The notes beneath the pieces are model-generated. The model searched no databases. It was not told the origin of the DNA and saw only the letters and a program-made list of their open reading frames with translations. Shown here piece after piece: positions 1-64,000 of a stretch of 64,000 nucleotides of DNA. How positions within the stretch are numbered: position 1 is the stretch's first letter; each line of letters begins with the position of its first letter. The stretch is taken from contig JAFXSC010000026.1 in NCBI GenBank assembly GCA_017525915.1, positions 1-64,000 of the forward strand, read 5' to 3'. The DNA comes from Ruminococcus sp. (GTDB lineage Bacteria > Bacillota > Clostridia > Oscillospirales > Ruminococcaceae). The translations under genes and the position numbers were made by a program.

Positions 1-5
1 ACAAT

Positions 6-126
6 GGGTAAGTGCGCCGAATTGGTGAAGGCAGCGGATGCGCTGTGAGCGTAGCGAGGAAGTCCCCTTGGGGGATAAATCCGTGACATAGAAACGTTGT
101 AGGTTCGAGTCCTACCTTACCCACCA
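6..126 (+). tRNA. Leu-type tRNA-like gene with 39-nt insertion at the anticodon loop
   Basis: The ends fold as a tRNA: a perfect 7-bp acceptor stem (6-12 with 116-122), discriminator A, an encoded CCA, and a perfect 5-bp T stem around TTCGAGT. The D loop (GAATTGG) is of class II (Leu/Ser/Tyr) type. The anticodon stem can be drawn as CGGAT (35-39) with ATCCG (79-83), but the strands are 39 nt apart instead of 7, and the extra bases form two small hairpins (CGCT/AGCG and TCCCC/GGGGA). No anticodon can be read with confidence. It may be a tRNA with a short insertion, a decayed gene or a tRNA-like RNA. Confidence 0.6.
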
Positions 127-132
127 TAATAT

Positions 133-209
133 GGCGGATTCGTCTAATAGGTCAGGACAAGAGGCTTTCAATCTCTAAATAGCGGGTTCGATCCCCCTAT
201 CCGTCACCA
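133..209 (+). tRNA. tRNA-Glu (UUC)
   Basis: Cloverleaf by hand: acceptor GGCGGAT/ATCCGTC with one G-U pair, D stem GTCT/GGAC, anticodon stem AGAGG/TCTCT with loop CTTTCAA giving anticodon TTC, and CCA encoded at 207-209. The T stem has a C-C mismatch (183/197) and a G-U pair, which is unusual for a housekeeping tRNA. It lies 6 bp after the preceding tRNA-like gene. Confidence 0.85.
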
Positions 210-323
210 CAAGCTGAGCCAGCTTGACCGCAGCCACGTTGACGCTCGCAAGCTCGCTCACTCTGTACAAAAGCGATAGTCTGCTTTCGCTTACGGAGGT
301 TTATTTACATCAAATATATTTAT

Positions 324-398
324 GGTGGTCGTCGTCTAATGGAAGGACGTCAGATTGTGGCTCTGAAAATGAGAGTTCGATTCTCTTCGATTACCCCA
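324..398 (+). tRNA. tRNA-His (GUG)
   Basis: Acceptor GTGGTCG/CGATTAC has two G-U pairs. The extra G at 324 faces C73 at 395, the G-1:C73 hallmark of histidine tRNAs. The anticodon stem TCAGA/TCTGA encloses loop TTGTGGC, anticodon GTG. The T stem is paired with one G-U, and CCA is encoded at 396-398. Same array as the Glu and Ser genes. Confidence 0.88.
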
Positions 399-494
399 GC
401 GTCGAGCAGACGCGCGCGGTCTCGCGTTTCACTTTTTGCGGAACGCGAGAAACCTCCGCGCATTCAGCATTGCGGACAGTCACAATGTATATAA

Positions 495-589
495 GGTCGC
501 ATAAGCCTAACTGGTAAGGCAGCAGTTTGCTAAACTGTGAGTAATCGGAATATTCCGATGTCTAAGTTCAAGTCTCAGTACGACCGCCA
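495..589 (+). tRNA. tRNA-Ser (GCU)
   Basis: Class II tRNA with a long variable arm (ATCGGAA paired with TTCCGAT). The anticodon stem GCAGT/ACTGT encloses loop TTGCTAA, anticodon GCT. Discriminator G is serine-like and CCA is encoded at 587-589. The acceptor stem GGTCGCA/TACGACC has one C-A mismatch and the T stem CTAAG/CTCAG another, so the gene is diverged from a typical housekeeping tRNA. Confidence 0.82.
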
Positions 590-615
590 GCGGGGAGTCC
601 CCGCAGCCAAGTTCG

Positions 616-649
616 CGCCTCGCTTTTAGTGGGGCGTTAATATTTTTCC
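616..649 (+). terminator. Probable terminator after the tRNA array
   Basis: CGCCTC (616-621) pairs with GGGGCG (631-636) and is followed by TTAATATTTTT. Just upstream, GCGGGG/CCCCGC forms a second hairpin without a T run. It would end the tRNA transcript. Confidence 0.5.
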
Positions 650-746
650 GCGTTCCATACAATATCTAAATCGTACTACATATACAAAAGGAAAGTGCAA
701 AAAATGCCACAGTTCCTGTCCAGATACAGATAGAAGCTGCTTTTTA

Positions 747-775
747 TTGAAAAAGCTCTCCGAATGTGATATAAT
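747..775 (+). promoter_or_regulatory. Promoter for the methyltransferase/SAP pair
   Basis: TTGAAA at 747-752 and TATAAT at 770-775 with a 17-bp spacer, 33 bp before the chosen start of the methyltransferase. Confidence 0.75.
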
Positions 776-808
776 TGACAACAAGAACAGCGAACAGAGG
801 TGAACCCT

Positions 809-1444
809 ATGCCCAATCCATGGAAAGAAATAAGCCTTGACGACTACGAAAAGCACATGAGCCTTGAATCTGTGCGGCAGCTTCAGACTCTCGATTCCAT
901 AATGAAGGAGCAGTTCGCCGCCTATCCTGTGGAGACTGCCGCAGTTCTAGGAGTTGCAGGCGGAAACGGACTTGAACACGTCGGCACTGACAAGTACCGC
1001 AGGGTCTACGGTATCGACATCAATGCGAACTACCTCCGTGCGGTCGCACAGCGATACACGGAGCTTTCGGGCGCGCTTGAATGTCTGCAAATCGACCTTA
1101 TAAACGAAGCGGAGAAGCTCCCAAAGGCACAGCTCCTGATAGCGAATCTGCTTATCGAGTACATCGGCTACGGAGCGTTTCAGCGAGCCGTTTTGCAGAC
1201 CACTCCCGAATATGTGTCCTGCGTGATACAGATAAACACAGACGAGGAGCAATGGGTGTCGGAGTCGCCGTACCTGCGAGCTTTTGACAGGCTTGACGAG
1301 GTACATCACCAAATGGAAGAAGCGGCGCTCACGGCTACCATGAATGAGATAGGCTTCTCGCTGATATTGCAGGAGTCCTGTCCACTGCCTAACGGAAAGG
1401 CGTTGGTGAGACTTGATTACAAAAAGAATGAGGTGCAGCTATGA
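809..1444 (+). CDS. Class I SAM-dependent methyltransferase
   Basis: A 211-residue protein with a Rossmann-type SAM-binding pattern: glycine-rich motif I near residues 46-54 (VLGVAGGNG) and an acidic motif II at 67-72 (YGIDIN). The substrate is unknown. I chose ATG 809, 8 bp after AGAGG; an in-frame GTG at 800 overlaps that site. Its last bases (GAGGTGCAG) form the ribosome binding site of the next gene, whose ATG overlaps the stop as ATGA, so the two are translationally coupled. The last 57 codons (1268-1438) recur in diverged form at 3940-4110. Confidence 0.8.
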   Translation: MPNPWKEISLDDYEKHMSLESVRQLQTLDSIMKEQFAAYPVETAAVLGVAGGNGLEHVGTDKYRRVYGIDINANYLRAVAQRYTELSGALECLQIDLINEAEKLPKAQLLIANLLIEYIGYGAFQRAVLQTTPEYVSCVIQINTDEEQWVSESPYLRAFDRLDEVHHQMEEAALTATMNEIGFSLILQESCPLPNGKALVRLDYKKNEVQL

Positions 1445-2013
1445 TTGAAAGACCTGAACTTACAACTAAAACAGACGCAAATGCTTTCAGAAACTACTAT
1501 TATCTCAAAGAGGAACTGGTGCAATTCTGCCGTGAAAACAGTCTGCCCACATCGGGTTCAAAACAGGAGCTTACAGAAAGGATAGCTCACTTTCTCGAAA
1601 CAGGCAAGGTGCTGAACAGCGCAACACATAAGAAAGCGACAGTCGCCGTTGGAGATATTACTGAAAGCACTCTCATTGAAGCAAATATCGTGTGCTCGGA
1701 AAAGCACCGCGCCTTCTTCAAGGGAAAGATAGGCAAGTCCTTTTCGTTCAATGTTGCGTTTCAGAGATGGCTCAAAAGCAACTCGGGAAAGACCTACGCT
1801 GACGCTATAACAGCCTATTATCAGATACTTGCAGAAAAGAAAAACAGCAAGACTGTCATCGACAAGCAGTTCGAGTACAATACCTATATCCGTGATTTCT
1901 TCGTCGATAATACGGGAAAAAGTCTGGACGACGCCATTAAGTGCTGGAAGTATAAAAAGAGCCTTGAAGGTCATAACCGCTATGAAAGGTCTGACCTTGT
2001 AGCTTTGACCTGA
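1441..2013 (+). CDS. SAP-domain, DUF6434-like protein
   Basis: A 190-residue protein. Residues about 18-55 resemble a SAP motif, a helix-extension-helix often binding nucleic acid. Residues about 75-130 (charged, with FFKGKIGKSFSFN) resemble the DUF6434 domain that often accompanies SAP in Firmicutes. The C-terminal third is Lys/Asp rich. It overlaps the methyltransferase stop by 4 bp and shares its promoter. Function is not known; pairing with a methyltransferase hints at a nucleic-acid role, which is inference only. Confidence 0.7.
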   Translation: MIERPELTTKTDANAFRNYYYLKEELVQFCRENSLPTSGSKQELTERIAHFLETGKVLNSATHKKATVAVGDITESTLIEANIVCSEKHRAFFKGKIGKSFSFNVAFQRWLKSNSGKTYADAITAYYQILAEKKNSKTVIDKQFEYNTYIRDFFVDNTGKSLDDAIKCWKYKKSLEGHNRYERSDLVALT

Positions 2014-2055
2014 CACAACAAGCCGCAAAATATCAGGACAGTGCCGGGAAAAAGC

Positions 2056-2084
2056 TTGCTATTCCCGATAATATGTGTTATAAT
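2056..2084 (+). promoter_or_regulatory. Promoter for the acetyltransferase
   Basis: TTGCTA at 2056-2061 and TATAAT at 2079-2084 with a 17-bp spacer; a ribosome binding site (AAAGGAGG) follows before ATG 2143. Confidence 0.7.
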
Positions 2085-2142
2085 TGGAAAAATAATTGAC
2101 GACGGCATTGATGTCATTATAAAGCTGTAAAGGAGGACACCT

Positions 2143-2895
2143 ATGGAATACATCAGAGTTACAAAGGAAAATATCGACAGCGAACACATATGCTGTGCCA
2201 TTTCCAACAATAAGGATATTCAGGTCGCGTCCAAGAAAGCGTGGCTGTCGGAACGCTTTGACGACGGTCTTGTGTTTCTGAAAAGCACCGAGCGCGGAAA
2301 GTGCTTCATTGAATATATCCCTGCGGAAAATGCGTGGAATCCCATCGCCGCCGACGGCTATATGTACATCGATTGCCTCTGGGTATCTGGTTCACTGAAA
2401 GGTCACGGCTATTCTACCGACCTGCTTAACGCCTGCATTGAGGACAGCAAGGCAAAAGGCAAAAAGGGGCTGTGTATCCTCTCCCCTGCGAAGAAAAAGC
2501 CGTTCCTTGCAGACCCGAAGTTCCTGGAACACAAGGGATTTAAGGTGTGTGACGAAGCTGACAACGGGATACAGCTCTGGTACCTGCCTTTCACAGATGA
2601 TGCAAAACCGCCTGTGTTCCGGGAGTGTGCCAAGAACCCTCACATCGACGAGACAGGCTACGTCCTCTATTACACAAGCCAGTGTCCGTTCAATGCGAAG
2701 TACGTCCCGATAGTGGAGCAGACTGCTAAAGAACTTGGCGTTCCGTTCAAAGCAATTCACATCGGAACTAAGGAAGAAGCACAGAACGCTCCCACGCCGG
2801 TAACTACTTATGCACTTTTCTACAACGGCATATACCTGACAAACGAGCAGATGAACGACAAGAAATTTATCAAGCTTGTATCCCAGAAGGGATAA
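2143..2895 (+). CDS. GNAT acetyltransferase with YoaP-like C-terminal domain
   Basis: A 250-residue protein. The N-terminal half is a GNAT fold: a core strand (YMYIDCLWVSGSLKGHGYS, about residues 71-89) followed by the acetyl-CoA-binding turn GHGYS. The C-terminal part (about 175-245) starts with YYTSQCPFN and resembles the YoaP domain that follows GNAT domains in Bacillus YoaP-type proteins. The substrate is unknown. It has its own promoter and is followed after 17 bp by the PNPOx-like gene, so the two are probably co-transcribed. Confidence 0.82.
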   Translation: MEYIRVTKENIDSEHICCAISNNKDIQVASKKAWLSERFDDGLVFLKSTERGKCFIEYIPAENAWNPIAADGYMYIDCLWVSGSLKGHGYSTDLLNACIEDSKAKGKKGLCILSPAKKKPFLADPKFLEHKGFKVCDEADNGIQLWYLPFTDDAKPPVFRECAKNPHIDETGYVLYYTSQCPFNAKYVPIVEQTAKELGVPFKAIHIGTKEEAQNAPTPVTTYALFYNGIYLTNEQMNDKKFIKLVSQKG

Positions 2896-2912
2896 CATAA
2901 ATCCAGAAAGGA

Positions 2913-3341
2913 ATGATGAAATTGACAGCCAATGAGATTTTTGACCTTATCAACAAACACCCCGTATTCCACCTTGCAACTATGGACGGCGACCAGCCGC
3001 GCGTAAGAGGTATGCTGCTGTTTCGCGCTGACGAGAACGGCTTCGTTTTCCACACAGCTTCCACCAAGGACGTTTTCAGCCAGATAATGGCTAACCCCAA
3101 AGCAGAGATGTGCTTCGCCTGCGGTGACGTCCAGATCAGAGTTACAGGTACTCTCGAACTCAACGAGGATCCTGCGCTCCGTGAAGAGATATTCAGCCAC
3201 CCGTCCAGAAAGTTCCTCAAGGCATGGAAGGACAACGGCATCGACAACCTTATGAAGGTGTTCGTAATGAAGAACTGCACTGCCGTTACATGGACTATGG
3301 CAACAAATTTCGAGCCTAAGCAGCCTATTATACTTTGCTGA
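2913..3341 (+). CDS. Pyridoxamine 5'-phosphate oxidase-like (FMN-binding) protein
   Basis: A 142-residue split-barrel protein. The opening, in which the protein contrasts 'HLATMDGDQPRVRG' with later 'FHTASTKDVF', is typical of the small PNPOx-like/Nim-type family that binds FMN or F420. It is too short and lacks the context of a true PdxH, so it is more likely a general flavin reductase. ATG 2913 follows AAAGGAATG. It shares an operon with the GNAT gene and is followed by a terminator. Confidence 0.8.
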   Translation: MMKLTANEIFDLINKHPVFHLATMDGDQPRVRGMLLFRADENGFVFHTASTKDVFSQIMANPKAEMCFACGDVQIRVTGTLELNEDPALREEIFSHPSRKFLKAWKDNGIDNLMKVFVMKNCTAVTWTMATNFEPKQPIILC

Positions 3342-3351
3342 GAATAAAAAT

Positions 3352-3388
3352 ATCGGGAACGGCTTGTTGAGCTGTTCCCGATTCTTTA
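3352..3388 (+). terminator. Terminator after the PNPOx-like gene
   Basis: ATCGGGAAC (3352-3360) pairs with GTTCCCGAT (3374-3382), followed by TCTTTAT. From here to 3619 no convincing gene is seen; the only open frame has no ribosome binding site. Confidence 0.7.
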
Positions 3389-3619
3389 TGTATATTTGCT
3401 GTTTACAGTCACGAGCAACTTTCTGTTCAAGGAAGTCGAATATACAAATCGCGAGGTGGTAATTTATGCAATAACACCATTAATCTGTAACTGTTTTACC
3501 GCAAATATTGGACAGTCACAGGATTTATCGCAAACATTAGTTAGCAAAATTGCTTCAAAAGAGGTATTATTTATTATGTGCCGAAAGATACCCTCAAATA
3601 AAACATAAGGAGAAGAAAT

Positions 3620-4015
3620 ATGGGATTCAAAGTAATGGGCGTTTCAGCAGGACGCAATGACAGCAACTGTGATATACTCCTCAAGGAGGCACTTCTTGCC
3701 TGTCAGGAACAAGGCGCAGAAATAACAATGATAAATCTACACGACTATAACCTCGACGACTGTACAGGCTGTACTTCATGTACAATGGGTATGTCTATGG
3801 GCAAGCACACAGGCTGTGCTCTCGATAACAAGGACGACAAGAAAAGGATAGCCCATGCAGAGGCAAATATACTGAGAAAACTCGACACCTCAAAATTTGA
3901 TCCCAGATCGCTCACGCTCTATACCACTATGGAGCCATGCCCTACCTCCACGCATTCGACAGGCTGGACAAGGTCCATCACCAAATGGAAGAAGCGGCGC
4001 TCACGGCTGCCATGA
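3620..4015 (+). pseudogene. Chimeric remnant: flavodoxin-like N terminus joined to a deaminase fragment
   Basis: The frame starts well (AAGGAGAAG before ATG 3620). Residues 1-75 match the start of an NADPH-dependent FMN reductase/flavodoxin-like oxidoreductase, with the cysteine pair DCTGCTSC. That domain then stops. Residues 76-107 are a cytidine/dCMP-deaminase-like zinc segment (AHAEANIL, then TMEPC), which breaks off right after PC. From about 3937 the DNA is a methyltransferase tail read in another frame, giving a nonsense end. It looks like a rearrangement scar and is unlikely to make an active enzyme. Confidence 0.75.
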
Positions 4016-4112
4016 ACGAGATAAGCTACCCACTGATATTGCAGGAGTCCTGTCCGCTGCCTAATGGGAAAGCGTTGGTGAGACTTGATTACAATAAGAA
4101 TGAGGTGCAGCA
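3937..4112 (+). pseudogene. Duplicated C-terminal fragment of the methyltransferase
   Basis: Codons at 3940-4110 encode a segment matching the tail of the methyltransferase at 1268-1438; I count 50 of 57 identical residues. The SAM-binding half is missing, so this is a fragment. The copy is not exact, so it is an old duplication or a piece of a related gene from elsewhere. Its last bases keep the GAGGTGCAG ribosome binding site, here placed before the ATG of an ATPase fragment. Confidence 0.85.
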
Positions 4113-4406
4113 ATGCTTGAACCCTATGAATTATATCTCACAGGACTGACAATAAAATGGGACAAAATAGAACGCAGGAGCTATTTATGGGAAATAGCCG
4201 CTATCAATTCTATTTACGAGCTGACATTCAAATCGCCTGTGACGTTCTTTGTAGGCGAAAACGGGAGCGGAAAGTCCACGCTATTAGAAACTATCGCTGT
4301 CGCCTATGGCTTCAGTCCCGATGGCAGTACGCTGAATTACAGCTTCTCGACCTATGGCTCGCATTCAGAGCTTCACAATGCTAAGGTGCCTGTCAAGCTC
4401 TGCTGA
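4113..4406 (+). pseudogene. Truncated AAA/ABC-type ATPase (N-terminal fragment)
   Basis: A 97-residue open frame with a Walker A motif (GENGSGKST, about residues 48-56) in the layout of predicted AAA-family ATPases of the SMC/RecF-like class. It ends before the signature and Walker B motifs, so at least two thirds of the gene is missing. The start overlaps the methyltransferase remnant and reuses its GAGGTG site. A terminator follows. Probably non-functional. Confidence 0.75.
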
Positions 4407-4414
4407 TAATACAA

Positions 4415-4455
4415 AAAACGTCCGGTAGTTCACAACTCCCGGACGTTTTCATCTG
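4415..4455. terminator. Strong hairpin terminator, probably bidirectional
   Basis: AAAACGTCCGG (4415-4425) pairs with CCGGACGTTTT (4439-4449). It has A-rich and T-rich flanks and sits between convergent genes. Confidence 0.8.
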
Positions 4456-4526
4456 TATGAAGCAAATGCACACTTTGCTTCAAAGTATGCTATGCACCAC
4501 GGTTAACAATTCGTCAAAAGCTATGC

Positions 4527-5060
4527 TCAGGAATTCATACCTATCTCGATAGCCTTGAAGTTATTGGGGATAAGTGCTGCCTTCTTAGGCGGAACTACCT
4601 TCTCGATAGCCTTCTTCATGGTATCGAGCGAGCAGATATTTGTCTCCTTGAGTACCTTGCCGAGAAGAATGATGTTGGAACCGCCCTTGAGAGCGTTGTC
4701 GTCAGCAAGCTGCTGTGAGGGGATACCGAAAAGCTGGATATCAGTTCTGTCGGTATTAGCCTCGATGAGAGTGCTGTCGAAGAATACCTTTCCGCCGGGA
4801 CGTACAGCCTTCACGAACTTGTCGAAGGAGGGCTGGTTCATAGCGATAAGGATATCCGGAGTGAGCACGAGGGGAGAACCGATCGGATCATCGGAAATAC
4901 ATACGGAACAGTTACAGGTACCGCCTCTCATCTCAGGACCGTATGAGGGGAGCCATGAGAGCTCCTTGTCGTCCATAAGACCGCAGTAAGCGAGTATCTT
5001 TCCGGCGAAGAGGATTCCCTGTCCGCCGAAGCCTGCGAGAAGTATCTCAGTTGTAGCCAT
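4527..5060 (-). CDS. 2-oxoacid:ferredoxin oxidoreductase, gamma subunit
   Basis: A 177-residue protein opening with the hallmark GFGGQGILFAG of the gamma domain of pyruvate/2-oxoacid ferredoxin oxidoreductases. It completes a four-gene set with the delta (ferredoxin), alpha and beta genes upstream. Its ATG at 5060 directly abuts the beta stop, so the two are coupled. The complex oxidatively decarboxylates a 2-oxoacid to acyl-CoA and reduces ferredoxin, or runs in reverse. The gamma subunit alone does not reveal the substrate. Confidence 0.9.
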   Translation of the reverse strand: MATTEILLAGFGGQGILFAGKILAYCGLMDDKELSWLPSYGPEMRGGTCNCSVCISDDPIGSPLVLTPDILIAMNQPSFDKFVKAVRPGGKVFFDSTLIEANTDRTDIQLFGIPSQQLADDNALKGGSNIILLGKVLKETNICSLDTMKKAIEKVVPPKKAALIPNNFKAIEIGMNS

Positions 5061-5833
5061 TATTCATTACCTCCCTGAACATTCTCGAAAACGCTGTTGT
5101 CGATATCCTTGTATACGCCGAGCGGATAGTAGGGTATCATCTCATCCTGGAGGCGCTTGATAGCGTCAAGAGGAGCAAGTCCCCAGTTTGTGGGACAGGT
5201 GGAGAGAACTTCTACGATAGAGAAGCCCTTGCCTGCCTTCTGGTTCTCGAAAGCCTTGCGGATAGCCTTCTTGGCCTCGCGGATATGGGGAACGCTGTCA
5301 ACAGCAACACGCTGTGCAAGAGCTGTACCTGTGAGAGTTGAGAGCATCTCGCATACTCTTACCGGGAAGCCTGCAAGCTGAGGGTCACGGCCGAAGGGAG
5401 TGGTCTGAGTTACCTGACCGGGGATAGTAGTAGGAGCCATCTGACCGCCTGTCATGCCGTAGATAGTATTGTTTATGAAGATAACAACGATGTTCTCGCC
5501 TCTTGTAGCAGCGTGAACAGTCTCTGCTGTACCGATAGCGGCAAGGTCGCCGTCGCCCTGATATGTAAATACATACTTATCGGGATTTGTACGCTTAACG
5601 CCGGTAGCAACAGCCGGAGCACGGCCGTGTGCAGCCTCTATCATATCGCAGTTGAAGTAGTCGTAAGCCATAACGGAGCAGCCTACCGGACATACGCCGA
5701 TAGTATCGCCCTCGATGCCCATTTCGTCAATGACCTCGCAGAGGATCCTGTGAACGATGCCGTGGGTACAGCCGGGGCAGTAATGTGTAGGGATATCGAC
5801 CAGTGACTTGGGTCTTTCAAATACAACAGCCAT
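5060..5833 (-). CDS. 2-oxoacid:ferredoxin oxidoreductase, beta (TPP-binding) subunit
   Basis: A 257-residue protein with the thiamine-diphosphate motif: GDGDLAAIG (about residues 94-102) followed by NNTIYGMTGGQMAPTT. The N-terminal HYCPGCTHG is typical of Kor/Vor beta subunits. It overlaps the alpha stop and the gamma start by a base each, giving tight coupling. The subunit holds TPP and works with the alpha chain; the small four-subunit layout fits the VOR/KOR type rather than the large fused PFOR. Confidence 0.9.
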   Translation of the reverse strand: MAVVFERPKSLVDIPTHYCPGCTHGIVHRILCEVIDEMGIEGDTIGVCPVGCSVMAYDYFNCDMIEAAHGRAPAVATGVKRTNPDKYVFTYQGDGDLAAIGTAETVHAATRGENIVVIFINNTIYGMTGGQMAPTTIPGQVTQTTPFGRDPQLAGFPVRVCEMLSTLTGTALAQRVAVDSVPHIREAKKAIRKAFENQKAGKGFSIVEVLSTCPTNWGLAPLDAIKRLQDEMIPYYPLGVYKDIDNSVFENVQGGNE

Positions 5834-6891
5834 TACTTAGCACCTCCGAGTTTCTTGATCTCCTCCAGCACCTCATTAGGAGTGGGGATAACACCACCTG
5901 TTCTTCCGAAGAAGTGAACGGGCTTCGAGCAGTTGATAGCGAGCTTGATATCGTCTACCATCTGACCCATTGACATTTCTACGCTGAGGAGACACTTTGC
6001 ATTCTTTGCAGCCTCGTTGATCTCCTTTACAGGGAACGGCCAGAGGGTCTTGGGACGGAACAGTCCTGCCTTGATGCCCTGCTCTCTTGCAGTATTTACA
6101 GCGGACTTTACTACTCTTGCGGTAGCGCCGAATGCACAGAGGAGGATATCGCAGTCCTCAGTGAGGTAGGACTCAGCCTCTGTCTCTGTCTCCTTGATGA
6201 TCTCGTACTTCTTGTAGCGGTCGAGGATAGACTTCTCGAGCTGATCGGGCTGGAGATAGAGTGAGTTTACGATGTGGTGCTCACGGGCGTTCTTGTGGCC
6301 GTTTGTAGCCCAGCCGCTCTTGTCGTAAGCATCGGGATTGATCTCGGGGAAGGATACAGGCTCCATCATCTGACCGAGAAGACCGTCAGCGAGTATCATT
6401 GCGGGCATACGGTACTTGTCAGCGCGGTCGAAAGCCTTTACAACGTAGTCTACCATTTCCTGTACTGAAGCCGGAGCGTATACAAGAAGCTGGAAGTCGC
6501 CGTGACCGAGAGCCTTTGTAGCCTGCCAGTAGTCAGCCTGAGAGGGCTGGATACCGCCGAGACCAGGGCCGCCTCTTTCAACGTTGATGATAACAGCGGG
6601 AAGGTCGGAACCTGCGATATAGGATACGCCCTCGCTCTTGAGGGAGATTCCGGGAGATGAAGATGAGGTCATAGCGCGGACGCCTGTTGAGGCAGCACCG
6701 AGGACCATATTGATAGCAGCGATCTCAGACTCAGCCTGAAGGAAAACGCCGCCTGCCTTATGCATACGCTTTGCCATATAAGCGGCAAGCTCTGTCTGGG
6801 GAGTAATCGGGTAGCCGAAGAAGCACTTGCAGCCTGCACGGATTGCAGCCTCGGCGAGAGCCTCGTTACCCTTCATAAGATTTCTTTCCAA
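5833..6891 (-). CDS. vorB: 2-oxoacid:ferredoxin oxidoreductase, alpha subunit (VorB-like)
   Basis: A 352-residue protein with the pyrimidine-binding and transketolase C-terminal domains of the alpha chain. The segment GYPITPQTELAAYM (about residues 21-34) and the later ERGGPGLGG are typical of proteins annotated VorB (3-methyl-2-oxobutanoate dehydrogenase). I favour branched-chain 2-oxoacids as substrate, but a 2-oxoglutarate enzyme cannot be excluded by eye. It lies 30 bp after the ferredoxin gene. Cellulolytic ruminococci are known to need branched-chain volatile fatty acids, which such an enzyme could carboxylate reductively. Confidence 0.85.
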   Translation of the reverse strand: MERNLMKGNEALAEAAIRAGCKCFFGYPITPQTELAAYMAKRMHKAGGVFLQAESEIAAINMVLGAASTGVRAMTSSSSPGISLKSEGVSYIAGSDLPAVIINVERGGPGLGGIQPSQADYWQATKALGHGDFQLLVYAPASVQEMVDYVVKAFDRADKYRMPAMILADGLLGQMMEPVSFPEINPDAYDKSGWATNGHKNAREHHIVNSLYLQPDQLEKSILDRYKKYEIIKETETEAESYLTEDCDILLCAFGATARVVKSAVNTAREQGIKAGLFRPKTLWPFPVKEINEAAKNAKCLLSVEMSMGQMVDDIKLAINCSKPVHFFGRTGGVIPTPNEVLEEIKKLGGAK

Positions 6892-6921
6892 AGCTAAACA
6901 GCTCCTTTCAACGTGAAATGA

Positions 6922-7128
6922 TTATTTTTCGATAACGATAGCACAGTCAGGACACATAGTCGCGCACATTGCACAGCTTATGCAGGTTTCCTGATCGGTA
7001 CATTCTGCATAGAAATAGCCCTTCTTGTTGCGCTTCTCCTTCTGGAGTGCAACTATCTTCTTGGGACATACAGCAGTACAGAGTCCGCAGCCCTTGCAGC
7101 GCTCAGTAATAACGGTCATCTTAGTCAT
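6922..7128 (-). CDS. 2[4Fe-4S] ferredoxin-type delta subunit
   Basis: A 68-residue protein with two cysteine clusters: CKGCGLCTAVCP near residues 10-21 and CISCAMCATMCP near 49-60, each able to hold a 4Fe-4S centre. It is the electron-transfer subunit of the adjacent 2-oxoacid oxidoreductase and the first gene of the core set. The 138 bp upstream of it hold the hairpin repeat at 7161-7266. Confidence 0.92.
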   Translation of the reverse strand: MTKMTVITERCKGCGLCTAVCPKKIVALQKEKRNKKGYFYAECTDQETCISCAMCATMCPDCAIVIEK

Positions 7129-7160
7129 GCACTTTCGCTCCTTTCAACAGAGTTATAAAT

Positions 7161-7266
7161 TAAGAATTCGGAATTCGGAATTCGGAATTACTGGTGTCTG
7201 CGTTGCAGACATATCAAATAGATACTGATCAATAATTCCGCATTCCGCATTCCTAATTCCGAATTA
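7161..7266. repeat. Long imperfect inverted repeat built of GGAATTC-like units
   Basis: The left arm (7161-7190) is a tandem of AATTCGG units. The right arm (7233-7266) is nearly its reverse complement (AATTCCG/CATTCCG units). Between them lies a perfect small hairpin (GTCTGC/GCAGAC, 7196-7210). The whole can fold into one long stem. It sits between the P-loop ATPase and the ferredoxin genes and looks like a non-coding dispersed element (MITE- or REP-like). Confidence 0.75.
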
Positions 7267-7929
7267 TCAGTCAACGTCCCACGGTGTTCTCACGCAGGTG
7301 ATGACGGGCAGCACATCGCTGCGGCCGGACAGCTCCGCGAGCTTTTCGGGGTAGACGGTATACTTCACCGGAAGCCCTGTTGCTTCCGCAACACTGTCAG
7401 CAAAGTCCGCCGAGCCTTCGATAACGGCAATATCGGTCTCTCTGCCGAGGTTGGTATTGTTCACTATCGCGGTATGCTTCATATGAGCGGCAGCCTCTAT
7501 CTCGTACATGAGCTGCACAGCCTCATCAGGCGTATGCGTAAGGTAGCGGCGCTGGTTTATGACATACAGCATATCAATATCATCGCAGAATTCGCTGAGA
7601 GCGTCGGCGTATCTTCCGAGAGCGGTAGCACCGGCGTCATCGCCGCCCACATCAATGATGAGGGTATCCTCGGTCATTGCGAGCTCCGCAACATCGAACT
7701 GTATAGAAGGTATATCGAGGTTGCTGTTGGCGAAATCCGGAGCGATAAGATTGATGCCTTTTTCGGCGAACAGTCCGCGGAAATCGGCTGTACGGAAATA
7801 CGGATTGACGATATCGAGGTCAACGATAGCGACCTCGCTGCCCTCTGCAGCAGCCCTCAGGGCGAGGTTTACGGAGAGGGTAGTCTTACCGCTGCCGTAG
7901 TGACCGGTAACAATGGTGATCTTCTTCAT
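7267..7929 (-). CDS. P-loop ATPase, MinD/CobQ-like
   Basis: A 220-residue protein beginning MKKITIVTGHYGSGKTTLS, a P-loop of the deviant-Walker/SIMIBI type, followed by the switch-like VDLDIVNPYFRTADFR (about residues 36-51) and DVGGDD (about 94-99). Proteins of this type sit next to ferredoxin oxidoreductases in several Clostridia. Its role is unclear: cofactor or cluster insertion, or nucleotide-dependent regulation, are possibilities. It has its own promoter and probably leads the operon. Confidence 0.75.
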   Translation of the reverse strand: MKKITIVTGHYGSGKTTLSVNLALRAAAEGSEVAIVDLDIVNPYFRTADFRGLFAEKGINLIAPDFANSNLDIPSIQFDVAELAMTEDTLIIDVGGDDAGATALGRYADALSEFCDDIDMLYVINQRRYLTHTPDEAVQLMYEIEAAAHMKHTAIVNNTNLGRETDIAVIEGSADFADSVAEATGLPVKYTVYPEKLAELSGRSDVLPVITCVRTPWDVD

Positions 7930-7979
7930 AAGCTTCCTTTCGGGAACGCAGCACGAGCTGCAAAAATCCTATAACTTAT

Positions 7980-8008
7980 ATTATATCACTTTGGTCGAAC
8001 AAATGCAA
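7980..8008 (-). promoter_or_regulatory. Promoter for the ATPase/2-oxoacid oxidoreductase operon
   Basis: On the minus strand, TTGCAT (8008-8003) and TATAAT (7985-7980) with a 17-bp spacer, diverging from the xyloglucanase promoter. Confidence 0.7.
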
Positions 8009-8131
8009 TAGGAAAAACCTTGTACAATAAAAAAATAAGGTTTGTCAGTGCTAACAAATACATTCCGGACGGTTAACGAATTGTGAAATAATAAAAACAA
8101 AAGCAAATTATGCACCATTGGTGGAAATCTC

Positions 8132-8160
8132 TTGACAATACTGTAAAAGTGTGATAGAAT
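8132..8160 (+). promoter_or_regulatory. Strong promoter of the xyloglucanase gene
   Basis: Consensus TTGACA at 8132-8137 and TAGAAT at 8155-8160, 17-bp spacer. The transcript would begin near 8167 and carry a leader of about 120 nt. Confidence 0.85.
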
Positions 8161-8166
8161 GGATAC

Positions 8167-8287
8167 GCAATAATGTTTTATATTTGTAGGAACAGGCAAC
8201 CTACGGATATATACCACCTGTCTTTATGGGGCACTGTTAGGCGCAGCGCTTCCGCAGGGACGCAATTACAAATGGAGGGATATTTCA
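8167..8287 (+). promoter_or_regulatory. Structured 5' leader of the xyloglucanase mRNA
   Basis: ATTTGTA (8182-8188) can pair with TACAAAT (8267-8273), which ends one base before the ribosome binding site GGAGGG (8275-8280 region). A rival hairpin GTAGG (8186-8190)/CCTAC (8200-8204) uses the same left strand, so the two are mutually exclusive. I do not recognise a known riboswitch class. It may be a translational switch or simply a stabilising leader. Confidence 0.4.
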
Positions 8288-11011
8288 ATGAAACCTATCA
8301 GAAAGACTATCGCAGGTCTTTTCGCTGTCTGCATCTGCGCCGCCGGTATCCAGCTTCCGGCAACAGACAACTCACCGAAGCTCGTAGCCGGTGCTGCTGA
8401 CGGCGACATCAGCTCAAAAATGGAATGGGGCACGCTCAGAATAGGCGGAGGCGGCTTCGTTTCGGGCATCGTCACCGGCAAGAAGACCATGTACGCGCGT
8501 ACCGACGTCGGCGGCGCTTACAGATTCAACTATGATACCGACAGCTGGGAGCAGCTCCTCGGCTTCATAAACGAGGACGACCGCGGACTTCTCAGCGTTG
8601 ACGCTATGGCTATCGACCCAACCGACGAGGATACAGTTTACTTCCTCTGCGGCTGCGCTTACTTCTCAGCCGAAAAGACCGTAATCTACAAGACCACCGA
8701 CGGCGGCAAGACCTTCACTGAATCGGACGTTACCGATATGATTCAGGTACACGGCAACGGCAACGGCAGACAGACCGGTGAATCCATCGCCGTTGACCCC
8801 GATGACCCGAACACCATCTACTGCGGCGGTGACGTTTACGCAGGTGATTCCTGCCTTATCAAGTCTACCGACGGCGGCAAGACATGGAAGTCCGTCAAGA
8901 GCTACGGCGACCTCGGTCTGTTCAAGGAGCAGATAAAGTGGCCGACATGGGGCTCGAATATGCGCTACGCCCTCACAAAGGACGAATACTTCGCACAGAA
9001 CGGTATTTCCTGCATCTATATCTATGACGGCAAGGTGTACGTCGGCGCTTCCACTACCGGCAAGAACAGCGTTGTGGTCGCAGACGTCAAGGACGACAAG
9101 TTCACCGATATGAGCGGCGAGCTCGATGCCGAGAACTTCCCCGGTAGGATAACCGGCGATGACAAAGGCAATATCTTCTTCGCTTATCAGGGAGCGGTTC
9201 AGGTCGGCAACGGCGGCGCCTCCGGAAGCGTTAAGAAGCTCGATACCAAGACCGGTACAGTTACAGACATCTCTCCTCTTGCTCACCTCTACGACTTCAA
9301 GGAGCAGAAGGTGACAAATGCCGGAAAGGGCGGTTACAGCGGCATAAGCGTTGACCCTGCAAATTCCGATCACATGGTATGCTCGACCTGCGGCCTTTTC
9401 TCGAACGCACAGCTCTGGCAGCCGTGGACAGATGAGCATGGTCCCTGCTGGGGCGACAAGTTCTTCCGCTCTGAGGACGGCGGCGCGACATGGCGCGAGA
9501 TAACTCCCGGCTATTCACCGATCTGGGGCAAGGATCCCCTCGCCGATTACCTCAATGACGGCGGCTATGACTGGATAACAGACAAGTCTATCCACTGGGT
9601 AGGCTCCTACGTCATTGACCCTGTTAAGCCTGACAGAACGCTCTCTACCTCCGGAAACGGCATCTTCGCCTGCGACAACACATGGAGCGACCTTCCTCAG
9701 TTCCACTTCATGCCGGACGGCATCGAAGAAGTCGTTGTTCTCGACTTCGTAAGCGTTCCCGGCGGAAACAATTACTCCGCTATCGGCGATTACGACGGAT
9801 TTATCCACGTTACCGAAAGCGATATCCCTGCACAGTATCAGCCCAATATGGGTTCGACCTCCGCTATCGCTTACTGTCCTGCAAATCCCGATGTTATGGC
9901 AAGAACTGCCAACGGAGACGGCAATAACACCGGCTCGGGCTACTATTCCCTCGACGGCGGGAAAACATGGACTGCCTTCAAGCCTGCCTGCACAGGCGGC
10001 AAGCTCTCCATCACCAAGACCAAGGCAGGCAAATACAGAATTATAAATACAAGCACAGGCGGTGCTGTTTCCTACTCAGACGACTGGGGCGCAACATGGA
10101 CCGCAAGTGAGGGCGTCAAGGCTTCAAAGGGCGTTTATACCCTCGTTGATCCCTATGACCCGAGCATAGTCTACGCTTCCGGCGCACAGCACAATGACTA
10201 CTGGGATTCCGATAAGACCAAGAAGGAGCCCACCTATGACGAGTCGCACTACTCCTACTACATCAGCGAGGACTATGGCGCGACCTTCACGGAAACAAGG
10301 ATATGCCCCTATAACTACGAGCTCAAATGGAAATTCGAGAATACAGGCGATCTCGCCTATGTAAAGAAGGGAACCGTCGCCCTCGCAGGCGCAAATCACG
10401 GACTTTACCTCATTTCAGACAAGGGCGCTACAGTTGAGAAGCTCGACAGCGTTGCTTATGCCAAGTGCGTAGGCTACGGCGCTCCCGAGAAGGAGGGCGG
10501 CCCGAATACCCTGTTCATCTTCGGACGTCCCGGCGAGAACGACACCGAGGGCATCTACCGCTCTACTGACGAAGGAAAGACTTGGGTCTGCATCAACACA
10601 GACCACCTCTACGGCGGTACCGGCAACGGCAACTTCCTCGTCGGCGATATGAACGAATTCGGTACAGTCTATATGTCAACTGTCGGCTGCGGCATCGTTT
10701 ACGGAAAGCTCAGCGACGGCACTCAGCAGCCTTCATCTCAGGGCAAGACCACCGGTTCGACCGGCGATGAGGATATAGTCTGGGGCGACGCCAACTGCGA
10801 CGGTGAGGTCAATATGGCAGATGCCGTATTCATCATGCAGTCCATCGGCAATCCCGACAAGTACGGCAAGGGCAGACCTGAGGGCATTACCGAGCAGGGC
10901 GAAAAGAACGGCGACGTTAACGCTACCGGCAACGGCATCACCAACAAGGACGCACTTGCGATACAGAAATACAAGCTTGGTCTCCTCGGCTCGCTTCCCG
11001 AGAAGAAATAA
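8288..11011 (+). CDS. Secreted xyloglucanase (GH74) with C-terminal type I dockerin
   Basis: A 907-residue protein. Residues 1-36 are a signal peptide. Residues about 45-800 form the double seven-bladed beta-propeller of GH74, with Asp-box-like repeats (TDGGKTF, TDGGKTW, EDGGATW, LDGGKTW). The conserved acidic sites are present: ARTDVGGAYRF with Asp73, and GDYDGF at 500-505, matching the general base/acid regions of endo-xyloglucanases. After a Ser/Thr/Gly linker, residues about 832-905 are a type I dockerin with two Ca-binding segments (GDANCDGEVNMADA and GDVNATGNGITNKDA). The enzyme should be secreted and docked to a scaffoldin cohesin to cut xyloglucan. Start ATG follows GGAGGG. No cohesin gene is nearby. 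Confidence 0.93.
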   Translation: MKPIRKTIAGLFAVCICAAGIQLPATDNSPKLVAGAADGDISSKMEWGTLRIGGGGFVSGIVTGKKTMYARTDVGGAYRFNYDTDSWEQLLGFINEDDRGLLSVDAMAIDPTDEDTVYFLCGCAYFSAEKTVIYKTTDGGKTFTESDVTDMIQVHGNGNGRQTGESIAVDPDDPNTIYCGGDVYAGDSCLIKSTDGGKTWKSVKSYGDLGLFKEQIKWPTWGSNMRYALTKDEYFAQNGISCIYIYDGKVYVGASTTGKNSVVVADVKDDKFTDMSGELDAENFPGRITGDDKGNIFFAYQGAVQVGNGGASGSVKKLDTKTGTVTDISPLAHLYDFKEQKVTNAGKGGYSGISVDPANSDHMVCSTCGLFSNAQLWQPWTDEHGPCWGDKFFRSEDGGATWREITPGYSPIWGKDPLADYLNDGGYDWITDKSIHWVGSYVIDPVKPDRTLSTSGNGIFACDNTWSDLPQFHFMPDGIEEVVVLDFVSVPGGNNYSAIGDYDGFIHVTESDIPAQYQPNMGSTSAIAYCPANPDVMARTANGDGNNTGSGYYSLDGGKTWTAFKPACTGGKLSITKTKAGKYRIINTSTGGAVSYSDDWGATWTASEGVKASKGVYTLVDPYDPSIVYASGAQHNDYWDSDKTKKEPTYDESHYSYYISEDYGATFTETRICPYNYELKWKFENTGDLAYVKKGTVALAGANHGLYLISDKGATVEKLDSVAYAKCVGYGAPEKEGGPNTLFIFGRPGENDTEGIYRSTDEGKTWVCINTDHLYGGTGNGNFLVGDMNEFGTVYMSTVGCGIVYGKLSDGTQQPSSQGKTTGSTGDEDIVWGDANCDGEVNMADAVFIMQSIGNPDKYGKGRPEGITEQGEKNGDVNATGNGITNKDALAIQKYKLGLLGSLPEKK

Positions 11012-11039
11012 AGCCTGATACAACTTACTGCTGAATACT

Positions 11040-11078
11040 GAGGGAAGTCCCTTTTGAGGGGCTTCCCTCTTGCTGTCT
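11040..11078 (+). terminator. Terminator after the xyloglucanase
   Basis: GAGGGAAGTCCC (11040-11051) pairs with GGGGCTTCCCTC (11058-11069), a 12-bp stem with a 6-nt loop. The downstream T tract is weak (TTGCTGT). Confidence 0.6.
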
Positions 11079-11146
11079 GCATATTCATCTTCCCTCCGGA
11101 ATATACTTGACTACCGGATAATTTCAGAATAACGGAGGTAACAGCC

Positions 11147-11422
11147 ATGCAGGAAAAACCAAAGCAGAACCACAACATCATTCTCGAAGACCGCCGGAGC
11201 ATGAATATTTCAGGCATCACGGACGTTGACAGCTTCGATGAACGCGAGATATGCCTATATACCGAGCTTGGCGAGCTCACCGTGCAGGGGCGCGAGCTCC
11301 ACATCGACGCAATGAGCGTTGAAAGCGGAAATATGACGATAACCGGCGATATATGGTCGCTCGTCTACGGCGACAAGGACCGCCGCGGCCCGATATCGGC
11401 GATAGGAAAACTCTTCCGATGA
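11147..11422 (+). CDS. yabP: Sporulation protein YabP
   Basis: A 91-residue protein of the YabP/YqfC family, read from its small beta-rich sequence (ILEDRRSMNISGITDVDSF near the start, LTVQGRELHI later) and from its position before yabQ, divIC and an S1-domain gene, as in Bacillus subtilis. In Bacillus it is made in the mother cell under sigma E and is needed for spore coat or cortex assembly. The ribosome binding site is ACGGAGG. Its stop overlaps the yabQ ATG by 4 bp. Confidence 0.88.
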   Translation: MQEKPKQNHNIILEDRRSMNISGITDVDSFDEREICLYTELGELTVQGRELHIDAMSVESGNMTITGDIWSLVYGDKDRRGPISAIGKLFR

Positions 11423-12066
11423 ACATACCCGAAACTTTTTTCAGTGTAAGCGAGGAACTGCGGCTGTTCGGACTGTCCTGCCTTTCGGGAGCGGTTTTCG
11501 GCGTGATATGGGAGATATTCCGTACCCTGCGGCTGCTCCTGCCGCACAATTCCTTCCTTACGGCGGCAGAGGACGTACTGTTCTTTGCGCTCTATGCGGT
11601 GTTCCTGATGTGCTTTACAACTTCGGAAGCGCGTGGGGAATTCCGGGTATACTATGTGATAGGTGGACTATCAGGCTTTTTCCTGTATATCCTGACCCTC
11701 GGGAGCATCGTTTCGGCGGCTGTGAGAAAAATAATTTACGCACTGAAAAGGGCATTCTCTGTCGTAACTGCGCCGTTCAGAAAAGCTTTTGTACTTTTAG
11801 GTAAAAAAGCGGCAGCCAAATTTGTAGGAATTTCCGAAATTATCGTTCAAAAATTTAAAAAAGTGAAAATGCTATTGATATATCCCTTGCGTTTGATGTA
11901 TAATAAAAAAGAAAATAAACTTAGAAGGAATGGAAACAACGTTGGCGAAAAAATCAAAAAGAACAAAAAAATCGCTTTTCAACGGACTCCTCGTAAAGCT
12001 CCTCGCTCTCGCAATAGGCGTGGGCTGCGCCGTTACTATCGTCACAGTCAACCGCGACTGCACTGA
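11419..12066 (+). CDS. yabQ: Sporulation protein YabQ
   Basis: A 215-residue membrane protein, close to the usual YabQ length. Residues 1-110 carry about four hydrophobic segments, with GAVFGVIWEIFRTLR (about 22-36) typical of the family. The rest is Lys/Arg rich. ATG 11419 overlaps the yabP stop. The frame runs 137 bp into divIC in a different frame, so the last 45 residues are odd (rich in Arg and Lys). YabQ is required for spore cortex formation in Bacillus. Confidence 0.8.
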   Translation: MNIPETFFSVSEELRLFGLSCLSGAVFGVIWEIFRTLRLLLPHNSFLTAAEDVLFFALYAVFLMCFTTSEARGEFRVYYVIGGLSGFFLYILTLGSIVSAAVRKIIYALKRAFSVVTAPFRKAFVLLGKKAAAKFVGISEIIVQKFKKVKMLLIYPLRLMYNKKENKLRRNGNNVGEKIKKNKKIAFQRTPRKAPRSRNRRGLRRYYRHSQPRLH

Positions 12067-12247
12067 AAAAGAAAGCGAATTAAGCGGTATTCAGGAAAAA
12101 ATCAATAAGATCGAAGCCGACAATTCCGAGCTTCAGCGCGTTCTCGACAGCGACGATCTGTCCGCCTATATCGAAAAGGTCGCTATGGAGGAGCACGGTT
12201 ATGCTTACTCTGACGAACGGCGGTTCTACGACACCTCAAGAGACTGA
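11930..12247 (+). CDS. divIC: Septum formation initiator, DivIC/FtsB family
   Basis: A 105-residue protein: a Lys-rich N terminus, one membrane segment (about residues 19-40), then a coiled coil (KESELSGIQEKINKIEADN, about 47-65) and an extracytoplasmic tail. It belongs to the divisome complex with FtsL and DivIB. It begins inside the end of yabQ. ATG 11930 sits right on AGAAGGA; a TTG at 11942 would have a more distant but possible site, so the start is uncertain. A candidate promoter (TTGCGT, 16 bp, TATAAT at 11909-11914) lies within yabQ. Confidence 0.85.
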   Translation: METTLAKKSKRTKKSLFNGLLVKLLALAIGVGCAVTIVTVNRDCTEKESELSGIQEKINKIEADNSELQRVLDSDDLSAYIEKVAMEEHGYAYSDERRFYDTSRD

Positions 12248-12288
12248 TCTGGCGCAGGAGCGCCTTATATAAAGGAGTTATCATAAAT

Positions 12289-12732
12289 ATGCAGTTGGAA
12301 ATCGGAAAAATCTACAATGGCAAGGTCAAGGGGATCACACAGTACGGAGCGTTCGTCGATATCGACGGCGGCGGAACAGGGATGGTACATATTTCTGAGA
12401 TAGCAAATACCTATGTCAGTGACATCCGCGAGCATCTTGCTGAAAATCAGGACGTCAAGGTCAAGGTGATAGGCATCAACGAAGCCGGAAAGGTCAGCCT
12501 CTCGATAAAGAAAGCCGTTGATTCGCCGGCACCCCCTCAGCGCAGCGGAAAGCGTCCGGAAAACGCCCAGCAGAAGTCTCCCAGGCCCAATATCTGGGAA
12601 CCCAAGAAGCAGATACCTCCCTCGGAGATGACCTTCGAGGATATGATGTCACGCTTCAAGCAGTCGAGTGAGGAGCGTATGTGCGATATCAAGCGCAGCA
12701 CCGACCGCAAGAACGGTACAAGAAGAAAATAA
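12289..12732 (+). CDS. yabR: S1-domain RNA-binding protein, YabR-like
   Basis: A 147-residue protein. Residues 1-78 form an S1/OB fold (GKIYNGKVKGITQYGAFVDI, then MVHISEIA and VKVKVIGINEAGKVSLSIK). The tail is basic and Pro/Ser rich. It occupies the place of Bacillus yabR downstream of divIC. Such proteins bind RNA and may associate with ribosomes. ATG follows AAGGAGTT. A terminator follows directly. Confidence 0.88.
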   Translation: MQLEIGKIYNGKVKGITQYGAFVDIDGGGTGMVHISEIANTYVSDIREHLAENQDVKVKVIGINEAGKVSLSIKKAVDSPAPPQRSGKRPENAQQKSPRPNIWEPKKQIPPSEMTFEDMMSRFKQSSEERMCDIKRSTDRKNGTRRK

Positions 12733-12736
12733 AAAC

Positions 12737-12764
12737 AAGCTCCCCGTAAAGGGGAGCTTTTAGT
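12737..12764. terminator. Terminator between convergent yabR and azlD
   Basis: AAGCTCCCC (12737-12745) pairs with GGGGAGCTT (12751-12759) and is followed by TTTTAG, with A residues on the other side. Confidence 0.85.
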
Positions 12765-13064
12765 TTACAGGAAAAATCCGGTGATATACGTTCCGGCAGC
12801 CGCCGCAAGAGCTACGACTATAAGCGGCAGTCCGAAGTATGCAAGGGCTACCGCGGCGACTGTTCCGACAGCAGCAGTGATATAGCTGCCTGTGCTGTAA
12901 AATATTGCCGGTATCGTCATGGCACTGAGTACCGCATAGGGTACATAGTACAGAAAACTCCGGAAATACTGCGATTTTATCTTCTGCCGGAAGAATACGA
13001 ACGGCACCATTCGTATGAGGTAGGTCACTCCTGCCATCACGATAATGTATACTGCGAGCTTCAC
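12765..13064 (-). CDS. azlD: AzlD-like branched-chain amino acid transport protein
   Basis: A 99-residue, strongly hydrophobic protein with about three or four membrane segments, including GVTYLIRMVPF near the start as in AzlD. It overlaps the azlC stop by 4 bp (ATGA). AzlD acts with AzlC as the small subunit of a branched-chain amino acid exporter. Confidence 0.85.
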   Translation of the reverse strand: MKLAVYIIVMAGVTYLIRMVPFVFFRQKIKSQYFRSFLYYVPYAVLSAMTIPAIFYSTGSYITAAVGTVAAVALAYFGLPLIVVALAAAAGTYITGFFL

Positions 13065-13762
13065 GCGGTATCAGCCTCCTCCCTGACCGGGAAGAAAAGC
13101 GCTCCCAGTGCAGCGGCGGCGACCGCGCTTATGATTATCGCAAAACCGCCGGAAACGGCAGTGATGACGTATCTGAACAGCAGGCTTATCCCTGCCGCGG
13201 CAAGCACCACAAGGAATACACTGAGCTGTTTCTTTGCCGGGGGAACTATTATCGCAATGAACATACCGTAGAGCATGATGCCCATAGCGTTCCTTATATC
13301 AGCCGGAAGAAGCTGTCCGGCAGCTGCGCCGAGAGCCGTTCCCGTTACCCAGCCGGCAAATGCGGCGGATATCATTCCGTACATATAAGCCGGACGGACC
13401 GGTTCGCTCCTTGTTGAGCACACCGCGAATATCTCGTCGGTTATGCCGTAGGCAGCCGCAAATCTGTGCGGTGCGGTAAAGCTGCCGTCAAGGTTCTGCG
13501 ACAGCGAGATAGCCATAAGGGAATAGCGGAGGTTTATGACGAGCTGGACGAGTATCATCTCTATAAGAGTGCCGCCCGCGGCGATTATATCCACTCCGGC
13601 TGCCTGTCCGGCAGAGGTCAGGTTCACAGCAGATATCACTGAGGCGGCAAGCGGAGAGAGCCCCGACTGCACTGCCTTGATGCCGAACCCGAAGGATACC
13701 GAAAGATAGCCCAGAGCGATAGGTATGCCGTCATAAGCCCCGCGCGAGAACCATTTCTTCAT
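13061..13762 (-). CDS. azlC: AzlC-like branched-chain amino acid exporter
   Basis: A 233-residue membrane protein with about six hydrophobic segments. The family features are GIPIALGYLSVSFGFG near residues 12-27 and the glutamate-containing TDEIFAVC later. AzlCD export branched-chain amino acids and some analogues. Its ATG shares one base with the stop of a 53-residue lipoprotein gene upstream, so it is translationally coupled to it. Confidence 0.88.
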   Translation of the reverse strand: MKKWFSRGAYDGIPIALGYLSVSFGFGIKAVQSGLSPLAASVISAVNLTSAGQAAGVDIIAAGGTLIEMILVQLVINLRYSLMAISLSQNLDGSFTAPHRFAAAYGITDEIFAVCSTRSEPVRPAYMYGMISAAFAGWVTGTALGAAAGQLLPADIRNAMGIMLYGMFIAIIVPPAKKQLSVFLVVLAAAGISLLFRYVITAVSGGFAIIISAVAAAALGALFFPVREEADTA

Positions 13763-13923
13763 CAGTCGGTGACTTCCTCTATGACAAAGCTGCTCTTTTT
13801 GCCTGTACCGGGCTGAGTTGCCGGAGTAGTGCTGCTGCTGTCATCGGTGCTGCTCACGCTCTTGCAGGAAGTCAGCGCAAGAATGCTGAGAGCGCAGAAG
13901 ATCATTGCTATTATCCTTTTCAT
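13762..13923 (-). CDS. Small lipoprotein, 53 residues
   Basis: A short gene not obvious in ORF scans. The minus strand from 13923 reads MKRIIAMIFCALSILALTSC, a signal peptide with a lipobox (LTSC, Cys20), then a Ser/Thr/Pro-rich tail ending FVIEEVTD. AGGAGG lies 10 bp before the ATG. Its TGA shares a base with the azlC ATG (TGATG), which argues that it is real and coupled to azlC. No function is known; it may be a membrane-anchored accessory of the exporter. Confidence 0.7.
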   Translation of the reverse strand: MKRIIAMIFCALSILALTSCKSVSSTDDSSSTTPATQPGTGKKSSFVIEEVTD

Positions 13924-13944
13924 ATTATTTTATCCTCCTGTTTT

Positions 13945-14739
13945 TCAGTCGAGCGGCAGGAAATTCGCCTCATATACCGTCATATCTTCTCTGTCTTTGC
14001 CAGATGTAACGATTATGTACATCATAAGTCCCTCGACTTTTCTTACATAATAATACTGGTTGACCTTATATGTGCCGTAATCAGCCGTGAAGGATCTCCG
14101 GAGGAAGGTCTGACCTCCGAGCTCTACCTCGTCAGTTTCGGAAATATTGCTGTATTTAATGTTCTGAACGGAATTGAGCTGAGACATCAGCGCTTCGAGG
14201 TAATCCTTTGCTGTTAAGGTGTTTGCTAATTTAGAGCCTGTGCTTATCTCGAGGTTCTCGAAAACCATCGTGATGTTCGCACCGCTTTCGTCTCTTGCAG
14301 AATAATCGAAGATCGCTGCCTGCTCGAGGAGCTCCTCATCGAGACTGTCCTCATTGCCGGTATATTCAAGACCGGCGTCCATCATGGCAAGAAGCTGCTT
14401 GCGGGTGAGAAGCGTCCAGCCGTCGGGCGTTCTGAACCTGAATCCTGCGAATTCGCTGGTGTAGACGTTATCGCTGTCAATAGTGCCGTGGGTGAAGCTC
14501 GTTCCCTTTGCGGCATTCGGCTGAGTCTCCTCCTCGGTATTTTCCTCGGTATCGTCCATGCTTTTCGGGAGCTTGATGCCCTTCGGTTCAGTAGTCTCCT
14601 CAGAAGTGCCTTCGCTTGTATTCTCGGCGGAAACGGAAGCAATTCCGTCCGTTTCGCTGCTTTCGTCCTCATCAGAACAGGCTGTGAATGACGACAGGCA
14701 CAGCATCAGCGAAGCCGTGAATGCGAGTATCCTTTTCAT
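13945..14739 (-). CDS. Lipoprotein of unknown function
   Basis: A 264-residue protein with a lipoprotein signal (MKRILAFTASLMLCLSSFTAC, Cys21), an acidic Ser/Thr/Glu linker to about residue 75, and a C-terminal domain of about 170 residues starting near SEFAGFRFRTPDGW. That domain resembles the small alpha/beta fold of PsbP/DUF-type surface lipoproteins, but I do not recognise the family. It lies 21 bp before the 53-residue lipoprotein gene, in the same direction. Confidence 0.75.
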   Translation of the reverse strand: MKRILAFTASLMLCLSSFTACSDEDESSETDGIASVSAENTSEGTSEETTEPKGIKLPKSMDDTEENTEEETQPNAAKGTSFTHGTIDSDNVYTSEFAGFRFRTPDGWTLLTRKQLLAMMDAGLEYTGNEDSLDEELLEQAAIFDYSARDESGANITMVFENLEISTGSKLANTLTAKDYLEALMSQLNSVQNIKYSNISETDEVELGGQTFLRRSFTADYGTYKVNQYYYVRKVEGLMMYIIVTSGKDREDMTVYEANFLPLD

Positions 14740-14768
14740 TGTTATCCTCCTTTGCAGGGCTTATCCCG

Positions 14769-15683
14769 TCAGAAATGTCTTCCGCCGCCGACATGGCCGC
14801 CGCTGTGACCGCCGCCGCTGCGATGACCGCCGCCGCTGCTGCTCGATTCTATCTTGTGCTTGGTGGTGTAGACGCGGATGAAGGTATCAGACTTCTCCTT
14901 GAAATTGGTCTGTCCGTTTGCAACATATATGCTCGGGTTGGTCTTGTCCTTGAACTTGTACTTTTTCTTTATGCTAAGGTACAGTATTGTGTATAATACC
15001 AGTCCGAGTATGAATATGCATTCAAGTCTTATCCGCCTTGAACCCGGTGCGCTGTAATCCGTGACATAGAATTTGCCTTTGTAGTTGAAGAAGTATATGC
15101 CGTTTTCCTCGTCCTTTTCGTATGCAAAGTCTGCCTGCTCATAGTTGTCATTGAATTTTCTCATGGCATTGCAGAAATGCGTTACCGTCTCACAGAACTT
15201 TTCAGGATCGGGAGCATACTGCGAGGACGGGCGCTTTGCCGCGTAATAGTCGAAGATATCCTCGATCTTTCCGCCGTATATGATGCCGGCTTTGCCGCTG
15301 CATGAAAGGTAGTCGTAAGCGTTGGACGAAATGTCGATGTACATGATAACGCCGTCGGTATACTCCTCGCCGGCACACCTGTCATAGTAATTCGCAGTGA
15401 AGTCCTCGACTTCCTCATCGCTGCGGTACACATCATTGATATAAACGATGATGTTCATTTCAAGCTCCTCAGAGCAGGCAATGATCTCCTTCCGCAGCTC
15501 TTTTTCCTGCGTGCTGTCGAACAGATCAGCCGTGTCGTAAAGCTCTGAGAAGTTGAACCTGCTGTCGAAGGGCACTCTAAGGTTGCCCTTGACCGGGCGT
15601 ATGCGGACTACCAGTCCGGCAAGAAAGATCAGCGCCACAATGGCGATGATGTATTTCAGTATAATAGTCAGCGCTTTCTTCAT
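14769..15683 (-). CDS. TPM-domain membrane protein
   Basis: A 304-residue protein. One N-terminal membrane segment (about residues 8-26), then a TPM-like domain (about 47-165: LYDTADLFDSTQEKELRKE, NIIVYINDVY, DGVIMYIDI), a second membrane segment (about 220-240), and a Gly/His/Ser-rich tail. TPM domains occur in membrane quality-control and photosystem repair proteins; the function here is unknown. The start overlaps the stop of the zinc-ribbon gene by 4 bp. Confidence 0.8.
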   Translation of the reverse strand: MKKALTIILKYIIAIVALIFLAGLVVRIRPVKGNLRVPFDSRFNFSELYDTADLFDSTQEKELRKEIIACSEELEMNIIVYINDVYRSDEEVEDFTANYYDRCAGEEYTDGVIMYIDISSNAYDYLSCSGKAGIIYGGKIEDIFDYYAAKRPSSQYAPDPEKFCETVTHFCNAMRKFNDNYEQADFAYEKDEENGIYFFNYKGKFYVTDYSAPGSRRIRLECIFILGLVLYTILYLSIKKKYKFKDKTNPSIYVANGQTNFKEKSDTFIRVYTTKHKIESSSSGGGHRSGGGHSGGHVGGGRHF

Positions 15684-16747
15684 AGCAGGAAACCTCCGAA
15701 CAAAAGCCCCAGCACAACGGAAACTGCTGCACTTATGCCGCCGCAGAACAGCTTGAGCTTTCTCACGTCAAGTGGCGGAGTTCCGGCAAGTTTTCCGGTC
15801 TGACCGTTTATTGCAAATTCGTATACCTTATCCTTGTACTTATAGCTCATGAACCACACCGGCAGCATCATGTACTGCCAATTGGTGTTAAGTATATTAT
15901 GCTGATTGACAGAGGGTATTACTGCATCATAGCCTGTCACACTGGCGCTTATGACATTACGGCTCGCCTTCTGTGCTCTGTCGCGTATGTGCGGAAATAC
16001 TCCGGCTTTGTCCACATCGTACTTATCCGCAAAAAATCCGCTGAGATAGGACATTGAGAAGTCCTTCAGCTCCTTGTAGTCGAACGGCTCGATAGCCTCC
16101 ATGAGCTGATCGTCTATCTTGCTCTCGCCGTCGGCAGGGATACCCTTGGTGAACACATCAGCCTTTCGTACAACGCGGTACTCCTTGGTCTCGGTATAGC
16201 GGTAACTGCCGGAGGTCCATGTGCGTATCTTCTTGCCCATGGCGCAGTAATCAGCGTCGATATCGCAGTCCGCGACCCAGAAGGGGACGTAAAGTCCCGT
16301 GATCTTTTCAAGCTGCTGCTGGCTCTTGAACCCGGAGGGCACGAACATACGCTGCCTTATCCAGTCTTTGAACTTATCCGTAGCGACTTCCTTTGTAAGC
16401 TTGAAGCCGATGACCTTGTCAGGCTTGTATTCTCCGGTGAGTTTTCCGGCAAGGATAACCGGATTATGGCAGTAGTAGCAGAACAGCGCTGTCTGCTGGT
16501 CGTCGCACATTATGTCGGCACCGCAGCTCGCACAGTGGAAGAGGCTTGTGTGCTCCTCAAAATCACTTGCCGCCTGCTGCTCCGCCGCTGTTATGCTGTT
16601 TTCAGCCTTGGCACAGACCGATTTTATGTACTCGACCGTAAAGCTGCTCATACAGTATTCGCAGGTAAGCTTCTGTGTAGTCGGGTCGAATTTCAGGTCG
16701 GCGTTACAATTCGGACATTTGTATTCAGCTGCATCCAATCCCATCAT
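15680..16747 (-). CDS. Zinc-ribbon membrane protein (TFIIB-type ribbon)
   Basis: The N terminus has two zinc-ribbon pairs: CPNCNADLKF with CEYCMSSF, then CASCGADIMC with CYYCHNPVI. A large soluble domain follows, and the C terminus is hydrophobic (about the last 25 residues). Paired with the TPM gene downstream, which is a recurrent neighbour. The frame opens at 16828, but that part is a promoter (TTGCAA/TAATAT). The start is ATG 16747, ATG 16744 or TTG 16738 near AAAGGAG; the exact start is uncertain. Confidence 0.75.
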   Translation of the reverse strand: MMGLDAAEYKCPNCNADLKFDPTTQKLTCEYCMSSFTVEYIKSVCAKAENSITAAEQQAASDFEEHTSLFHCASCGADIMCDDQQTALFCYYCHNPVILAGKLTGEYKPDKVIGFKLTKEVATDKFKDWIRQRMFVPSGFKSQQQLEKITGLYVPFWVADCDIDADYCAMGKKIRTWTSGSYRYTETKEYRVVRKADVFTKGIPADGESKIDDQLMEAIEPFDYKELKDFSMSYLSGFFADKYDVDKAGVFPHIRDRAQKASRNVISASVTGYDAVIPSVNQHNILNTNWQYMMLPVWFMSYKYKDKVYEFAINGQTGKLAGTPPLDVRKLKLFCGGISAAVSVVLGLLFGGFLL

Positions 16748-16799
16748 CTCCTTTATCATGAAGAGCCGGCTCACACCGGCGCATAATACTCTATTATAT

Positions 16800-16828
16800 A
16801 TATTATCACATTGTTCATTTTTTTGCAA
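16800..16828 (-). promoter_or_regulatory. Promoter for the zinc-ribbon/TPM operon
   Basis: Minus strand TTGCAA (16828-16823), 17-bp spacer, TAATAT (16805-16800). It probably serves the whole minus-strand run to azlD. Confidence 0.55.
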
Positions 16829-16896
16829 TAGGAAACAGTAAAATAAACCGTCCGCGATGCTTAATGGATATTGTGTCGGCTTTTGTCACATTTTGC

Positions 16897-16925
16897 TTGA
16901 CTTTTTTGTTGAAATGATTTATAAT
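16897..16925 (+). promoter_or_regulatory. Promoter of the epimerase gene
   Basis: TTGACT at 16897-16902 and TATAAT at 16920-16925 with a 17-bp spacer. Confidence 0.8.
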
Positions 16926-16988
16926 AGTAGTATGATAATGCTCGGCAGGAACGTCCGGCGCTGCTCTAAATGAAAGGAATGATAATAA

Positions 16989-17999
16989 ATGAAAAACTCA
17001 ACTCAGCTCATCAACTGGAACGGCACTACCTGCGTAAGATTGCAGGCTGGCGGCTATGAAGCCCTCATCGCTTACGAGATAGGCTCAAATGTTATCCGCC
17101 TCCGCAACAATGACGCCGGAATGGAATTCTTCCGTTACAGCGAGAACAATACCGCCGATGATATCCGCAAGTCCGCTGAGGTATGGGGCCTTCCCACACT
17201 TTACCTCCCGAACCGTTTTGCTGACGGCGTACTCAGGACTTCAGATGCGGTCTATCACCTTCCGGTAAACGAAAAAGCTCCCTACAACAATCATATCCAC
17301 GGCTTCCTCCACAGGAGAGTGTTCGAGGTCGTTGAGCACAATTCCGACGACAACTGTGCATGGGTAAAGACACGCTATGTCTACGATGAGAAGGACGAGT
17401 TCTTCCAGTATCTTCCCGTTCCCTTCGTTGCGGAATATACCTTCACCCTCTCTGCCAACGGCATGGATCAGGATATAAAATTCACAAACACATCAGGCAC
17501 AAAGGTGCTCCCGATGTCCCTCGCTTCACATACAGCCATAAGCGCTCCGTTCGTTGACGGTGCAAAGGAGAGCGACATCCGCCTTACCGTCCCGATAGGC
17601 AAGAAATGCGAGCTCAACGAGCGCTGCCTGCCGACCGGAAACCTCAAGTCCCTCACCATGTGGGACCTCGAATACAAGACCGGCAATAAGTGTCCGGTTC
17701 TTCAGGTCGTTGACAACGATATGTACTTCGGCGAGTATGCCGAGCTCGACCACGAAAAGTTCCACGGTATCATCGCGGAGGATATTGCAAGCGGTAAGAA
17801 GCTCTGCTACGAGGTATCTGAAGAGTACGGCTTCTGGATAATCTGGAACGACCGAGGCTTCAACCACTATTTCTGTCCCGAGCCGATGACCGCTATGATA
17901 GATGCGCCTAATCTCGATATGCCGGCTGATGTTACCGGTTACCGCGAGATAAAGCCCGGCGATACCTTTACCTCACACGAAAGATTCTTCACGAAGTAA
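16989..17999 (+). CDS. Aldose 1-epimerase family protein
   Basis: A 336-residue protein of the galactose mutarotase-like beta-sandwich family. The conserved His region is seen at NNHIHGFLHRRVF (about residues 98-110) and a later SLASHTAISAPF (about 177-188). These enzymes interconvert sugar anomers; the exact sugar is not clear. ATG follows GAAAGGAATG. The next gene starts 27 bp downstream. Confidence 0.85.
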   Translation: MKNSTQLINWNGTTCVRLQAGGYEALIAYEIGSNVIRLRNNDAGMEFFRYSENNTADDIRKSAEVWGLPTLYLPNRFADGVLRTSDAVYHLPVNEKAPYNNHIHGFLHRRVFEVVEHNSDDNCAWVKTRYVYDEKDEFFQYLPVPFVAEYTFTLSANGMDQDIKFTNTSGTKVLPMSLASHTAISAPFVDGAKESDIRLTVPIGKKCELNERCLPTGNLKSLTMWDLEYKTGNKCPVLQVVDNDMYFGEYAELDHEKFHGIIAEDIASGKKLCYEVSEEYGFWIIWNDRGFNHYFCPEPMTAMIDAPNLDMPADVTGYREIKPGDTFTSHERFFTK

Positions 18000-18025
18000 T
18001 GACATAATAAAGGAAGCGTATTGCA

Positions 18026-18283
18026 ATGCAAGCGAATCTTATAGCAGCAGCTTTAAAAATTATTTCGCTTAATCCCGGTTCTCTTGGCTCTTTTCCGAAC
18101 GTTCCTTTCCCGACAATGGGCGGTCATATATGGTGGAACACCATTGCCACCGAAAACGGCTGGAAGATACAGCAAAATCAGTTAACACACCATGTAAGGA
18201 TACTTGATGACAAAAATGTCCGCAGAGCATGGGGAACAGAAAGCGCCATGGAAGATCTTTTCAAAAAGATAGTCAAGGAATGA
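18026..18283 (+). CDS. Conserved-looking small protein, 85 residues
   Basis: Not recognised. The ribosome binding site AAAGGAAG and a terminator right after the stop support a real gene. The sequence is aromatic-rich in the middle (GGHIWWNTIATENGWKIQQN) with a basic C terminus (VRRAW, FKKIVKE). No membrane segment is obvious. Probably co-transcribed with the epimerase. Confidence 0.65.
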   Translation: MQANLIAAALKIISLNPGSLGSFPNVPFPTMGGHIWWNTIATENGWKIQQNQLTHHVRILDDKNVRRAWGTESAMEDLFKKIVKE

Positions 18284-18291
18284 TAACATTC

Positions 18292-18320
18292 AAGCCACCC
18301 CAGTCGGGGTGGCTTTTGTT
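18292..18320. terminator. Terminator between convergent small gene and cysS
   Basis: AAGCCACCCC (18292-18301) pairs with GGGGTGGCTT (18306-18315), followed by TTGTT. Confidence 0.9.
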
Positions 18321-18343
18321 ATACTCATATTTTCCGGGAAAGC

Positions 18344-19768
18344 TTACTGTATCTTTGTGATAACAGTTCCCTGACGGGTCTCCTTTACCTCATAGCCGAG
18401 AGCTGCGATCTTGTCGCGGAGCTCGTCTGCAAGTCCGAAGTCCCTCGCCTTGCGGGCTTCACGGCGCTGTTCAAGAAGCTCACGCACCTCAGCGGGTATC
18501 TCCTCAGCTGTTTCCTCACCGGAAGCGCTTGCCTTAGCTTCAGCCTTCTTTATGAGGTCAAGTCCGAGAACCTTGTCGAATTCGCCGATAAGTGCGAGCT
18601 TGGTAGCGGCATTTGCTTTGGACTTCAGCACGTCGTACAGCACTGTGATACCCATAGAAGTGTTGAGGTCATTGCCGAGAGCATCATTGAAGCTGCCGTA
18701 GAGCCTGTCGTACTCAGCCTTGTCGATATCTCCGGTCTTATCCTGAGTGAGCGGCACTATCTTATCTATGAGCTTGCCGAACGAGGTAACGGCGTTGTCA
18801 AGGTTCTCCCATGAGAACACCAGCGACTTGCGGTAGTGGGAGAGAAGGCAGAAATACCTGTAAACCAGCGGATCATAGCCCTTTTCTTCAAGGAGCGATA
18901 CCGTCAGGAACTCGCCCTTGCTCTTGCTCATCTTGCCGTTCGTGGTATTGAGGTGGTGAACGTGGAACCAGTAATTGCACCACTTGTGACCGAGATAAGC
19001 CTCGGACTGCGCTATCTCGTTCGTGTGGTGGGGGAAGGCGTTGTCGATGCCGCCGCAATGGAGGTCAAGGTATTCGCCGAGATTTTTCATGCTGATGCAG
19101 GAGCATTCGATGTGCCAGCCGGGATAGCCTGTACCCCACGGACTCTCCCATTTGAGCTCCTGATCGTCAAACTTTGACTTTGTGAACCAGAGAACGAAAT
19201 CCGCCTTGTTGCGCTTGTTGCCGTCCTCCTCAACGCCCTCGCGCACTCCGACTTCAAGGTCTTCCTCGCTGAGGTCGCCGAAAACGTAGTATTTTCCGAG
19301 CTTGGAGGTGTCGAAGTAGATGTTTCCGCCGGCTTCGTAGGCGTAGCCCTTCTCCATGAGGGAACTGATAACGCGTATAAATTCGTCGATATATGTAGTT
19401 GCCGGTACAACAACGTCAGGGGTCTTGATATTGAGCTTTGCACAGTCGGCAAAGAAGGCGTCCGTGTAGAACTTTGCTATCTCCATGACTGTCTTGTGCT
19501 CGCGCTTTGCGCCCTTTAGCATCTTGTCATCGCCTGTGTCACCGTCACTGGTGAGGTGTCCGACATCGGTTATGTTCATTACGCGCTTTACGTCCAGACC
19601 TGTGAAGCGGAGGTACTTCTCGAGAACGTCCTCCATGATGTAGCTTCTGAGGTTTCCGATGTGGGCGAAGTGGTAAACGGTCGGACCGCAGGTGTACATA
19701 CTTACCTTGCCGGCCTCATTCGGCACGAAGTCCTCTTTTTTGTGTGAAAGTGAATTATATAACTGCAT
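18344..19768 (-). CDS. cysS: Cysteinyl-tRNA synthetase
   Basis: A 474-residue class I synthetase of normal length. TCGPTVYHFAHIGNLRS (about residues 26-42) holds the zinc-binding Cys and the HIGH-like HIGN; KMSKSKGEF (about 266-274) is the KMSKS loop. It charges tRNA-Cys. A 133-residue gene ends 16 bp upstream, so the two may share a transcript. The tail after about residue 400 is rich in Ala and Glu. Confidence 0.97.
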   Translation of the reverse strand: MQLYNSLSHKKEDFVPNEAGKVSMYTCGPTVYHFAHIGNLRSYIMEDVLEKYLRFTGLDVKRVMNITDVGHLTSDGDTGDDKMLKGAKREHKTVMEIAKFYTDAFFADCAKLNIKTPDVVVPATTYIDEFIRVISSLMEKGYAYEAGGNIYFDTSKLGKYYVFGDLSEEDLEVGVREGVEEDGNKRNKADFVLWFTKSKFDDQELKWESPWGTGYPGWHIECSCISMKNLGEYLDLHCGGIDNAFPHHTNEIAQSEAYLGHKWCNYWFHVHHLNTTNGKMSKSKGEFLTVSLLEEKGYDPLVYRYFCLLSHYRKSLVFSWENLDNAVTSFGKLIDKIVPLTQDKTGDIDKAEYDRLYGSFNDALGNDLNTSMGITVLYDVLKSKANAATKLALIGEFDKVLGLDLIKKAEAKASASGEETAEEIPAEVRELLEQRREARKARDFGLADELRDKIAALGYEVKETRQGTVITKIQ

Positions 19769-19783
19769 ACTGTTTCCTCCAGT

Positions 19784-20185
19784 TCAATATGTATCTTTGG
19801 TGAGCACGTCAAGGTGTCTGCGGTAGCGCTTCGGTATGTCAATACCGACAATATAGCCGACCTCCTGCAAAAAATCAGCTATAACGGCAAATCCGTCCTT
19901 GTGGAAGGCCTTTATCCGCTTATCCTTGTACGGGATATTTCTGTAATTCTCCGGGCAGACGAACGTCCAGTCCGCGCCGCTGCGGTCAAAGACTATCCGG
20001 AAAGTATTTTCTATGTCTGTATCGCTGAAGCCTGCGTTCATCAGCAGGATATGGTGCTCCGGAGAGATGTCCACCGTACTGACCGCTGCTTTTTTGCCGT
20101 CAAAGAATATCGCGGCAATGAGCGGTTCATCGGCAGCTGCGGCAACTTTTACCGCATCTGCCGACGGATAATATATCAATTCCAT
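19784..20185 (-). CDS. Hypothetical protein, 133 residues
   Basis: Not recognised. ATG 20185 follows CAGGAGTTTTT, a good site; the open frame runs further upstream without one. The protein is a mix of alpha and beta with FVCPENYRNIPYKDKRIKAF in the C-terminal half and no signal or membrane segment. It lies just upstream of cysS in the same direction. Confidence 0.65.
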   Translation of the reverse strand: MELIYYPSADAVKVAAAADEPLIAAIFFDGKKAAVSTVDISPEHHILLMNAGFSDTDIENTFRIVFDRSGADWTFVCPENYRNIPYKDKRIKAFHKDGFAVIADFLQEVGYIVGIDIPKRYRRHLDVLTKDTY

Positions 20186-20308
20186 AAAAACTCCTGTTCT
20201 TTGAGAAGCATCACGCAGAAGCCGGGATGGCACAGATTTGAAGGGCGATGCGGGCATCGCACCCTGCAAGATCTCAGCGTTGAGCGGAAAACGGCAGTAT
20301 CGCCGCTG

Positions 20309-21085
20309 TCAGAAGTGCCACTGGTATTCGGTATAGTCAGAGTAGTGCCACCACTCTCCCCAGTAGCCGTAGAAGCCGTTCGCGGACATTATATCCTCGA
20401 GCATCTGTGAATTGGCGGCTGCGTCAGCCGGAACGTCCGCGTAGCTGCGGTCGGCAAGGGACGAGAACTCGTCAAAGCCCGAGGGGACGGGGATATAGCT
20501 GCCGTCAGCGTTCACCACTCCGAGATCGACTGTATTTCCGCGGCTGTGACTGGTGATGCCGTTGCGCGGGTCGGCAACGAAGGTCGGGTTCGGACATACG
20601 TCCCAGAGCTTCTGCTGAGCCTCGACAGGACGGTAAGCATCCCATATGATAAGGCTGAGTCCCTTTTCGCGGAGGGCAGCCTGTACTTGCATGAGCTTCT
20701 TAACGGTGCCGTAGCAGAGATATGCGTCCGCATTCTCGTATATAACTGTACCGGTAAAGTTATTGGTCGTAGCATAACGGATATCAAGGATAATGTCCGG
20801 TATATAGTCCTTGATCAGAACGAGCTGACCGTCATCGGAAGGCGTCTGAGGTGCAGCGGTAGTGACCGCTGTCGTTGTTGAAGCAGTCGTTTCAGCCGGA
20901 GCTGTCGTTGTACTGGCGGTCGTTTCCTCCGGTATCGTTTCTGGTTCGGTATAGGTGTTTATGATTATCTCCCCCTGATTATGTGTTTCCTGCGTGGTCT
21001 GAGTCCCGGAAATGCCGCCGGAGGCATCATCGGAGCAGCTGCTCAGCAATGCCGCAGAAAACAGCAGAACAGCAAAGCGCTTCAA
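20309..21085 (-). CDS. VanX-like D-Ala-D-Ala dipeptidase lipoprotein (M15D)
   Basis: A membrane-anchored peptidase. I prefer the TTG start at 21085, which gives the signal MKRFAVLLFSAALLSSC; an ATG at 21115 has no ribosome binding site. A Thr/Glu linker follows, then an M15D domain with the zinc and catalytic motifs SHSRGNTVDLG (His and Asp ligands) and EWWHY (Glu base and His ligand). It would cleave D-Ala-D-Ala dipeptides at the cell surface, in wall turnover rather than vancomycin resistance, since no vanH or vanA is near. Confidence 0.85.
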   Translation of the reverse strand: MKRFAVLLFSAALLSSCSDDASGGISGTQTTQETHNQGEIIINTYTEPETIPEETTASTTTAPAETTASTTTAVTTAAPQTPSDDGQLVLIKDYIPDIILDIRYATTNNFTGTVIYENADAYLCYGTVKKLMQVQAALREKGLSLIIWDAYRPVEAQQKLWDVCPNPTFVADPRNGITSHSRGNTVDLGVVNADGSYIPVPSGFDEFSSLADRSYADVPADAAANSQMLEDIMSANGFYGYWGEWWHYSDYTEYQWHF

Positions 21086-21157
21086 ATCATCATCGCCTTT
21101 CGTTCGTAATGCCATATGACAATCAACGCCTTGCGGCGGTTATTGCGTACACACTAA

Positions 21158-21185
21158 TTATATGTTTTTCCGGCGGATTTGTCAA
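21158..21185 (-). promoter_or_regulatory. Promoter of the VanX-like gene
   Basis: Minus strand TTGACA (21185-21180) and TATAAT (21163-21158), 16-bp spacer; back-to-back with the GNAT promoter. Confidence 0.75.
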
Positions 21186-21214
21186 GCGCAAGTTAGTTTA
21201 TCTTTTTGCCGTAG

Positions 21215-21243
21215 TTGAAATTTTCTGCGGATTATGCTATAAT
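21215..21243 (+). promoter_or_regulatory. Promoter of the GNAT-pth-mfd run
   Basis: TTGAAA at 21215-21220 and TATAAT at 21238-21243, 17-bp spacer. The transcript carries an unusually long leader of about 195 nt (21250-21444) in which I see no known element. Confidence 0.75.
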
Positions 21244-21444
21244 GATTATTAAGCCCTTGCAGAGCAGTCATTGCAATTATCCGGGGTAATATACAATTTG
21301 CAGATATCGGGTCCGCAATTGCCTGTTATACCGCAAACGTCCGGCGCCTGCCGACTGCCAGTATGTTCCTTGAAACTCTTGCATATACGCGATCATCAGA
21401 ATCAGCTGTTCACAGCAGGGCATTTCTTCCCGGGAGGTTATACT

Positions 21445-21909
21445 ATGATATTGAGAAAAGCAGTTATCGGTGATATACCGGTTCTCACAGAACTGAGGGT
21501 CTCCTATCTTGCCGAGGACTATGGCACGCTCCCGAAGGAGTCCGAGGAAATGATAAGAAGACAGCTCCCGGACTATTTCAGGCGCAGCCTCGATAACGGA
21601 CTTCTTGCGTACATAGCCGAGGACAACGGCTGTGCCGCAGGCTGCTGTATGCTCGTTGTGAGCGAAAAGCCTGCAAATCCGCGCTTTCCTCACGGTCTTA
21701 CCGGTACTGTGCTTAACGTCTACACGAAACCGGAATACCGCCGTCAGGGCATTGCCGCAAAGCTCATGGAAATGCTCATCGCCGATGCAAAGGCACTCGG
21801 GCTCGACCTCATCGAGCTGAAAGCTACTCCCGCCGGAGTAAAGCTCTATAAATCGCTCGGATTCGAGCAGGATTTTTCAAAATATACCGGCATGAAACTG
21901 GTTCTATAA
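21445..21909 (+). CDS. GNAT family N-acetyltransferase
   Basis: A 154-residue acetyltransferase. The acetyl-CoA loop is YRRQGIAAKLM (about residues 97-107), preceded by the strand GTVLNVYTKPE. ATG 21445 follows GGGAGGTTATACT; the frame is open upstream but has no site. The substrate is unknown. The gene is 9 bp before pth, so they are co-transcribed. Confidence 0.85.
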   Translation: MILRKAVIGDIPVLTELRVSYLAEDYGTLPKESEEMIRRQLPDYFRRSLDNGLLAYIAEDNGCAAGCCMLVVSEKPANPRFPHGLTGTVLNVYTKPEYRRQGIAAKLMEMLIADAKALGLDLIELKATPAGVKLYKSLGFEQDFSKYTGMKLVL

Positions 21910-21918
21910 GGAGTTAAT

Positions 21919-22545
21919 ATGAGTATTTTTGATGTGTTCGACCGGATTTCTTCAAAATCGACAGCGCAAAGAGGTAAAATAGAATATGTGATAGCAGGTC
22001 TGGGCAATCCCGGCATGGAGTACGAGGGAACACGCCATAACGCCGGCTTCGCGGTGCTCGATATGCTCGCGGAACAGCTCGGCGAAAAAATAGACCGTCT
22101 CCGCTTCAAGGGAAAGACCGCCGAGGTCACTGTCGGCGGTGTACGCTGTCTCCTCCTCAAGCCCACTACCTACATGAACAACAGCGGTGAAGCTATCGTT
22201 CAGGCGCTCGAATTCTACAAGATCGACGTTGCAAATCTTATCGTGATATGCGATGACATCTCCCTCGACGCCGGAAAGCTCCGCATACGCAGAAAGGGCA
22301 GCCACGGCGGTCACAACGGTCTGAGGAGCATCTGTGAGCTCACCGGAAGTGATGACTTCCCGCGCATAAAAATGGGCGTCGGCAAGAAGCCTCACCCCGA
22401 CTATGACCTTGCAAAGTGGGTGCTCGGAAAGTTCGGCAAGGAGGACGCCGAAAAGATGAAGCAGTCCTCCGAAAATGCCTGCGAGTGCATAAAGCTTATG
22501 GTGCAGGGAAAAACCGACGAGGCTATGAACAAGTTCAACTCATGA
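21919..22545 (+). CDS. pth: Peptidyl-tRNA hydrolase
   Basis: A 208-residue protein with the family motifs IAGLGNPGMEYEGTRHNAGF (residues about 25-44, with the catalytic His in TRHN), KPTTYMNNSG, and HNGLRSI. It releases peptides from peptidyl-tRNA that has dropped off the ribosome. About 20 extra N-terminal residues precede the usual start. ATG follows AAGGAG. It precedes mfd, a common order in Firmicutes. Confidence 0.95.
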   Translation: MSIFDVFDRISSKSTAQRGKIEYVIAGLGNPGMEYEGTRHNAGFAVLDMLAEQLGEKIDRLRFKGKTAEVTVGGVRCLLLKPTTYMNNSGEAIVQALEFYKIDVANLIVICDDISLDAGKLRIRRKGSHGGHNGLRSICELTGSDDFPRIKMGVGKKPHPDYDLAKWVLGKFGKEDAEKMKQSSENACECIKLMVQGKTDEAMNKFNS

Positions 22546-22590
22546 CCCGTCTGCGGTACAGGCACATTAACTGATATCATCTGGAGAAAT

Positions 22591-25500
22591 ATGGATATTT
22601 TTAAGAAACTGTTTTCAGAGCTTTCCGGATTCAAAAGCATCCGGGAAGCCATTGATAAGAACATCTCACCCGTCTCCGTGACGGGCCTTTCGCATATACA
22701 CAGGGCGCAGCTCATTCACTCGCTCAGTGAAGACAGGGTGAACCTCGTCGTGACCGGCTCGGAGGCGGAAGCAAAGAAGCTCTGCGACGACATCAACACC
22801 ATGTCCGGCAGCGAGAGCGCCGTTCTTTTCCCCTCGAAGGAGCTTGTGCTTACACCTGTTGACAGCTCCAACCACGAATACGAATATATGCGTATCTCAG
22901 CCCTTTCAAGGGCTGCCGCGAACCGGTGCAGCGTCATATGCGCGAGCATCGAGGCTGTAATGCAGCCGGTAATTCCCGTTGGAGTGCTGACAGCCGCCGC
23001 GATAACCCTGAAAGAGGGACAGGAGACCGACCTAACAAAGCTCTGCGGTGACCTTGCAAGATGCGGCTATCAGCGCTGCGAGAAGGTCGAGGGACCCTCG
23101 CAGTTCTCGGTGCGCGGCTCGATACTCGATATCTTCCCCGTGCAGGACGACAAGCCAGTGCGTATCGAATTCTGGGGCGACGAGATAGATTCGATATCCG
23201 AATTCGAGACCGATACACAACGCCGCGGCGATAAGCTCGGCGAGGTCAGCATTTCCCCGGCAGGCGAGATACTCTACGACTGCGAGGAGCTTGCCGGAAA
23301 GATAGAGGAGCTTGCGAAAAAAGTCCGCGGCAAGCGCATGGAGCTTATCCGCGAAAGGCTCGGTGCGGACGTGAACCGCCTCCGTGCAGGCGAGCTGCTT
23401 GCCCACAGCGTGAAGTATTATTCCCTTGTATACGGCGAGCCTTCGACCGTTTTCGACTATATCGACGGAGTTGTCGTTTTCAGCGACTATTCCGATATCA
23501 TGGACAGTGCGGCAGGCATCACTTCGCGCTGCAACGAGGACGTAAAGATACTCCTCGAGGACGGTCAGCTCTGCAAGGGGCTGGACGGCTATATCCTCGA
23601 ACTTCCTGCCGTACAGAACCTTGCGTCGAAAAGAGTCTGTCTCTACCTCAGCAGCTTCCTTCAGGGCGGCGAGAGGATAGACTTCCGCAGGCTCGTCAGC
23701 TTCGAGGCTATGCAGACTGCCCCATGGAGCGGCGACATGAAGCAGCTCACAGAGGACCTTACCGACTTCGTTTCGCGGAAATACCGCGTTATCCTTGCCG
23801 CCGGAAGCGACAAGACCCTCTCGATAATCCAGAGCGACCTGCGCGAGGACGGTATTCCCTGCGACCTTGTATCTGACGATATTGATCCTCAGAGCGGAAG
23901 GGTCTGCCTTATGTCCGGCAGCTTCGCAGGAGGCTTCGAATACCCCGAGAACAAGACCGTTCTCATTACTCAGGGCAGAGCGATGAACGCGACGCGCAAG
24001 AATCGCCGCAAGAAGAAAAACAAGGCGGAGGAGATACGTTCCCTCGCCGATATAACCGAGGGCGACCTCGTTGTACATTCCGGTCACGGCATCGGGCGCT
24101 TCATCGGCATACGCAAGCTCGAAATGGAGGGCGTCACCAAGGACTACATAACCATTCAGTATGCCGGCACAGATAAGCTCTACATACCGGTAACTCAGCT
24201 CGATATGGTGTCGAAGTACATCGGTCCGCGCGATGACAGCGGCGTGAAGCTCAACAAGCTCAGCTCCGGCGAATGGCAGAAAACACGCAGCAACGTCAAG
24301 CGTGCCGTCAAGGATATGGCGCATGAGCTCATCGCACTCTACGCAAAGCGTGAAAAGAGCAAGGGCTTCGCATTCTACCCCGATGACGAGATACAGCACG
24401 ATTTCGAGGAGCGCTTCCCCTACATCGAAACGGACGATCAGCTCCAGTCCATCGCCGAGATTAAGGCGGATATGGAGCGCGAAAGACCTATGGAAAGGCT
24501 TCTCTGCGGCGATGTCGGCTTCGGCAAGACCGAGGTCGCTCTCCGCGCGGCGATGAAGTGTGTTCTCTCGGGAAAGCAGTGTGCGATACTTGCGCCGACG
24601 ACCGTTCTCGCTTGGCAGCACTACCAGACCGCTCTCCGCAGATTTGAGCATTTCCCCGTGAACGTCGAGCTTCTCTCGCGCTACCGTTCACCCAAGCAGC
24701 AGGAGGAGATAATCAAGAAGCTGAAACAGGGCAGGATAGACATACTCATCGGCACTCACAAGATAATCCAGAAATCCGTAGTTTTCCGCGACCTCGGACT
24801 TGCAGTCATAGACGAGGAGCAGCGCTTCGGCGTTGCCCACAAGGAGCGCTTCAAGGAGGCGTTCACCGGTGTGGACGTTCTCATGCTCTCGGCTACTCCG
24901 ATACCGAGGACGCTGAATATGGCTATGAGCGGCATACGCGATATGTCCGTGCTCGAAGAACCTCCGCAGGACAGATACCCCGTCCAGACCTATGTCATCG
25001 AGTACAACGCCGGCACGGTTATACAGGCTATCGTCCGTGAGCTCCGCCGCGGCGGTCAGGTCTACTATATCCACAACCGCGTGGAGTCGATACGCTCCTG
25101 TGCGGCCAAGCTGAAAGAGTTCCTTCCTGACGCAAGGATAGCCGTCGCACACGGTCAGATGAGCGAGGACGAGATGTCAGATATCTGGGAACAGCTCGTC
25201 GAGCACGAGGTCGATATCCTCGTCTGCACGACTATCATTGAGACAGGCGTTGACGTTCCGAACGTGAATACCCTTATCATCGAGGATTCAGACCGCTTCG
25301 GACTTTCGCAGCTCTATCAGCTGCGCGGAAGAGTCGGGCGCTCCAACCGCCGCGGCTACGCCTATTTCACCTACAAGCGCGACAAGGTGCTCACCGAGAT
25401 AGCGACCAAGCGTCTCAACGCGATGAGGGAGTTCACCCAGTTCGGCAGCGGCTTCCGCATTGCCCTCCGTGACCTTGAGATACGCGGTGCGGGAAGTATC

Positions 25501-26061
25501 CTCGGCGGACGTCAGCACGGCCACATGGAAGCGGTCGGCTACGATATGTACCTTCGCCTGCTGTCCGAGGCTATTGCCGAGGAAAAGGGAGAGCAGCCCG
25601 AGAAGATACCGGAGTGCCTCGTAGATATCCAGATAGACGCACATATCCCCGAAAAGTACATTTCAAGCCTTAATCAGCGCATTGATATGTACCGCAAGAT
25701 CATGCTCGTGAACGAGGACAGCGACAAATCCGACCTCATAGATGAGCTTATCGACCGCTACGGCGAGCCGCCGAAGTCTGTGGTCGGGCTGATAGATGTA
25801 TCGCTCCTGAGAAACAAGGCTGCAAGGCTCGGAATTACCGAAATATCGCAGAAGAACGGTGCGATGTACTTCTACACCCAGTTTCTCAGCAGCGAACAGA
25901 TAGCAGGGCTTTCGGCTGCTTACAAGGGCAGGATAACCTTCAACGGTGCCGGACGTTCCTATGTTTCGGTAAAGATATCCCCGAAGGTCAGACCATTTGA
26001 CATGATGCATGACACCGTAGAGATACTCGACCGCAGCCGTTCACAGCTACAAAATCAATAA
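22591..26061 (+). CDS. mfd: Transcription-repair coupling factor Mfd
   Basis: A 1156-residue protein of full family length. The N-terminal UvrB-like region (1-350), the RNA polymerase-interacting domain (about 480-560: LVVHSGHGIGRF), the RecG-like translocase with Walker A GDVGFGKTE and DEEQRFGV, and a C-terminal inhibitory domain are all present. It pushes stalled RNA polymerase off damaged DNA and recruits UvrA. It lies 45 bp after pth. Confidence 0.97.
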   Translation: MDIFKKLFSELSGFKSIREAIDKNISPVSVTGLSHIHRAQLIHSLSEDRVNLVVTGSEAEAKKLCDDINTMSGSESAVLFPSKELVLTPVDSSNHEYEYMRISALSRAAANRCSVICASIEAVMQPVIPVGVLTAAAITLKEGQETDLTKLCGDLARCGYQRCEKVEGPSQFSVRGSILDIFPVQDDKPVRIEFWGDEIDSISEFETDTQRRGDKLGEVSISPAGEILYDCEELAGKIEELAKKVRGKRMELIRERLGADVNRLRAGELLAHSVKYYSLVYGEPSTVFDYIDGVVVFSDYSDIMDSAAGITSRCNEDVKILLEDGQLCKGLDGYILELPAVQNLASKRVCLYLSSFLQGGERIDFRRLVSFEAMQTAPWSGDMKQLTEDLTDFVSRKYRVILAAGSDKTLSIIQSDLREDGIPCDLVSDDIDPQSGRVCLMSGSFAGGFEYPENKTVLITQGRAMNATRKNRRKKKNKAEEIRSLADITEGDLVVHSGHGIGRFIGIRKLEMEGVTKDYITIQYAGTDKLYIPVTQLDMVSKYIGPRDDSGVKLNKLSSGEWQKTRSNVKRAVKDMAHELIALYAKREKSKGFAFYPDDEIQHDFEERFPYIETDDQLQSIAEIKADMERERPMERLLCGDVGFGKTEVALRAAMKCVLSGKQCAILAPTTVLAWQHYQTALRRFEHFPVNVELLSRYRSPKQQEEIIKKLKQGRIDILIGTHKIIQKSVVFRDLGLAVIDEEQRFGVAHKERFKEAFTGVDVLMLSATPIPRTLNMAMSGIRDMSVLEEPPQDRYPVQTYVIEYNAGTVIQAIVRELRRGGQVYYIHNRVESIRSCAAKLKEFLPDARIAVAHGQMSEDEMSDIWEQLVEHEVDILVCTTIIETGVDVPNVNTLIIEDSDRFGLSQLYQLRGRVGRSNRRGYAYFTYKRDKVLTEIATKRLNAMREFTQFGSGFRIALRDLEIRGAGSILGGRQHGHMEAVGYDMYLRLLSEAIAEEKGEQPEKIPECLVDIQIDAHIPEKYISSLNQRIDMYRKIMLVNEDSDKSDLIDELIDRYGEPPKSVVGLIDVSLLRNKAARLGITEISQKNGAMYFYTQFLSSEQIAGLSAAYKGRITFNGAGRSYVSVKISPKVRPFDMMHDTVEILDRSRSQLQNQ

Positions 26062-26235
26062 ACGGTGGACAAAACGAAGCATTTTTGTAAGAGTTGTACT
26101 AATATCGAGCAAATATTATCGCCTGGTTTGTCTATACCGCTACTTTACATAATTGTCTGTTTATGCTAAAATGAGGTTAGCAAACAGTGCAGATTTAGGC
26201 GTCTGCATTCGTGATACCGGCATTTTATGTTAACG

Positions 26236-26259
26236 ATGCCCTCTGTCCGCAGGGGGCAT
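26236..26259 (+). promoter_or_regulatory. Hairpin just upstream of the lipoprotein start
   Basis: ATGCCCTCTG (26236-26245) pairs with CAGGGGGCAT (26250-26259) around a TCCG loop, 10 bp with one G-U. No T tract follows, so it is not a clean terminator; it lies about 25 bp before the start codon. The rest of 26062-26284 shows no gene. Confidence 0.45.
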
Positions 26260-26284
26260 TTCTGGTACAGGAAAGGAGCAAGGC

Positions 26285-26998
26285 TTGAACAAAAGATATC
26301 TGACAGCCGGAGCGCTGGCGTTCACGCTCGCGGCCTGCACAATGGGCTGCGGCAGCAAAAACAGCTCAGACAAGCCGGAAGCCCCCTCTCCGGTTGAGGC
26401 TTCCGACCCTAATACCGTTACCTTCGACAACGGCGAGTATTCCTTCGCCGCTGTTATAACCTCCGACCCAGACTGCGCTCACGGTGAGCTCTCTGTCGTT
26501 GAGGTGCAGGGAAACAGTATGCTCAAATTTACCGATGATATGAGCGCCCCGCGTGAGGGAAAGGTGCAGAAGATAGAGATACACCCTGCGCCGCTCATCG
26601 GTCAGGAAAATCTCGGAAAGGTACGCAGGATAGAGTTTGACGTCTACGCTGATGCTACAGCTGAGAACTACCAGAATATGGACGGAGACTTCGTACAGGT
26701 CCCCGGTACTATCAGCTGCGGCGGAGGTACCGTAACTGCCGCCCTCGACAGCAAGGGCAGGAACCAGTGGTACGACTTTGCCGGATTCAGCGGCGGTGAG
26801 TATAACTTTGACTTCTCCGGTGCTGTCCACGGCGAGTTCAAATTCCTGCTCGCTTCCGCAGGACAGTGCTGGGACCCCGACATGGAGGACGCTAACTTCC
26901 TTATCATGCGCTGGGGCGTTGAGAACGACTCCAATTTCTACATTGACAATATTGTATTCTTTGATGCGGACGGGAATTCTATCCCGCTCGTGAGCTGA
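26285..26998 (+). CDS. Lipoprotein with a carbohydrate-binding-like beta-sandwich
   Basis: A 237-residue protein starting at TTG 26285 (AAAGGAG, 8 bp spacing). The lipobox is LAACTMGCG. After a Ser/Glu/Pro linker, residues about 45-235 look like a jelly-roll module: repeated aromatic and Gly strands, RIEFDVYADAT, FLLASAGQCW, and the C-terminal SNFYIDNIVFFDADG that recurs in CBM4/11-like domains. No catalytic domain. It may help hold polysaccharide at the cell surface; this is inference from fold-like features only. Confidence 0.65.
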   Translation: MNKRYLTAGALAFTLAACTMGCGSKNSSDKPEAPSPVEASDPNTVTFDNGEYSFAAVITSDPDCAHGELSVVEVQGNSMLKFTDDMSAPREGKVQKIEIHPAPLIGQENLGKVRRIEFDVYADATAENYQNMDGDFVQVPGTISCGGGTVTAALDSKGRNQWYDFAGFSGGEYNFDFSGAVHGEFKFLLASAGQCWDPDMEDANFLIMRWGVENDSNFYIDNIVFFDADGNSIPLVS

Positions 26999-27002
26999 TA
27001 AC

Positions 27003-27034
27003 AAAAGGGACGCACGATCGTGTGTCCCTTTTCT
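27003..27034. terminator. Terminator between convergent genes
   Basis: AAAAGGGACGCACGA (27003-27017) pairs with TCGTGTGTCCCTTTT (27018-27032), nearly 15 bp with one G-U; a tight loop will open a few bases. T-rich on both sides. Confidence 0.85.
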
Positions 27035-27057
27035 TGTATATTGTTACCGAACATTCA

Positions 27058-27600
27058 TCAGATATGTACGTTTTTCTTGAAGCCGACCCTGTCAAGGGCG
27101 ATACCGGCGGCTATATAAAGGACGGAGCTTGCGCCGACCTGTACCATATATGCCGGGGTCTGTGAAAATGCAGCTATGATGGCTCCCGTGGAGAAGCCGC
27201 GTGCCATAACTATTCCCTCATAAAGGCTGTAACCGACAATACACAGTATCAGCGAGGGAAGTATCGCAAGGATATTCCGGACGGTTATGATCTTCTCACC
27301 CTTGTTTGAGAAGAAAAGTGCTGTTATCGGCTTTATCACTACCGTGGCAGGCAGCCACACAACGAAGCCGGACAAGCCGTCCGCGAGCCCTCCGCCTATT
27401 GCACCGGCGGCTGCGGCATAGTGGAAGGGGAGTATACTTGCCGCAAGGTATATCAGTCCGTCACCGGCATGAGTGTACCCTGCGCCCGTGGGAACATGGA
27501 TATATGCAGTAAAAACGAATATCAGCGCGGAAAACATACCCGTAAGCGTGAGCCTGCGGACTTTGAGTGCGCGCTGAGAAGCTGCTGTCGAATGGGACAT
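27058..27600 (-). CDS. ECF transporter S component (TIGR04002-like)
   Basis: A 180-residue protein with about five or six membrane segments. It has the S-component layout: GMFSALIFVFTAYIHVP (first segment), AGDGLIYLAASILP, and GGGLADGLSG. Such proteins bind a vitamin or other small molecule and borrow a shared energising module (EcfAA'T), not found in this window. The substrate is not clear. ATG follows AGGAGGCGC. Confidence 0.8.
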   Translation of the reverse strand: MSHSTAASQRALKVRRLTLTGMFSALIFVFTAYIHVPTGAGYTHAGDGLIYLAASILPFHYAAAAGAIGGGLADGLSGFVVWLPATVVIKPITALFFSNKGEKIITVRNILAILPSLILCIVGYSLYEGIVMARGFSTGAIIAAFSQTPAYMVQVGASSVLYIAAGIALDRVGFKKNVHI

Positions 27601-27652
27601 ATTGAAGCGCCTCCTAAACTTATTAATTCAGTATGTTTTATGTGTTTTGCTT

Positions 27653-27681
27653 ATTATATCACGTTGGAGCACTGATTTCAA
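27653..27681 (-). promoter_or_regulatory. Promoter of the ECF S-component gene
   Basis: Minus strand TTGAAA (27681-27676) and TATAAT (27658-27653) with a 17-bp spacer. The leader is about 50 nt and holds no obvious riboswitch. Confidence 0.75.
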
Positions 27682-27970
27682 GGCGCAAATTCAACGAATA
27701 TCCCTAACGTCAACCGGTATATTATGTCGAGGTTCACAATTATTCAGGCTGTTCATCTATTAACCTTTCTATCTCTGCAACTATCACGCTCATTTTCACG
27801 TCAAGAGCATTTGCCAGCCGGTACTATCAAAGCGCCTGTTGACGGTGTAAAACGAAAACGTGATATACTTTCCAATGTAATTAGTGAAAGTTAACAGCGA
27901 TGTTAAGCGATACTTTTATCTTACTATATGAAAGAACGGCAAATTGTAGGGGCGCACATGATGCGCTGAT
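27682..27970. other. Gene-free stretch with a possible regulator remnant
   Basis: Upstream of the ECF S gene no complete gene is seen. On the minus strand 27814-27743 a 24-codon frame ends in TAA and reads like the C terminus of an XRE-type regulator (LANALDVKM, then EIERLIDEQPE), with stops just before it. It is best read as a decayed piece. Confidence 0.3.
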
Positions 27971-28002
27971 AAAAAGAGGGCTCAGACGAGCCCTCTTTTT
28001 AC
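27971..28002. terminator. Terminator, bidirectional
   Basis: AAAAAGAGGGCTC (27971-27983) pairs with GAGCCCTCTTTTT (27988-28000) around AGAC. The minus-strand stem begins at the stop of the DUF3592-like gene. Confidence 0.9.
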
Positions 28003-28433
28003 ATCAGCACTATCAATGCTATACCTACGGCAAGAATGACCGCGCCAACTGCAACTATCACCGCAGTGCGCTTACGGACGTTCTGCATCTCGGGAGTATC
28101 CTCTATCTCCTGTATCCGGAAAGCCTTGGGATTTTTCGGATTGGCCTGGACTGTGACCGTTTCGCCGACGCTCAGCCTGACGATAGACTTAATGAGCGGC
28201 GTATAGTATGCGCCCTCCACAAGTCTGCCATCGACCGAATATTCCGCATAAGGCACGATCGTTTCGTAAGGGCTCCAGCTTTTTCCCTGTATGGATCTGA
28301 GCTTGGTGACAACGGCTTCATATTCCTCGCAGTTCCCGAATACGAATTTGTTGTAATACACATTGACAAGTCCCAGTGCAAGGAAAATTACCCCTGCAAG
28401 TATCAGTGCAAGTCCCAATGCAAACATATTCAT
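27999..28433 (-). CDS. DUF3592-like membrane protein
   Basis: A 144-residue protein with a membrane segment at each end (about residues 3-25 and 118-140) and a soluble middle that reads VPYAEYSVDGR and VGETVTVQANPKNPKAF, the pattern of DUF3592 proteins. ATG 28433 follows GGGGTGAAGAA; an earlier ATG at 28451 lacks a site. Function is unknown. It is followed by a terminator. Confidence 0.75.
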   Translation of the reverse strand: MNMFALGLALILAGVIFLALGLVNVYYNKFVFGNCEEYEAVVTKLRSIQGKSWSPYETIVPYAEYSVDGRLVEGAYYTPLIKSIVRLSVGETVTVQANPKNPKAFRIQEIEDTPEMQNVRKRTAVIVAVGAVILAVGIALIVLM

Positions 28434-28496
28434 TTCTTCACCCCATATCATTAAGGGCAGGCTTTTCAGCCTGCCCTGTTGATTTTAAGCCATTTC

Positions 28497-30953
28497 TCAG
28501 CCGAGAACTACCTCGACCTCGTGAACACCGCCGTCACAAACGGGAACTACGCAGCCCTCGATAGCCTTGCCGTCGAGAGTGAGCGACTTTACGCCCTTGC
28601 ATACATGATCCGGGTTCTTGACAGTGATCTTGTACTCAGCACCGCGGAACTTGCGGACTGCTGTGAAGCCGTCCCATGCAGCCGGAATCGAAGGATCAAC
28701 CTTCAGGCCGTCGAAATCAGGCTGTACACCGAGAATGTACTGGGAAATAGCTACCATGTTCCATGCAGCTGTACCTGTGAGCCATGAGTTCTTGCCCTCA
28801 CCGAAGCGGCTTGCGTCCTTACCGGCGATCATCTGACCGTAAACGTAAGGCTCTGTCTTGTGGAGCTCGGAGATATCCTCGTTGAAAGCAGGAGCTATCT
28901 TTGAGTAATACTCGAATGCCTTGTCACCGCGGCCGGCATAAGCCTCAGCACAGATTATCCATGCGTTGTTGTGTGTGAAGATACCGGCATTCTCCTTGTA
29001 TCCGCCGGGATATGTGGATATCTCACCGTACTGGATATAATACTTGGAGAAAGCAGGATTATTGAGAACGAGACCGTACTTTGTATTGAGGTACTTGTCG
29101 ATAGAATTGAGAGTCTTGATATCAGCGCCCTTATCCTTGCCGATCTCGGACATAACAGCGAAGCCCTGGGGTTCGATGAAGATCTTGCCTTCCTCGCATT
29201 CCTTGGAGCCCATCTTCTCGCCGAATGCGTCGTAAGCTCTGAGGAACCAGTCGCCGTCGAATGCGGATTCCATAACGTTAGCCTTCATCTTGTCGATCTC
29301 AGCCTGAGCCTTCTCAGCCTCAGCAGTCTTGCCGAGGTGCTTGAGGATGCCAACGTAAGCAGGACCAGCGTAAGTAAAGAGTGTAGCTACCATTACTGAT
29401 TCAGCAGTCTTGGAGTAGCCGCCCTCAGCAGCAAACTTGGGATTGGTATATGTCTGGAAGCTCTCACCGGGCTTGTCTGAGAAGCATGAGAGGTTGATGC
29501 AGTCGTTCCAGTCAGCACGCATTGCGAGCGGGAGACCGTGAGGTCCGAGGTTGTTCACAATGTGGTAGAAGGATACTGTGAGGTGCTCGAGCATTGTCTG
29601 AGCCTTGCTCATATCGTTGTCGTAGGGAACCATCTCGTTGAGGATATCCCAGTCGCCTGTCTCCTTGATGTAGGAGCCTACGGAGAGTATCATCCAGAGC
29701 GGATCATCAGAGAAGTCGCCGCCGATATCGGAGTTGCCCTTCTTTGTGAGAGGCTGGTACTGGTGGTAGCAGCCGCCGTCCGGGAGCTGTGTGGAAGCGA
29801 GGTCGATAAGACGCTCTCTTGCACGGTCGGGGATCTGGTGAACGAAGCCGAGGATATCCTGGTTGGAGTCACGGAAGCCCATACCTCTGCCGATACCGCT
29901 CTCGAAGTAAGAAGCGGAACGTGAGAGGTTGAAGGTAACCATACACTGATACTGGTTCCAGATATTAACCATTCTGTTTACCTTGTCATCAGGAGTATTT
30001 ACATTGAAGATTCCGAGGAGCTTGTCCCATGCAGCTCTGAGCTCAGCAAGACCGGCTGCTACCTTCTCGGGAGTGTTGTACTTCTCGATCATTTCGTGAG
30101 CCTTTGTCTTGTTGATAGTAACGCCGTCAGCCTCGAACTTCTTGTCAACATCCATCTCGACATAGCCGAGGATAAATACGAGAGTCTTGCTCTCGCCTGC
30201 GCCGAGGGTGATCTCCTTGTAGTGTGAAGCGATAGGTGACCAGCCGTCAGCAAAGGAATTTGAAGCCTTGCCGTCGGTAACAGCCTGAGGATCGCCGAAG
30301 CCGTTGTAGAGGCCGATGAAGGAATCACGGTCGGTATCATAGCCGTCGATATCGTCATTGACTGTATAGAAAGCGAAGTGATCGCGTCTGTCGCGGTATT
30401 CGGTCTTGTGGTAGATAGTAGAGCCCTCTACCTCAACACGGCCTGTTGAGAAGTTTCTCTGGAAGTTTGTGCAGTCGTCCTGTGCGTCCCAGAGACACCA
30501 CTCAGCGAATGAGAAGAGTTTGAAGGTCTTGGGAGTGCCGCCCTCGTTAGTGAGAACGAGCTGCTGAACTTCACCGTCGTAATTCTGGGGAACGAAGAAA
30601 GTGACCTCAGCTCTGAGGCTGTTCTTCTTACCTGTGATAACAGTATAGCCCATACCGTGACGGCACTGGTACTCATCAAGAGCTGTCTTTACAGGGGACC
30701 AGCCGGGGTTCCAGATAGTGCCGTTGTCATTGATGTAGAAATAACGTCCGCCCATATCTATCGGGACGTTGTTGTAGCGGTAACGTGTGATGCGGCGGAG
30801 ACGGGCATCCTTATAGAAGCAGTAGCCGCCTGCGGTATTGGAAATGAGCGAGAAGAAGCCCTGGTTTCCGAGGTAGTTTATCCACGGATAGGGAGTTTTG
30901 GGGGAATTGATAACGTATTCCTTATTAGCGTCGTCAAAGTATCCGAACTTCAT
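28497..30953 (-). CDS. Cellobiose phosphorylase (GH94)
   Basis: An 818-residue cytoplasmic enzyme without a signal peptide. It has the N-terminal beta-sandwich, the alpha/alpha-barrel with [20 protein letters not shown], and the catalytic-acid region ADWNDC (Asp481 and Asp484). Family GH94 cellobiose phosphorylases turn cellobiose and phosphate into glucose 1-phosphate and glucose, saving ATP for cellulose degraders. The match to the N-terminal MKFGYFDD is typical of ruminococcal enzymes. I chose ATG 30953 (AAAGGAG). A palindrome and a promoter lie just upstream. Confidence 0.93.
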
Positions 30954-30970
30954 AATAATTTCTCCTTTGA

Positions 30971-30984
30971 TTTTAACGTTAAAA
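30971..30984. promoter_or_regulatory. Palindromic operator candidate of the GH94 gene
   Basis: Perfect 14-bp palindrome TTTTAACGTTAAAA with a central CG, the form of LacI/GalR-family operators. It lies between the promoter and the ribosome binding site, where a bound repressor would block transcription. No LacI-type gene is in the window. Confidence 0.5.
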
Positions 30985-31010
30985 GCGGATAGGTGCACCG
31001 CGTTAGGACT

Positions 31011-31039
31011 ATTATAACATATTTTTATATATATTACAA
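31011..31039 (-). promoter_or_regulatory. Promoter of the GH94 gene
   Basis: Minus strand TTGTAA (31039-31034) and TATAAT (31016-31011) with a 17-bp spacer. Confidence 0.7.
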
Positions 31040-31154
31040 TAGTTATTGCAAAATTTGGCGTGTATTATTTTTGCAGGCTTTTTTGTGCATTTTACCCATT
31101 GATAGCGAAAAAGCGGCATCAAATATGAACAGATTATGTCCATATTCTTCAAAT

Positions 31155-31186
31155 AATTAAAGAGCCCCCTTTAAAAAAGGGGGCTC
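31155..31186 (-). terminator. Terminator of the Gld-type operon
   Basis: On the minus strand GAGCCCCCTTT (31186-31176) pairs with AAAGGGGGCTC (31172-31162), followed by TTTAATTATTT. Confidence 0.85.
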
Positions 31187-31190
31187 CGTA

Positions 31191-31472
31191 TCAGTTTCCG
31201 AGTGCCTTTTCAAGCCATACATTAGCGATATCAAGTGCCTCGTAAAGTCCGCACTCGCGCTCTGCATTCTTGACGCACGCCTTCATGGGATTGGGCTCGT
31301 TGGTGTCCATCTGGATAACTCTTACCTTTGAGGTGAGCTTTTCGCCCTCCTGCTCTTTGAATGAGAGTATCTGTATGAATATCACATACGGATCGGACAT
31401 ATAGCCGTAGTAAAGCTGGTTGCCGCTTCTAACAAGGGGATAGCCCTTGTACATACTGAATTTTTCGCTCAT
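31191..31472 (-). CDS. Small protein, 93 residues, last gene of the Gld operon
   Basis: Not recognised. The short soluble sequence starts MSEKFSMYKGYPLVRSGNQL and has a strand-rich N half and a helical C half (ECGLYEALDIANVWLEKAL). AAAGGAGGAAAAA precedes the ATG and the terminator follows the stop. It lies 17 bp after the DUF4340 gene, so it belongs to the operon. Function unknown. Confidence 0.7.
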   Translation of the reverse strand: MSEKFSMYKGYPLVRSGNQLYYGYMSDPYVIFIQILSFKEQEGEKLTSKVRVIQMDTNEPNPMKACVKNAERECGLYEALDIANVWLEKALGN

Positions 31473-31489
31473 TTTTTCCTCCTTTAAAA

Positions 31490-33025
31490 TTACTTGATCT
31501 CCTCGAACGGTTCTCCTGTGGAAAGCTTTCTCATGTTCTCGATGAGACCGTTTACGTTTGCCTTTGCACAGTAGTATTTGCTCTTGCCGTCAACAGTTAC
31601 AAGACACTTCATAACTGAATAGTCGTAGAACTCGAAGGTGTTCTCTGTCTTGAGGAACGAATCCTTGACAACGACCTTCGCCATAGGCTCTCCGGAAGGC
31701 TCTGTGCCGTCCATAACGAGCGATTCAGCGTCCAGCTGTATCATATAAGCATAGAACTGTCTGTAACGCTCCGCATCAAAGCCCTCGCCGTTTCTCTTTA
31801 CGTCAACGTCCTCGGCCTTGGCATCAGTTGTCTGCTTGCTGCTGTCCTTCATGGAAATGGTGAACTTCTCGTTCAGGCCGTTGGCTGAAGCTTCGAGCTC
31901 GCCGACATTCCATACAAATGACGCGAAAACGTTCTGAGAAGCGATATCCTCGGGCATTACCGTTGCCCACTTGGCTTTGTCGCAGGTCACGGTAAAGATT
32001 ATATTTGCGTCCTTGAACATTACGTTCGACTTCTTCACGCCTTCTTCAGTGTAGGGCTCGCTCATGAGGAGTACATAGTCTTTGCCGTTGTCGCACTTCA
32101 TTGTGACTGTGCAGTAGGGGTCGCTGAGACCGGCGTCCGCAATGTCCTTGTCCGTGCAGTGGTGGCATTTCACCGATTCTGCGGTAAGACCGAACATACC
32201 GTTCGTGATATCCGCTGAGGCTTCAACCTTGAGGTATGTCTCGACAGGCTCTATCATGACATGGGTCGCGGAGCTTCCGCCGGAGTTGCTTATATCGCTG
32301 TATTTGCCGTATTCAAGGTATATGTCATACTCTATATCCTTGCGCTCTATACGGATAGAATCGACCTTGGGGTAGTCGTCCTCAGACGGGGTAGAGAGCA
32401 TTATAAGCTCGATATAGTCCTCGGGCGATTTGAGATAATACTCGACCGATGAAGTACTTACGGTAAACACCGTGTCGCAGCCTTCAACGCGGGCATAAGT
32501 TCCGCCGGAAACAGGAGCGACTGTGCCGATATACAGCTTCTTAGTCCTGCCGGAAGCGTAGCTCATCTCCACGGTCACAGCCGTATCTCCGAGCCCGAAC
32601 TTCTCAAAGTCGGTGCAGTCTTTCTCGATCACTGCGGTAGAAGTGATGTTGTCCGCACTGCTTGTCATCATTCTGACGGACGAATCTATCATCCTGATGT
32701 CCTCAAAGCCCTTGAGCGCATACTTTGCATTCTCGATGCTGTCAGCGTCATTGGACATATATACTTCCATAGTGCCGTGCTCGTTCTTCACCTTTACGTC
32801 CTTGACAAGTCCATGAGTGTGGCTCTCGTCAGCGGTATGCGAGCCGGGTGTATCATTGCTGTCCTCAACGAGTACAAGACCGCTTCCGGTATCCGTTTCC
32901 TCTGTCGAAGAGATGTCGGAGCTGCTGTCCTTTCCGGGAGAAGTTACCTTCAGCAGTATGAGGCCGCCGCCCAGCACGGCTGTTGCCGCGCCGAGAGCGA
33001 TAAGTCCCTTGACCTGTTTTTTCAT
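31490..33025 (-). CDS. DUF4340-domain membrane-anchored protein
   Basis: A 511-residue protein: one N-terminal membrane segment (GLIALGAATAVLGGGLILL, about residues 7-25), a Ser/Asp-rich linker, then an extracytoplasmic part with DUF4340-like strands (AKYALKGFEDIRMIDSS; TAVTVEMSYASGRTKKLYIG; CDTVFTVSTSSVEYYLKSPEDY). It partners Gld-type ABC systems in many bacteria. It overlaps the end of the GldG gene by 4 bp. Role unknown; probably surface or wall maintenance. Confidence 0.82.
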   Translation of the reverse strand: MKKQVKGLIALGAATAVLGGGLILLKVTSPGKDSSSDISSTEETDTGSGLVLVEDSNDTPGSHTADESHTHGLVKDVKVKNEHGTMEVYMSNDADSIENAKYALKGFEDIRMIDSSVRMMTSSADNITSTAVIEKDCTDFEKFGLGDTAVTVEMSYASGRTKKLYIGTVAPVSGGTYARVEGCDTVFTVSTSSVEYYLKSPEDYIELIMLSTPSEDDYPKVDSIRIERKDIEYDIYLEYGKYSDISNSGGSSATHVMIEPVETYLKVEASADITNGMFGLTAESVKCHHCTDKDIADAGLSDPYCTVTMKCDNGKDYVLLMSEPYTEEGVKKSNVMFKDANIIFTVTCDKAKWATVMPEDIASQNVFASFVWNVGELEASANGLNEKFTISMKDSSKQTTDAKAEDVDVKRNGEGFDAERYRQFYAYMIQLDAESLVMDGTEPSGEPMAKVVVKDSFLKTENTFEFYDYSVMKCLVTVDGKSKYYCAKANVNGLIENMRKLSTGEPFEEIK

Positions 33026-34671
33026 CTGTTCTTTCTCCTTAACAGCACTACGAGGCCGATCGCGGCAACAAGTGCGGGAATAATATAGATAACGATTATC
33101 CTTATCGATTTGGTCTGTGATGATGTAGGCGCTATTACTGCCTGCTGGAGAGCCTTATCTGGTATGATGACCGTATCTGTCTCCTTGCCTGTCATCTTGT
33201 TTATAGCATTCAGGAGCACTCTTGTGTTGCTGTAAAGATTGGTCTGTACAAGATACTTCGAACTTGTGATAGTGCCGCATCCGATGACCATTACATTGCT
33301 CTCAACTATCTTGTAGTCATCCAGTTTGTTGCCTATCTGCTTTCTCTTTCTTGCTACGACGCCGATAGACTTCTCGCTTCCGGAATCCTTCTGCTCGTTT
33401 GTGGCGATATCCACGTTGAATGCAGAGCTGTAAGTCTTGAGTATCTCAGCTGTCACGGCTTCGTTGTTGTTATTGAGCTGGAGTACCTCCTGAGCAATGC
33501 CTGCCGCACACTTGAGAGAGCCGCCGCTTACCTTTTCGCCAGCCTCCTCGGTATCAGCCTGCTTTACCTGAATAACAAAGTAATTGTTTTCCATCGACTT
33601 TTCCTGATCGACAACAACACTGTTCTCATTCACTCCTATGCTCCAGTCGGCAAGGAATTCCGTGATATTCGGGATATTCGATGTCATGGCGCTGGAGAAG
33701 TAGAGCATCTTCTTGCCGTACTGTCCGTCGTTGTAAAGGAAGTTGTTGAGCTTTTCGATAACAGCTGGGTCAAAATCTACCTCCGGCATCGGTATAACTA
33801 TCATGTCATACTTTTCAGCGTCGAGCTCATCGGTGCTGAGGTCTACATCTGTGCAGAAGTAGCCGTTCTTTGTGAGGAGCTGATCGCGGAGACCTGCAAC
33901 GGAATCAGCATATGCCTGTGTATTGTAGATAGGTCTGCCGTCAGCAGTTGCCGCAAATGCGACCATTATCGGGTGGGCATCGGTAACGTTCATTATCTCT
34001 GAGGTTATCGTACTTTCGCCTGCGAATGAGAGCTTTATGCCGCTTGGATCTGTGAAATCGGGAACGATCATGCCGCCGACAGAGCCGCTGTCGATGACTC
34101 TTACCCTGTCGCCGCAGGCAACTACTATGCTCTGGTTGCCGATATCGGAACCGTATGCGTCACTGTACTTCTTCACGGCTGTGGGGTCCTTGTCGAGATC
34201 GACGTACTTTACGCTGATGCTTCCGCTTCCCTGATTTGCATACATCTGATACTTCTCGAGGAGTATCGGTATCATGTCGAAGGGGCAGTCAACTTCGGTC
34301 TCTGTGCCGTAGTACATATAGTAATAATACTTCATATAGTCCTCGATGCTCTTTGCGATATTCTCAAAGTCATCCTTCTGACAGGTCACGACGATATCAA
34401 CGTCCTTGTCGAGCTTATCCCTGAGGAAGTCTATCGACTCATCGCTGAGCTCATAGCGCTTATCGGCTGTGAGGTCTATCTTCAGCGGTGCTCTCTTTAC
34501 CATGTAGGAAGCCATGATGTTGAGCAGTACAACAATTGCAATTACAAATGCGATGGTAACGAGCGACATGGAGCCGTACTTTACCTTCTTCATGCTGCCC
34601 GATGCAGTGCTCTTTGCTTCCGCAGAGGTATTATTATCCTTTGAAGTCTCATCTATTTCAGTTTTCTTCAT
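33022..34671 (-). CDS. GldG-like ABC transporter-associated protein
   Basis: A 549-residue protein: Lys/Ser/Thr-rich cytoplasmic N terminus, a membrane segment (about residues 35-55), a large outside domain of the GldG/ABC-type uncharacterised transport family (KRAPLKIDLTADKRYELSDE, about 59-78), and a C-terminal membrane segment with basic end (LVVLLRRKNR). It works with the permease and ATPase upstream in an exporter-like complex. The usual Bacteroidetes GldG role (gliding) is unlikely in this type of organism. Confidence 0.82.
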   Translation of the reverse strand: MKKTEIDETSKDNNTSAEAKSTASGSMKKVKYGSMSLVTIAFVIAIVVLLNIMASYMVKRAPLKIDLTADKRYELSDESIDFLRDKLDKDVDIVVTCQKDDFENIAKSIEDYMKYYYYMYYGTETEVDCPFDMIPILLEKYQMYANQGSGSISVKYVDLDKDPTAVKKYSDAYGSDIGNQSIVVACGDRVRVIDSGSVGGMIVPDFTDPSGIKLSFAGESTITSEIMNVTDAHPIMVAFAATADGRPIYNTQAYADSVAGLRDQLLTKNGYFCTDVDLSTDELDAEKYDMIVIPMPEVDFDPAVIEKLNNFLYNDGQYGKKMLYFSSAMTSNIPNITEFLADWSIGVNENSVVVDQEKSMENNYFVIQVKQADTEEAGEKVSGGSLKCAAGIAQEVLQLNNNNEAVTAEILKTYSSAFNVDIATNEQKDSGSEKSIGVVARKRKQIGNKLDDYKIVESNVMVIGCGTITSSKYLVQTNLYSNTRVLLNAINKMTGKETDTVIIPDKALQQAVIAPTSSQTKSIRIIVIYIIPALVAAIGLVVLLRRKNR

Positions 34672-34698
34672 CTGTGCGTACCTTCCTTTCTACTAAAA

Positions 34699-35403
34699 TC
34701 AGCTCCAGCGGCGCTTCTCAAGAACTCTTACTGTAAAGAAGTTAAAGAGAAAGGCTGTGCTGAGGTAGAACAGCACGCTCGTAAGATTGAACACGCCTCG
34801 TGTGAATTCGATATATCTTGAATAGAATGAGAGATCCTTCACGATATCGTAGAGTTTCTGCCATGAGATCCTGTCGCTGAACGAATCGAAGAGGTAAACG
34901 AAGAACATAACTGCCATTGATACTACCGCAGCTGTCATCTGGTTCTCGGTGAGGGATGAGATGAACACGCCTACTGCGATGAAGGCTGCTCCGAGGAGGA
35001 GCATAGCGAAGTAGTTTCCGAGCAGTGTAGCCCATACCACGCTTCCGAGGTAGCCAAGTATGATCGCGTAGATGAATATCACGCTCTCAGCAATGATGAA
35101 TATGGTGAGTGCTGCGAAGTATTTGCCGAGGACTATTTCCCAGAGCCCTATCGGAGCTGTGAGAAGTCCCTGATCGGTGCGGTTCTTCTTTTCCTCGCTG
35201 AGAAGTCTCATGGTGAGTATCGGAATGAGGAACAGGACTATCCTGAACATATTCCTGAAAAGCGGCGAGGTATCTGCGTAGCCCGAGAGGACTACCTCAT
35301 TGTAAAAATAATAGCCGGAAAAGATATAGAATACTCCAAGGAATACATAAGCCAGTCCGGACGTAAAGAACGCGCCCATTTCGCGCCTGTAAATCGCGCC
35401 CAT
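34699..35403 (-). CDS. ABC transporter permease (GldF-like)
   Basis: A 234-residue permease with about six membrane segments (for example LAYVFLGVFYIFSGYYFY and LSTAFLFNFFTVRVL). The opening MGAIYRREMGAFFTSG is typical of ABC-2 type permeases paired with GldG. Its ATG shares a base with the ATPase stop (TAATG). It forms the membrane part of the transporter. Confidence 0.87.
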   Translation of the reverse strand: MGAIYRREMGAFFTSGLAYVFLGVFYIFSGYYFYNEVVLSGYADTSPLFRNMFRIVLFLIPILTMRLLSEEKKNRTDQGLLTAPIGLWEIVLGKYFAALTIFIIAESVIFIYAIILGYLGSVVWATLLGNYFAMLLLGAAFIAVGVFISSLTENQMTAAVVSMAVMFFVYLFDSFSDRISWQKLYDIVKDLSFYSRYIEFTRGVFNLTSVLFYLSTAFLFNFFTVRVLEKRRWS

Positions 35404-36491
35404 TACTCGTCTCCTCCTTCTTCTTCGGCGTCTGTGTCTCCGCCGTCTGTTTCTTCTTCCTGAGCATCAGTGCTTTCAAGGACGATATTTATCTCCGGGC
35501 GCTTTTTCTTTCCGGAGGTCTCTGTTTCCGGAACTGCTGCCTGCTCGCCCATAGTTATCTTGAGGAAGATATCCTCAAGGGTGAGGTCGGAAAGCTGAAG
35601 CATAAGGATATTCCAGCCCTTTTCCTTGCAGAGTTCGTTGATAGCGCGGCGGACGTCGGTCTTGCCGTCGGTCTCGACGTCAAAGTCATATATGCCCTTC
35701 TCGCGCTCCATATCCGCACGGACGTACTTTACGCCGCTGATGGCGCGGAGCGCATCGGTAATGGTATTCTTGTCCGTGATAGTATGAGTAGGACCTTCGA
35801 TACGAAGGGTCATCTTGTGCTCGTTGGTGATATTGCTCGCTATCTCGTCGGCAGTGCCGTCCGCAGCAACAACGCCCTTGTTGATAATGATTATCCTGTC
35901 GCAGACTGCCTGTATCTCAGGGAGGATATGCGAGGAAAGGATAACGGTATGGCGCTTGCCGAGCTTCTTGATGAGCGTTCTTATCTCGATTATCTGGTTG
36001 GGGTCGAGACCAACGGTCGGCTCGTCAAGAATGAGCACGGGCGGATTGTTTATAAGTGCCTGCGCGAGACCAACTCTCTGGCGGTAGCCCTTTGAAAGGT
36101 TCTTGATGAGCCTCGTGCGGACGTGGCTTATCTTGCAGAGGTCGCATACGTCCTTGAGATGTGCCTTTCTCGGGAGCTTGCACTTTTTGAGGTCAAACAT
36201 GAAATTGAGGTATGCGTCCACGGACATATCCACATAGAGCGGCGGTATCTCCGGGAGATAGCCGATATTCGACTTTGCCTTCTTCGGCTCGTCGAGGATA
36301 TCAGCGCCGTTTATGAGTATTTGTCCGGACGTCGATGAGATATAGCCGGTGAGCATATTCATCGTGGTGGATTTTCCTGCTCCGTTAGGTCCGAGGAAGC
36401 CGAGTATCTCGCCCTTTTCGACCTTGAAGCTTATGTTGTTGACGGCAAGCTTGTCGCCGTACCTTTTTGTAAGGTTTTTAACTTCTATCAT
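35403..36491 (-). CDS. ABC transporter ATP-binding protein (GldA-like)
   Basis: A 362-residue protein, longer than the usual 300 or so because of an acidic C-terminal tail (about residues 315-362, many Glu/Asp/Thr). It has Walker A GPNGAGKST, signature LSKGYRQR, Walker B VLILDEPTVGLDP and the H-loop SSHILPE. The tail is unusual and may regulate or anchor the complex. No clear promoter is seen in the 140 bp upstream. It is the first gene of the operon. Confidence 0.9.
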   Translation of the reverse strand: MIEVKNLTKRYGDKLAVNNISFKVEKGEILGFLGPNGAGKSTTMNMLTGYISSTSGQILINGADILDEPKKAKSNIGYLPEIPPLYVDMSVDAYLNFMFDLKKCKLPRKAHLKDVCDLCKISHVRTRLIKNLSKGYRQRVGLAQALINNPPVLILDEPTVGLDPNQIIEIRTLIKKLGKRHTVILSSHILPEIQAVCDRIIIINKGVVAADGTADEIASNITNEHKMTLRIEGPTHTITDKNTITDALRAISGVKYVRADMEREKGIYDFDVETDGKTDVRRAINELCKEKGWNILMLQLSDLTLEDIFLKITMGEQAAVPETETSGKKKRPEINIVLESTDAQEEETDGGDTDAEEEGGDE

Positions 36492-36635
36492 CAGATAGCC
36501 TCCTTATTCAGAAGTTAAATATTTAAGATAAGCGCCTTGTAGGGAACGAAGTCCCGCACGTTAGCAATCAATTTTGCATAGCCATGTACTATATTAACGC
36601 TTTAATGTGAAAGCGCAGTGAAAGGCAGTTGAATT

Positions 36636-37514
36636 TTATATGTCAGCTGCAAGAGAAATATCCTCCGCAATCTGTGCACGGAGCGCTCCGAGGTCATCAA
36701 ACCTCCGCTCGCCCCTGATAAAGCCGTCAAGGCTCACGTTCAGCGCCTTTCCGTAAAGGTCGCCGGACCAGCCGAGAATATGCGTCTCCGCAAGCGGACG
36801 GCGTTCCCCCTCTATGGTCGGCTTCACGCCTATATTCGTAACAGCGCGGTAGGTCATGCCATCTATGCAGACGCTTCCGGAATACACTCCGTAGCGCGGC
36901 ACGAGCTGTCCCTCACCGAAATTCTGATTAATAGTAGGGAAGCCGATAGTGCGCCCGATACGGTTGCCCTCAACAACCGTTCCCGAAACGGCATATGGCT
37001 TGCCGAGGAGCACGTTTGCGCCCCTTATATCGCCCTCCGTGAGCATTCTGCGTATCGTGCTCGAGGAAACGTTGCTGTCCCCGATACGCACATCGTTAAC
37101 GACCTCGACCTCAAAGCCGTAAGCCTTTCCGAAGTCCCTCAGCTCATCAACGCCGCAGGAAGCACCTGCGCCGAAGCGGAAGTCCCTGCCGCAGCACACA
37201 AATGCCGCATTCAGGCGCTGTTTCAGCACCCTTTTCACGAAGGACTCGCCCGACCAGCTCTTTATGCTTTCAAACGGCGGCGAGTAAAAGCAGCTTACGC
37301 CGCATTCATGAAGCAGCTGCCACTTATACCTCTGTCCGTAGATATAGCCCTGACCTGCGCCGGGTTTGTAGGATATGCTCTCCGGTTCAAAGGTGAACAC
37401 TGCCGGTGTAAGTCCGTATCTTTTCTGCTCACAGGCAGCCTTTATGACCGCCCGGTGTCCGAGGTGAACTCCGTCGAAAAGTCCCAGCGCGACCGCTGTT
37501 TTCATACGTTCCAT
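36636..37514 (-). CDS. ribF: Bifunctional riboflavin kinase/FAD synthetase
   Basis: A 292-residue protein: N-terminal FAD synthetase nucleotidyltransferase (ALGLFDGVHLGH, residues about 9-20, and SSSTIRRML) and C-terminal riboflavin kinase (GRTIGFPTIN). It makes FMN and FAD. ATG 37514 lies 4 bp after the truB stop. It is the last gene of the rimP-nusA-infB operon, as in many Firmicutes. Confidence 0.95.
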   Translation of the reverse strand: MERMKTAVALGLFDGVHLGHRAVIKAACEQKRYGLTPAVFTFEPESISYKPGAGQGYIYGQRYKWQLLHECGVSCFYSPPFESIKSWSGESFVKRVLKQRLNAAFVCCGRDFRFGAGASCGVDELRDFGKAYGFEVEVVNDVRIGDSNVSSSTIRRMLTEGDIRGANVLLGKPYAVSGTVVEGNRIGRTIGFPTINQNFGEGQLVPRYGVYSGSVCIDGMTYRAVTNIGVKPTIEGERRPLAETHILGWSGDLYGKALNVSLDGFIRGERRFDDLGALRAQIAEDISLAADI

Positions 37515-37518
37515 AGTC

Positions 37519-38412
37519 TCACCCGATATTCTTTCCAACGCGGAGCACTCCGTTCTCGCGGTCGGTGACGGCAGTTCCGATGAAAGCACCGTCAGAGCCG
37601 TAAACGCGGTAGGTATCGCTCTCCGGACGTATGTCCCTGACCCTTCCGAGATCGAGCTTCACGCCGCTGCGGTACATACGGGTCTGCGCCTCTCCGAGCC
37701 TTATCGCCGGCAGTGAGAGGAATACCCTGTCCGCCGGAAGTATAAGCTCTTCGAGCCTGCCCTCGTCACGCGCCTGCTGTATCTGTTCAAACGTATAGCA
37801 GTCGTCAAGCGTAAAGCCGCAGGAGGACATCCTCACGAGCGAGGTCATTATCCCTCCGCAGCCGAGCCTTTCGCCGATGTCGTTTATAATAGTGCGGATA
37901 TAGGTACCCTTTCCGCAGGTTATGCTGAGTATCCCCTCACGCGAGGCACTGTCGTACTCCTCCAGCACAAGTGAGCTGACCTCCGCCTCCCGCGGAATGC
38001 GCTCGACCTCTATGCCCTGCCTTGCAAGGTCATAGAGCCGCCTGCCGTTCACCTGAACTGCCGAATACATCGGTGGGAGCTGCATAATGCTTCCGGTGAA
38101 CTCCGGCAGCACCGCGAGTATGTCCTCACGGCTCACAGCCACATCCGAGCTCTCCCGGACCTCTCCCCATACGTCCTGCGTATCGGAGACAGCACCGAGA
38201 CGGAAGCCGCCGCGGTAGCTCTTGGTATTGTCCGGCATTATATCACACGCCTTTGTGGCATTTCCCACGAAAACCGGAAGAACTCCGGTCGCCATAGGGT
38301 CGAGAGTGCCGCCGTGGCCGAGCCTTTTCATCTGTAATATGCCGCGGAGCTTCGCAACAACATCGAACGATGTGAAGTCCTGCGGCTTGTTCACGCAGAG
38401 TATGCCGTTCAT
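37519..38412 (-). CDS. truB: tRNA pseudouridine(55) synthase TruB
   Basis: A 297-residue protein with the catalytic motif HGGTLDPMATGVLPV (about residues 34-48, Asp in TLDP) and PPMYSAVQVNGRRLYDLARQG. It makes the T-loop pseudouridine in tRNAs. It overlaps the nrnA end by 4 bp and sits between nrnA and ribF as usual. Confidence 0.96.
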   Translation of the reverse strand: MNGILCVNKPQDFTSFDVVAKLRGILQMKRLGHGGTLDPMATGVLPVFVGNATKACDIMPDNTKSYRGGFRLGAVSDTQDVWGEVRESSDVAVSREDILAVLPEFTGSIMQLPPMYSAVQVNGRRLYDLARQGIEVERIPREAEVSSLVLEEYDSASREGILSITCGKGTYIRTIINDIGERLGCGGIMTSLVRMSSCGFTLDDCYTFEQIQQARDEGRLEELILPADRVFLSLPAIRLGEAQTRMYRSGVKLDLGRVRDIRPESDTYRVYGSDGAFIGTAVTDRENGVLRVGKNIG

Positions 38413-39362
38413 AGTCCGAGCGCCCCTTCAACAGCCTCAACGAGCCGTTTCTTTACGTCTTCAAGGTCACCGGTCATCTGGCAGCCGGCAGCCTTCGCGT
38501 GACCGCCGCCGCCTAATTTCTGGCAAATATCCGACACGTTCACGTCGTTTGCCGACCTGAACGAGCATTTGTAGTCATTGTCCCTCTGGCGTATGAAAAT
38601 ACCGACCTCAGAGGATTCAAGCTGTATAGTAATAGGTGCAAAGCCTTCAAGGTCGTCCATCGAGACGCCCATAGACTCCGCGATATCCTTTGTAACAGCA
38701 ATGATATTGAGCTTTCCGCCGAGGTAGCTCTCCATGAGCTCCGTGACCTTGCTTTCAAGGCGCATCCTTCCGGCTGACTTGACGTCGAACATATAGCGGT
38801 TGATACGCGCAAAGTTTATGTCGTACTTCTTCATCATCTCCGCGGCTATCTCATGGGCACGCGGAGTGGTGCAGCTGTACTTGAAGCAGCCCGAATCGGT
38901 GGAAATGCCGGTATACAGGCAGGTCGCGCAGTGCTTGGAGATGCTCACGCCCATAAATACCGCAAGATCATAGATTATCTCGCAGGCAGCGGTCGCCTGC
39001 GCGTTGAGGAGCGTCATCCCGGCATAGTTCTTGTTTGAGATGTGGTGGTCGATGCAGAGCTGTACCCTGTCACCGTAGAGCTCGCCGTATCTACCCATGA
39101 GGTCAGTATCGGCAATGTCAACTGCGATAACGGTCTGCGGCTCAAAATCCTCGCCTGCGCCTGTACAGGTGATGAAGTCATACCTCGGCGAGGGGAACTC
39201 ATCGTGGCACACGACCCTGCTCCTTATCCCGAGCTCCGCAAGGATATCTTTTAGCCCGAATCCTGCTCCTATGCAGTCGCCGTCGGGATTGCGGTGAGTG
39301 ATTATAACTGCGTCCCTGCAGCCGCGGAGAAATTCCGCAGCCTCTGCGAAGCCGATCAGCAT
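38409..39362 (-). CDS. nrnA: DHH-family oligoribonuclease/phosphatase NrnA
   Basis: A 317-residue DHH/DHHA1 protein: HRNPDGDCIGAG (about 23-34), VDIADTDLMG, LCIDHHISN (about 102-110), and the DHHA1 motif GGGGHAKAAG near the C terminus. In Firmicutes NrnA degrades nanoRNA and dephosphorylates pAp. It lies between rbfA and truB. Confidence 0.92.
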   Translation of the reverse strand: MLIGFAEAAEFLRGCRDAVIITHRNPDGDCIGAGFGLKDILAELGIRSRVVCHDEFPSPRYDFITCTGAGEDFEPQTVIAVDIADTDLMGRYGELYGDRVQLCIDHHISNKNYAGMTLLNAQATAACEIIYDLAVFMGVSISKHCATCLYTGISTDSGCFKYSCTTPRAHEIAAEMMKKYDINFARINRYMFDVKSAGRMRLESKVTELMESYLGGKLNIIAVTKDIAESMGVSMDDLEGFAPITIQLESSEVGIFIRQRDNDYKCSFRSANDVNVSDICQKLGGGGHAKAAGCQMTGDLEDVKKRLVEAVEGALGL

Positions 39363-39363
39363 A

Positions 39364-39717
39364 TTACTCCTCCTCTCCGATATTCAGCTCATTGAGCTTG
39401 CGGCTTATCTCCGCGCTCCTCTCGATAGAGTTATCTGCAACGAAGGTAAGCTCCGGCGATTTTCTCATTTTGAGCCTGTGGAAAAGTTCCCTGCGGACAA
39501 ATCCCTCCGCGCTTTTCAGTCCCTTTACGGACTCAACGGTCTTTTCCATACCCATAAGGCTCGAAACGTATATCTTGCAGGAGGACATATCCCCGGAAAG
39601 ATCGGCTCTGACAACGGTCAGCATCTTATCTATCCTCGGGTCTTTGAGCTCACGCAGGATAGCGGTCATTTCACGTTTTATGTCCTCTGCCATACGGCTG
39701 TTCTTGAAGTTTGGCAT
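39364..39717 (-). CDS. rbfA: Ribosome-binding factor A
   Basis: A 117-residue KH-like protein: MPNFKNSRMAEDIKREMTAI at the start and DLSGDMSSCKIYVSSL in the middle, both typical of RbfA. It assists maturation of the 30S subunit. It lies 1 bp before nrnA and downstream of a lineage-specific gene. Confidence 0.93.
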   Translation of the reverse strand: MPNFKNSRMAEDIKREMTAILRELKDPRIDKMLTVVRADLSGDMSSCKIYVSSLMGMEKTVESVKGLKSAEGFVRRELFHRLKMRKSPELTFVADNSIERSAEISRKLNELNIGEEE

Positions 39718-39737
39718 TGTACTCCTTCCGTCTCTGC

Positions 39738-40505
39738 TTACTTTTTGTTCATTGACTTCTCGACCGCAGCAGCGGCGGCAGCAAGGCTGTCCCTGAGGTC
39801 ATTGAACTCGGATTCCATTAAATTGCCGTTGTCAGCGCCGACTGTTATATTCACGCTGGGCGGTGTGCTGGGAACGGCAGGTGCGCTTGCAGGCTCAGCA
39901 GGAGCACTCTGTACAGGTGCCGGCTCTGCGGCTTCACTTACGGAATATCCGCCTGCCGAAGCATCATCGCTGAATGTGTAAGCGCCCTCGCTGCTCTCGG
40001 TATAGCCGTTTCCGCCGGTGAATGTGAAAGCGTCCCCGGTGCTCTCAGTGTAGCCGTTTCCGCCGGTAAAGGTATAAGCCTCGCCGGTGCTCTCGGTGTA
40101 GCCGCTTACCGCTGCGGGAGCAGCGGAGCTGTCTGCCTCATGCTTCTTTTCAGCCTTGGCAGCAGCCTCCTGATCGAAGAAGCCCTCGCCGGAGAGTACG
40201 GAGTCGAAAGCCTCGTCCTCCTTGCTGCGGCTGTAATCGGGAATATCGTCGTCGCCTTCCTCACCGTAGTAGATATCGGCATACTTGCCGTACTCGGGCT
40301 CAAGCTCAACATCACGGACAGGACGCTCGATGCCCATAAGGTCGTCGATAACGTCTTCGTTTTCCTCAAGTGCGCTGCACTGACCGAGAAGTATCTTCTT
40401 TACAGATTCAAAGAAAAATATATCTATCGGACCGAAATCCTCCCATGCAAGAGCTTCCTCACAATACTGGAGCATATCAGCCGTGCTCATTCTGTTATTG
40501 TCCAT
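39738..40505 (-). CDS. Lineage-specific protein with repeats, in the infB operon
   Basis: A 255-residue acidic protein not recognised. Residues 1-65 are a helical domain (MLQYCEEALAWEDFGPIDIF). Residues 135-181 are three 16-residue repeats of GYTESTG-x-A-[YF]-TFTGGN type, then a Pro/Ala linker and a helical end (LMESEFNDLRDSLAAAA). ATG follows GGAGGTCAGGAA. It separates infB from rbfA, which are often adjacent. Role unknown; its place in a translation operon suggests a ribosome or cell-growth link. Confidence 0.75.
   Translation of the reverse strand: MDNNRMSTADMLQYCEEALAWEDFGPIDIFFFESVKKILLGQCSALEENEDVIDDLMGIERPVRDVELEPEYGKYADIYYGEEGDDDIPDYSRSKEDEAFDSVLSGEGFFDQEAAAKAEKKHEADSSAAPAAVSGYTESTGEAYTFTGGNGYTESTGDAFTFTGGNGYTESSEGAYTFSDDASAGGYSVSEAAEPAPVQSAPAEPASAPAVPSTPPSVNITVGADNGNLMESEFNDLRDSLAAAAAAVEKSMNKK
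39963..40103 (-). repeat. Three 48-bp tandem coding repeats
   Basis: Encodes three copies of a 16-residue unit (GYTESTGEAYTFTGGN type) inside the 255-residue protein; the third copy is more diverged. Confidence 0.8.
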
Positions 40506-40552
40506 TTCCTGACCTCCCTATATTTTATCATTATATCATTTATTATCCGCGA

Positions 40553-43234
40553 TCAGTCCTCGCGGTATTCCTCAACAACGTATATCTCGAAGATATCGCC
40601 TTCCTTGACGTCGGCGAACTTTTCGAGACTGATACCGCACTCATAGCCCTCGGCAACTTCCTTTGCATCGTCCTTGAAACGCTTCAGACCTGCGATCTTG
40701 TCGTCTGCGATGATGATGCCTTCACGCACAACTCTTACCTGTGCGCCTCTTGTTACCTTGCCGCTGAGAACATAGCTTCCTGCTACCATGCCGACGTTGG
40801 ATATCTTGTATACCTGACGCACCTCGACTCTTCCGAGCTCAACATCGCGGAACTTCGGAGCGAGCATACCCTTCATGGCGGTGGATATCTCCTCGATAGC
40901 GTCGTATATGATGCGGTAGAGACGGATATCAACTCCGTCGCGGACAGCGCTCTCTGCTGCAACGGGATCGGGTCTTACATTGAAGCCTACGATGATAGCA
41001 TTTGAAGCAGCTGCGAGCATTACGTCGCTCTCCTTGACAGCACCGACAGCTCCGTGGATAACCCTTACTCTTACCTCATCGTTGGAGAGCTTCTCGAGAG
41101 ACTGCTTTACAGCCTCGACAGAACCCTGAACGTCTGCCTTTACTACGATAGGAAGCTCCTTGATCTCACCCTCGGCGATCTGGCTGAACAGGTTGTCGAG
41201 AGTTACCTTGCGGTAAGCGTTGAACTGCTCCTGCTTCTGCTCGTGTTTTCTCTGCTCAACGAGCTCGCGGGCAAGTCTCTCGTCCTCAACAGCGTTGAAG
41301 ATATCGCCTGCGCTCGGGACCTCTGCAAGACCTGTTATCTCAACAGGTACGGAAGGACCGGCAGCCTTTACCGATCTGCCCTTGTCGTTGGTCATAACTC
41401 TTACACGACCGACAGCAGTGCCTGCGATGAGAACATCGCCCTGTTTAAGAGTACCGTTCTGAACGAGAAGGGTAGCGATAGGACCTCTGCCCTTGTCGAG
41501 ACGTGCCTCGATGACAGTACCCTTTGCAAGTCTGTCGGGATTGGCTTTGAGCTCCTTGACCTCAGCAACGAGGAGTACGTTCTCGAGCAGCTCGTCGATG
41601 CCCTCGCCGGTCTTTGCGGATACGGGAACGCATATTACATCGCCGCCCCAGTCCTCACATACGAGGTCGTACTTGGTGAGCTCCTCCTTGATACGGTCGG
41701 GGTTAGCGCCCTCCTTATCCATCTTGTTGATAGCAACGATAATGGATACTCCGGCAGCCTTCGCGTGGTTGATGGACTCAACGGTCTGCGGCATGATACC
41801 GTCATCAGCGGCAACTACAAGAATAGCGATATCGGTGATATTCGCACCTCTTGCACGCATTGAAGTGAACGCCTCATGTCCGGGAGTATCAAGAAAGGTG
41901 ATGTCCTGTCCGTTGATGTTCACCTGGTAAGCACCGATGTGCTGTGTGATTCCGCCTGCCTCACCTGCGGCAACGTGAGCGTTTCTGATGCGGTCGAGGA
42001 TAGAGGTCTTGCCGTGGTCAACGTGTCCCATTACAACTACAACAGGGCAGCGCGGCTGGAGGTTGATGTCCTCATCATCGGTATCGTCGATAAGACGCTC
42101 CTCAATGGTAACGATAACTTCCTTCTCTACCTTAGCACCGAGCTCCTCAGCAACGAGAGCGGCTGTATCGAAGTCTATCTCCTGATTGATGGAAGCCATA
42201 ACGCCGAGGCCCATGAGCTTCTTGATAACGTCGGTAGCGGTAGCCTTCAGACGTGTAGCGAGCTCGCCGACCGTAATGCTGTCGGGAATGAGAACCTTGA
42301 GCTGCTGCTTTCTTGCACGCTCAAGCTCAAGTCTCTTGAGCTTCTCGGTCTCGGTCTCCTTGCGGGAATACTGCTGACGGTTCCTCTGAGCGGATTTCTG
42401 ATTGATCTTCTGCTTCTTCGAGGAGTAATTCTCGCTGTTATGCTTGTTCGAGGTAGCCATGTTATCGTAGCGCTCGTTGTACTTGTCGAGGTCTACATAG
42501 CTTCCCCTGGTATCAACTGTACGGCGCTGTGTAGAGGTCTGGGCAGTCTCGGAGCTGAACGCCGCATTGAACTTTGTGCGCTCACCTCTGTCCTGAGCCT
42601 TTGCCTGTTCCTTTTTCTTCTCAGGCTTCTTCTGCTTGGGCTGCTCGGGCTTTTCTTCAGTCTTTTTGGGCTGTTCGGGCTTTACTTCTGCCTTCTTCGG
42701 CTGTTCAGGCTTTACTTCTGCCTTCTTTGTCTGCTCAGGCTTTACTTCTGCCTTCTTCGGCTGCTCGGGCTTTACCTCTGCCTTCTTCGGCTGCTCGGGC
42801 TTTACCTCTGCCTTCTTCGGCTGCTCAGTCTTGACATCAGCCTTCTTCGGCTGTTCAGGCTTTATCTCTGCCTTCTTCGGCTGCTCAGGCTTTATCTCTG
42901 CCTTCTTCGGAGCAGGCTTCTTTTCGGCACCTGTCTCAGCCTTCACCTCGGGCTTGGGCTCTGTCTTTGCGGCAGCCGGCTTCTTTTCGGCAGCCGGCTT
43001 CTTCTCCTGCTTCTTTGCGGGTCTGGGATCGTTCTTCGAGGCGAAATACTCATCAAATGAGCTCACAGACCTGCTGCTCGTATAATGCTCGAGTATACGG
43101 TCCATTTCCTCCTCAGTAAGAGCGCTTGAGGGCTTCTTCTTGCTGTCGCCTCTTTCCGCAAAGAAATCTACTAATTCCTGCGAAGTGATCTCGAGATCCT
43201 TCGCTGCATCACTCAGCTTTATTTTTTTTGCCAT
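40553..43234 (-). CDS. infB: Translation initiation factor IF-2
   Basis: An 893-residue GTPase. The long N-terminal part is low complexity and holds a nine-fold decapeptide repeat (residues about 112-201). The IF2-N module ([22 protein letters not shown]) precedes the G domain with [18 protein letters not shown] and NKMDK. C-terminal OB and IF2-C domains follow. ATG 43234 lies 10 bp after GGAGGT; the earlier in-frame ATG overlaps that site. It delivers fMet-tRNA to the 30S subunit. Confidence 0.96.
42632..42901 (-). repeat. Nine 30-bp tandem repeats in infB
   Basis: Encodes nine near-identical decapeptides of the form [10 protein letters not shown] (variants [40 protein letters not shown]). 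A charged, probably disordered linker. Copy number is likely to vary between strains. Confidence 0.9.
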
Positions 43235-43316
43235 AGGCTCTAATACCTCCATAGGTCATTCCGCTTCATGCGGAAGTATTATCGTTTCATGTAAAAGCCT
43301 GAAATACAGGCTGGGA

Positions 43317-43637
43317 TCATTTTTCTGCGCCAAGTATACGTCCGAAAGCTTCGGCAAAGCCCTTATCCGTTACCGCAACGACGGCGGTGGATTTTCCGCA
43401 CAGCCCTGCGAGCTCATCCTTTGAAAGTCCGCTGGCAAGCACGGGAACGCCGTATCTTCCGCAGACGAACTCCGTCTCCTTGATCGTTTTCGGTGAAGCG
43501 TCACTGGCAGTTATCACACAGAAGGCTTTTCCCTCCGCCGCGCACTGCTTCACGCTGTCGAATCCCTTGACAGTCTTTCGCGCTTTGTTGCAGATCGTAA
43601 GGAGATCAGCCGTTTTCCTGTTCTTTTCCAAGTTCAT
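43317..43637 (-). CDS. ylxQ: L7Ae/L30e-family RNA-binding protein (YlxQ)
   Basis: A 106-residue protein of the L7Ae/L30e fold (KGFDSVKQCAAEGKAFCVITASDAS, then VLASGLSKDELAGLCGK). The family binds K-turns in RNA. It lies between ylxR and infB as in Bacillus. Its ATG lies 32 bp inside the ylxR end, in another frame, an unusually long overlap. Confidence 0.88.
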   Translation of the reverse strand: MNLEKNRKTADLLTICNKARKTVKGFDSVKQCAAEGKAFCVITASDASPKTIKETEFVCGRYGVPVLASGLSKDELAGLCGKSTAVVAVTDKGFAEAFGRILGAEK

Positions 43638-43890
43638 CAGCCATCACTCCGTAAACGCTGTCATCTATCCTGCATGAGAAAGCCTTTTCAAGTCTCCGTG
43701 CCTTCCGTGCCTTTTCAAGGCACTCTGTGCTGCGGCAGATGTAAGCACCTCTGCCCGGCTTCTTTCCGTTAAAATCGAGGGAAATATCGCCCTCCGGGGA
43801 CTTTACCGCGCGTATGAGCTCCTTTTTGGGCTTCATCTCGTTACAGCCGAGGCACATTCTCATGGGTATCTTTTTCGGCTTCATGCTCAT
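43606..43890 (-). CDS. ylxR: YlxR/RnpM family protein
   Basis: A 94-residue basic protein with MRMCLGCNEMKPKKELIRAV (about residues 11-30) and GRGAYICRSTECLEKA, the YlxR pattern. YlxR binds RNA; in Bacillus it (RnpM) modulates RNase P. It overlaps the nusA stop by 4 bp. Confidence 0.92.
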   Translation of the reverse strand: MSMKPKKIPMRMCLGCNEMKPKKELIRAVKSPEGDISLDFNGKKPGRGAYICRSTECLEKARKARRLEKAFSCRIDDSVYGVMADELGKEQENG

Positions 43891-45140
43891 TCCTCAGCAG
43901 CTTCCTCAGCGGGTGTCACCTCTGCCTCGTCAAGTGAGAGAGCATTCTCTACGAGCTCCAGCTCGTCTTCGCCTTCCTCAGCGGCAGTTCTTACAGGCTC
44001 CGGCACCTTGAAATCGGGGCTGAGCTCGGGAGCTTCCTCTCCTGTGAGAGTATCGAGCTGCGGCTTTATGTCGATCTTGTAGCCTGTGAGCTTAGCGGCA
44101 AGCTTTGCGTTCTGACCCTTGTTTCCGATAGCGAGCGAGAGCTGATTGTTCGGAACTACAACTGTGCAGGTCTTCTCCTCCTCGGAGGTGATGACGGTCT
44201 TAAGGACCTCAGCAGGAGCGAGAGCTCTTGCGATAAACTCCTCGGGCTTCTCGCTCCAGGGGATGATGTCTATCTTTTCGCCGTTCAGCTCGCTTACAAC
44301 AGCGGTTATTCTCGAACGCTTGGCACCAATGCAGGAGCCTACCGCGTCAACGTTGGGGTCTTTTGACCATACAGCCATTTTTGTTCTCGAACCGGCTTCA
44401 CGGGATACCGACTTCACTTCGACGATGCCGTCGTATATCTCGGGAACTTCAAGCTCGAACAGACGCTTTACGAGGTCCTTATGGGTACGGGAGATCTTGA
44501 CTACCGGCTTCTTGTTCTTGCCTATGATACCGGTGATATAGACCTTGACCGGCTTGCCCTCGACGAGGGTTTCACCGGGTATCTGCTCGTTGCGGAACAG
44601 ATAGAGCTCTGTGCCGTCGTAAACGACTGTAACAGTGCCTCTGCCGGGCTCGACCTGAGAAACGGTAGCTGTGATGCACTCATGCTCCTTCTGCTCGAAC
44701 TTGCTGAGCATCTGCTCGCGGTTGATCTCTCTGAGGTCGCCCTTGATCGACTGTTTTGCAGAAAGGGCAGCCATTCTTCCGAGCTTGGAGATATCTATTT
44801 CCTTCAGGAGGATATCGCCCACGCGGGCATCGGGCTTTATGGTCTTTGCAACGTCTATATTTATCTCGTTCTCGTCGATCGGGTAGTCATCAATGACCTC
44901 CTGTGCGATGAACATCTGAAATCTCTTTTCAGCCGGGTCGATCTCGACGCGGATATTCTCCTCGCTGTGGGGATAAGCCTTTCTTGCGGCCTTGAGCATA
45001 GCGGACTTCACCTTTTCGATGAGAAGTTCGGTTTCAACGCTGTTTTCCTCTCCGAGAAGCGCCAGTGCCTCGAAGAACTCGCTTCCGCTGAATGCCGGCA
45101 CGTCGTTTGTGACCTTTGCAGATTTCTTCTTTGTACTCAT
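43887..45140 (-). CDS. nusA: Transcription termination/antitermination factor NusA
   Basis: A 417-residue protein, longer than the usual 350-370 through an acidic C-terminal tail (about residues 370-417). It has the N-terminal RNA polymerase domain, S1 (VTVVYDGTELYLFRNEQIPG), and two KH domains (GSCIGAKRSRI and LSLAIGNKGQNAKLA). ATG 45140 follows TGGAGGA; an upstream TTG at 45164 overlaps that site. It modulates pausing and intrinsic termination. Confidence 0.95.
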   Translation of the reverse strand: MSTKKKSAKVTNDVPAFSGSEFFEALALLGEENSVETELLIEKVKSAMLKAARKAYPHSEENIRVEIDPAEKRFQMFIAQEVIDDYPIDENEINIDVAKTIKPDARVGDILLKEIDISKLGRMAALSAKQSIKGDLREINREQMLSKFEQKEHECITATVSQVEPGRGTVTVVYDGTELYLFRNEQIPGETLVEGKPVKVYITGIIGKNKKPVVKISRTHKDLVKRLFELEVPEIYDGIVEVKSVSREAGSRTKMAVWSKDPNVDAVGSCIGAKRSRITAVVSELNGEKIDIIPWSEKPEEFIARALAPAEVLKTVITSEEEKTCTVVVPNNQLSLAIGNKGQNAKLAAKLTGYKIDIKPQLDTLTGEEAPELSPDFKVPEPVRTAAEEGEDELELVENALSLDEAEVTPAEEAAEE

Positions 45141-45190
45141 TTCAGTAGATTCCTCCAGTAACAATATATTTATTTTTGGTTATACTATCA

Positions 45191-45667
45191 TTATATTTCG
45201 AGATACAGCTTGACAAATGCAATATCCGCGAGAGGGAACTTCCTCTCCGTTCCGTCTTCAAGTATGAGCGAAACGCCCTCTCTGTCAGCACCGGAAAGCT
45301 CAGCTGTGAACTCCCTTTCGCCGTCAGCGCCGCGTATCAGTCTCAGTCTTACGGTATCTCCCTTGCAGACCTCAAAGTGTTCCTCCTTGACCAGCTCGCG
45401 TTCAAGGCCGGCAGAGCCGACCTCCAGCACATAGCTCTGCGATATCGGGTCGGCAGCGTCAAGAGCATCGCTGATAGGTGCGGTAGCTCTTTCGCAGTCG
45501 TCGATGGAGATGCCCTCGTCCTGGTCTATGAAAACTCTCAGGTACCACATCGCGCCTTCCTTCTCGTAGCAGACGTCCCAGAGGTAATAGCCGAGTTCAT
45601 CGGTTATCGGCTTTATAAGGTCGTATACCTTCTGTTCTGTACCGCCGAATTTCTTATACTTCATCAT
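45191..45667 (-). CDS. rimP: Ribosome maturation factor RimP
   Basis: A 158-residue protein: YYLWDVCYEKEGAMWYLRVFID (about residues 27-48, second half trimmed) and the conserved ISIDDCERAT and LEVGSAGLERELV. RimP is needed for 30S maturation. AAAGGAGACTG precedes ATG. First gene of the operon, behind a leader with a terminator-like hairpin. Confidence 0.93.
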   Translation of the reverse strand: MMKYKKFGGTEQKVYDLIKPITDELGYYLWDVCYEKEGAMWYLRVFIDQDEGISIDDCERATAPISDALDAADPISQSYVLEVGSAGLERELVKEEHFEVCKGDTVRLRLIRGADGEREFTAELSGADREGVSLILEDGTERKFPLADIAFVKLYLEI

Positions 45668-45699
45668 CAGTCTCCTTTCTGTTTTTCTCCTTGGAAAAC

Positions 45700-45732
45700 A
45701 TAAAAACGAAAGACCGGAGGCTTCCGGTCTTT
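45700..45732 (-). promoter_or_regulatory. Terminator-like hairpin in the rimP-nusA leader (attenuator candidate)
   Basis: On the minus strand AAAGACCGGA (45732-45723) pairs with TCCGGTCTTT (45718-45709) around AGCC, then CGTTTTTATG. The T tract is broken by CG, so it is a weak intrinsic terminator. It lies between the promoter and the rimP start. In Bacillus subtilis, NusA is reported to lower its own expression through a leader terminator of this operon. Confidence 0.7.
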
Positions 45733-45754
45733 TGCTTTAACTATCATCATTAAT

Positions 45755-45783
45755 ATTATACCACCTGTTTTCAGAAAAATCAA
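45755..45783 (-). promoter_or_regulatory. Promoter of the rimP-nusA-infB operon
   Basis: Minus strand TTGATT (45783-45778) and TATAAT (45760-45755), 17-bp spacer. The remaining sequence to 45901 holds no gene. Confidence 0.75.
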
Positions 45784-45901
45784 GTGTTTTCGGAAATTTT
45801 TTTGTATTTTTACGGATATTTTCTTTTCAGGCAGAAAGAGACCGCTGCCGGCATTGTTTTAACGGACGGTGTGATATTTCTTCCGTGTTTTGTTCTATCG
45901 C

Positions 45902-45930
45902 TTGACATATGCCGGGACGTATTGTATAAT
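45902..45930 (+). promoter_or_regulatory. Promoter of the solute-binding protein gene
   Basis: TTGACA at 45902-45907 and TATAAT at 45925-45930 with a 17-bp spacer. Confidence 0.85.
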
Positions 45931-45982
45931 GTATAAGATGCCGTACTTTTTCTTCGGTGCGGACATGAAAGGAGCATTTACT

Positions 45983-47395
45983 ATGAAGAAGACTATAAGA
46001 GTATTCGCAGGTCTTGCCGCAATCTCTGCACTCGCAACAGCTCCGCTGTCATGCAGCAGCAAGCACCGCAGCGTTAACTCTGACAATGAACAGAACAGTT
46101 CTCAGGTCCAGACAGATATACCCGCGACCTCAGAAGCCGCAGTAAAGGATATGAATATTACCTGGCTCGCCGACTACGCCCTTGCCCCTGCCGATAACGG
46201 CAGTATCCCGCCTGCACTTGCGCTGTTTCAGGACAGCTTCGGCGGCAGTGTGAGCTATGTTCTCGCTGAGCCGGGCAAAAAGCTCGATAAACTCACAAAT
46301 ATGATAAACGCCGGCGAAACAGTCGATATGCTGCCATATGACACCGGTGACCTTCCCGAGGGAGTTCTGAAAGGACTCTATGCGCCGCTCGACCCCTACT
46401 ACAATTACCTTGAAATGAACAAATCCGGGCTCTGGGACGGTATGAAGCCCACCATCGACAGGCTCGCATACAACGGTCAGCACTACGTCATACCCTATTC
46501 CGTTTCAGACCCGCAGATACTCACATACAGCAGAAAGCTCATCAAGGACAACGAGCTCGATGACCCATACAAGCTCTATACCGAGGGAAAATGGACGTGG
46601 GACACCTTCATGGACATCATGGAGAAGTTCGTTGAGAAGGCTCCTGCCGGCACCAAGAGATACGGCATCAACGGCTGGTTCGGACAGTCCGCACTGCTTT
46701 CGACCGGTCACACCGTCGTAAAGTCCGAGGGCGGCAGGCTCGTGAACAATATCAGCGACCCTTCTCTCGAAAAGGCTGAAAAGCTCATGCAGGACATCGT
46801 TCAGAAGGGACTTTACCGCACAGGCTGGCGTGATTACTACCCGACTGACCTGTCAACGCTGTTCTTTGCTTCGGCAGACTATACCCTCGGCGCTTCAAAC
46901 GCTAAAAACGGCGATGCCGACCTCATGGCTGTGCCTTTCCCGAAGTCTCCGGATGCAGACGGGTATTACGGTGTCTCCGCCTTCAATGCAAAGATGCTCG
47001 CGGCTAATTCTTCGCACGGCGAGGCTGTTGCAACATATATAATGTGTGAAAGATACGCAGCGACCGACAAAAAGCTCGCGGAAGCCGCAAAGAAGTCTGC
47101 GACCGCTGTGAAAAAGACCGGAAACAGCATCGACAAGAGCTACGTCACCGAGGAACAGTACGACGCGCTCATGAGCTATACCGACCCTTCAAAGGTCGTT
47201 CCGGCGTTTGATTTCGGCTGTGGAATGGGCGGCAAAATGTATTCTCCGGGAGACTATAACTACGATTCTATGGGTGTTATCGACAAGCTCGAAAGGACCT
47301 TCCTTGACTATCCCGACAGGGCTGAATCGTGGGAGGCTCTCCGCGACGGACTTTCTGCCATCATCGACGCCGAGGCAGGCCGTTTCAACAAATGA
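45983..47395 (+). CDS. Extracellular solute-binding lipoprotein (ABC family 1)
   Basis: A 470-residue protein. Signal and lipobox MKKTIRVFAGLAAISALATA then APLSC. After a Ser/Asn linker, residues about 60-450 form a family 1 sugar-type binding fold (DPYKLYTEGKWTWDTFMDIMEKF; ALMSYTDPSKVVPAFDF). Such proteins capture oligosaccharides for ABC importers, but no permease or ATPase gene lies next to it, so it is an orphan receptor here. ATG 45983 follows AAAGGAGC at 8 bp. Its exact ligand is unknown. Confidence 0.85.
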   Translation: MKKTIRVFAGLAAISALATAPLSCSSKHRSVNSDNEQNSSQVQTDIPATSEAAVKDMNITWLADYALAPADNGSIPPALALFQDSFGGSVSYVLAEPGKKLDKLTNMINAGETVDMLPYDTGDLPEGVLKGLYAPLDPYYNYLEMNKSGLWDGMKPTIDRLAYNGQHYVIPYSVSDPQILTYSRKLIKDNELDDPYKLYTEGKWTWDTFMDIMEKFVEKAPAGTKRYGINGWFGQSALLSTGHTVVKSEGGRLVNNISDPSLEKAEKLMQDIVQKGLYRTGWRDYYPTDLSTLFFASADYTLGASNAKNGDADLMAVPFPKSPDADGYYGVSAFNAKMLAANSSHGEAVATYIMCERYAATDKKLAEAAKKSATAVKKTGNSIDKSYVTEEQYDALMSYTDPSKVVPAFDFGCGMGGKMYSPGDYNYDSMGVIDKLERTFLDYPDRAESWEALRDGLSAIIDAEAGRFNK

Positions 47396-47489
47396 TAACA
47401 GTACAGCTGCATTTTTGGTGAAATTGCTGTGTTTTGCTCTGTCGAAATCTGACGATGTGCATAAAATTTCAAAAGTATAACAAAAATGC

Positions 47490-47518
47490 GTGACAATCAG
47501 TACAAGCTGTGATATAAT
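47490..47518 (+). promoter_or_regulatory. Promoter of the VanY-like gene
   Basis: GTGACA at 47490-47495 and TATAAT at 47513-47518, 17-bp spacer. Confidence 0.65.
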
Positions 47519-47587
47519 GATATCAGGGCGTTTATACCCTTATTAAGGCGGTCTTTCGCCAAACATACAAAAGAAAGGGATATATAT

Positions 47588-48772
47588 ATGGGCAGCAATT
47601 ATAATAATTACAATAACGATCCGAACCGTCAGCGTCCGAGAAAAAGAGTTTCAAAACAAACTCTGCGCCGCCGTCAGCTCGGTGCTCTGTGCGTCATCGC
47701 ATTCCTTGTGCTCCTGCTTGTTATCCTTGTGGCTAAGGCCTGCTCAAAGGACAGCGACAAGGGCGGAGATACGACCCCGACTGATGCTACCACGACCTCC
47801 ACGACCACTACCGTCCAGCAGACTGAAGCCCTGACTACTGTCACCACGACTACCACCAAGGCTGCCGGCGCTAATGACAGCGGCTTCAAGCTCGACAAGT
47901 ACAGCATATATATTGATGTCGGCGGCATGGGCATAGCCTATGTCCAGCAGTACCCCGAAGGCTCCTCCGAGGAGGACGAGGTATGGTCCACATCTGATGC
48001 AAAGATCGCTACCGTTGATGCATACGGTCATGTTACCGGCGTTTCCGGCGGTGAGTGCTATGTTACCCTCAGCTCCAGGAAGGATCCCTCCAAGGAGGTA
48101 ATGATAAAGGTAACAGTAACCGGTCCCGCAAATACTGCAAATTCAGCAGACGGCGACAAGGATACAGATAATAAAGGCAATAATAAAACAAATGACAACG
48201 AGCCTCAGCAGTTAGCTGAGGCTCCTGCTCCTTCTAAGATACAGGGCGAAGGATACCACTATGAGGGCGATGTCCTCATAGTCAACAAGACCTATTCGAT
48301 ACCCGCAAGCTACAACCCCGGTGCGCTCGACCCCACCTGCAATGAATGGTTCAACAAGCTCGTTCAGGGCGCGAGCAGGGACGGAATAAACATCTTCCTT
48401 TCATCAGGATTCCGCAGCTACGGCTATCAGGAAGGTCTTTACAATACCTATGCCGCAAATGACGGTGTTGCAAAGGCTGACACCTACTCCGCGCGTCCCG
48501 GCCACTCTGAGCATCAGACAGGTCTTGCGATAGACGTGAACGAGGTCAGCGACCTGTTCATCGGAACTCCCGAGGCACAATGGATAGAGGATCACTGCTG
48601 GGAATACGGCTTCATTCTCCGCTATCCCAAGGGCAAGCAGGACATTACCGGATATAAGTACGAGCCGTGGCATATACGCTATGTCGGCTATGATATGTCA
48701 AAGAAGATACACGACCGCGGAGGTATCACCCTCGAAGAATACTTCGGACTTACCTCACAGTATCAATCATAA
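47588..48772 (+). CDS. Membrane-anchored D-Ala-D-Ala carboxypeptidase (VanY/M15B) with Ig-like domain
   Basis: A 394-residue protein. Asn/Arg-rich cytoplasmic start, one membrane segment (about residues 32-49), a Thr-rich linker, a BIG2-type Ig-like domain (about 100-178: VWSTSDAKIATVDAYGHVTG), and a C-terminal M15B peptidase (about 215-390) with SSGFRSYGYQ, the zinc motif PGHSEHQTGLAIDV and the catalytic EPWHIRYVG. It trims the terminal D-Ala of wall peptides. A terminator follows. Confidence 0.9.
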   Translation: MGSNYNNYNNDPNRQRPRKRVSKQTLRRRQLGALCVIAFLVLLLVILVAKACSKDSDKGGDTTPTDATTTSTTTTVQQTEALTTVTTTTTKAAGANDSGFKLDKYSIYIDVGGMGIAYVQQYPEGSSEEDEVWSTSDAKIATVDAYGHVTGVSGGECYVTLSSRKDPSKEVMIKVTVTGPANTANSADGDKDTDNKGNNKTNDNEPQQLAEAPAPSKIQGEGYHYEGDVLIVNKTYSIPASYNPGALDPTCNEWFNKLVQGASRDGINIFLSSGFRSYGYQEGLYNTYAANDGVAKADTYSARPGHSEHQTGLAIDVNEVSDLFIGTPEAQWIEDHCWEYGFILRYPKGKQDITGYKYEPWHIRYVGYDMSKKIHDRGGITLEEYFGLTSQYQS

Positions 48773-48780
48773 AACAAACA

Positions 48781-48810
48781 CGGGCGCACGATGTGCGCCC
48801 GTTATTTTTA
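48781..48810. terminator. Terminator between convergent genes
   Basis: CGGGCGCAC (48781-48789) pairs with GTGCGCCCG (48793-48801), followed by TTATTTTTA. Confidence 0.85.
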
Positions 48811-50130
48811 CTGTTCTTCGTCTTTGTCCTGCGGCAGGGGAGTGATTTTCTCAACGCGACAGGCTTCTATCCTGTGGTGGGAAATACCGATGACCTCGAT
48901 GCGGAGACCGTCGGCTTCTATCGCTATCTGTGCGCCCTCACGCGGAACGTCTCCCATTTCGTCAATGACGTATCCGCCGAAGGTATCGTACTTCTCTGCC
49001 GGCAGCGTTATACCGAGCTCCTCGCTGACCTCCGCGACCGTCGTCGAACCGGGTATCAGCCATGTGTTCTCGCCTGTCTTCTCCATCCGCGGCTGAGGAA
49101 TATCGTCCTCGTCGTCGGAAAAATCGCCCACAAGCTGCTCAACAAGGTCAGTTACCGTGATTATGCCGCTCATTCCGCCGTATTCATCGACCACGACCGC
49201 GAAGTGGTCCGCGCCGCTCTGCTTCATCTGCTCGAAAAGCCGGTCAGCCTTCATGGTCTCGTGAACGAAATAAGGCTCACGGACGGCATTTTTCATTATA
49301 TTCTCACGGCTCTTGTCGTCAAGCCGGAAATAGTCCTTCGCGTGGAGGACGCCGATAACGTCGTCAACGCTTCCTCCGCAGACCGGGAACATCGAATGTC
49401 TTGTACGGTGGATAGTCTCCTCCCAGACCGATATATCATCGCTTTCCCACAGCACGGAGACCTCTGTGCGGTGGGTGCAGATCTGTCCTGCCGTCATATC
49501 GTCAAAGGCGAAAACGTTCTTGATTATGCGGTTCTCGTCCTCGTCTATCGTACCCTTTTCTGCACCGGCATCGGACATCATGAGGATCTCCTCCTCGGTG
49601 ACGGCATCTTCCTCTGCGGAGGGGTCAATGCCCATGATACGCAGTATACCGCCGGATATGGCTTCCGTGAGTATGACCGCCGGGGCGGAGAGTATCATGA
49701 CGAGCCGCAGGAAGCCGCTCATCGCAAGGGCTATCTTCTCAGGTGATTTTGCTGCGATGTGCCGCGGTATGAGGTCGCAGAACACAAGTATCAGGAAACA
49801 TTCCGCAAGAGCAGTCGCAAATGTAGCGATAACGCCGGAAAGCTCCTCCGAGAGCCCGGCATCCGAAAGTGCAACGGCTGCTTTCCCTGCAAAGCCGTAA
49901 ACGCCGAAGGCTGCGGCTGTAAGGGAGACCGTCACGGAAGCCGCCTTTGCCGAAGCAAGGAAGCGTGACGGCGAAGCAGTCATGCGCCTGAGTCTTTCAC
50001 CGCGCCTGTTCCCGCCGGAAGCAAGCTTTTCGAGCCGCGGATCGCTGATCGCGACCGCTGCTGTCTGAGCACAGGTTATCGCTGCACCGATAGTGAGAAG
50101 TATTATTTGCAGTAAAAACTGCGTAAGCAT
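48808..50130 (-). CDS. CNNM/CorC-HlyC family membrane protein with CBS pair
   Basis: A 440-residue protein: N-terminal DUF21 membrane domain (about 1-190; several segments including LRLVMILSAPAVILTEAISGG), a CBS pair (about 205-325: MTAGQICTHRTEVSVLWE; ADHFAVVVDEYGGMSGIITVTDLVEQLVGD) and a C-terminal CorC/HlyC domain (about 340-425). Relatives move or sense Mg2+ and other divalent ions. It was called hemolysin C by older annotation, which is misleading. Confidence 0.88.
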   Translation of the reverse strand: MLTQFLLQIILLTIGAAITCAQTAAVAISDPRLEKLASGGNRRGERLRRMTASPSRFLASAKAASVTVSLTAAAFGVYGFAGKAAVALSDAGLSEELSGVIATFATALAECFLILVFCDLIPRHIAAKSPEKIALAMSGFLRLVMILSAPAVILTEAISGGILRIMGIDPSAEEDAVTEEEILMMSDAGAEKGTIDEDENRIIKNVFAFDDMTAGQICTHRTEVSVLWESDDISVWEETIHRTRHSMFPVCGGSVDDVIGVLHAKDYFRLDDKSRENIMKNAVREPYFVHETMKADRLFEQMKQSGADHFAVVVDEYGGMSGIITVTDLVEQLVGDFSDDEDDIPQPRMEKTGENTWLIPGSTTVAEVSEELGITLPAEKYDTFGGYVIDEMGDVPREGAQIAIEADGLRIEVIGISHHRIEACRVEKITPLPQDKDEEQ

Positions 50131-50221
50131 ATTAGTCTCCTTGTCATTATTTCTGTTGAACTCCGGATAAATGTCCGTTCAATATAATGAATGCTAAATA
50201 GTGCCGGGAAATTGACGCAGA

Positions 50222-51076
50222 TCAGTGGTCTGTACGGGTGAAGACACTGGTCTCGCCGTCAGCATAGACATAGAGCTTGTCGCCGATAACTCCGTATGTC
50301 ACCTTTTCAGTATCGTGATCTTCATCTTCGGCAATGTACATCTCAAGCTGATTGCCGCTTGTCGTATAAACGTACATATCCTCGTACAGCGCATAAACGC
50401 TCTCGCCCTTTATCACCAGAGCCGCACCTTCGTAATAGTCCAGATCATTGAGCGCCGAGTTCTCGTCTATCACGACCTTGTATGTACCGTCGAGGCTGTC
50501 GCCCGAGCCGGACGTTCTTTCGAGCTTTATGAACTCGTAATCTTCAATGCTGATAGAGATAACTCTGCCGTCAAATTCATAGGCTACGGGTGTTCCGTCA
50601 AAAACAGCCTTGCCGTTTTTGAAGCTGAGCTCATCGCTTATATCCAGCGAGGCAGAAGCCTTGCCGTTCGGCTTGAAGATGATCTCCATATTGAAATCCT
50701 CGTATTCATCCGAGAAATCGGTCTTCCAGCTTCCGATGAGGTCACCGCCTTTAAGCAGGGAAGGGTCGATCTCCGGAATATCATCGGAGGCTGGCTGTGT
50801 CTCTGAAGGACGCTCGGTAGTTGTTGCCTTTTCGGTAGTCTTCTGCGCCTTGGTAGTGGTCTCAGCGGTAGCTGCTTCTGATGTATCGGCATCAGTAGGC
50901 TCAGTTTCCTCATCTGTGCCGCTCACGATCTCGTCAGCACCGTTATTGCTGACGAGTGCCGAACCGCTGCTCTTAGTGGTATCCTCCTTGTCGGAGGAAC
51001 TGCTGTTTCCGCCGCAGGCTGCAAACGCTCCGGTTATGAGCATACTTCCTATCAGTATAGCCAAAGTCTTTTTCAT
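50222..51076 (-). CDS. Lipoprotein of unknown function, paired
   Basis: A 284-residue protein: lipobox TGAFAAC (Cys21), a long Thr/Ser/Glu linker (about 25-95), then a beta-rich domain starting LIGSWKTDF, with internal beta-hairpin repeats (GKASASLDISDELSF; GRVISISIEDYEF; GTYKVVIDENS). This lipocalin-like style of repeat occurs in other small surface lipoproteins of the group. Function unknown. It lies 18 bp downstream of a similar shorter lipoprotein. Confidence 0.75.
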   Translation of the reverse strand: MKKTLAILIGSMLITGAFAACGGNSSSSDKEDTTKSSGSALVSNNGADEIVSGTDEETEPTDADTSEAATAETTTKAQKTTEKATTTERPSETQPASDDIPEIDPSLLKGGDLIGSWKTDFSDEYEDFNMEIIFKPNGKASASLDISDELSFKNGKAVFDGTPVAYEFDGRVISISIEDYEFIKLERTSGSGDSLDGTYKVVIDENSALNDLDYYEGAALVIKGESVYALYEDMYVYTTSGNQLEMYIAEDEDHDTEKVTYGVIGDKLYVYADGETSVFTRTDH

Positions 51077-51094
51077 AGTGATCTCCTTCCGTTA

Positions 51095-51712
51095 TTATCC
51101 GACTTTTTTCAGCACTCTGACTCCGCCGTCCGCACGTTTTACGGAAAGCACACCGTCCGAGAGCTCTGCTTCACCGCTGCTGTCCGGGAAGCCGTTCCTG
51201 CCCTTCAGGTCGAGTTTTTCGCCGTCGAATGAATAGTCGATGGTATTTGCTGCGGTCACGCGTATCCTTTCGTCCTCTACATTGAAAAGTATCTCCGCGT
51301 TTTCGGGAGAGGCAGCTCCCATGCCTGAGGCTATGCTGTCACGCATACTTCCGCCTGTAAGAAGGTATTCCCCGTCATACGAGGAAGTGTCCGGCTCACC
51401 GGTGCGGTCGAGTATAAGCGCATCGTTTCCGAGTACCACTGCCCTGAGGATATCCCCGTCATATACCAGATCGTTTTCCGAGAAAAGTGTTCCGGAAATA
51501 AAAAGGCAGCCGTCGGAAAAATACATATCCTTCGGGTAGAGGTATACCCCCGCTCTGCCGTCTTCTCCGAAGATATAGCCTCCGTCGAAGCTGTCGTCCG
51601 AAACGCTCCACATACCCTTTATATCATTCTCGCTGCTTTTACTGCTCTTGCCGCAGGCTGTGCAGGCTATGGCAGCGGCGGCTGCGATAAGCAGAAGCCT
51701 TGCTCTCATCAT
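51095..51712 (-). CDS. Lipoprotein of unknown function, paired
   Basis: A 205-residue lipoprotein (MMRARLLLIAAAAAIACTAC; Cys20) with a beta-rich body (IKGMWSVSDDSFDGGYIFGEDGR; second half ending VLSVKRADGGVRVLKK). The 'GMWSVSDD...GGYIFGEDG' pattern resembles the start of the downstream lipoprotein, so the two probably share a fold by old duplication. Function unknown. It has its own promoter. Confidence 0.75.
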   Translation of the reverse strand: MMRARLLLIAAAAAIACTACGKSSKSSENDIKGMWSVSDDSFDGGYIFGEDGRAGVYLYPKDMYFSDGCLFISGTLFSENDLVYDGDILRAVVLGNDALILDRTGEPDTSSYDGEYLLTGGSMRDSIASGMGAASPENAEILFNVEDERIRVTAANTIDYSFDGEKLDLKGRNGFPDSSGEAELSDGVLSVKRADGGVRVLKKVG

Positions 51713-51749
51713 TTTCCTCCTTGAGATACATTCCAGTGTTGTTCTACTT

Positions 51750-51778
51750 ATTATAGCACCGGCTCAGCTCTATTTCAA
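51750..51778 (-). promoter_or_regulatory. Promoter of the lipoprotein pair
   Basis: Minus strand TTGAAA (51778-51773) and TATAAT (51755-51750) with a 17-bp spacer. Confidence 0.75.
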
Positions 51779-51890
51779 GCAATTGGAAAAAAAGTTCCTG
51801 AAATGTAATAATTTTTTTGCTGCCGGAACGCCGTTTTGTAAAAATCGCCGATAATTCCGGCGTTTCCGGACAACATAAAGCCTTTTTGCT

Positions 51891-51919
51891 TGACAAATCC
51901 TGTTTTTAATGGTAATATA
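51891..51919 (+). promoter_or_regulatory. Promoter of the riboswitch operon
   Basis: TTGACA at 51891-51896 and TAATAT at 51914-51919 with a 17-bp spacer; transcription should start just before the riboswitch. Confidence 0.8.
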
Positions 51920-51928
51920 TTGTTAATA

Positions 51929-52030
51929 AAAGGGAGTAGCTTCTTTACGTTATCCGTAAAGTGTCCGTATCGCCATAACCACAGCCCTGAGCTGTCGGAC
52001 GGACAAGGCTCAGGCTTTAGCAAGACTTTT
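51929..52030 (+). promoter_or_regulatory. yybP-ykoY (Mn2+) riboswitch aptamer
   Basis: The 5' end reads AAAAGGGAGTAGC and the 3' end GCAAGACTTTTG, matching the conserved ends of yybP-ykoY leaders (AAAGGGGAGTAGC and CAAGACCTTTG). Between them a helix CTTTACG/CGTAAAG (51944-51962 region) and a second long helix AGCCCTGAGC/GCTCAGGCT can form. The AAAG at the start pairs with CTTT at the end as P1. This class senses Mn2+ and switches gene expression on. It precedes a P-type ATPase operon, as in other bacteria. Confidence 0.85.
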
Positions 52031-52070
52031 GTTGCACGTTTCCGATGCAATGAAAGTCCTTTTTGTTTTT
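52024..52070 (+). terminator. Riboswitch expression platform: intrinsic terminator
   Basis: GACTTTTGTTGCA (52024-52036) pairs with TGCAATGAAAGTC (52046-52058), a continuous 13-bp stem with two G-U pairs and a 9-nt loop, followed by CTTTTTGTTTTTG. The 5' arm overlaps the aptamer's last strand (GACTTT), so Mn2+ binding should prevent the terminator and turn the operon on. Confidence 0.85.
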
Positions 52071-52104
52071 GCTATCCCAAATCATCTTTGAAAGGTAACG
52101 AAAT

Positions 52105-53256
52105 ATGAAAAAAACATCAGCACTTGCACTTTCTGCTGTACTTGCGGCTTCACTCGTCACCGCCTGCGGAAAGAACAGTGACAGCAGCTCGTCAGGCACT
52201 GAAACAACAGCTTCTTCAACGGAAGCAGATGCAGCAAATGCCGCTGAGGAGACCACCGAAGCTTCATCATCGGCTCCCGGGACCACGGAAGCTCAGAGCA
52301 CCGACGGCAATGACAGCCACGGACGTTACGAGGAGTCTTCCTATGCCAATCCGAATGACGACGCCAGCAACGGCGATCTTATGGCAGAGCTTTCAATGAA
52401 GGCTGAAAGTATTCCCCCTGACGAGGACGGCTTCAGGATAAAGGACGGTATCCTCTACGGCTATGACGGCGTGGAGAACGTGCTATATATCCCGGACGGC
52501 GTTACGCGCATAGAGTCGTGGTCGTTCAAGAACGATACCAATATCCGTGCGGTATATATCCCGGCATCGGTAACGAGCATCGGCGCTTTTGTGTTTGACT
52601 GCGCCTCCGCGCTCCAGCACGTCAGCACCGGAAATGGACTTGTATCTATCGGCGACAGTTCATTTTCAAGATGCTCCAGCCTTATGGACGTTAATCTCCC
52701 GGAAACCCTTACCTTCATCGGTGATTCGGCGTTCTGGGCTGACGGAGACCTCACGATACACGCTCCCGAGGGCTGCTATGCCGCAGAATTCGCAGCAAAC
52801 AGCAATGGCGAAATCAAATATTCCAGCTCACCTGCCTATTATGAGCCTGTTGACCTTGCATCAGTTATCCGCTCAAATCAGTATGAGTACGGGGAGTTCA
52901 CAGAGTTTGAGATATCTGCAGATATCACCGGCATCGAGGGCGAGGCTTTCGAGTATTGCAAAAACCTGAAAAGCATCACTGTGCCGTCAAACGTTAAGTA
53001 CATCAACGGCAGTGCCTTTGAATACTGCGACAGCCTTGAAACAGTCCGCATCGAAGAGGGCTGCGAGAGGATCGGCAGCTACGCCTTTTCCCATGTTCCT
53101 AAGCTGAAAGAGGTCTGGCTCCCGGCAAGCCTGAGCAATATCGACAAGAACGCCTTCCAGAATTACAGCGACGGCTGTGTGTTCCACGTTCCGTCAGGCT
53201 CCTACGCCGAGAAATTTATGATAAAGTACAATATGAACTTTGACAATAAAGTCTGA
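52105..53256 (+). CDS. Leucine-rich-repeat (BspA-type) lipoprotein
   Basis: A 383-residue protein: lipobox SLVTAC (Cys16), a long Ser/Thr/Glu linker (about 18-95), then LRR_5/BspA-type repeats (VTRIESWSFKNDTNIRAVYI; VTSIGAFVFDCASALQHVS; LVSIGDSSFSRCSSLMDVNL; CERIGSYAFSHVPKLKEVWL). These are surface-exposed binding modules. It is the first gene behind the Mn2+ riboswitch and 15 bp before the ATPase, so its expression is set by Mn2+. A link of such a protein with metal ions is unexpected. Confidence 0.85.
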   Translation: MKKTSALALSAVLAASLVTACGKNSDSSSSGTETTASSTEADAANAAEETTEASSSAPGTTEAQSTDGNDSHGRYEESSYANPNDDASNGDLMAELSMKAESIPPDEDGFRIKDGILYGYDGVENVLYIPDGVTRIESWSFKNDTNIRAVYIPASVTSIGAFVFDCASALQHVSTGNGLVSIGDSSFSRCSSLMDVNLPETLTFIGDSAFWADGDLTIHAPEGCYAAEFAANSNGEIKYSSSPAYYEPVDLASVIRSNQYEYGEFTEFEISADITGIEGEAFEYCKNLKSITVPSNVKYINGSAFEYCDSLETVRIEEGCERIGSYAFSHVPKLKEVWLPASLSNIDKNAFQNYSDGCVFHVPSGSYAEKFMIKYNMNFDNKV

Positions 53257-53271
53257 TAAAGGAGTTGGATT

Positions 53272-55869
53272 ATGAATTATTTCGATCAGGACGCGGAAAG
53301 CGTCGTAAAGTCTCTCGGCTCTGACCGTGAGAATGGACTTACCGACCAGCAGGTCACAGAAAGCCGTGAAAAATACGGTGTAAACGCCATTGCCGAGGAA
53401 AAGCCCAAGAGCATTCTCAGGGTATTCCTTGAACAGTTTGCCGACCTCCTTGTTGTGATACTCATCATCGCTTCGATAGTTTCCATGGTAAGCGGTGAGC
53501 TCGGAAGCACTATCGTTATCCTCGTCGTTCTCATCATGAATGCCGTTCTCGGTACTCTCCAGCACGTCAAAGCCCAGAAGTCGCTCTCCAGTCTCAAAGC
53601 CATGAGCGCCCCGAACGCAAGAGTCCTCCGTAACGGCGCACAGACCGAGATACCTGCCTCTGAGGTCGTTGTCGGCGATATCCTCCTCATGGAAGCCGGA
53701 AACGTTGCCGCAGCCGACGGACGTCTCCTCGAAGCCGCTTCCTTGCAGGTAAATGAGAGCGCCCTCACCGGTGAATCCCTGAACGTTACCAAGTCCACCG
53801 CTAAAATAGACCAGTCCGAGCTTGCCCTCGGTGACAGGGTGAACATGATCTACTCCGGCTCGAATATCTCCAACGGACGCGGCGTGGCTGTTGTCACCGG
53901 CGTCGGAATGGATACCGAAATAGGCAAGATCGCTTCGCTCATGCAGAACGCCAAGAAAAAGAAAACTCCGCTCCAGGTAAGTCTCGACAAGTTCAGCAAG
54001 GTGCTCTCTATCGCTATCATCGCTATATGTATAGCGGTATTCCTTATGACTTATTTCATCAACGACCAGCCTGCCGTTGATGCCCTCATGTTCGCAGTTG
54101 CGCTTGCAGTTGCGGCTATCCCGGAGGCTCTCAGCTCCATCATAACCATTTCCCTTGCTATCGGCACTCAGAAGATGTCAAGGCAGAAGGCTATCATCAA
54201 GGACCTCAAAGCGGTCGAGGGTCTGGGCTGCGTATCCATTATCTGCTCGGACAAGACCGGTACTCTTACACAAAACCGCATGACAGTCCGCGACCTTGCA
54301 TTCCCCGGTGAAAAGGCAAAGGACGAGCTCCTCCTTGCTATGGCGCTCTGCAATGACGCCGCAAAGGACGGTGAACAGTGGCTCGGCGACCCGACCGAGA
54401 CTGCCCTTTCCGAATACCTCGGAAACGATGAATACCTCCGCATACGCAGCGAAAATCCGCGTATTGACGAGATCCCCTTCGACAGCGACAGAAAGCTCAT
54501 GACTACCGTTCATAATATCGGCGGCGAGCGCACTGCCTATACAAAGGGCGCTATCGACGTTCTTGTCCCGCGTATGGAATACGTCCTCGCTGACAGCGGT
54601 ATCCGTCCCATAACCGAGGAGGACAAGGATAATATCAGAAAGGCTAACCTCACCTATTCCGAAAACGGCATGAGAGTTCTTGCCTTCGCAAAGAAGCTCC
54701 ACACTCCCGATAAGAGCCTTACGCTCGAAGATGAGAGCGGCTACGTCTACATAGGTCTTACCGCTATGACCGACCCGCCGCGTGAGGAGAGCAAGGCCGC
54801 CGTTGCAGAATGTATCTCTGCCGGCATCAAGCCCATTATGATAACCGGTGACCACAAGCTCACGGCTGTCGCTATTGCCAGGGAAATAGGTATCTACAAG
54901 GATGGCGACCTCGCTATGGACGGCAACGAGCTCAACAATATCTCCGATGAGGAACTCTCCGCAAAGCTCGAAAAGATATCCGTTTACGCAAGAGTTTCGC
55001 CTGAGCATAAAATACGCATAGTTGACCTCTGGCAGAAGAAGGACAAGGTAGTCGCCATGACCGGCGACGGCGTAAATGACGCTCCTGCGCTGAAAAAGGC
55101 TGACGTCGGCGTGGCTATGGGTATCACCGGTACCGAGGTATCAAAGGACGCCGCTTCGATGATACTTGCCGACGACAACTTCGCTACTATCGTCAAGGCT
55201 GTTGCAAACGGCAGATGTATCTACAATAACATCAAGAACGCTATAAAGTTCCTGCTTGCCGGAAACGCTGCTGCTATCATAGTCGTGCTCCTCACGACCG
55301 TATTTGACCTGCCGCTGCCATTCATGCCGGTACACCTCCTGTTCATCAACCTCCTCACCGATTCGCTCCCGGCTCTCGCACTCTGTATGGAGCCCATGCA
55401 GCCCGGCATCATGAAAGAAAAGCCGCGTCCGTCCAACGAGTCGATACTCAACAAGGAGAGCGGTCTGTATATCGTTATCCACAGCATTATCATCGCCGCC
55501 TGCGTAATGGCTGCATTCATGATAGGCAAGCAGAGCTGTGACTCCGCCGCAATGGCAAGCACAATGGCTTTTGCTACGCTCTGCCTTGCAAGACTCTTTG
55601 AAGGCTTCGACAGCCGCGGAAAGCACTCCCTCGCAAAGCTCGGCTTCACCACCAACCTCTTTACCGCCGGTGCTTTCCTCATCGGAGCTCTTCTCCTGAC
55701 CAGTGCTCTGCTTATTACTCCCTTCCACGGCTTTATGTCTGTAAGCAACTCCTTCGGCATGACGGACTTCCTCATCGTTATCGGCTTCGCGTTCATTCCC
55801 TTCGCACTTACACAGATCGCAAGAATGGTCAGGGAAGCAGTGTACGCACAGGCTAAGGAACAGCAGTGA
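53272..55869 (+). CDS. P-type cation ATPase (Ca2+/Mn2+-exporting type)
   Basis: An 865-residue P2-type ATPase of full length with ten membrane segments. Key sites: the TGES loop (ALTGES), DKTGTLT with phosphorylated Asp327, TGDGVNDAP (597 on), and a fourth-segment motif PEALSS at 284-289 where SERCA-type pumps have PEGLPA. It sits under a Mn2+ riboswitch, so Mn2+ export (possibly with Ca2+) is likely. In other Firmicutes P-type ATPases under this riboswitch protect from manganese excess. AAGGAG precedes ATG. Confidence 0.9.
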   Translation: MNYFDQDAESVVKSLGSDRENGLTDQQVTESREKYGVNAIAEEKPKSILRVFLEQFADLLVVILIIASIVSMVSGELGSTIVILVVLIMNAVLGTLQHVKAQKSLSSLKAMSAPNARVLRNGAQTEIPASEVVVGDILLMEAGNVAAADGRLLEAASLQVNESALTGESLNVTKSTAKIDQSELALGDRVNMIYSGSNISNGRGVAVVTGVGMDTEIGKIASLMQNAKKKKTPLQVSLDKFSKVLSIAIIAICIAVFLMTYFINDQPAVDALMFAVALAVAAIPEALSSIITISLAIGTQKMSRQKAIIKDLKAVEGLGCVSIICSDKTGTLTQNRMTVRDLAFPGEKAKDELLLAMALCNDAAKDGEQWLGDPTETALSEYLGNDEYLRIRSENPRIDEIPFDSDRKLMTTVHNIGGERTAYTKGAIDVLVPRMEYVLADSGIRPITEEDKDNIRKANLTYSENGMRVLAFAKKLHTPDKSLTLEDESGYVYIGLTAMTDPPREESKAAVAECISAGIKPIMITGDHKLTAVAIAREIGIYKDGDLAMDGNELNNISDEELSAKLEKISVYARVSPEHKIRIVDLWQKKDKVVAMTGDGVNDAPALKKADVGVAMGITGTEVSKDAASMILADDNFATIVKAVANGRCIYNNIKNAIKFLLAGNAAAIIVVLLTTVFDLPLPFMPVHLLFINLLTDSLPALALCMEPMQPGIMKEKPRPSNESILNKESGLYIVIHSIIIAACVMAAFMIGKQSCDSAAMASTMAFATLCLARLFEGFDSRGKHSLAKLGFTTNLFTAGAFLIGALLLTSALLITPFHGFMSVSNSFGMTDFLIVIGFAFIPFALTQIARMVREAVYAQAKEQQ

Positions 55870-56405
55870 GAGCGCTCGTTATGAATTGCAGTCCCGTCAG
55901 GAACGGTGCAACTGCAGAGATAGTAAATATTATCGTACAGCAGCTTTCAAGCCGCTATGAAGTGAAAAGCATCGGCATCGACGACTACTCCTTCGGCTTC
56001 TGCAAAGGCTGCCGGAGCTGCCACAATACTGCAAAGTGCGTTCAGCACGACGGATTTGACCTTGCAGCTGAGGAATTTGAACGTGCGGACATAATAGTCT
56101 GCGTTGCCCCGTCCTACTGGGCGGACGTGCCGGGACAGTTCAAAGCGTTCATCGACAGGTTCACGCCGTGGTGCAATACCCATGAGCCGCACGCTTCTCT
56201 CAGCAGGGGCAAGCGCGGCTATGCGGTCGCCCTGAGAACAGGTCCCTCCATGCCGGAATGCCAGCGCATTATCGGTACTATCGAGCATTTCTACGGCCAC
56301 CTCGAAATCGAATGCTGCGGCTCGCTCGGACTCTGCTCCGTCGAGTACAAAGAAGCGGTCGAACCCAGAAAAGCAGAAATTATCGGATTTTGCAGCAAGA
56401 TATGA
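55866..56405 (+). CDS. Flavodoxin-like NAD(P)H-dependent oxidoreductase
   Basis: A 179-residue protein: RALVMNCSPVRNGATAEIVN (residues 2-21) is the FMN phosphate loop of the iron-sulfur flavoprotein/FMN reductase group, and GFCKGCRSCHNTAKC holds the Cys cluster also seen in the truncated flavodoxin at 3620. GTG 55866 overlaps the ATPase stop (GTGA) with AAGGA upstream, so it is coupled to it. Role in the operon unclear; perhaps redox of a metal or thiol. Confidence 0.85.
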   Translation: MRALVMNCSPVRNGATAEIVNIIVQQLSSRYEVKSIGIDDYSFGFCKGCRSCHNTAKCVQHDGFDLAAEEFERADIIVCVAPSYWADVPGQFKAFIDRFTPWCNTHEPHASLSRGKRGYAVALRTGPSMPECQRIIGTIEHFYGHLEIECCGSLGLCSVEYKEAVEPRKAEIIGFCSKI

Positions 56406-56410
56406 AATAA

Positions 56411-56435
56411 GGGACGCCATAAGGCGTCCCTTTTC
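56411..56435. terminator. Terminator between convergent genes
   Basis: GGGACGCC (56411-56418) pairs with GGCGTCCC (56423-56430) around ATAA, followed by TTTTC; it ends the Mn2+ riboswitch operon and lies at the end of birA. Confidence 0.9.
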
Positions 56436-57411
56436 AATCCTTCTTTATACGGCAGAGATTGGCTTCGCCGGAGCCGAGGTGTTTCACCGAGCCGTCGGGA
56501 AGCTCTATTATGAGATTGGCATTATCGTCAATGCCGAGTGCCTTTCCTGTGATGCTTTCGTTTCCGACATTGGCAGTTATCATATTGCCCGTAAGCAGCT
56601 CGCGGCGGCGGTATTCAGGGAGAAATCCGCGCTGCTCAATCGTACCGATGTACTTCCGCAGTCTCACAGCTATCCCGGCACAGAGAGCGTTCCGGTCTGG
56701 ACGCACTCCGCATTCAGCCTCAACCGAAGTCGCACGTTCCGCAAGCTCGCCGGAGAATGTTCCGCTGACGTTCACGCCGATACCGATGACCGCATAGTCA
56801 AGGGCTTTCATTTCGAGCCCGAGGGAAGCTTCCGTGAGTATGCCGCAGATCTTTTTCCCGCCGATATAAATATCGTTCACCCATTTTATACGGGTGTCCG
56901 CACCGCTCATATCCTCAACAGCCTCCGCGACCGCTGCGGCTGCCGCAGTCGTAAGCATCGAGGTAAGGCTCAGTTCAAGCTCCGGGCGAACGATAACGCT
57001 CATGTACAGTCCCGAGCCCGGCGGCGATACAAAGCTCCTTCCGAGCCTTCCCTTGCCGGCAGTCTGCGAATCCGCGGTCACGATCGTACCGTCAGGAGCA
57101 CCGGCTGACGCAAGCTCCTTTGCCGCTGTATTGGTCGAACCGACCTCGCTGAACACCTTGACAGTCCGGCAGGGATAGTCCTCCGGAAGATGCGAGAGTA
57201 TCAGCTCTGCCGAAAGGCGGTTGTTGCTGTCGGCGAGCCTGTAACCCTTTGAAGCTGCCGATTCTATGACATATCCCTCCGCTTCGAGGGACTTTACCGC
57301 TTTCCATACCGCATTGCGGCTCACGCCGAGACTTTCCGCAAGCACCGCACCGGAGACATATTCTCCGCCGGCTGACGCAAGTGTATTGAGCAGTGAATCC
57401 TTAACGTTCAT
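56434..57411 (-). CDS. birA: Biotin operon repressor/biotin-protein ligase BirA
   Basis: A 325-residue protein: N-terminal HTH (about 8-60: LAESLGVSRNAVWKAVKSLE), then the ligase domain with the biotin-binding loop GRLGRSF (about 119-125) and KWVNDIYIGGKKICGILTE, and a C-terminal SH3-like cap. It attaches biotin to carboxylase carrier proteins and may repress biotin genes. It is followed by the terminator and precedes nothing of the pathway here. Confidence 0.93.
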   Translation of the reverse strand: MNVKDSLLNTLASAGGEYVSGAVLAESLGVSRNAVWKAVKSLEAEGYVIESAASKGYRLADSNNRLSAELILSHLPEDYPCRTVKVFSEVGSTNTAAKELASAGAPDGTIVTADSQTAGKGRLGRSFVSPPGSGLYMSVIVRPELELSLTSMLTTAAAAAVAEAVEDMSGADTRIKWVNDIYIGGKKICGILTEASLGLEMKALDYAVIGIGVNVSGTFSGELAERATSVEAECGVRPDRNALCAGIAVRLRKYIGTIEQRGFLPEYRRRELLTGNMITANVGNESITGKALGIDDNANLIIELPDGSVKHLGSGEANLCRIKKD

Positions 57412-58367
57412 CAGTTTCCTCCCTGTCCGGTCTGCGTTCTCAGCCTGCTATACATCGAACCGACCGCAAACGCTGATATATCTGCAAGAACAGAAGCTAT
57501 ACGCATCGTAAGAACGAAAAGCATTATCCTGTCCTGATATTTTTCTCCGCTGACAAATATCATAACGCCCTCGCGTATGCCGATACCGCCTGGAGCGCCC
57601 GGTGTAACGAAACCGATTATCCACGCGAACATGAACGCTCCCGTGAGCACTGCAAGCTCTTTCGCAGAGGCTTCCGGAACGATGAGCGCCATGCAGGCGA
57701 AGTACATCGCTGCCGAAACGCAGTTGTGTACGGAATAATAGAATATGCCGCTGAGAAGCTGCTTCTTGTCGCATTTTTTCAGGCTCTCGGCGTATCGCGA
57801 GATGTAGCCGGAAATCCTGTCGCGGAATTTAAGCCTTATGACTGCGATGAGGAGTATCAGCAGCACCGCTCCGGCAGCTCCGACCAGCAGTATGCTCCGT
57901 CCGTATTTTCTCATAAGCTCCGCTATGCGGCTGCCGAGAAGTACAACAGAGACCGCGCCCGTCCAAAAGACGCAGAAGAAAATATCGAGCAGGGTAGCAC
58001 AGGCAACATCGACGTGGCTTATCTTCATATCCGCCGCAAGCTGATTTCTTCCGACATACTGAAAAACGTTGCCGGGAATGTATTTGTAGATGTTCGACCG
58101 GGTATATACCGGCATAGCTGCGGAATATGATATCCTGACGCCGGAAAGCGACCGCGTGAACATCAGCCACGGGAAGCAGGCTATGATAATGAGCGCCGCC
58201 TGCATGACCGTGCTCAGCGCAAATGCACTTATAACCGAGGGAGAGCTGAGGTCCGACATTTTTATGTCCATATCCGCGATCTTCTTGACAATGAAGACGA
58301 GCGCGAGTATCACCAGAGCGTTTCCGGCAAGCTTTACCGCCTTTTTTGCATTGAAATTCTTACTCAT
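57411..58367 (-). CDS. Lysylphosphatidylglycerol synthase-TM/flippase-like membrane protein
   Basis: A 318-residue protein with about eight membrane segments (for example LVILALVFIVKKIADM and LLILLIAVIRLKF) and the family segment FVTPGAPGGIGIREGV (about residues 249-264). The group (UPF0104/LPG_synthase_TM) includes flippases for lipid-linked sugars. It sits at the end of a glycosyltransferase cluster, so it may help export the polysaccharide. It abuts birA. Confidence 0.85.
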   Translation of the reverse strand: MSKNFNAKKAVKLAGNALVILALVFIVKKIADMDIKMSDLSSPSVISAFALSTVMQAALIIIACFPWLMFTRSLSGVRISYSAAMPVYTRSNIYKYIPGNVFQYVGRNQLAADMKISHVDVACATLLDIFFCVFWTGAVSVVLLGSRIAELMRKYGRSILLVGAAGAVLLILLIAVIRLKFRDRISGYISRYAESLKKCDKKQLLSGIFYYSVHNCVSAAMYFACMALIVPEASAKELAVLTGAFMFAWIIGFVTPGAPGGIGIREGVMIFVSGEKYQDRIMLFVLTMRIASVLADISAFAVGSMYSRLRTQTGQGGN

Positions 58368-59514
58368 TATTATCTGTCTTCTTGATAAGTCTCTGAACTA
58401 CCTCGTTCATTCTGTCCCACGAATACTTGTAAGCCTCTCCGCGTACATTCTCTGCAAATTCCTCAGCCTTGTCCTCACGGAAGAAGCGTATAACCGCCTC
58501 CGCAAGTGCCTCCGGCTTGAATGGCGGAACGATATATCCCGTCTTTCCGTCGATGACTACCTCGGGAAGACCTCCGACATCAGTTGAGATAACGGGCTTT
58601 TCAAAGCCGTAGGCTATCTGAACGATACCGCTCTGAGTTGCAGATTCATAGGGCAGCACGACAAGATCTGCCGCCGCGAAGTATTTCTCGATGCCGCTGT
58701 CCGGGATATAGCCGTCAACTATCTTCACACTGCTGCCAATGCCGAGCTTGTCGATAAGCTCGATATAGCTTTCCTTGTCGCTGCGGAACTCGCCGACTAC
58801 CCAGAGCTCGATGTCCTTGTCATAGCGGACTATCTCCGGCATGGCATTGAGTATATGGCGGAGTCCCTTGTAATCGCGGACGAAGCCGAAGAACAGGAGT
58901 ATCTTCTTTTCGGGCGGTGAATCTATCTCAGCCTTTGCCTGTTCCTTTGTGATATTGCGGAGCTTGAAGGCGTTGTATACCGGGTGTACCGTTGTCTCGA
59001 AGCGCGGACGCTTCACTATCTTTCTGAGGTCGTCTGCATCTGTCTTTGAATGGGTGATATACGCCGCACCTCGCTTCAGAACCATTTTCGTGAGGAACTT
59101 GTCCATCGGGAAGCGCTCGTGCGGGAAAACATTGTGGCAGAGGAATATCTTCGGGTACTTCCTCAGAAGCATACTCAGACCGGTATAACAGGGCGAGAAG
59201 TAGGGGTGCCACCACTGCATGATGATATAGTCCGGCTTCATGCGCCTTATCTTCATGGCGGTCGTTACCCAGTTGAAGGGATTTGCGGTATTGATGAGGA
59301 ACTTCGTATCCTCTATCCTGAAAATATCGTTGTCGTAGTCACGCTGCTCCTGCTTGAAAAGCAGCTTGGGGTACTGCATCTTGTAAGAAACAGTACTTAC
59401 GCGGAAATCCTTTTTCAGATTCTTTACCATGCAGCCGGTATAGTGGGCGATGCCGCCCTTGTAGGGGTATACCGGGCCAATCATTACTATCTTTTTCTTC
59501 TTAGACTTTTTCAT
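58360..59514 (-). CDS. Glycosyltransferase family 4
   Basis: A 384-residue GT-B enzyme. N-terminal KKKIVMIGPVYPYKGGIAHY with the donor-loop glycines, and C-terminal nucleotide-sugar region with DVGGLPEVV and ESATQSGIVQIAYGFEKPVI. I chose ATG 59514, 9 bp after GGGAG; an ATG at 59523 lies on that site. It overlaps the end of the upstream glycosyltransferase. Sugar not determined. Confidence 0.87.
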   Translation of the reverse strand: MKKSKKKKIVMIGPVYPYKGGIAHYTGCMVKNLKKDFRVSTVSYKMQYPKLLFKQEQRDYDNDIFRIEDTKFLINTANPFNWVTTAMKIRRMKPDYIIMQWWHPYFSPCYTGLSMLLRKYPKIFLCHNVFPHERFPMDKFLTKMVLKRGAAYITHSKTDADDLRKIVKRPRFETTVHPVYNAFKLRNITKEQAKAEIDSPPEKKILLFFGFVRDYKGLRHILNAMPEIVRYDKDIELWVVGEFRSDKESYIELIDKLGIGSSVKIVDGYIPDSGIEKYFAAADLVVLPYESATQSGIVQIAYGFEKPVISTDVGGLPEVVIDGKTGYIVPPFKPEALAEAVIRFFREDKAEEFAENVRGEAYKYSWDRMNEVVQRLIKKTDNNE

Positions 59515-60535
59515 TCTTATCATCTCCCGGAGTTTTCTCCTTCTCGGCATCATCCGCAGGGAGCTCGCCGTCCTTCAGCAGGTCGGCAGGCTCACAGGTC
59601 CTGCACTCCATTTTTCTCACGCGGTACTGAACGTCCTCGAGCAGCTTGCGGTTTGCCGCTATGGTGTCTCCGAGAAGACCTATCGTGAGCGTCTGGAAGC
59701 CCATCATTATGAATATCGCGGTAAGTATGAGAGACTGGATATGTCCTGCGCCCTCGCCCATGCCCATGAGTATGAGGAAACGTATGCCGAGCGCCGCGCC
59801 TGCAAGCATGAGCACCATGCCTATCGTCATGAAGAATTTCAGCGGCTTGTACATTACGAAGGAACGGGTGATAACGGTCGATGAGCGCTTCATGTACCTC
59901 CACATACTCGAAAACAGGCGTGAGGGACGTGTCTCAGGGTTAGTGCGTATCGGCACTGAGGTCATGGCAGTTTTGTTGTTGCCTGCCTGTATAATCGTTT
60001 CGAGCGTGTAGGTATACTCGTTAACGACATTGAGCCTGAGCGCAGCCTCCCTTGAATAGGCACGGAAGCCGCTCGGAGCATCGGGGATATCAGTTCCGGA
60101 AGCCACACGCACTACCCAGCTTCCGAGGTGCTGGAACTTTTTCTTCTTCCACGAAAAATGCTCGGTCTGGTCGATAGGACGCTCGCCTATGACGATATCA
60201 GCCTTCCTTTCAAGGATAGGACGGACGAGCTTCTCAATGTCCTCGCCGCAGTACTGATTGTCCGCATCGGTATTGACTATGATATCAGCGCCGAGGTGCA
60301 GACAGGCGTCGATGCCAGCCATAAAGCCTTTCGCAAGTCCCTTGTTCTGCTTGAAGGAAACTATATGATGAAAGCCGAGCTCCCTCGCACGGCGGACGGT
60401 GCCGTCCTTGCTGCCGTCGTTGATTATAAGGTACTCAATCTCGTCGATACCGTCGATATGGCGCGGAAGGTCGTTATAGGCGAGCTCCAGCGTCTCTTCC
60501 TCATTATAGCACGGTATCTGAATTATCAGTTTCAT
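59501..60535 (-). CDS. Glycosyltransferase family 2, DPM1/GtrB-like
   Basis: A 344-residue protein. GT-A domain: IIQIPCYNEEETLELAY (about 4-20), DXD-type NTDADNQ (about 88-94), and PDAPSGFRAYSREAA. Two C-terminal membrane segments (about 235-300) place it with the polyprenyl-phosphate sugar transferases such as dolichol-phosphate mannose synthase. It probably makes a lipid-linked sugar donor at the inner face. It ends in a Lys/Asp/Glu-rich tail. Confidence 0.87.
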   Translation of the reverse strand: MKLIIQIPCYNEEETLELAYNDLPRHIDGIDEIEYLIINDGSKDGTVRRARELGFHHIVSFKQNKGLAKGFMAGIDACLHLGADIIVNTDADNQYCGEDIEKLVRPILERKADIVIGERPIDQTEHFSWKKKKFQHLGSWVVRVASGTDIPDAPSGFRAYSREAALRLNVVNEYTYTLETIIQAGNNKTAMTSVPIRTNPETRPSRLFSSMWRYMKRSSTVITRSFVMYKPLKFFMTIGMVLMLAGAALGIRFLILMGMGEGAGHIQSLILTAIFIMMGFQTLTIGLLGDTIAANRKLLEDVQYRVRKMECRTCEPADLLKDGELPADDAEKEKTPGDDKNEKV

Positions 60536-60551
60536 ATCACTGCCTCATTCC

Positions 60552-61748
60552 TTATGTGAGTTTTCTGAAAAACTCAGTATATTTATTTACCATTGCGCTC
60601 CAGTCAAAGTGTCCGGTAACGTAGTTCCTGCCGTTTTCACCCATTGCCGCTGCGGTATCCCTTTCGCGGAGGATATAGTCAACGCAGCCCTCGAACTCGA
60701 AGTAATCCCCGAAGTAAAGCCCTCCGCTGCACTCCGTGACGAAGCCCTTCGTGACCGGACATTCCGCGTGTACGAGTACGGGACGTCCGCACAGCCAGCT
60801 CTCCATGATGACGAGTGAGAAGCTCTCGTTGAGCGAAGGCTGACACAAAAGCTCTGCCGCCGCAAGGGCGTTGAACTTGTCCTGCTTATCCACAAAGCCG
60901 AGGTCTGTTATCCTGCCGCTGCTGACAAGCTCCGGCGGAAGGTCGATGTCGCCGCCGCCTATGAGCACCAGCCTGAGCGGAGTATCGTGCCTGAGAAGGT
61001 ACTCGCGGAAGTACCTGACGAGAGTGCCGACGTTCTTGCCGCCGTCCTTGCGTCCGGCATAGAGTATGAACGGCTCTGTTATGCCGAATTTCCGGCGGAA
61101 GTCCTCCGGGTCGGCGGTAATGTCCGTATCCATGCCTATACCCGTCACAACGGTCTTAGTACCCGAAGCTGAAAGCCCGTAGAGCTCCTCTGCAAGCTCT
61201 GCCTCCGGCGCCGCGTTGAATACCATGCCGGCAGTCCGCGGAAACAGATCGCGGAAGGCTCTGAGCCGCGCATAGGGCTCATCGTGCAGGCAGGGTATCA
61301 GCACCGACTTCTCCGGGCATATCCTGATGCCGTCATAGGTCGTGCCGAACATATACGGAATATATACGAACAGCGAATGATCGCCTGTATGCTGCGAAAT
61401 ATAGTCATTCAGCGCACGGCTCCTCACCGATTCCGAAAGAAAGACCTCCTCCTCGCTGCTGCTGAGGGGAGCACCGTGCATGAGCTTGCGGTTCATATTG
61501 TCAAACGCGGCTCTGTTGCGCTTGTCTGCCCGGAAGCGCCTTACCGTTATGCCGTCTGAGGTGACATAAGTCCCCGGACGGTGAAAGTTCCTGCTCCAGT
61601 CCGAAGCGAAGTCCTTCACGCAGGTAGTGAGTATCTCCAGCGGAACGCCTGCCGCATGAAGGTGAGATGTGAGCCCACGGAGCTCCGCTTCCGCTCCGCC
61701 CGGGATATTCTCCCCGAACCACGGGGCAACAAATGCGATAGTTCTCAT
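60552..61748 (-). CDS. Glycosyltransferase family 4
   Basis: A 398-residue GT-B enzyme: MRTIAFVAPWFGENIPGGAE start, EPFILYAGRKDGGKNVGTLV (second Rossmann domain) and CQPSLNESFSLVIMESWLCG near the donor pocket. It overlaps the next upstream gene by 4 bp and lies 17 bp before the GT2 gene. Sugar not determined. Confidence 0.88.
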   Translation of the reverse strand: MRTIAFVAPWFGENIPGGAEAELRGLTSHLHAAGVPLEILTTCVKDFASDWSRNFHRPGTYVTSDGITVRRFRADKRNRAAFDNMNRKLMHGAPLSSSEEEVFLSESVRSRALNDYISQHTGDHSLFVYIPYMFGTTYDGIRICPEKSVLIPCLHDEPYARLRAFRDLFPRTAGMVFNAAPEAELAEELYGLSASGTKTVVTGIGMDTDITADPEDFRRKFGITEPFILYAGRKDGGKNVGTLVRYFREYLLRHDTPLRLVLIGGGDIDLPPELVSSGRITDLGFVDKQDKFNALAAAELLCQPSLNESFSLVIMESWLCGRPVLVHAECPVTKGFVTECSGGLYFGDYFEFEGCVDYILRERDTAAAMGENGRNYVTGHFDWSAMVNKYTEFFRKLT

Positions 61749-62818
61749 ATTTTACCTCTGATAAAATCTCTGAGCTGTTCTGTGAACAGCGCCTTTATCC
61801 GGCTGTAAGAGAAGTCCGCGAGCCTGCGCCTCTGATCCTGAATTACGTCATCGCGCAGTTTCTTGTCACGGACAAGCCTTTCGACAGCCTTTGCGGCAAC
61901 GAGCGGGTCATTGTCCTCAAGGAGCAGACCGCTTCCGCCGAGAGTATCCGGTACAGCCGCCGCTTTGCGTGCGGCTATCGGAACGTTGAAATACATCGAC
62001 TCGACAAGCGGTACGCAGAAGCCTTCGTGCTCGCTCATACAGAGAAAAGCGGTTGCCGTGCGGTAGTAAGCGAGCAGCTCCGGGAAGGAAACGTGTCCCG
62101 TGAACAGGACATCTCTCAGTCCGAGCTTGTCAGCATAGTCCCTGAGACGGTCGGCATAGTTCTCAAAGCCCGTCTGCGAGCCGGCAAGTATCAGCCTTGC
62201 ATCCGGGTCGAGCTGCTTGTAGAAGTAAAACGCCCTGATAACGTCCTCCTGACGCTTGTTCGGGGCAATGCGTCCCACGAAAATGATATTCGTTCTGCCG
62301 TCGCCGAAGCGCCGCATTGTCTCAGAGTCCGGCGCTTTTTCATAATCCCGGAAGGGTATGAGTATCGGTCTTATACCTATGGGACAGGTGAAGCCTGCCT
62401 CCAGAAGTCCCTGCTTGTTGTATTCCGAATCCGTAAGGCACATATCAACGCGGCTGCTAAGGTGGCGCAGTCCCTCATATCCGTAAGCTGTCCTCGCGGC
62501 AGCCTCGGTGCTGTAAGGGCGGAAGAATTCCGGCGGGGTTATATTGTGGTATATCATCATCTTCCGGCAGCGGATGCCGTCAAGGCGGTAGTCGATGTCG
62601 GTGCCGGTCGATTTGTGGTATATCAGTATGTCACTGCTTTCGGGAGTGCCGAGCTTTGAAGCCTTGCGGACTGCTCCGGCAGGGAGGCGCTTGTCGATTA
62701 TATCGGCATATACCGCGGTTTCAATGCCCATTCCGGCGATGACTCTCCTGAGTGCGAGCGCGTCATTGCTTACCGCATCGCCGCAGGATACTGTCGGGAG
62801 GAGCTGGATCACTCTCAT
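61745..62818 (-). CDS. Glycosyltransferase family 4
   Basis: A 357-residue GT-B enzyme: MRVIQLLPTVSCGDAVSNDA start, IIFVGRIAPNKRQEDVIRAF (about residues 183-202) and MSEHEGFCVPLVESMYFNVP (about 266-285), the E-x7-E donor site. It overlaps the coiled-coil gene and the next glycosyltransferase by 4 bp each. Sugar not determined. Confidence 0.88.
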   Translation of the reverse strand: MRVIQLLPTVSCGDAVSNDALALRRVIAGMGIETAVYADIIDKRLPAGAVRKASKLGTPESSDILIYHKSTGTDIDYRLDGIRCRKMMIYHNITPPEFFRPYSTEAAARTAYGYEGLRHLSSRVDMCLTDSEYNKQGLLEAGFTCPIGIRPILIPFRDYEKAPDSETMRRFGDGRTNIIFVGRIAPNKRQEDVIRAFYFYKQLDPDARLILAGSQTGFENYADRLRDYADKLGLRDVLFTGHVSFPELLAYYRTATAFLCMSEHEGFCVPLVESMYFNVPIAARKAAAVPDTLGGSGLLLEDNDPLVAAKAVERLVRDKKLRDDVIQDQRRRLADFSYSRIKALFTEQLRDFIRGKI

Positions 62819-63225
62819 TTGCGCTTTCTCCTTTTAGTCTCAAGCTTTTCGCGGAGCTCGGCATTTTCGGCTTCAAGCCTGCTGATGCGTTCAGCAAGCT
62901 TTCTGTTCTCCTCGGTAAGGGAGCTGACCGCGCTCACAACATTGGAGTTGAAATCGTTCTGCTCAAAGACTACCGGTTCAACATAGAACCTTGTCAGTCT
63001 GCGTATGACCTTCTTTGTGAATACCGAAACCGCATTTCCGGCAAGCTGCTTGTAAGGCTGTATATAGCAGTGTGCGCCGAGCCATTCAAGAGTTTTTGCG
63101 GCGGAGGTGCTCTGTGCCGGCTTGCGGCAGGGAATGTCCTCAAAGCTGAGCATATCCGCGGAAAGTCCCTTTTCGCTTATCTCAGCGCGTATCTGTTCCA
63201 TTATCTCCTCTGAATTCACGTTCAT
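62815..63225 (-). CDS. Coiled-coil protein in the polysaccharide cluster
   Basis: A 136-residue protein: acidic N terminus (MNVNSEEIMEQIRAEISE), a Lys-rich middle, and a C-terminal coiled coil (LTEENRKLAERISRLEAENA) with basic tail (KRRKRK). ATG 63225 follows AGGAGTAAGACA. No family recognised. Its place between glycosyltransferases suggests a scaffold or regulator of the polymerisation machinery, which is inference. Confidence 0.7.
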   Translation of the reverse strand: MNVNSEEIMEQIRAEISEKGLSADMLSFEDIPCRKPAQSTSAAKTLEWLGAHCYIQPYKQLAGNAVSVFTKKVIRRLTRFYVEPVVFEQNDFNSNVVSAVSSLTEENRKLAERISRLEAENAELREKLETKRRKRK

Positions 63226-63229
63226 TGTC

Positions 63230-64000
63230 TTACTCCTGTTCTTTATCACTTACTATGCGGAGGTCGCTGTTTGCGAGTATATAGTCGCGGATATCCTCGC
63301 CGTATACCCACATATATTCTGTTCCGCTGCCTATGGACTCATACTCTATGCGGTAGATGTCCGGGCTGAACTGCTCAAGGAAGATATCCTCAGAGCTTAC
63401 GATTATGCTGTTTTCTGTGATGAAGCTGAGAAGTCTCTCCGGGTCGGTAGTCTCATTGACCTCGAAATCGAACTCCGTCAGCTCGTATTCCGGAAGGGAA
63501 TACTGCATTGCAGAGCCGCTCCACGGCTTAGTCTGGTGGACGTTGTAATAGTAGATATCGTCGTATTCATCATCGAGACCGTCAACGTTATACAGCGCAT
63601 TCATCGTCGGCTGGACGAAGTTTATCTCCTTGCGCGAATTCACGAGTATAACATCATCCGCGGTATCGTAGTACGATCCGAGGAACACCCAGCAGAGCAG
63701 CACCGCGAGCATACCCTGCTTCTTTGCGGCAAGCCCGATGAGTGCCGCACCGAATACTATGCTCGTGACGAGTATGAGGTTCTCAAAATCGAAGTGAGCG
63801 ATATAGTCCCTCGGGTTGTCACCGAGGTATGCAAGAAGGTTGAGTATCGTGGTATTTGCGCTGTTTTTGCAGCCGTTGAGGAAGTCCGCGTAGTGGAGTA
63901 TCGGCACTGTACACAGAGCGTAAACTCCCAGTGTTACCGCAGTCATGACATTGCTCATCTCGCTGCGCGAGAAGTATATGAACGCTGCAAATACCGAAAA
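63230..64000 (-). CDS. Membrane protein, 5' part cut by the window
   Basis: Only the C-terminal portion is present; the frame is open to the window edge. It has at least two or three membrane segments (GVYALCTVPILHYADF; NLILVTSIVFGAALIGLAA; MLAVLLCWVFLGSYY) and an outside domain of about 150 residues rich in Asp, Glu and Tyr (DGLDDEYDDIYYYNVHQ). It may belong to polymer-synthesis membrane enzymes of the cluster. Family not recognised. Confidence 0.7.
   Translation of the reverse strand, partial: FSVFAAFIYFSRSEMSNVMTAVTLGVYALCTVPILHYADFLNGCKNSANTTILNLLAYLGDNPRDYIAHFDFENLILVTSIVFGAALIGLAAKKQGMLAVLLCWVFLGSYYDTADDVILVNSRKEINFVQPTMNALYNVDGLDDEYDDIYYYNVHQTKPWSGSAMQYSLPEYELTEFDFEVNETTDPERLLSFITENSIIVSSEDIFLEQFSPDIYRIEYESIGSGTEYMWVYGEDIRDYILANSDLRIVSDKEQE

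Follow-up and report, generated by a model that had tools for sequence, protein, structure and literature searches.

The leader at 51890-52104 of the window, the whole 64,000-nt stretch of a Ruminococcus sp. contig analysed here, is very probably a yybP-ykoY (Mn2+) riboswitch that turns transcription ON, acting by the mechanism proposed below. Judged by sequence and covariation, its identification as a predicted Mn2+ riboswitch with an overlapping intrinsic terminator is confirmed, and its membership of the class suggests that it would bind Mn2+ and allow Mn2+-dependent read-through. The element is thus a well-supported, expected case of a well-studied class with an ordinary mechanism. Through it, Mn2+ probably controls an ATPase operon in a Ruminococcus lineage.

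Leader layout, aptamer core and covariation

On the + strand, 51890-52104 holds a promoter match, an aptamer-like stretch and a terminator, followed by a gene start codon at 52105. The features of the leader and operon are:

51890-51918, + strand: sigma-70 type promoter (TTGACA at 51890-51895, 17-nt spacer, TAATAT at 51913-51918)
51928-52031, + strand: yybP-ykoY (Mn2+) aptamer with a four-way junction (5' AAAAGGGAGUAGC, 3' AGCAAGACUUUU), from the R3 model match and covariation
51928-51932, + strand: 5' strand (AAAAG) of the switch helix P1.1
51932-51940, + strand: GGGAGUAGC, comprising the end of P1.1, loop L1 and the 5' strand of P1.2
51943-51961, + strand: hairpin P2
51963-52004, + strand: helix P3 (P3a and P3b), enclosing L3, with covariation
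51973-51980, + strand: L3, CCAUAACC, in which 51975 is the counterpart of the Mn2+-contacting adenosine
52005-52018, + strand: hairpin P4, the weakest helix
52026-52030, + strand: 3' strand (CUUUU) of P1.1, common to the terminator
52024-52070, + strand: intrinsic terminator (hairpin 52024-52058, U-rich tract 52060-52070)
52105-53256, + strand: BspA-type LRR lipoprotein-like gene, operon gene 1 (PF13306, 1.1e-45; lipoprotein by eye)
53272-55869, + strand: P-type ATPase of the Ca2+/Mn2+ pump kind, with IPEALSSI (PF00122, PF00689, PF00690)
55866-56405, + strand: FMN reductase/flavodoxin-like gene, operon gene 3 (PF03358, 7.8e-16)

A first-pass annotation of this DNA had proposed the TTGACA/TAATAT promoter, which is present; 20 of 23 homologous leaders have TTGACA without a mismatch (the exceptions being L016, L024 and L026). 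The two conserved ends it had recognised are likewise there, as the L1 sequence and the 3' GC(A/G)AGAC at 52020-52026. To carry L. lactis numbering onto the leader we used our own mapping, after parts of PMC9190785 and PMC6754395; G9 and A10 then fall at 51934 and 51935, and A51975 corresponds to A41 of L. lactis and A48 of X. oryzae, the adenosine to which an excerpt of PMC6754395 assigns the Mn2+-contacting role. In L. lactis, Mn2+ contacts the phosphates of G9, U39, C40, U44 and C45 and the N7 of A41 (PMC9190785, in part). The CGYCA motif, including this adenosine, occurs in 22/22 aligned leaders, a count taken from the motif because in L016 and L022 the invariant MAFFT column A48 is occupied by the next A.

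One position of L3 counts against our reading: the window has C where L. lactis has U39. This is common in the genus, with CGCCA in place of the L. lactis CGUCA in 21/27 leaders with an intact L3 (19/22 by motif count, plus L065 and L070 as against L071, L072 and L074 by eye). L3 reads UCA41AU43UC in L. lactis and ACA48U49ACU52 in X. oryzae (PMC6754395, in part). We considered the variant L3 as a new sensor and dropped the idea, as X. oryzae has A at this position and L159, from the Streptococcaceae set, also reads CGCCA; base 39 varies within the known class, so the C gives no reason to propose a new ligand. A pattern scan of named genomes returned 28 CGCCA-type stretches, 17 of them in Ruminococcus or Oscillospiraceae records, and we take the remaining 11 as chance because our covariance model R1 (below) has no match there at E 0.1.

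Thermodynamic folding of the aptamer also counts against the assignment, as seen by energy models that are blind to tertiary contacts. Folded alone, 51928-52034 adopts a different fold (z -0.95, with 32/200 shuffles as stable), and in 51928-52031 GGGAGU pairs with ACUUUU in place of P1.1. We do not claim a CCUGA/UCAGG pairing between the P3b and P4 loops, which by eye is not kept in relatives.

Covariation supports P1-P4, with P1 near-invariant and P4 weak. In the alignment of 22 leaders (21 distinct), two-sided changes that keep pairing fill 53 cells, against 19.2 +/- 3.4 in shuffles, and the covariation score is 0.268 against 0.159. Two of the five measures hardly exceed the shuffles in this alignment and count against the fold, namely pair types (35 vs 34.4; 238 of 500) and pairs with a two-sided change (14 vs 10.6; 8 of 500). 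Two-sided cells number 514 in the 59-match alignment (150 +/- 12 in shuffles) and 367 in the 39-sequence R3 alignment (113 +/- 8), both of which, unlike the 22-leader alignment, were fitted to the structure. When partners are slid by one column, pairing in these two alignments falls from 94.6 or 92.9% to 37-43%. P1.1 and P1.2 hardly vary and tell little (P1.1 is paired in 100% of cells among the 22 leaders, and three of its five pairs never vary), while P2 and P3 carry the signal. Every pair of P2 shows two-sided change, with 68% of cells paired among the 22 leaders and 90% among the 59 matches; the outer pair of P4 is absent from 6/21 rows of the 22-leader alignment and 27/57 of the 59-match alignment.

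Covariance models and class membership

The first-pass annotation had offered a match to the Rfam model RF00080 as the check on its assignment, and by this check the leader formally fails, as nothing in the window matches at the gathering cut-off. At a lax threshold on 261 nt, the leader scores 17 bits (E 0.0064) against a cut-off of 45, which is a database threshold rather than a biological feature. In its own genome the leader ranks first among four sub-threshold places at E 10, with no match under stricter filters, and RF00080 rises above the cut-off in 0/120 genus genomes. The same model gives the E. coli K-12 mntP locus 41.6 bits, also below the cut-off, and finds no match at the alx locus at E 1. 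Four leaders with the L. lactis-type core score 46 (which passes), 43.3, 40.6 and 37.6 bits, and the other eight of our 12 Streptococcaceae loci have no match at E 0.1. Non-genus loci found with R1 behave similarly, with no gathering match in 20/20 scanned and none at E 0.1 in nine further ones. On three control lists, RF00080 matches 9, 5 and 9 of 14 well-known control genomes and is above the cut-off in 2. Because E. coli mntP, alx and three of the four L. lactis-type leaders fall below it, we regard the cut-off as uninformative; once neither E. coli leader had passed at gathering, we no longer used Rfam alone as arbiter. Many such Mn2+ riboswitches, published members included, score under the current RF00080 cut-off, and regulons can therefore be missed.

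We therefore rely on covariance models of our own. A DNA search had matched the leader in 27/120 genus genomes; 23 loci, the window included, have both conserved ends and four more (L028-L031) lack them. R1 was built from the alignment of 22 leaders, with a structure written for the window leader after the known class, and matches 28/125 genus genomes. The remaining 97/125, many of them incomplete, have no match at E 0.01, which counts against our reading. Among genomes of the window's bacterial class, R1 matches 51/391 including the window's own, and at E 0.1 it finds nothing in two MntP loci (L035 and L036) that only R3 matched. R2, a second model built from 59 matches, matched 26/39 Streptococcaceae genomes at E 0.1; L. 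lactis and Streptococcus belong to this family, from which leaders of this sort have been published.

The third model, R3, comprises 39 sequences with no row from the window's genus and none from E. coli. The scored window sequence is absent from it, and its alignment leans to the genus fold because its sequences came from models seeded by genus leaders. R3 gives the leader 66.9 bits in the 64-kb window (E 2e-15; next best E 1.9), and in the whole of its own genome the leader is the sole match at E 1 (E 9.3e-14). It matches 29/30 other loci tried, the exception being the MntP locus of the window's own genome (L150). R3 also matches E. coli mntP (37.5 bits, E 3e-8) and alx (25 bits, E 6e-5), placed just upstream of the genes, as well as the same-genus MntP leaders L035 (48.6 bits) and L036 (51.5 bits). 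The Mn2+ response of the E. coli mntP and alx leaders is published (PMC9603457, in part), so the leader has homology in sequence and fold to proven members. The yybP-ykoY assignment of the first-pass annotation is thus upheld by the R3 match, the conserved L1 and L3 adenosine, and covariation.

These results bear on two simpler readings. A chance likeness of the two conserved ends would fit the fact that mainly these ends were noticed at first, and that the window-wide Rfam gathering scan is silent here, but with the R3 E value of 2e-15 and R1 matches in 28/125 genus genomes it is scarcely credible. We also think it very improbable that the leader is a plain attenuator, with a real terminator below an upstream part that senses no metal. 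The RF00080 score below the cut-off would suit such an attenuator, as would a genus leader, L027, that has terminator and ATPase and lacks P2, P3 and L3; the covariation, the R3 score, the conservation of L1 and the L3 adenosine, and the ability of R3 to match E. coli mntP and alx all argue for an aptamer instead.

The L027 leader (= L073, 1463-1520) is an oddity in its own right, retaining P1, a P4-like hairpin, the terminator and the ATPase. Either the riboswitch may have no sensor, or the assembly may be in error (the genome is rated 64% complete).

The operon, partner genes and other features of the window

The ATPase that the first-pass annotation named as the operon's partner gene does fit the class, but it is the second gene, with the LRR lipoprotein-like gene first. 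The LRR and ATPase genes are 15 nt apart, and there is a 4-nt overlap between the ATPase stop and the start of the FMN reductase gene. Of the 28 loci from the genus, 23 have an ATPase as first gene, four LRR and one OAD_beta (L071); LRR first and ATPase second is the arrangement in 4/28 (the window, L142, L143 and L144). A CNNM/CorC-type membrane protein gene lies upstream of the operon and divergent from it (48808-50130, - strand), with two - strand genes between.

The ATPase has P-type domains of the Ca2+ pump kind, as expected of the YoaB/MgtA type, and is probably a Mn2+ (or Mn2+/Ca2+) exporter. It carries IPEALSSI, as does each of the 22 genus ATPases that are first genes and readable at this site (L062 is truncated). 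Behind non-genus elements the motif is not universal (IPEALSSI in 4/10 ATPases, IPEGL in 6/10), which counts against our reading. Behind the four L. lactis-type leaders, the ATPase fragments share 43-47% identity with the window's ATPase across 442-486 residues and read IPEALSSI or IPEALSSV; this common motif may be an indirect pointer to Mn2+ transport. In C. difficile, a single Mn2+ riboswitch precedes an ATPase orthologous to that of L. lactis, with Mn2+ efflux as its likely role (PMC11477304, in part). Our literature search found no paper joining riboswitch, manganese, Ruminococcus and P-type ATPase. The window's genome also carries the MntP gene of L150, without such a leader by R3, and this counts against our reading as well.

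A rival reading keeps the RNA fold but gives it another main ligand, either Ca2+ or a different transition metal, and makes the ATPase a Ca2+ pump. In its favour, the solved structures nearest to the ATPase belong to Ca2+-ATPases, with the Calcium-transporting ATPase lmo0841 first, and the top three NCBIfam models for it all describe Ca2+ types, though none reaches its cut-off. The IPEGL found in 6/10 non-genus ATPases behind the element is common among Ca2+ pumps. The Streptococcus pneumoniae mgtA leader, moreover, responds to both Mn2+ and Ca2+ (PMC9495176 and PMC11434433, each in part). We nevertheless consider another main ligand unlikely, as the Mn2+-specificity adenosine is present in 22/22 aligned leaders, the window's IPEALSSI matches the four L. 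lactis-type ATPases and not the IPEGLPAI of eight Streptococcus-type ones, and two genus leaders of the class precede MntP, named as a putative manganese efflux pump. Mn2+ remains our preferred ligand.

Beyond the window, partner genes for Mn2+ export or cation transport are the rule. All 57/57 stored R1 loci precede ion-transport genes, four of them with an LRR lipoprotein gene between. The first genes of 59 loci, counting ORFs of 140 aa or longer, comprise 33 P-type ATPases, 10 OAD_beta, 8 Na/Ca exchangers, 4 LRR, 2 CitMHS and 2 MntP, and those of the 29 stored non-genus R1 loci 10 ATPases, 9 OAD_beta, 8 Na/Ca exchangers and 2 CitMHS/ArsB-like permeases. These partner genes are concrete candidates for Mn2+ homeostasis.

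Genes resembling OadB, the beta subunit of a sodium-pumping decarboxylase, lie behind the element in 11 loci of the window's bacterial class (L071, L076, L083, L085, L088, L093, L096, L099, L101, L103 and L147); in L147, OadB directly follows a Na/Ca exchanger gene. One such lone OadB aligns to 6iva, a solved beta chain of oxaloacetate decarboxylase (E 4e-99). Pfam found no alpha subunit downstream of OadB among ten proteins from L132, L134-L137, L139, L141 and L147, and inspection by eye of ORFs of 110 aa or longer showed none in the remaining downstream stretches, although those of L133 and L138 are too short to judge. With this ORF length, a small gamma subunit may have escaped notice. Our search, with the founding Mn2+ papers and the mgtA paper outside it, found no paper joining a Mn2+ riboswitch with oxaloacetate decarboxylase, and the term 'sodium ion-translocating decarboxylase' is absent from the papers among the matches listed. 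We tentatively suggest, as a possibility well short of even odds, that the lone OadB proteins are an unrecognised Mn2+ exporter family or Mn2+-induced pumps, and that in this clade a surface LRR lipoprotein has been recruited to the Mn2+ regulon. In L136 a YjbE/TerC-type gene lies just upstream, and in L135 another membrane protein gene has a second element in front of it.

Near the start of the window, 6-123 holds a tRNA-Tyr-like gene whose anticodon loop has 37 bases replacing the CTG of intact relatives; ARAGORN does not report a gene there. The same insertion occurs at G000:C24:2621-2746 and in L168, L169, L170 and L171 (79% identical), and L169 has an intact tRNA-Tyr nearby. At E 0.001, both tRNA-Tyr matches in the window's own genome carry the insert and no intact one was found. 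The insert may be a spliced intervening sequence, the gene may be dead, or a divergent tRNA-Tyr may have been missed. In the window's own genome, the insert core was found in the two tRNA-Tyr-like genes and nowhere else. In L186, from another genus genome, the core occurs twice close together (1501-1521 and 1657-1677) in a stretch without tRNA genes, and it may therefore be a small mobile repeat.

Proposed switching and comparison with known systems

The terminator is a hairpin of 13 pairs, including G-U, between the 5' arm GACTTTTGTTGCA (52024-52036) and the 3' arm TGCAATGAAAGTC (52046-52058), followed by CTTTTTGTTTTT. Its fold has an energy of -16.6 kcal/mol (z -5.05), and 0/200 shuffles are as stable. 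The overlap between terminator and last aptamer strand claimed by the first-pass annotation is correct, coordinates included: CUUUU lies inside the terminator's 5' arm, and the aptamer and terminator folds therefore exclude each other. This expression platform, exclusive with P1.1, is conserved. A terminator that re-uses the last aptamer strand is found in 56/58 elements (all except L051 and L092); in base-composition shuffles the figure is 15.8%. Folding of the free 145-nt leader gives -44.2 with the terminator and -33.2 with the aptamer forced, a gap of about 11 kcal/mol; the terminator is thus energetically preferred without ligand, which suggests that the default state is OFF.

This default preference, together with a layout like that of L. 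lactis, suggests that the switch would be ON at high Mn2+, as the first-pass annotation had also proposed. In L. lactis, Mn2+ stabilises P1.1 and thereby blocks the terminator (PMC11087558, in part), and the element is called an ON-switch (PMC9190785, in part), although one review calls the class OFF switches (PMC11477304, in part). We follow the first two over the review and adopt the ON direction; most likely, the metal-pump operon would be made when Mn2+ is high.

By analogy with the class, we propose that RNA polymerase would start shortly before 51928. At low Mn2+, the weak P1.1 (AAAAG/CUUUU) would fail to hold, its 3' strand would be captured by the 13-bp terminator stem, and transcription would end at the U tract near 52070. 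At high Mn2+, the ion would be bound between L1 and L3, with adenosine 51975 giving the specific N7 contact. Binding would dock both legs, hold P1.1 and block the terminator, so that the LRR lipoprotein-like, P-type ATPase and FMN reductase genes would be transcribed. The ATPase, as a presumed exporter, would then lower cytosolic Mn2+, and perhaps Ca2+ too.

The L. lactis yoaB riboswitch shares with the window the four-way junction, the GGGAGUAGC L1, the L3 adenosine, a P1.1 strand common to the terminator, and an ATPase with IPEALSS (mechanism in PMC6754395, PMC9190785 and PMC11087558, each in part). It differs in L3 (UCAAUUC, against CCAUAACC in the window) and in P1.1, which has two G-C pairs against one in the window's AAAAG/CUUUU, and in the window an LRR gene stands between switch and pump. 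The four leaders that we compared as L. lactis-type are so called from their common L3 (CGUCAAUUC in L156) and from the family to which the centre genome belongs. Like the window's leader, the riboswitches of E. coli mntP and alx are matched by R3, but they control other exporter families. The MntP leaders L035 and L036, from two other genus genomes, are also matched by R3 (RF00080 28 and 24.4 bits), but have a different L3 and a different partner gene (PF02659), and are missed by R1.

The Streptococcus mgtA Mn2+/Ca2+ riboswitch shares the GGGAGUAGC core, a terminator and a P-type ATPase partner with the window, and is matched by R2. The ATPase fragments of this type share 43-48% identity with the window's ATPase (in L158, the stretch printed differs from the leader itself, and the ATPase fragment lies further downstream). 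Unlike the window, this type has another P1.1 sequence, and its ATPases carry IPEGLPAI in 8/8 fragments. The Rfam family SSRC10 (RF02617) matches eight of the 12 loci (L157-L164), four of them above the family cut-off, and these leaders are R2-positive and stand before P-type ATPase genes. The available part of the SSRC10 source paper places it before a putative calcium transporter gene, with yybP absent from that part (PMC3675131). SSRC10 (Streptococcus sRNA 10) looks like the Mn2+ riboswitch rather than a separate sRNA.
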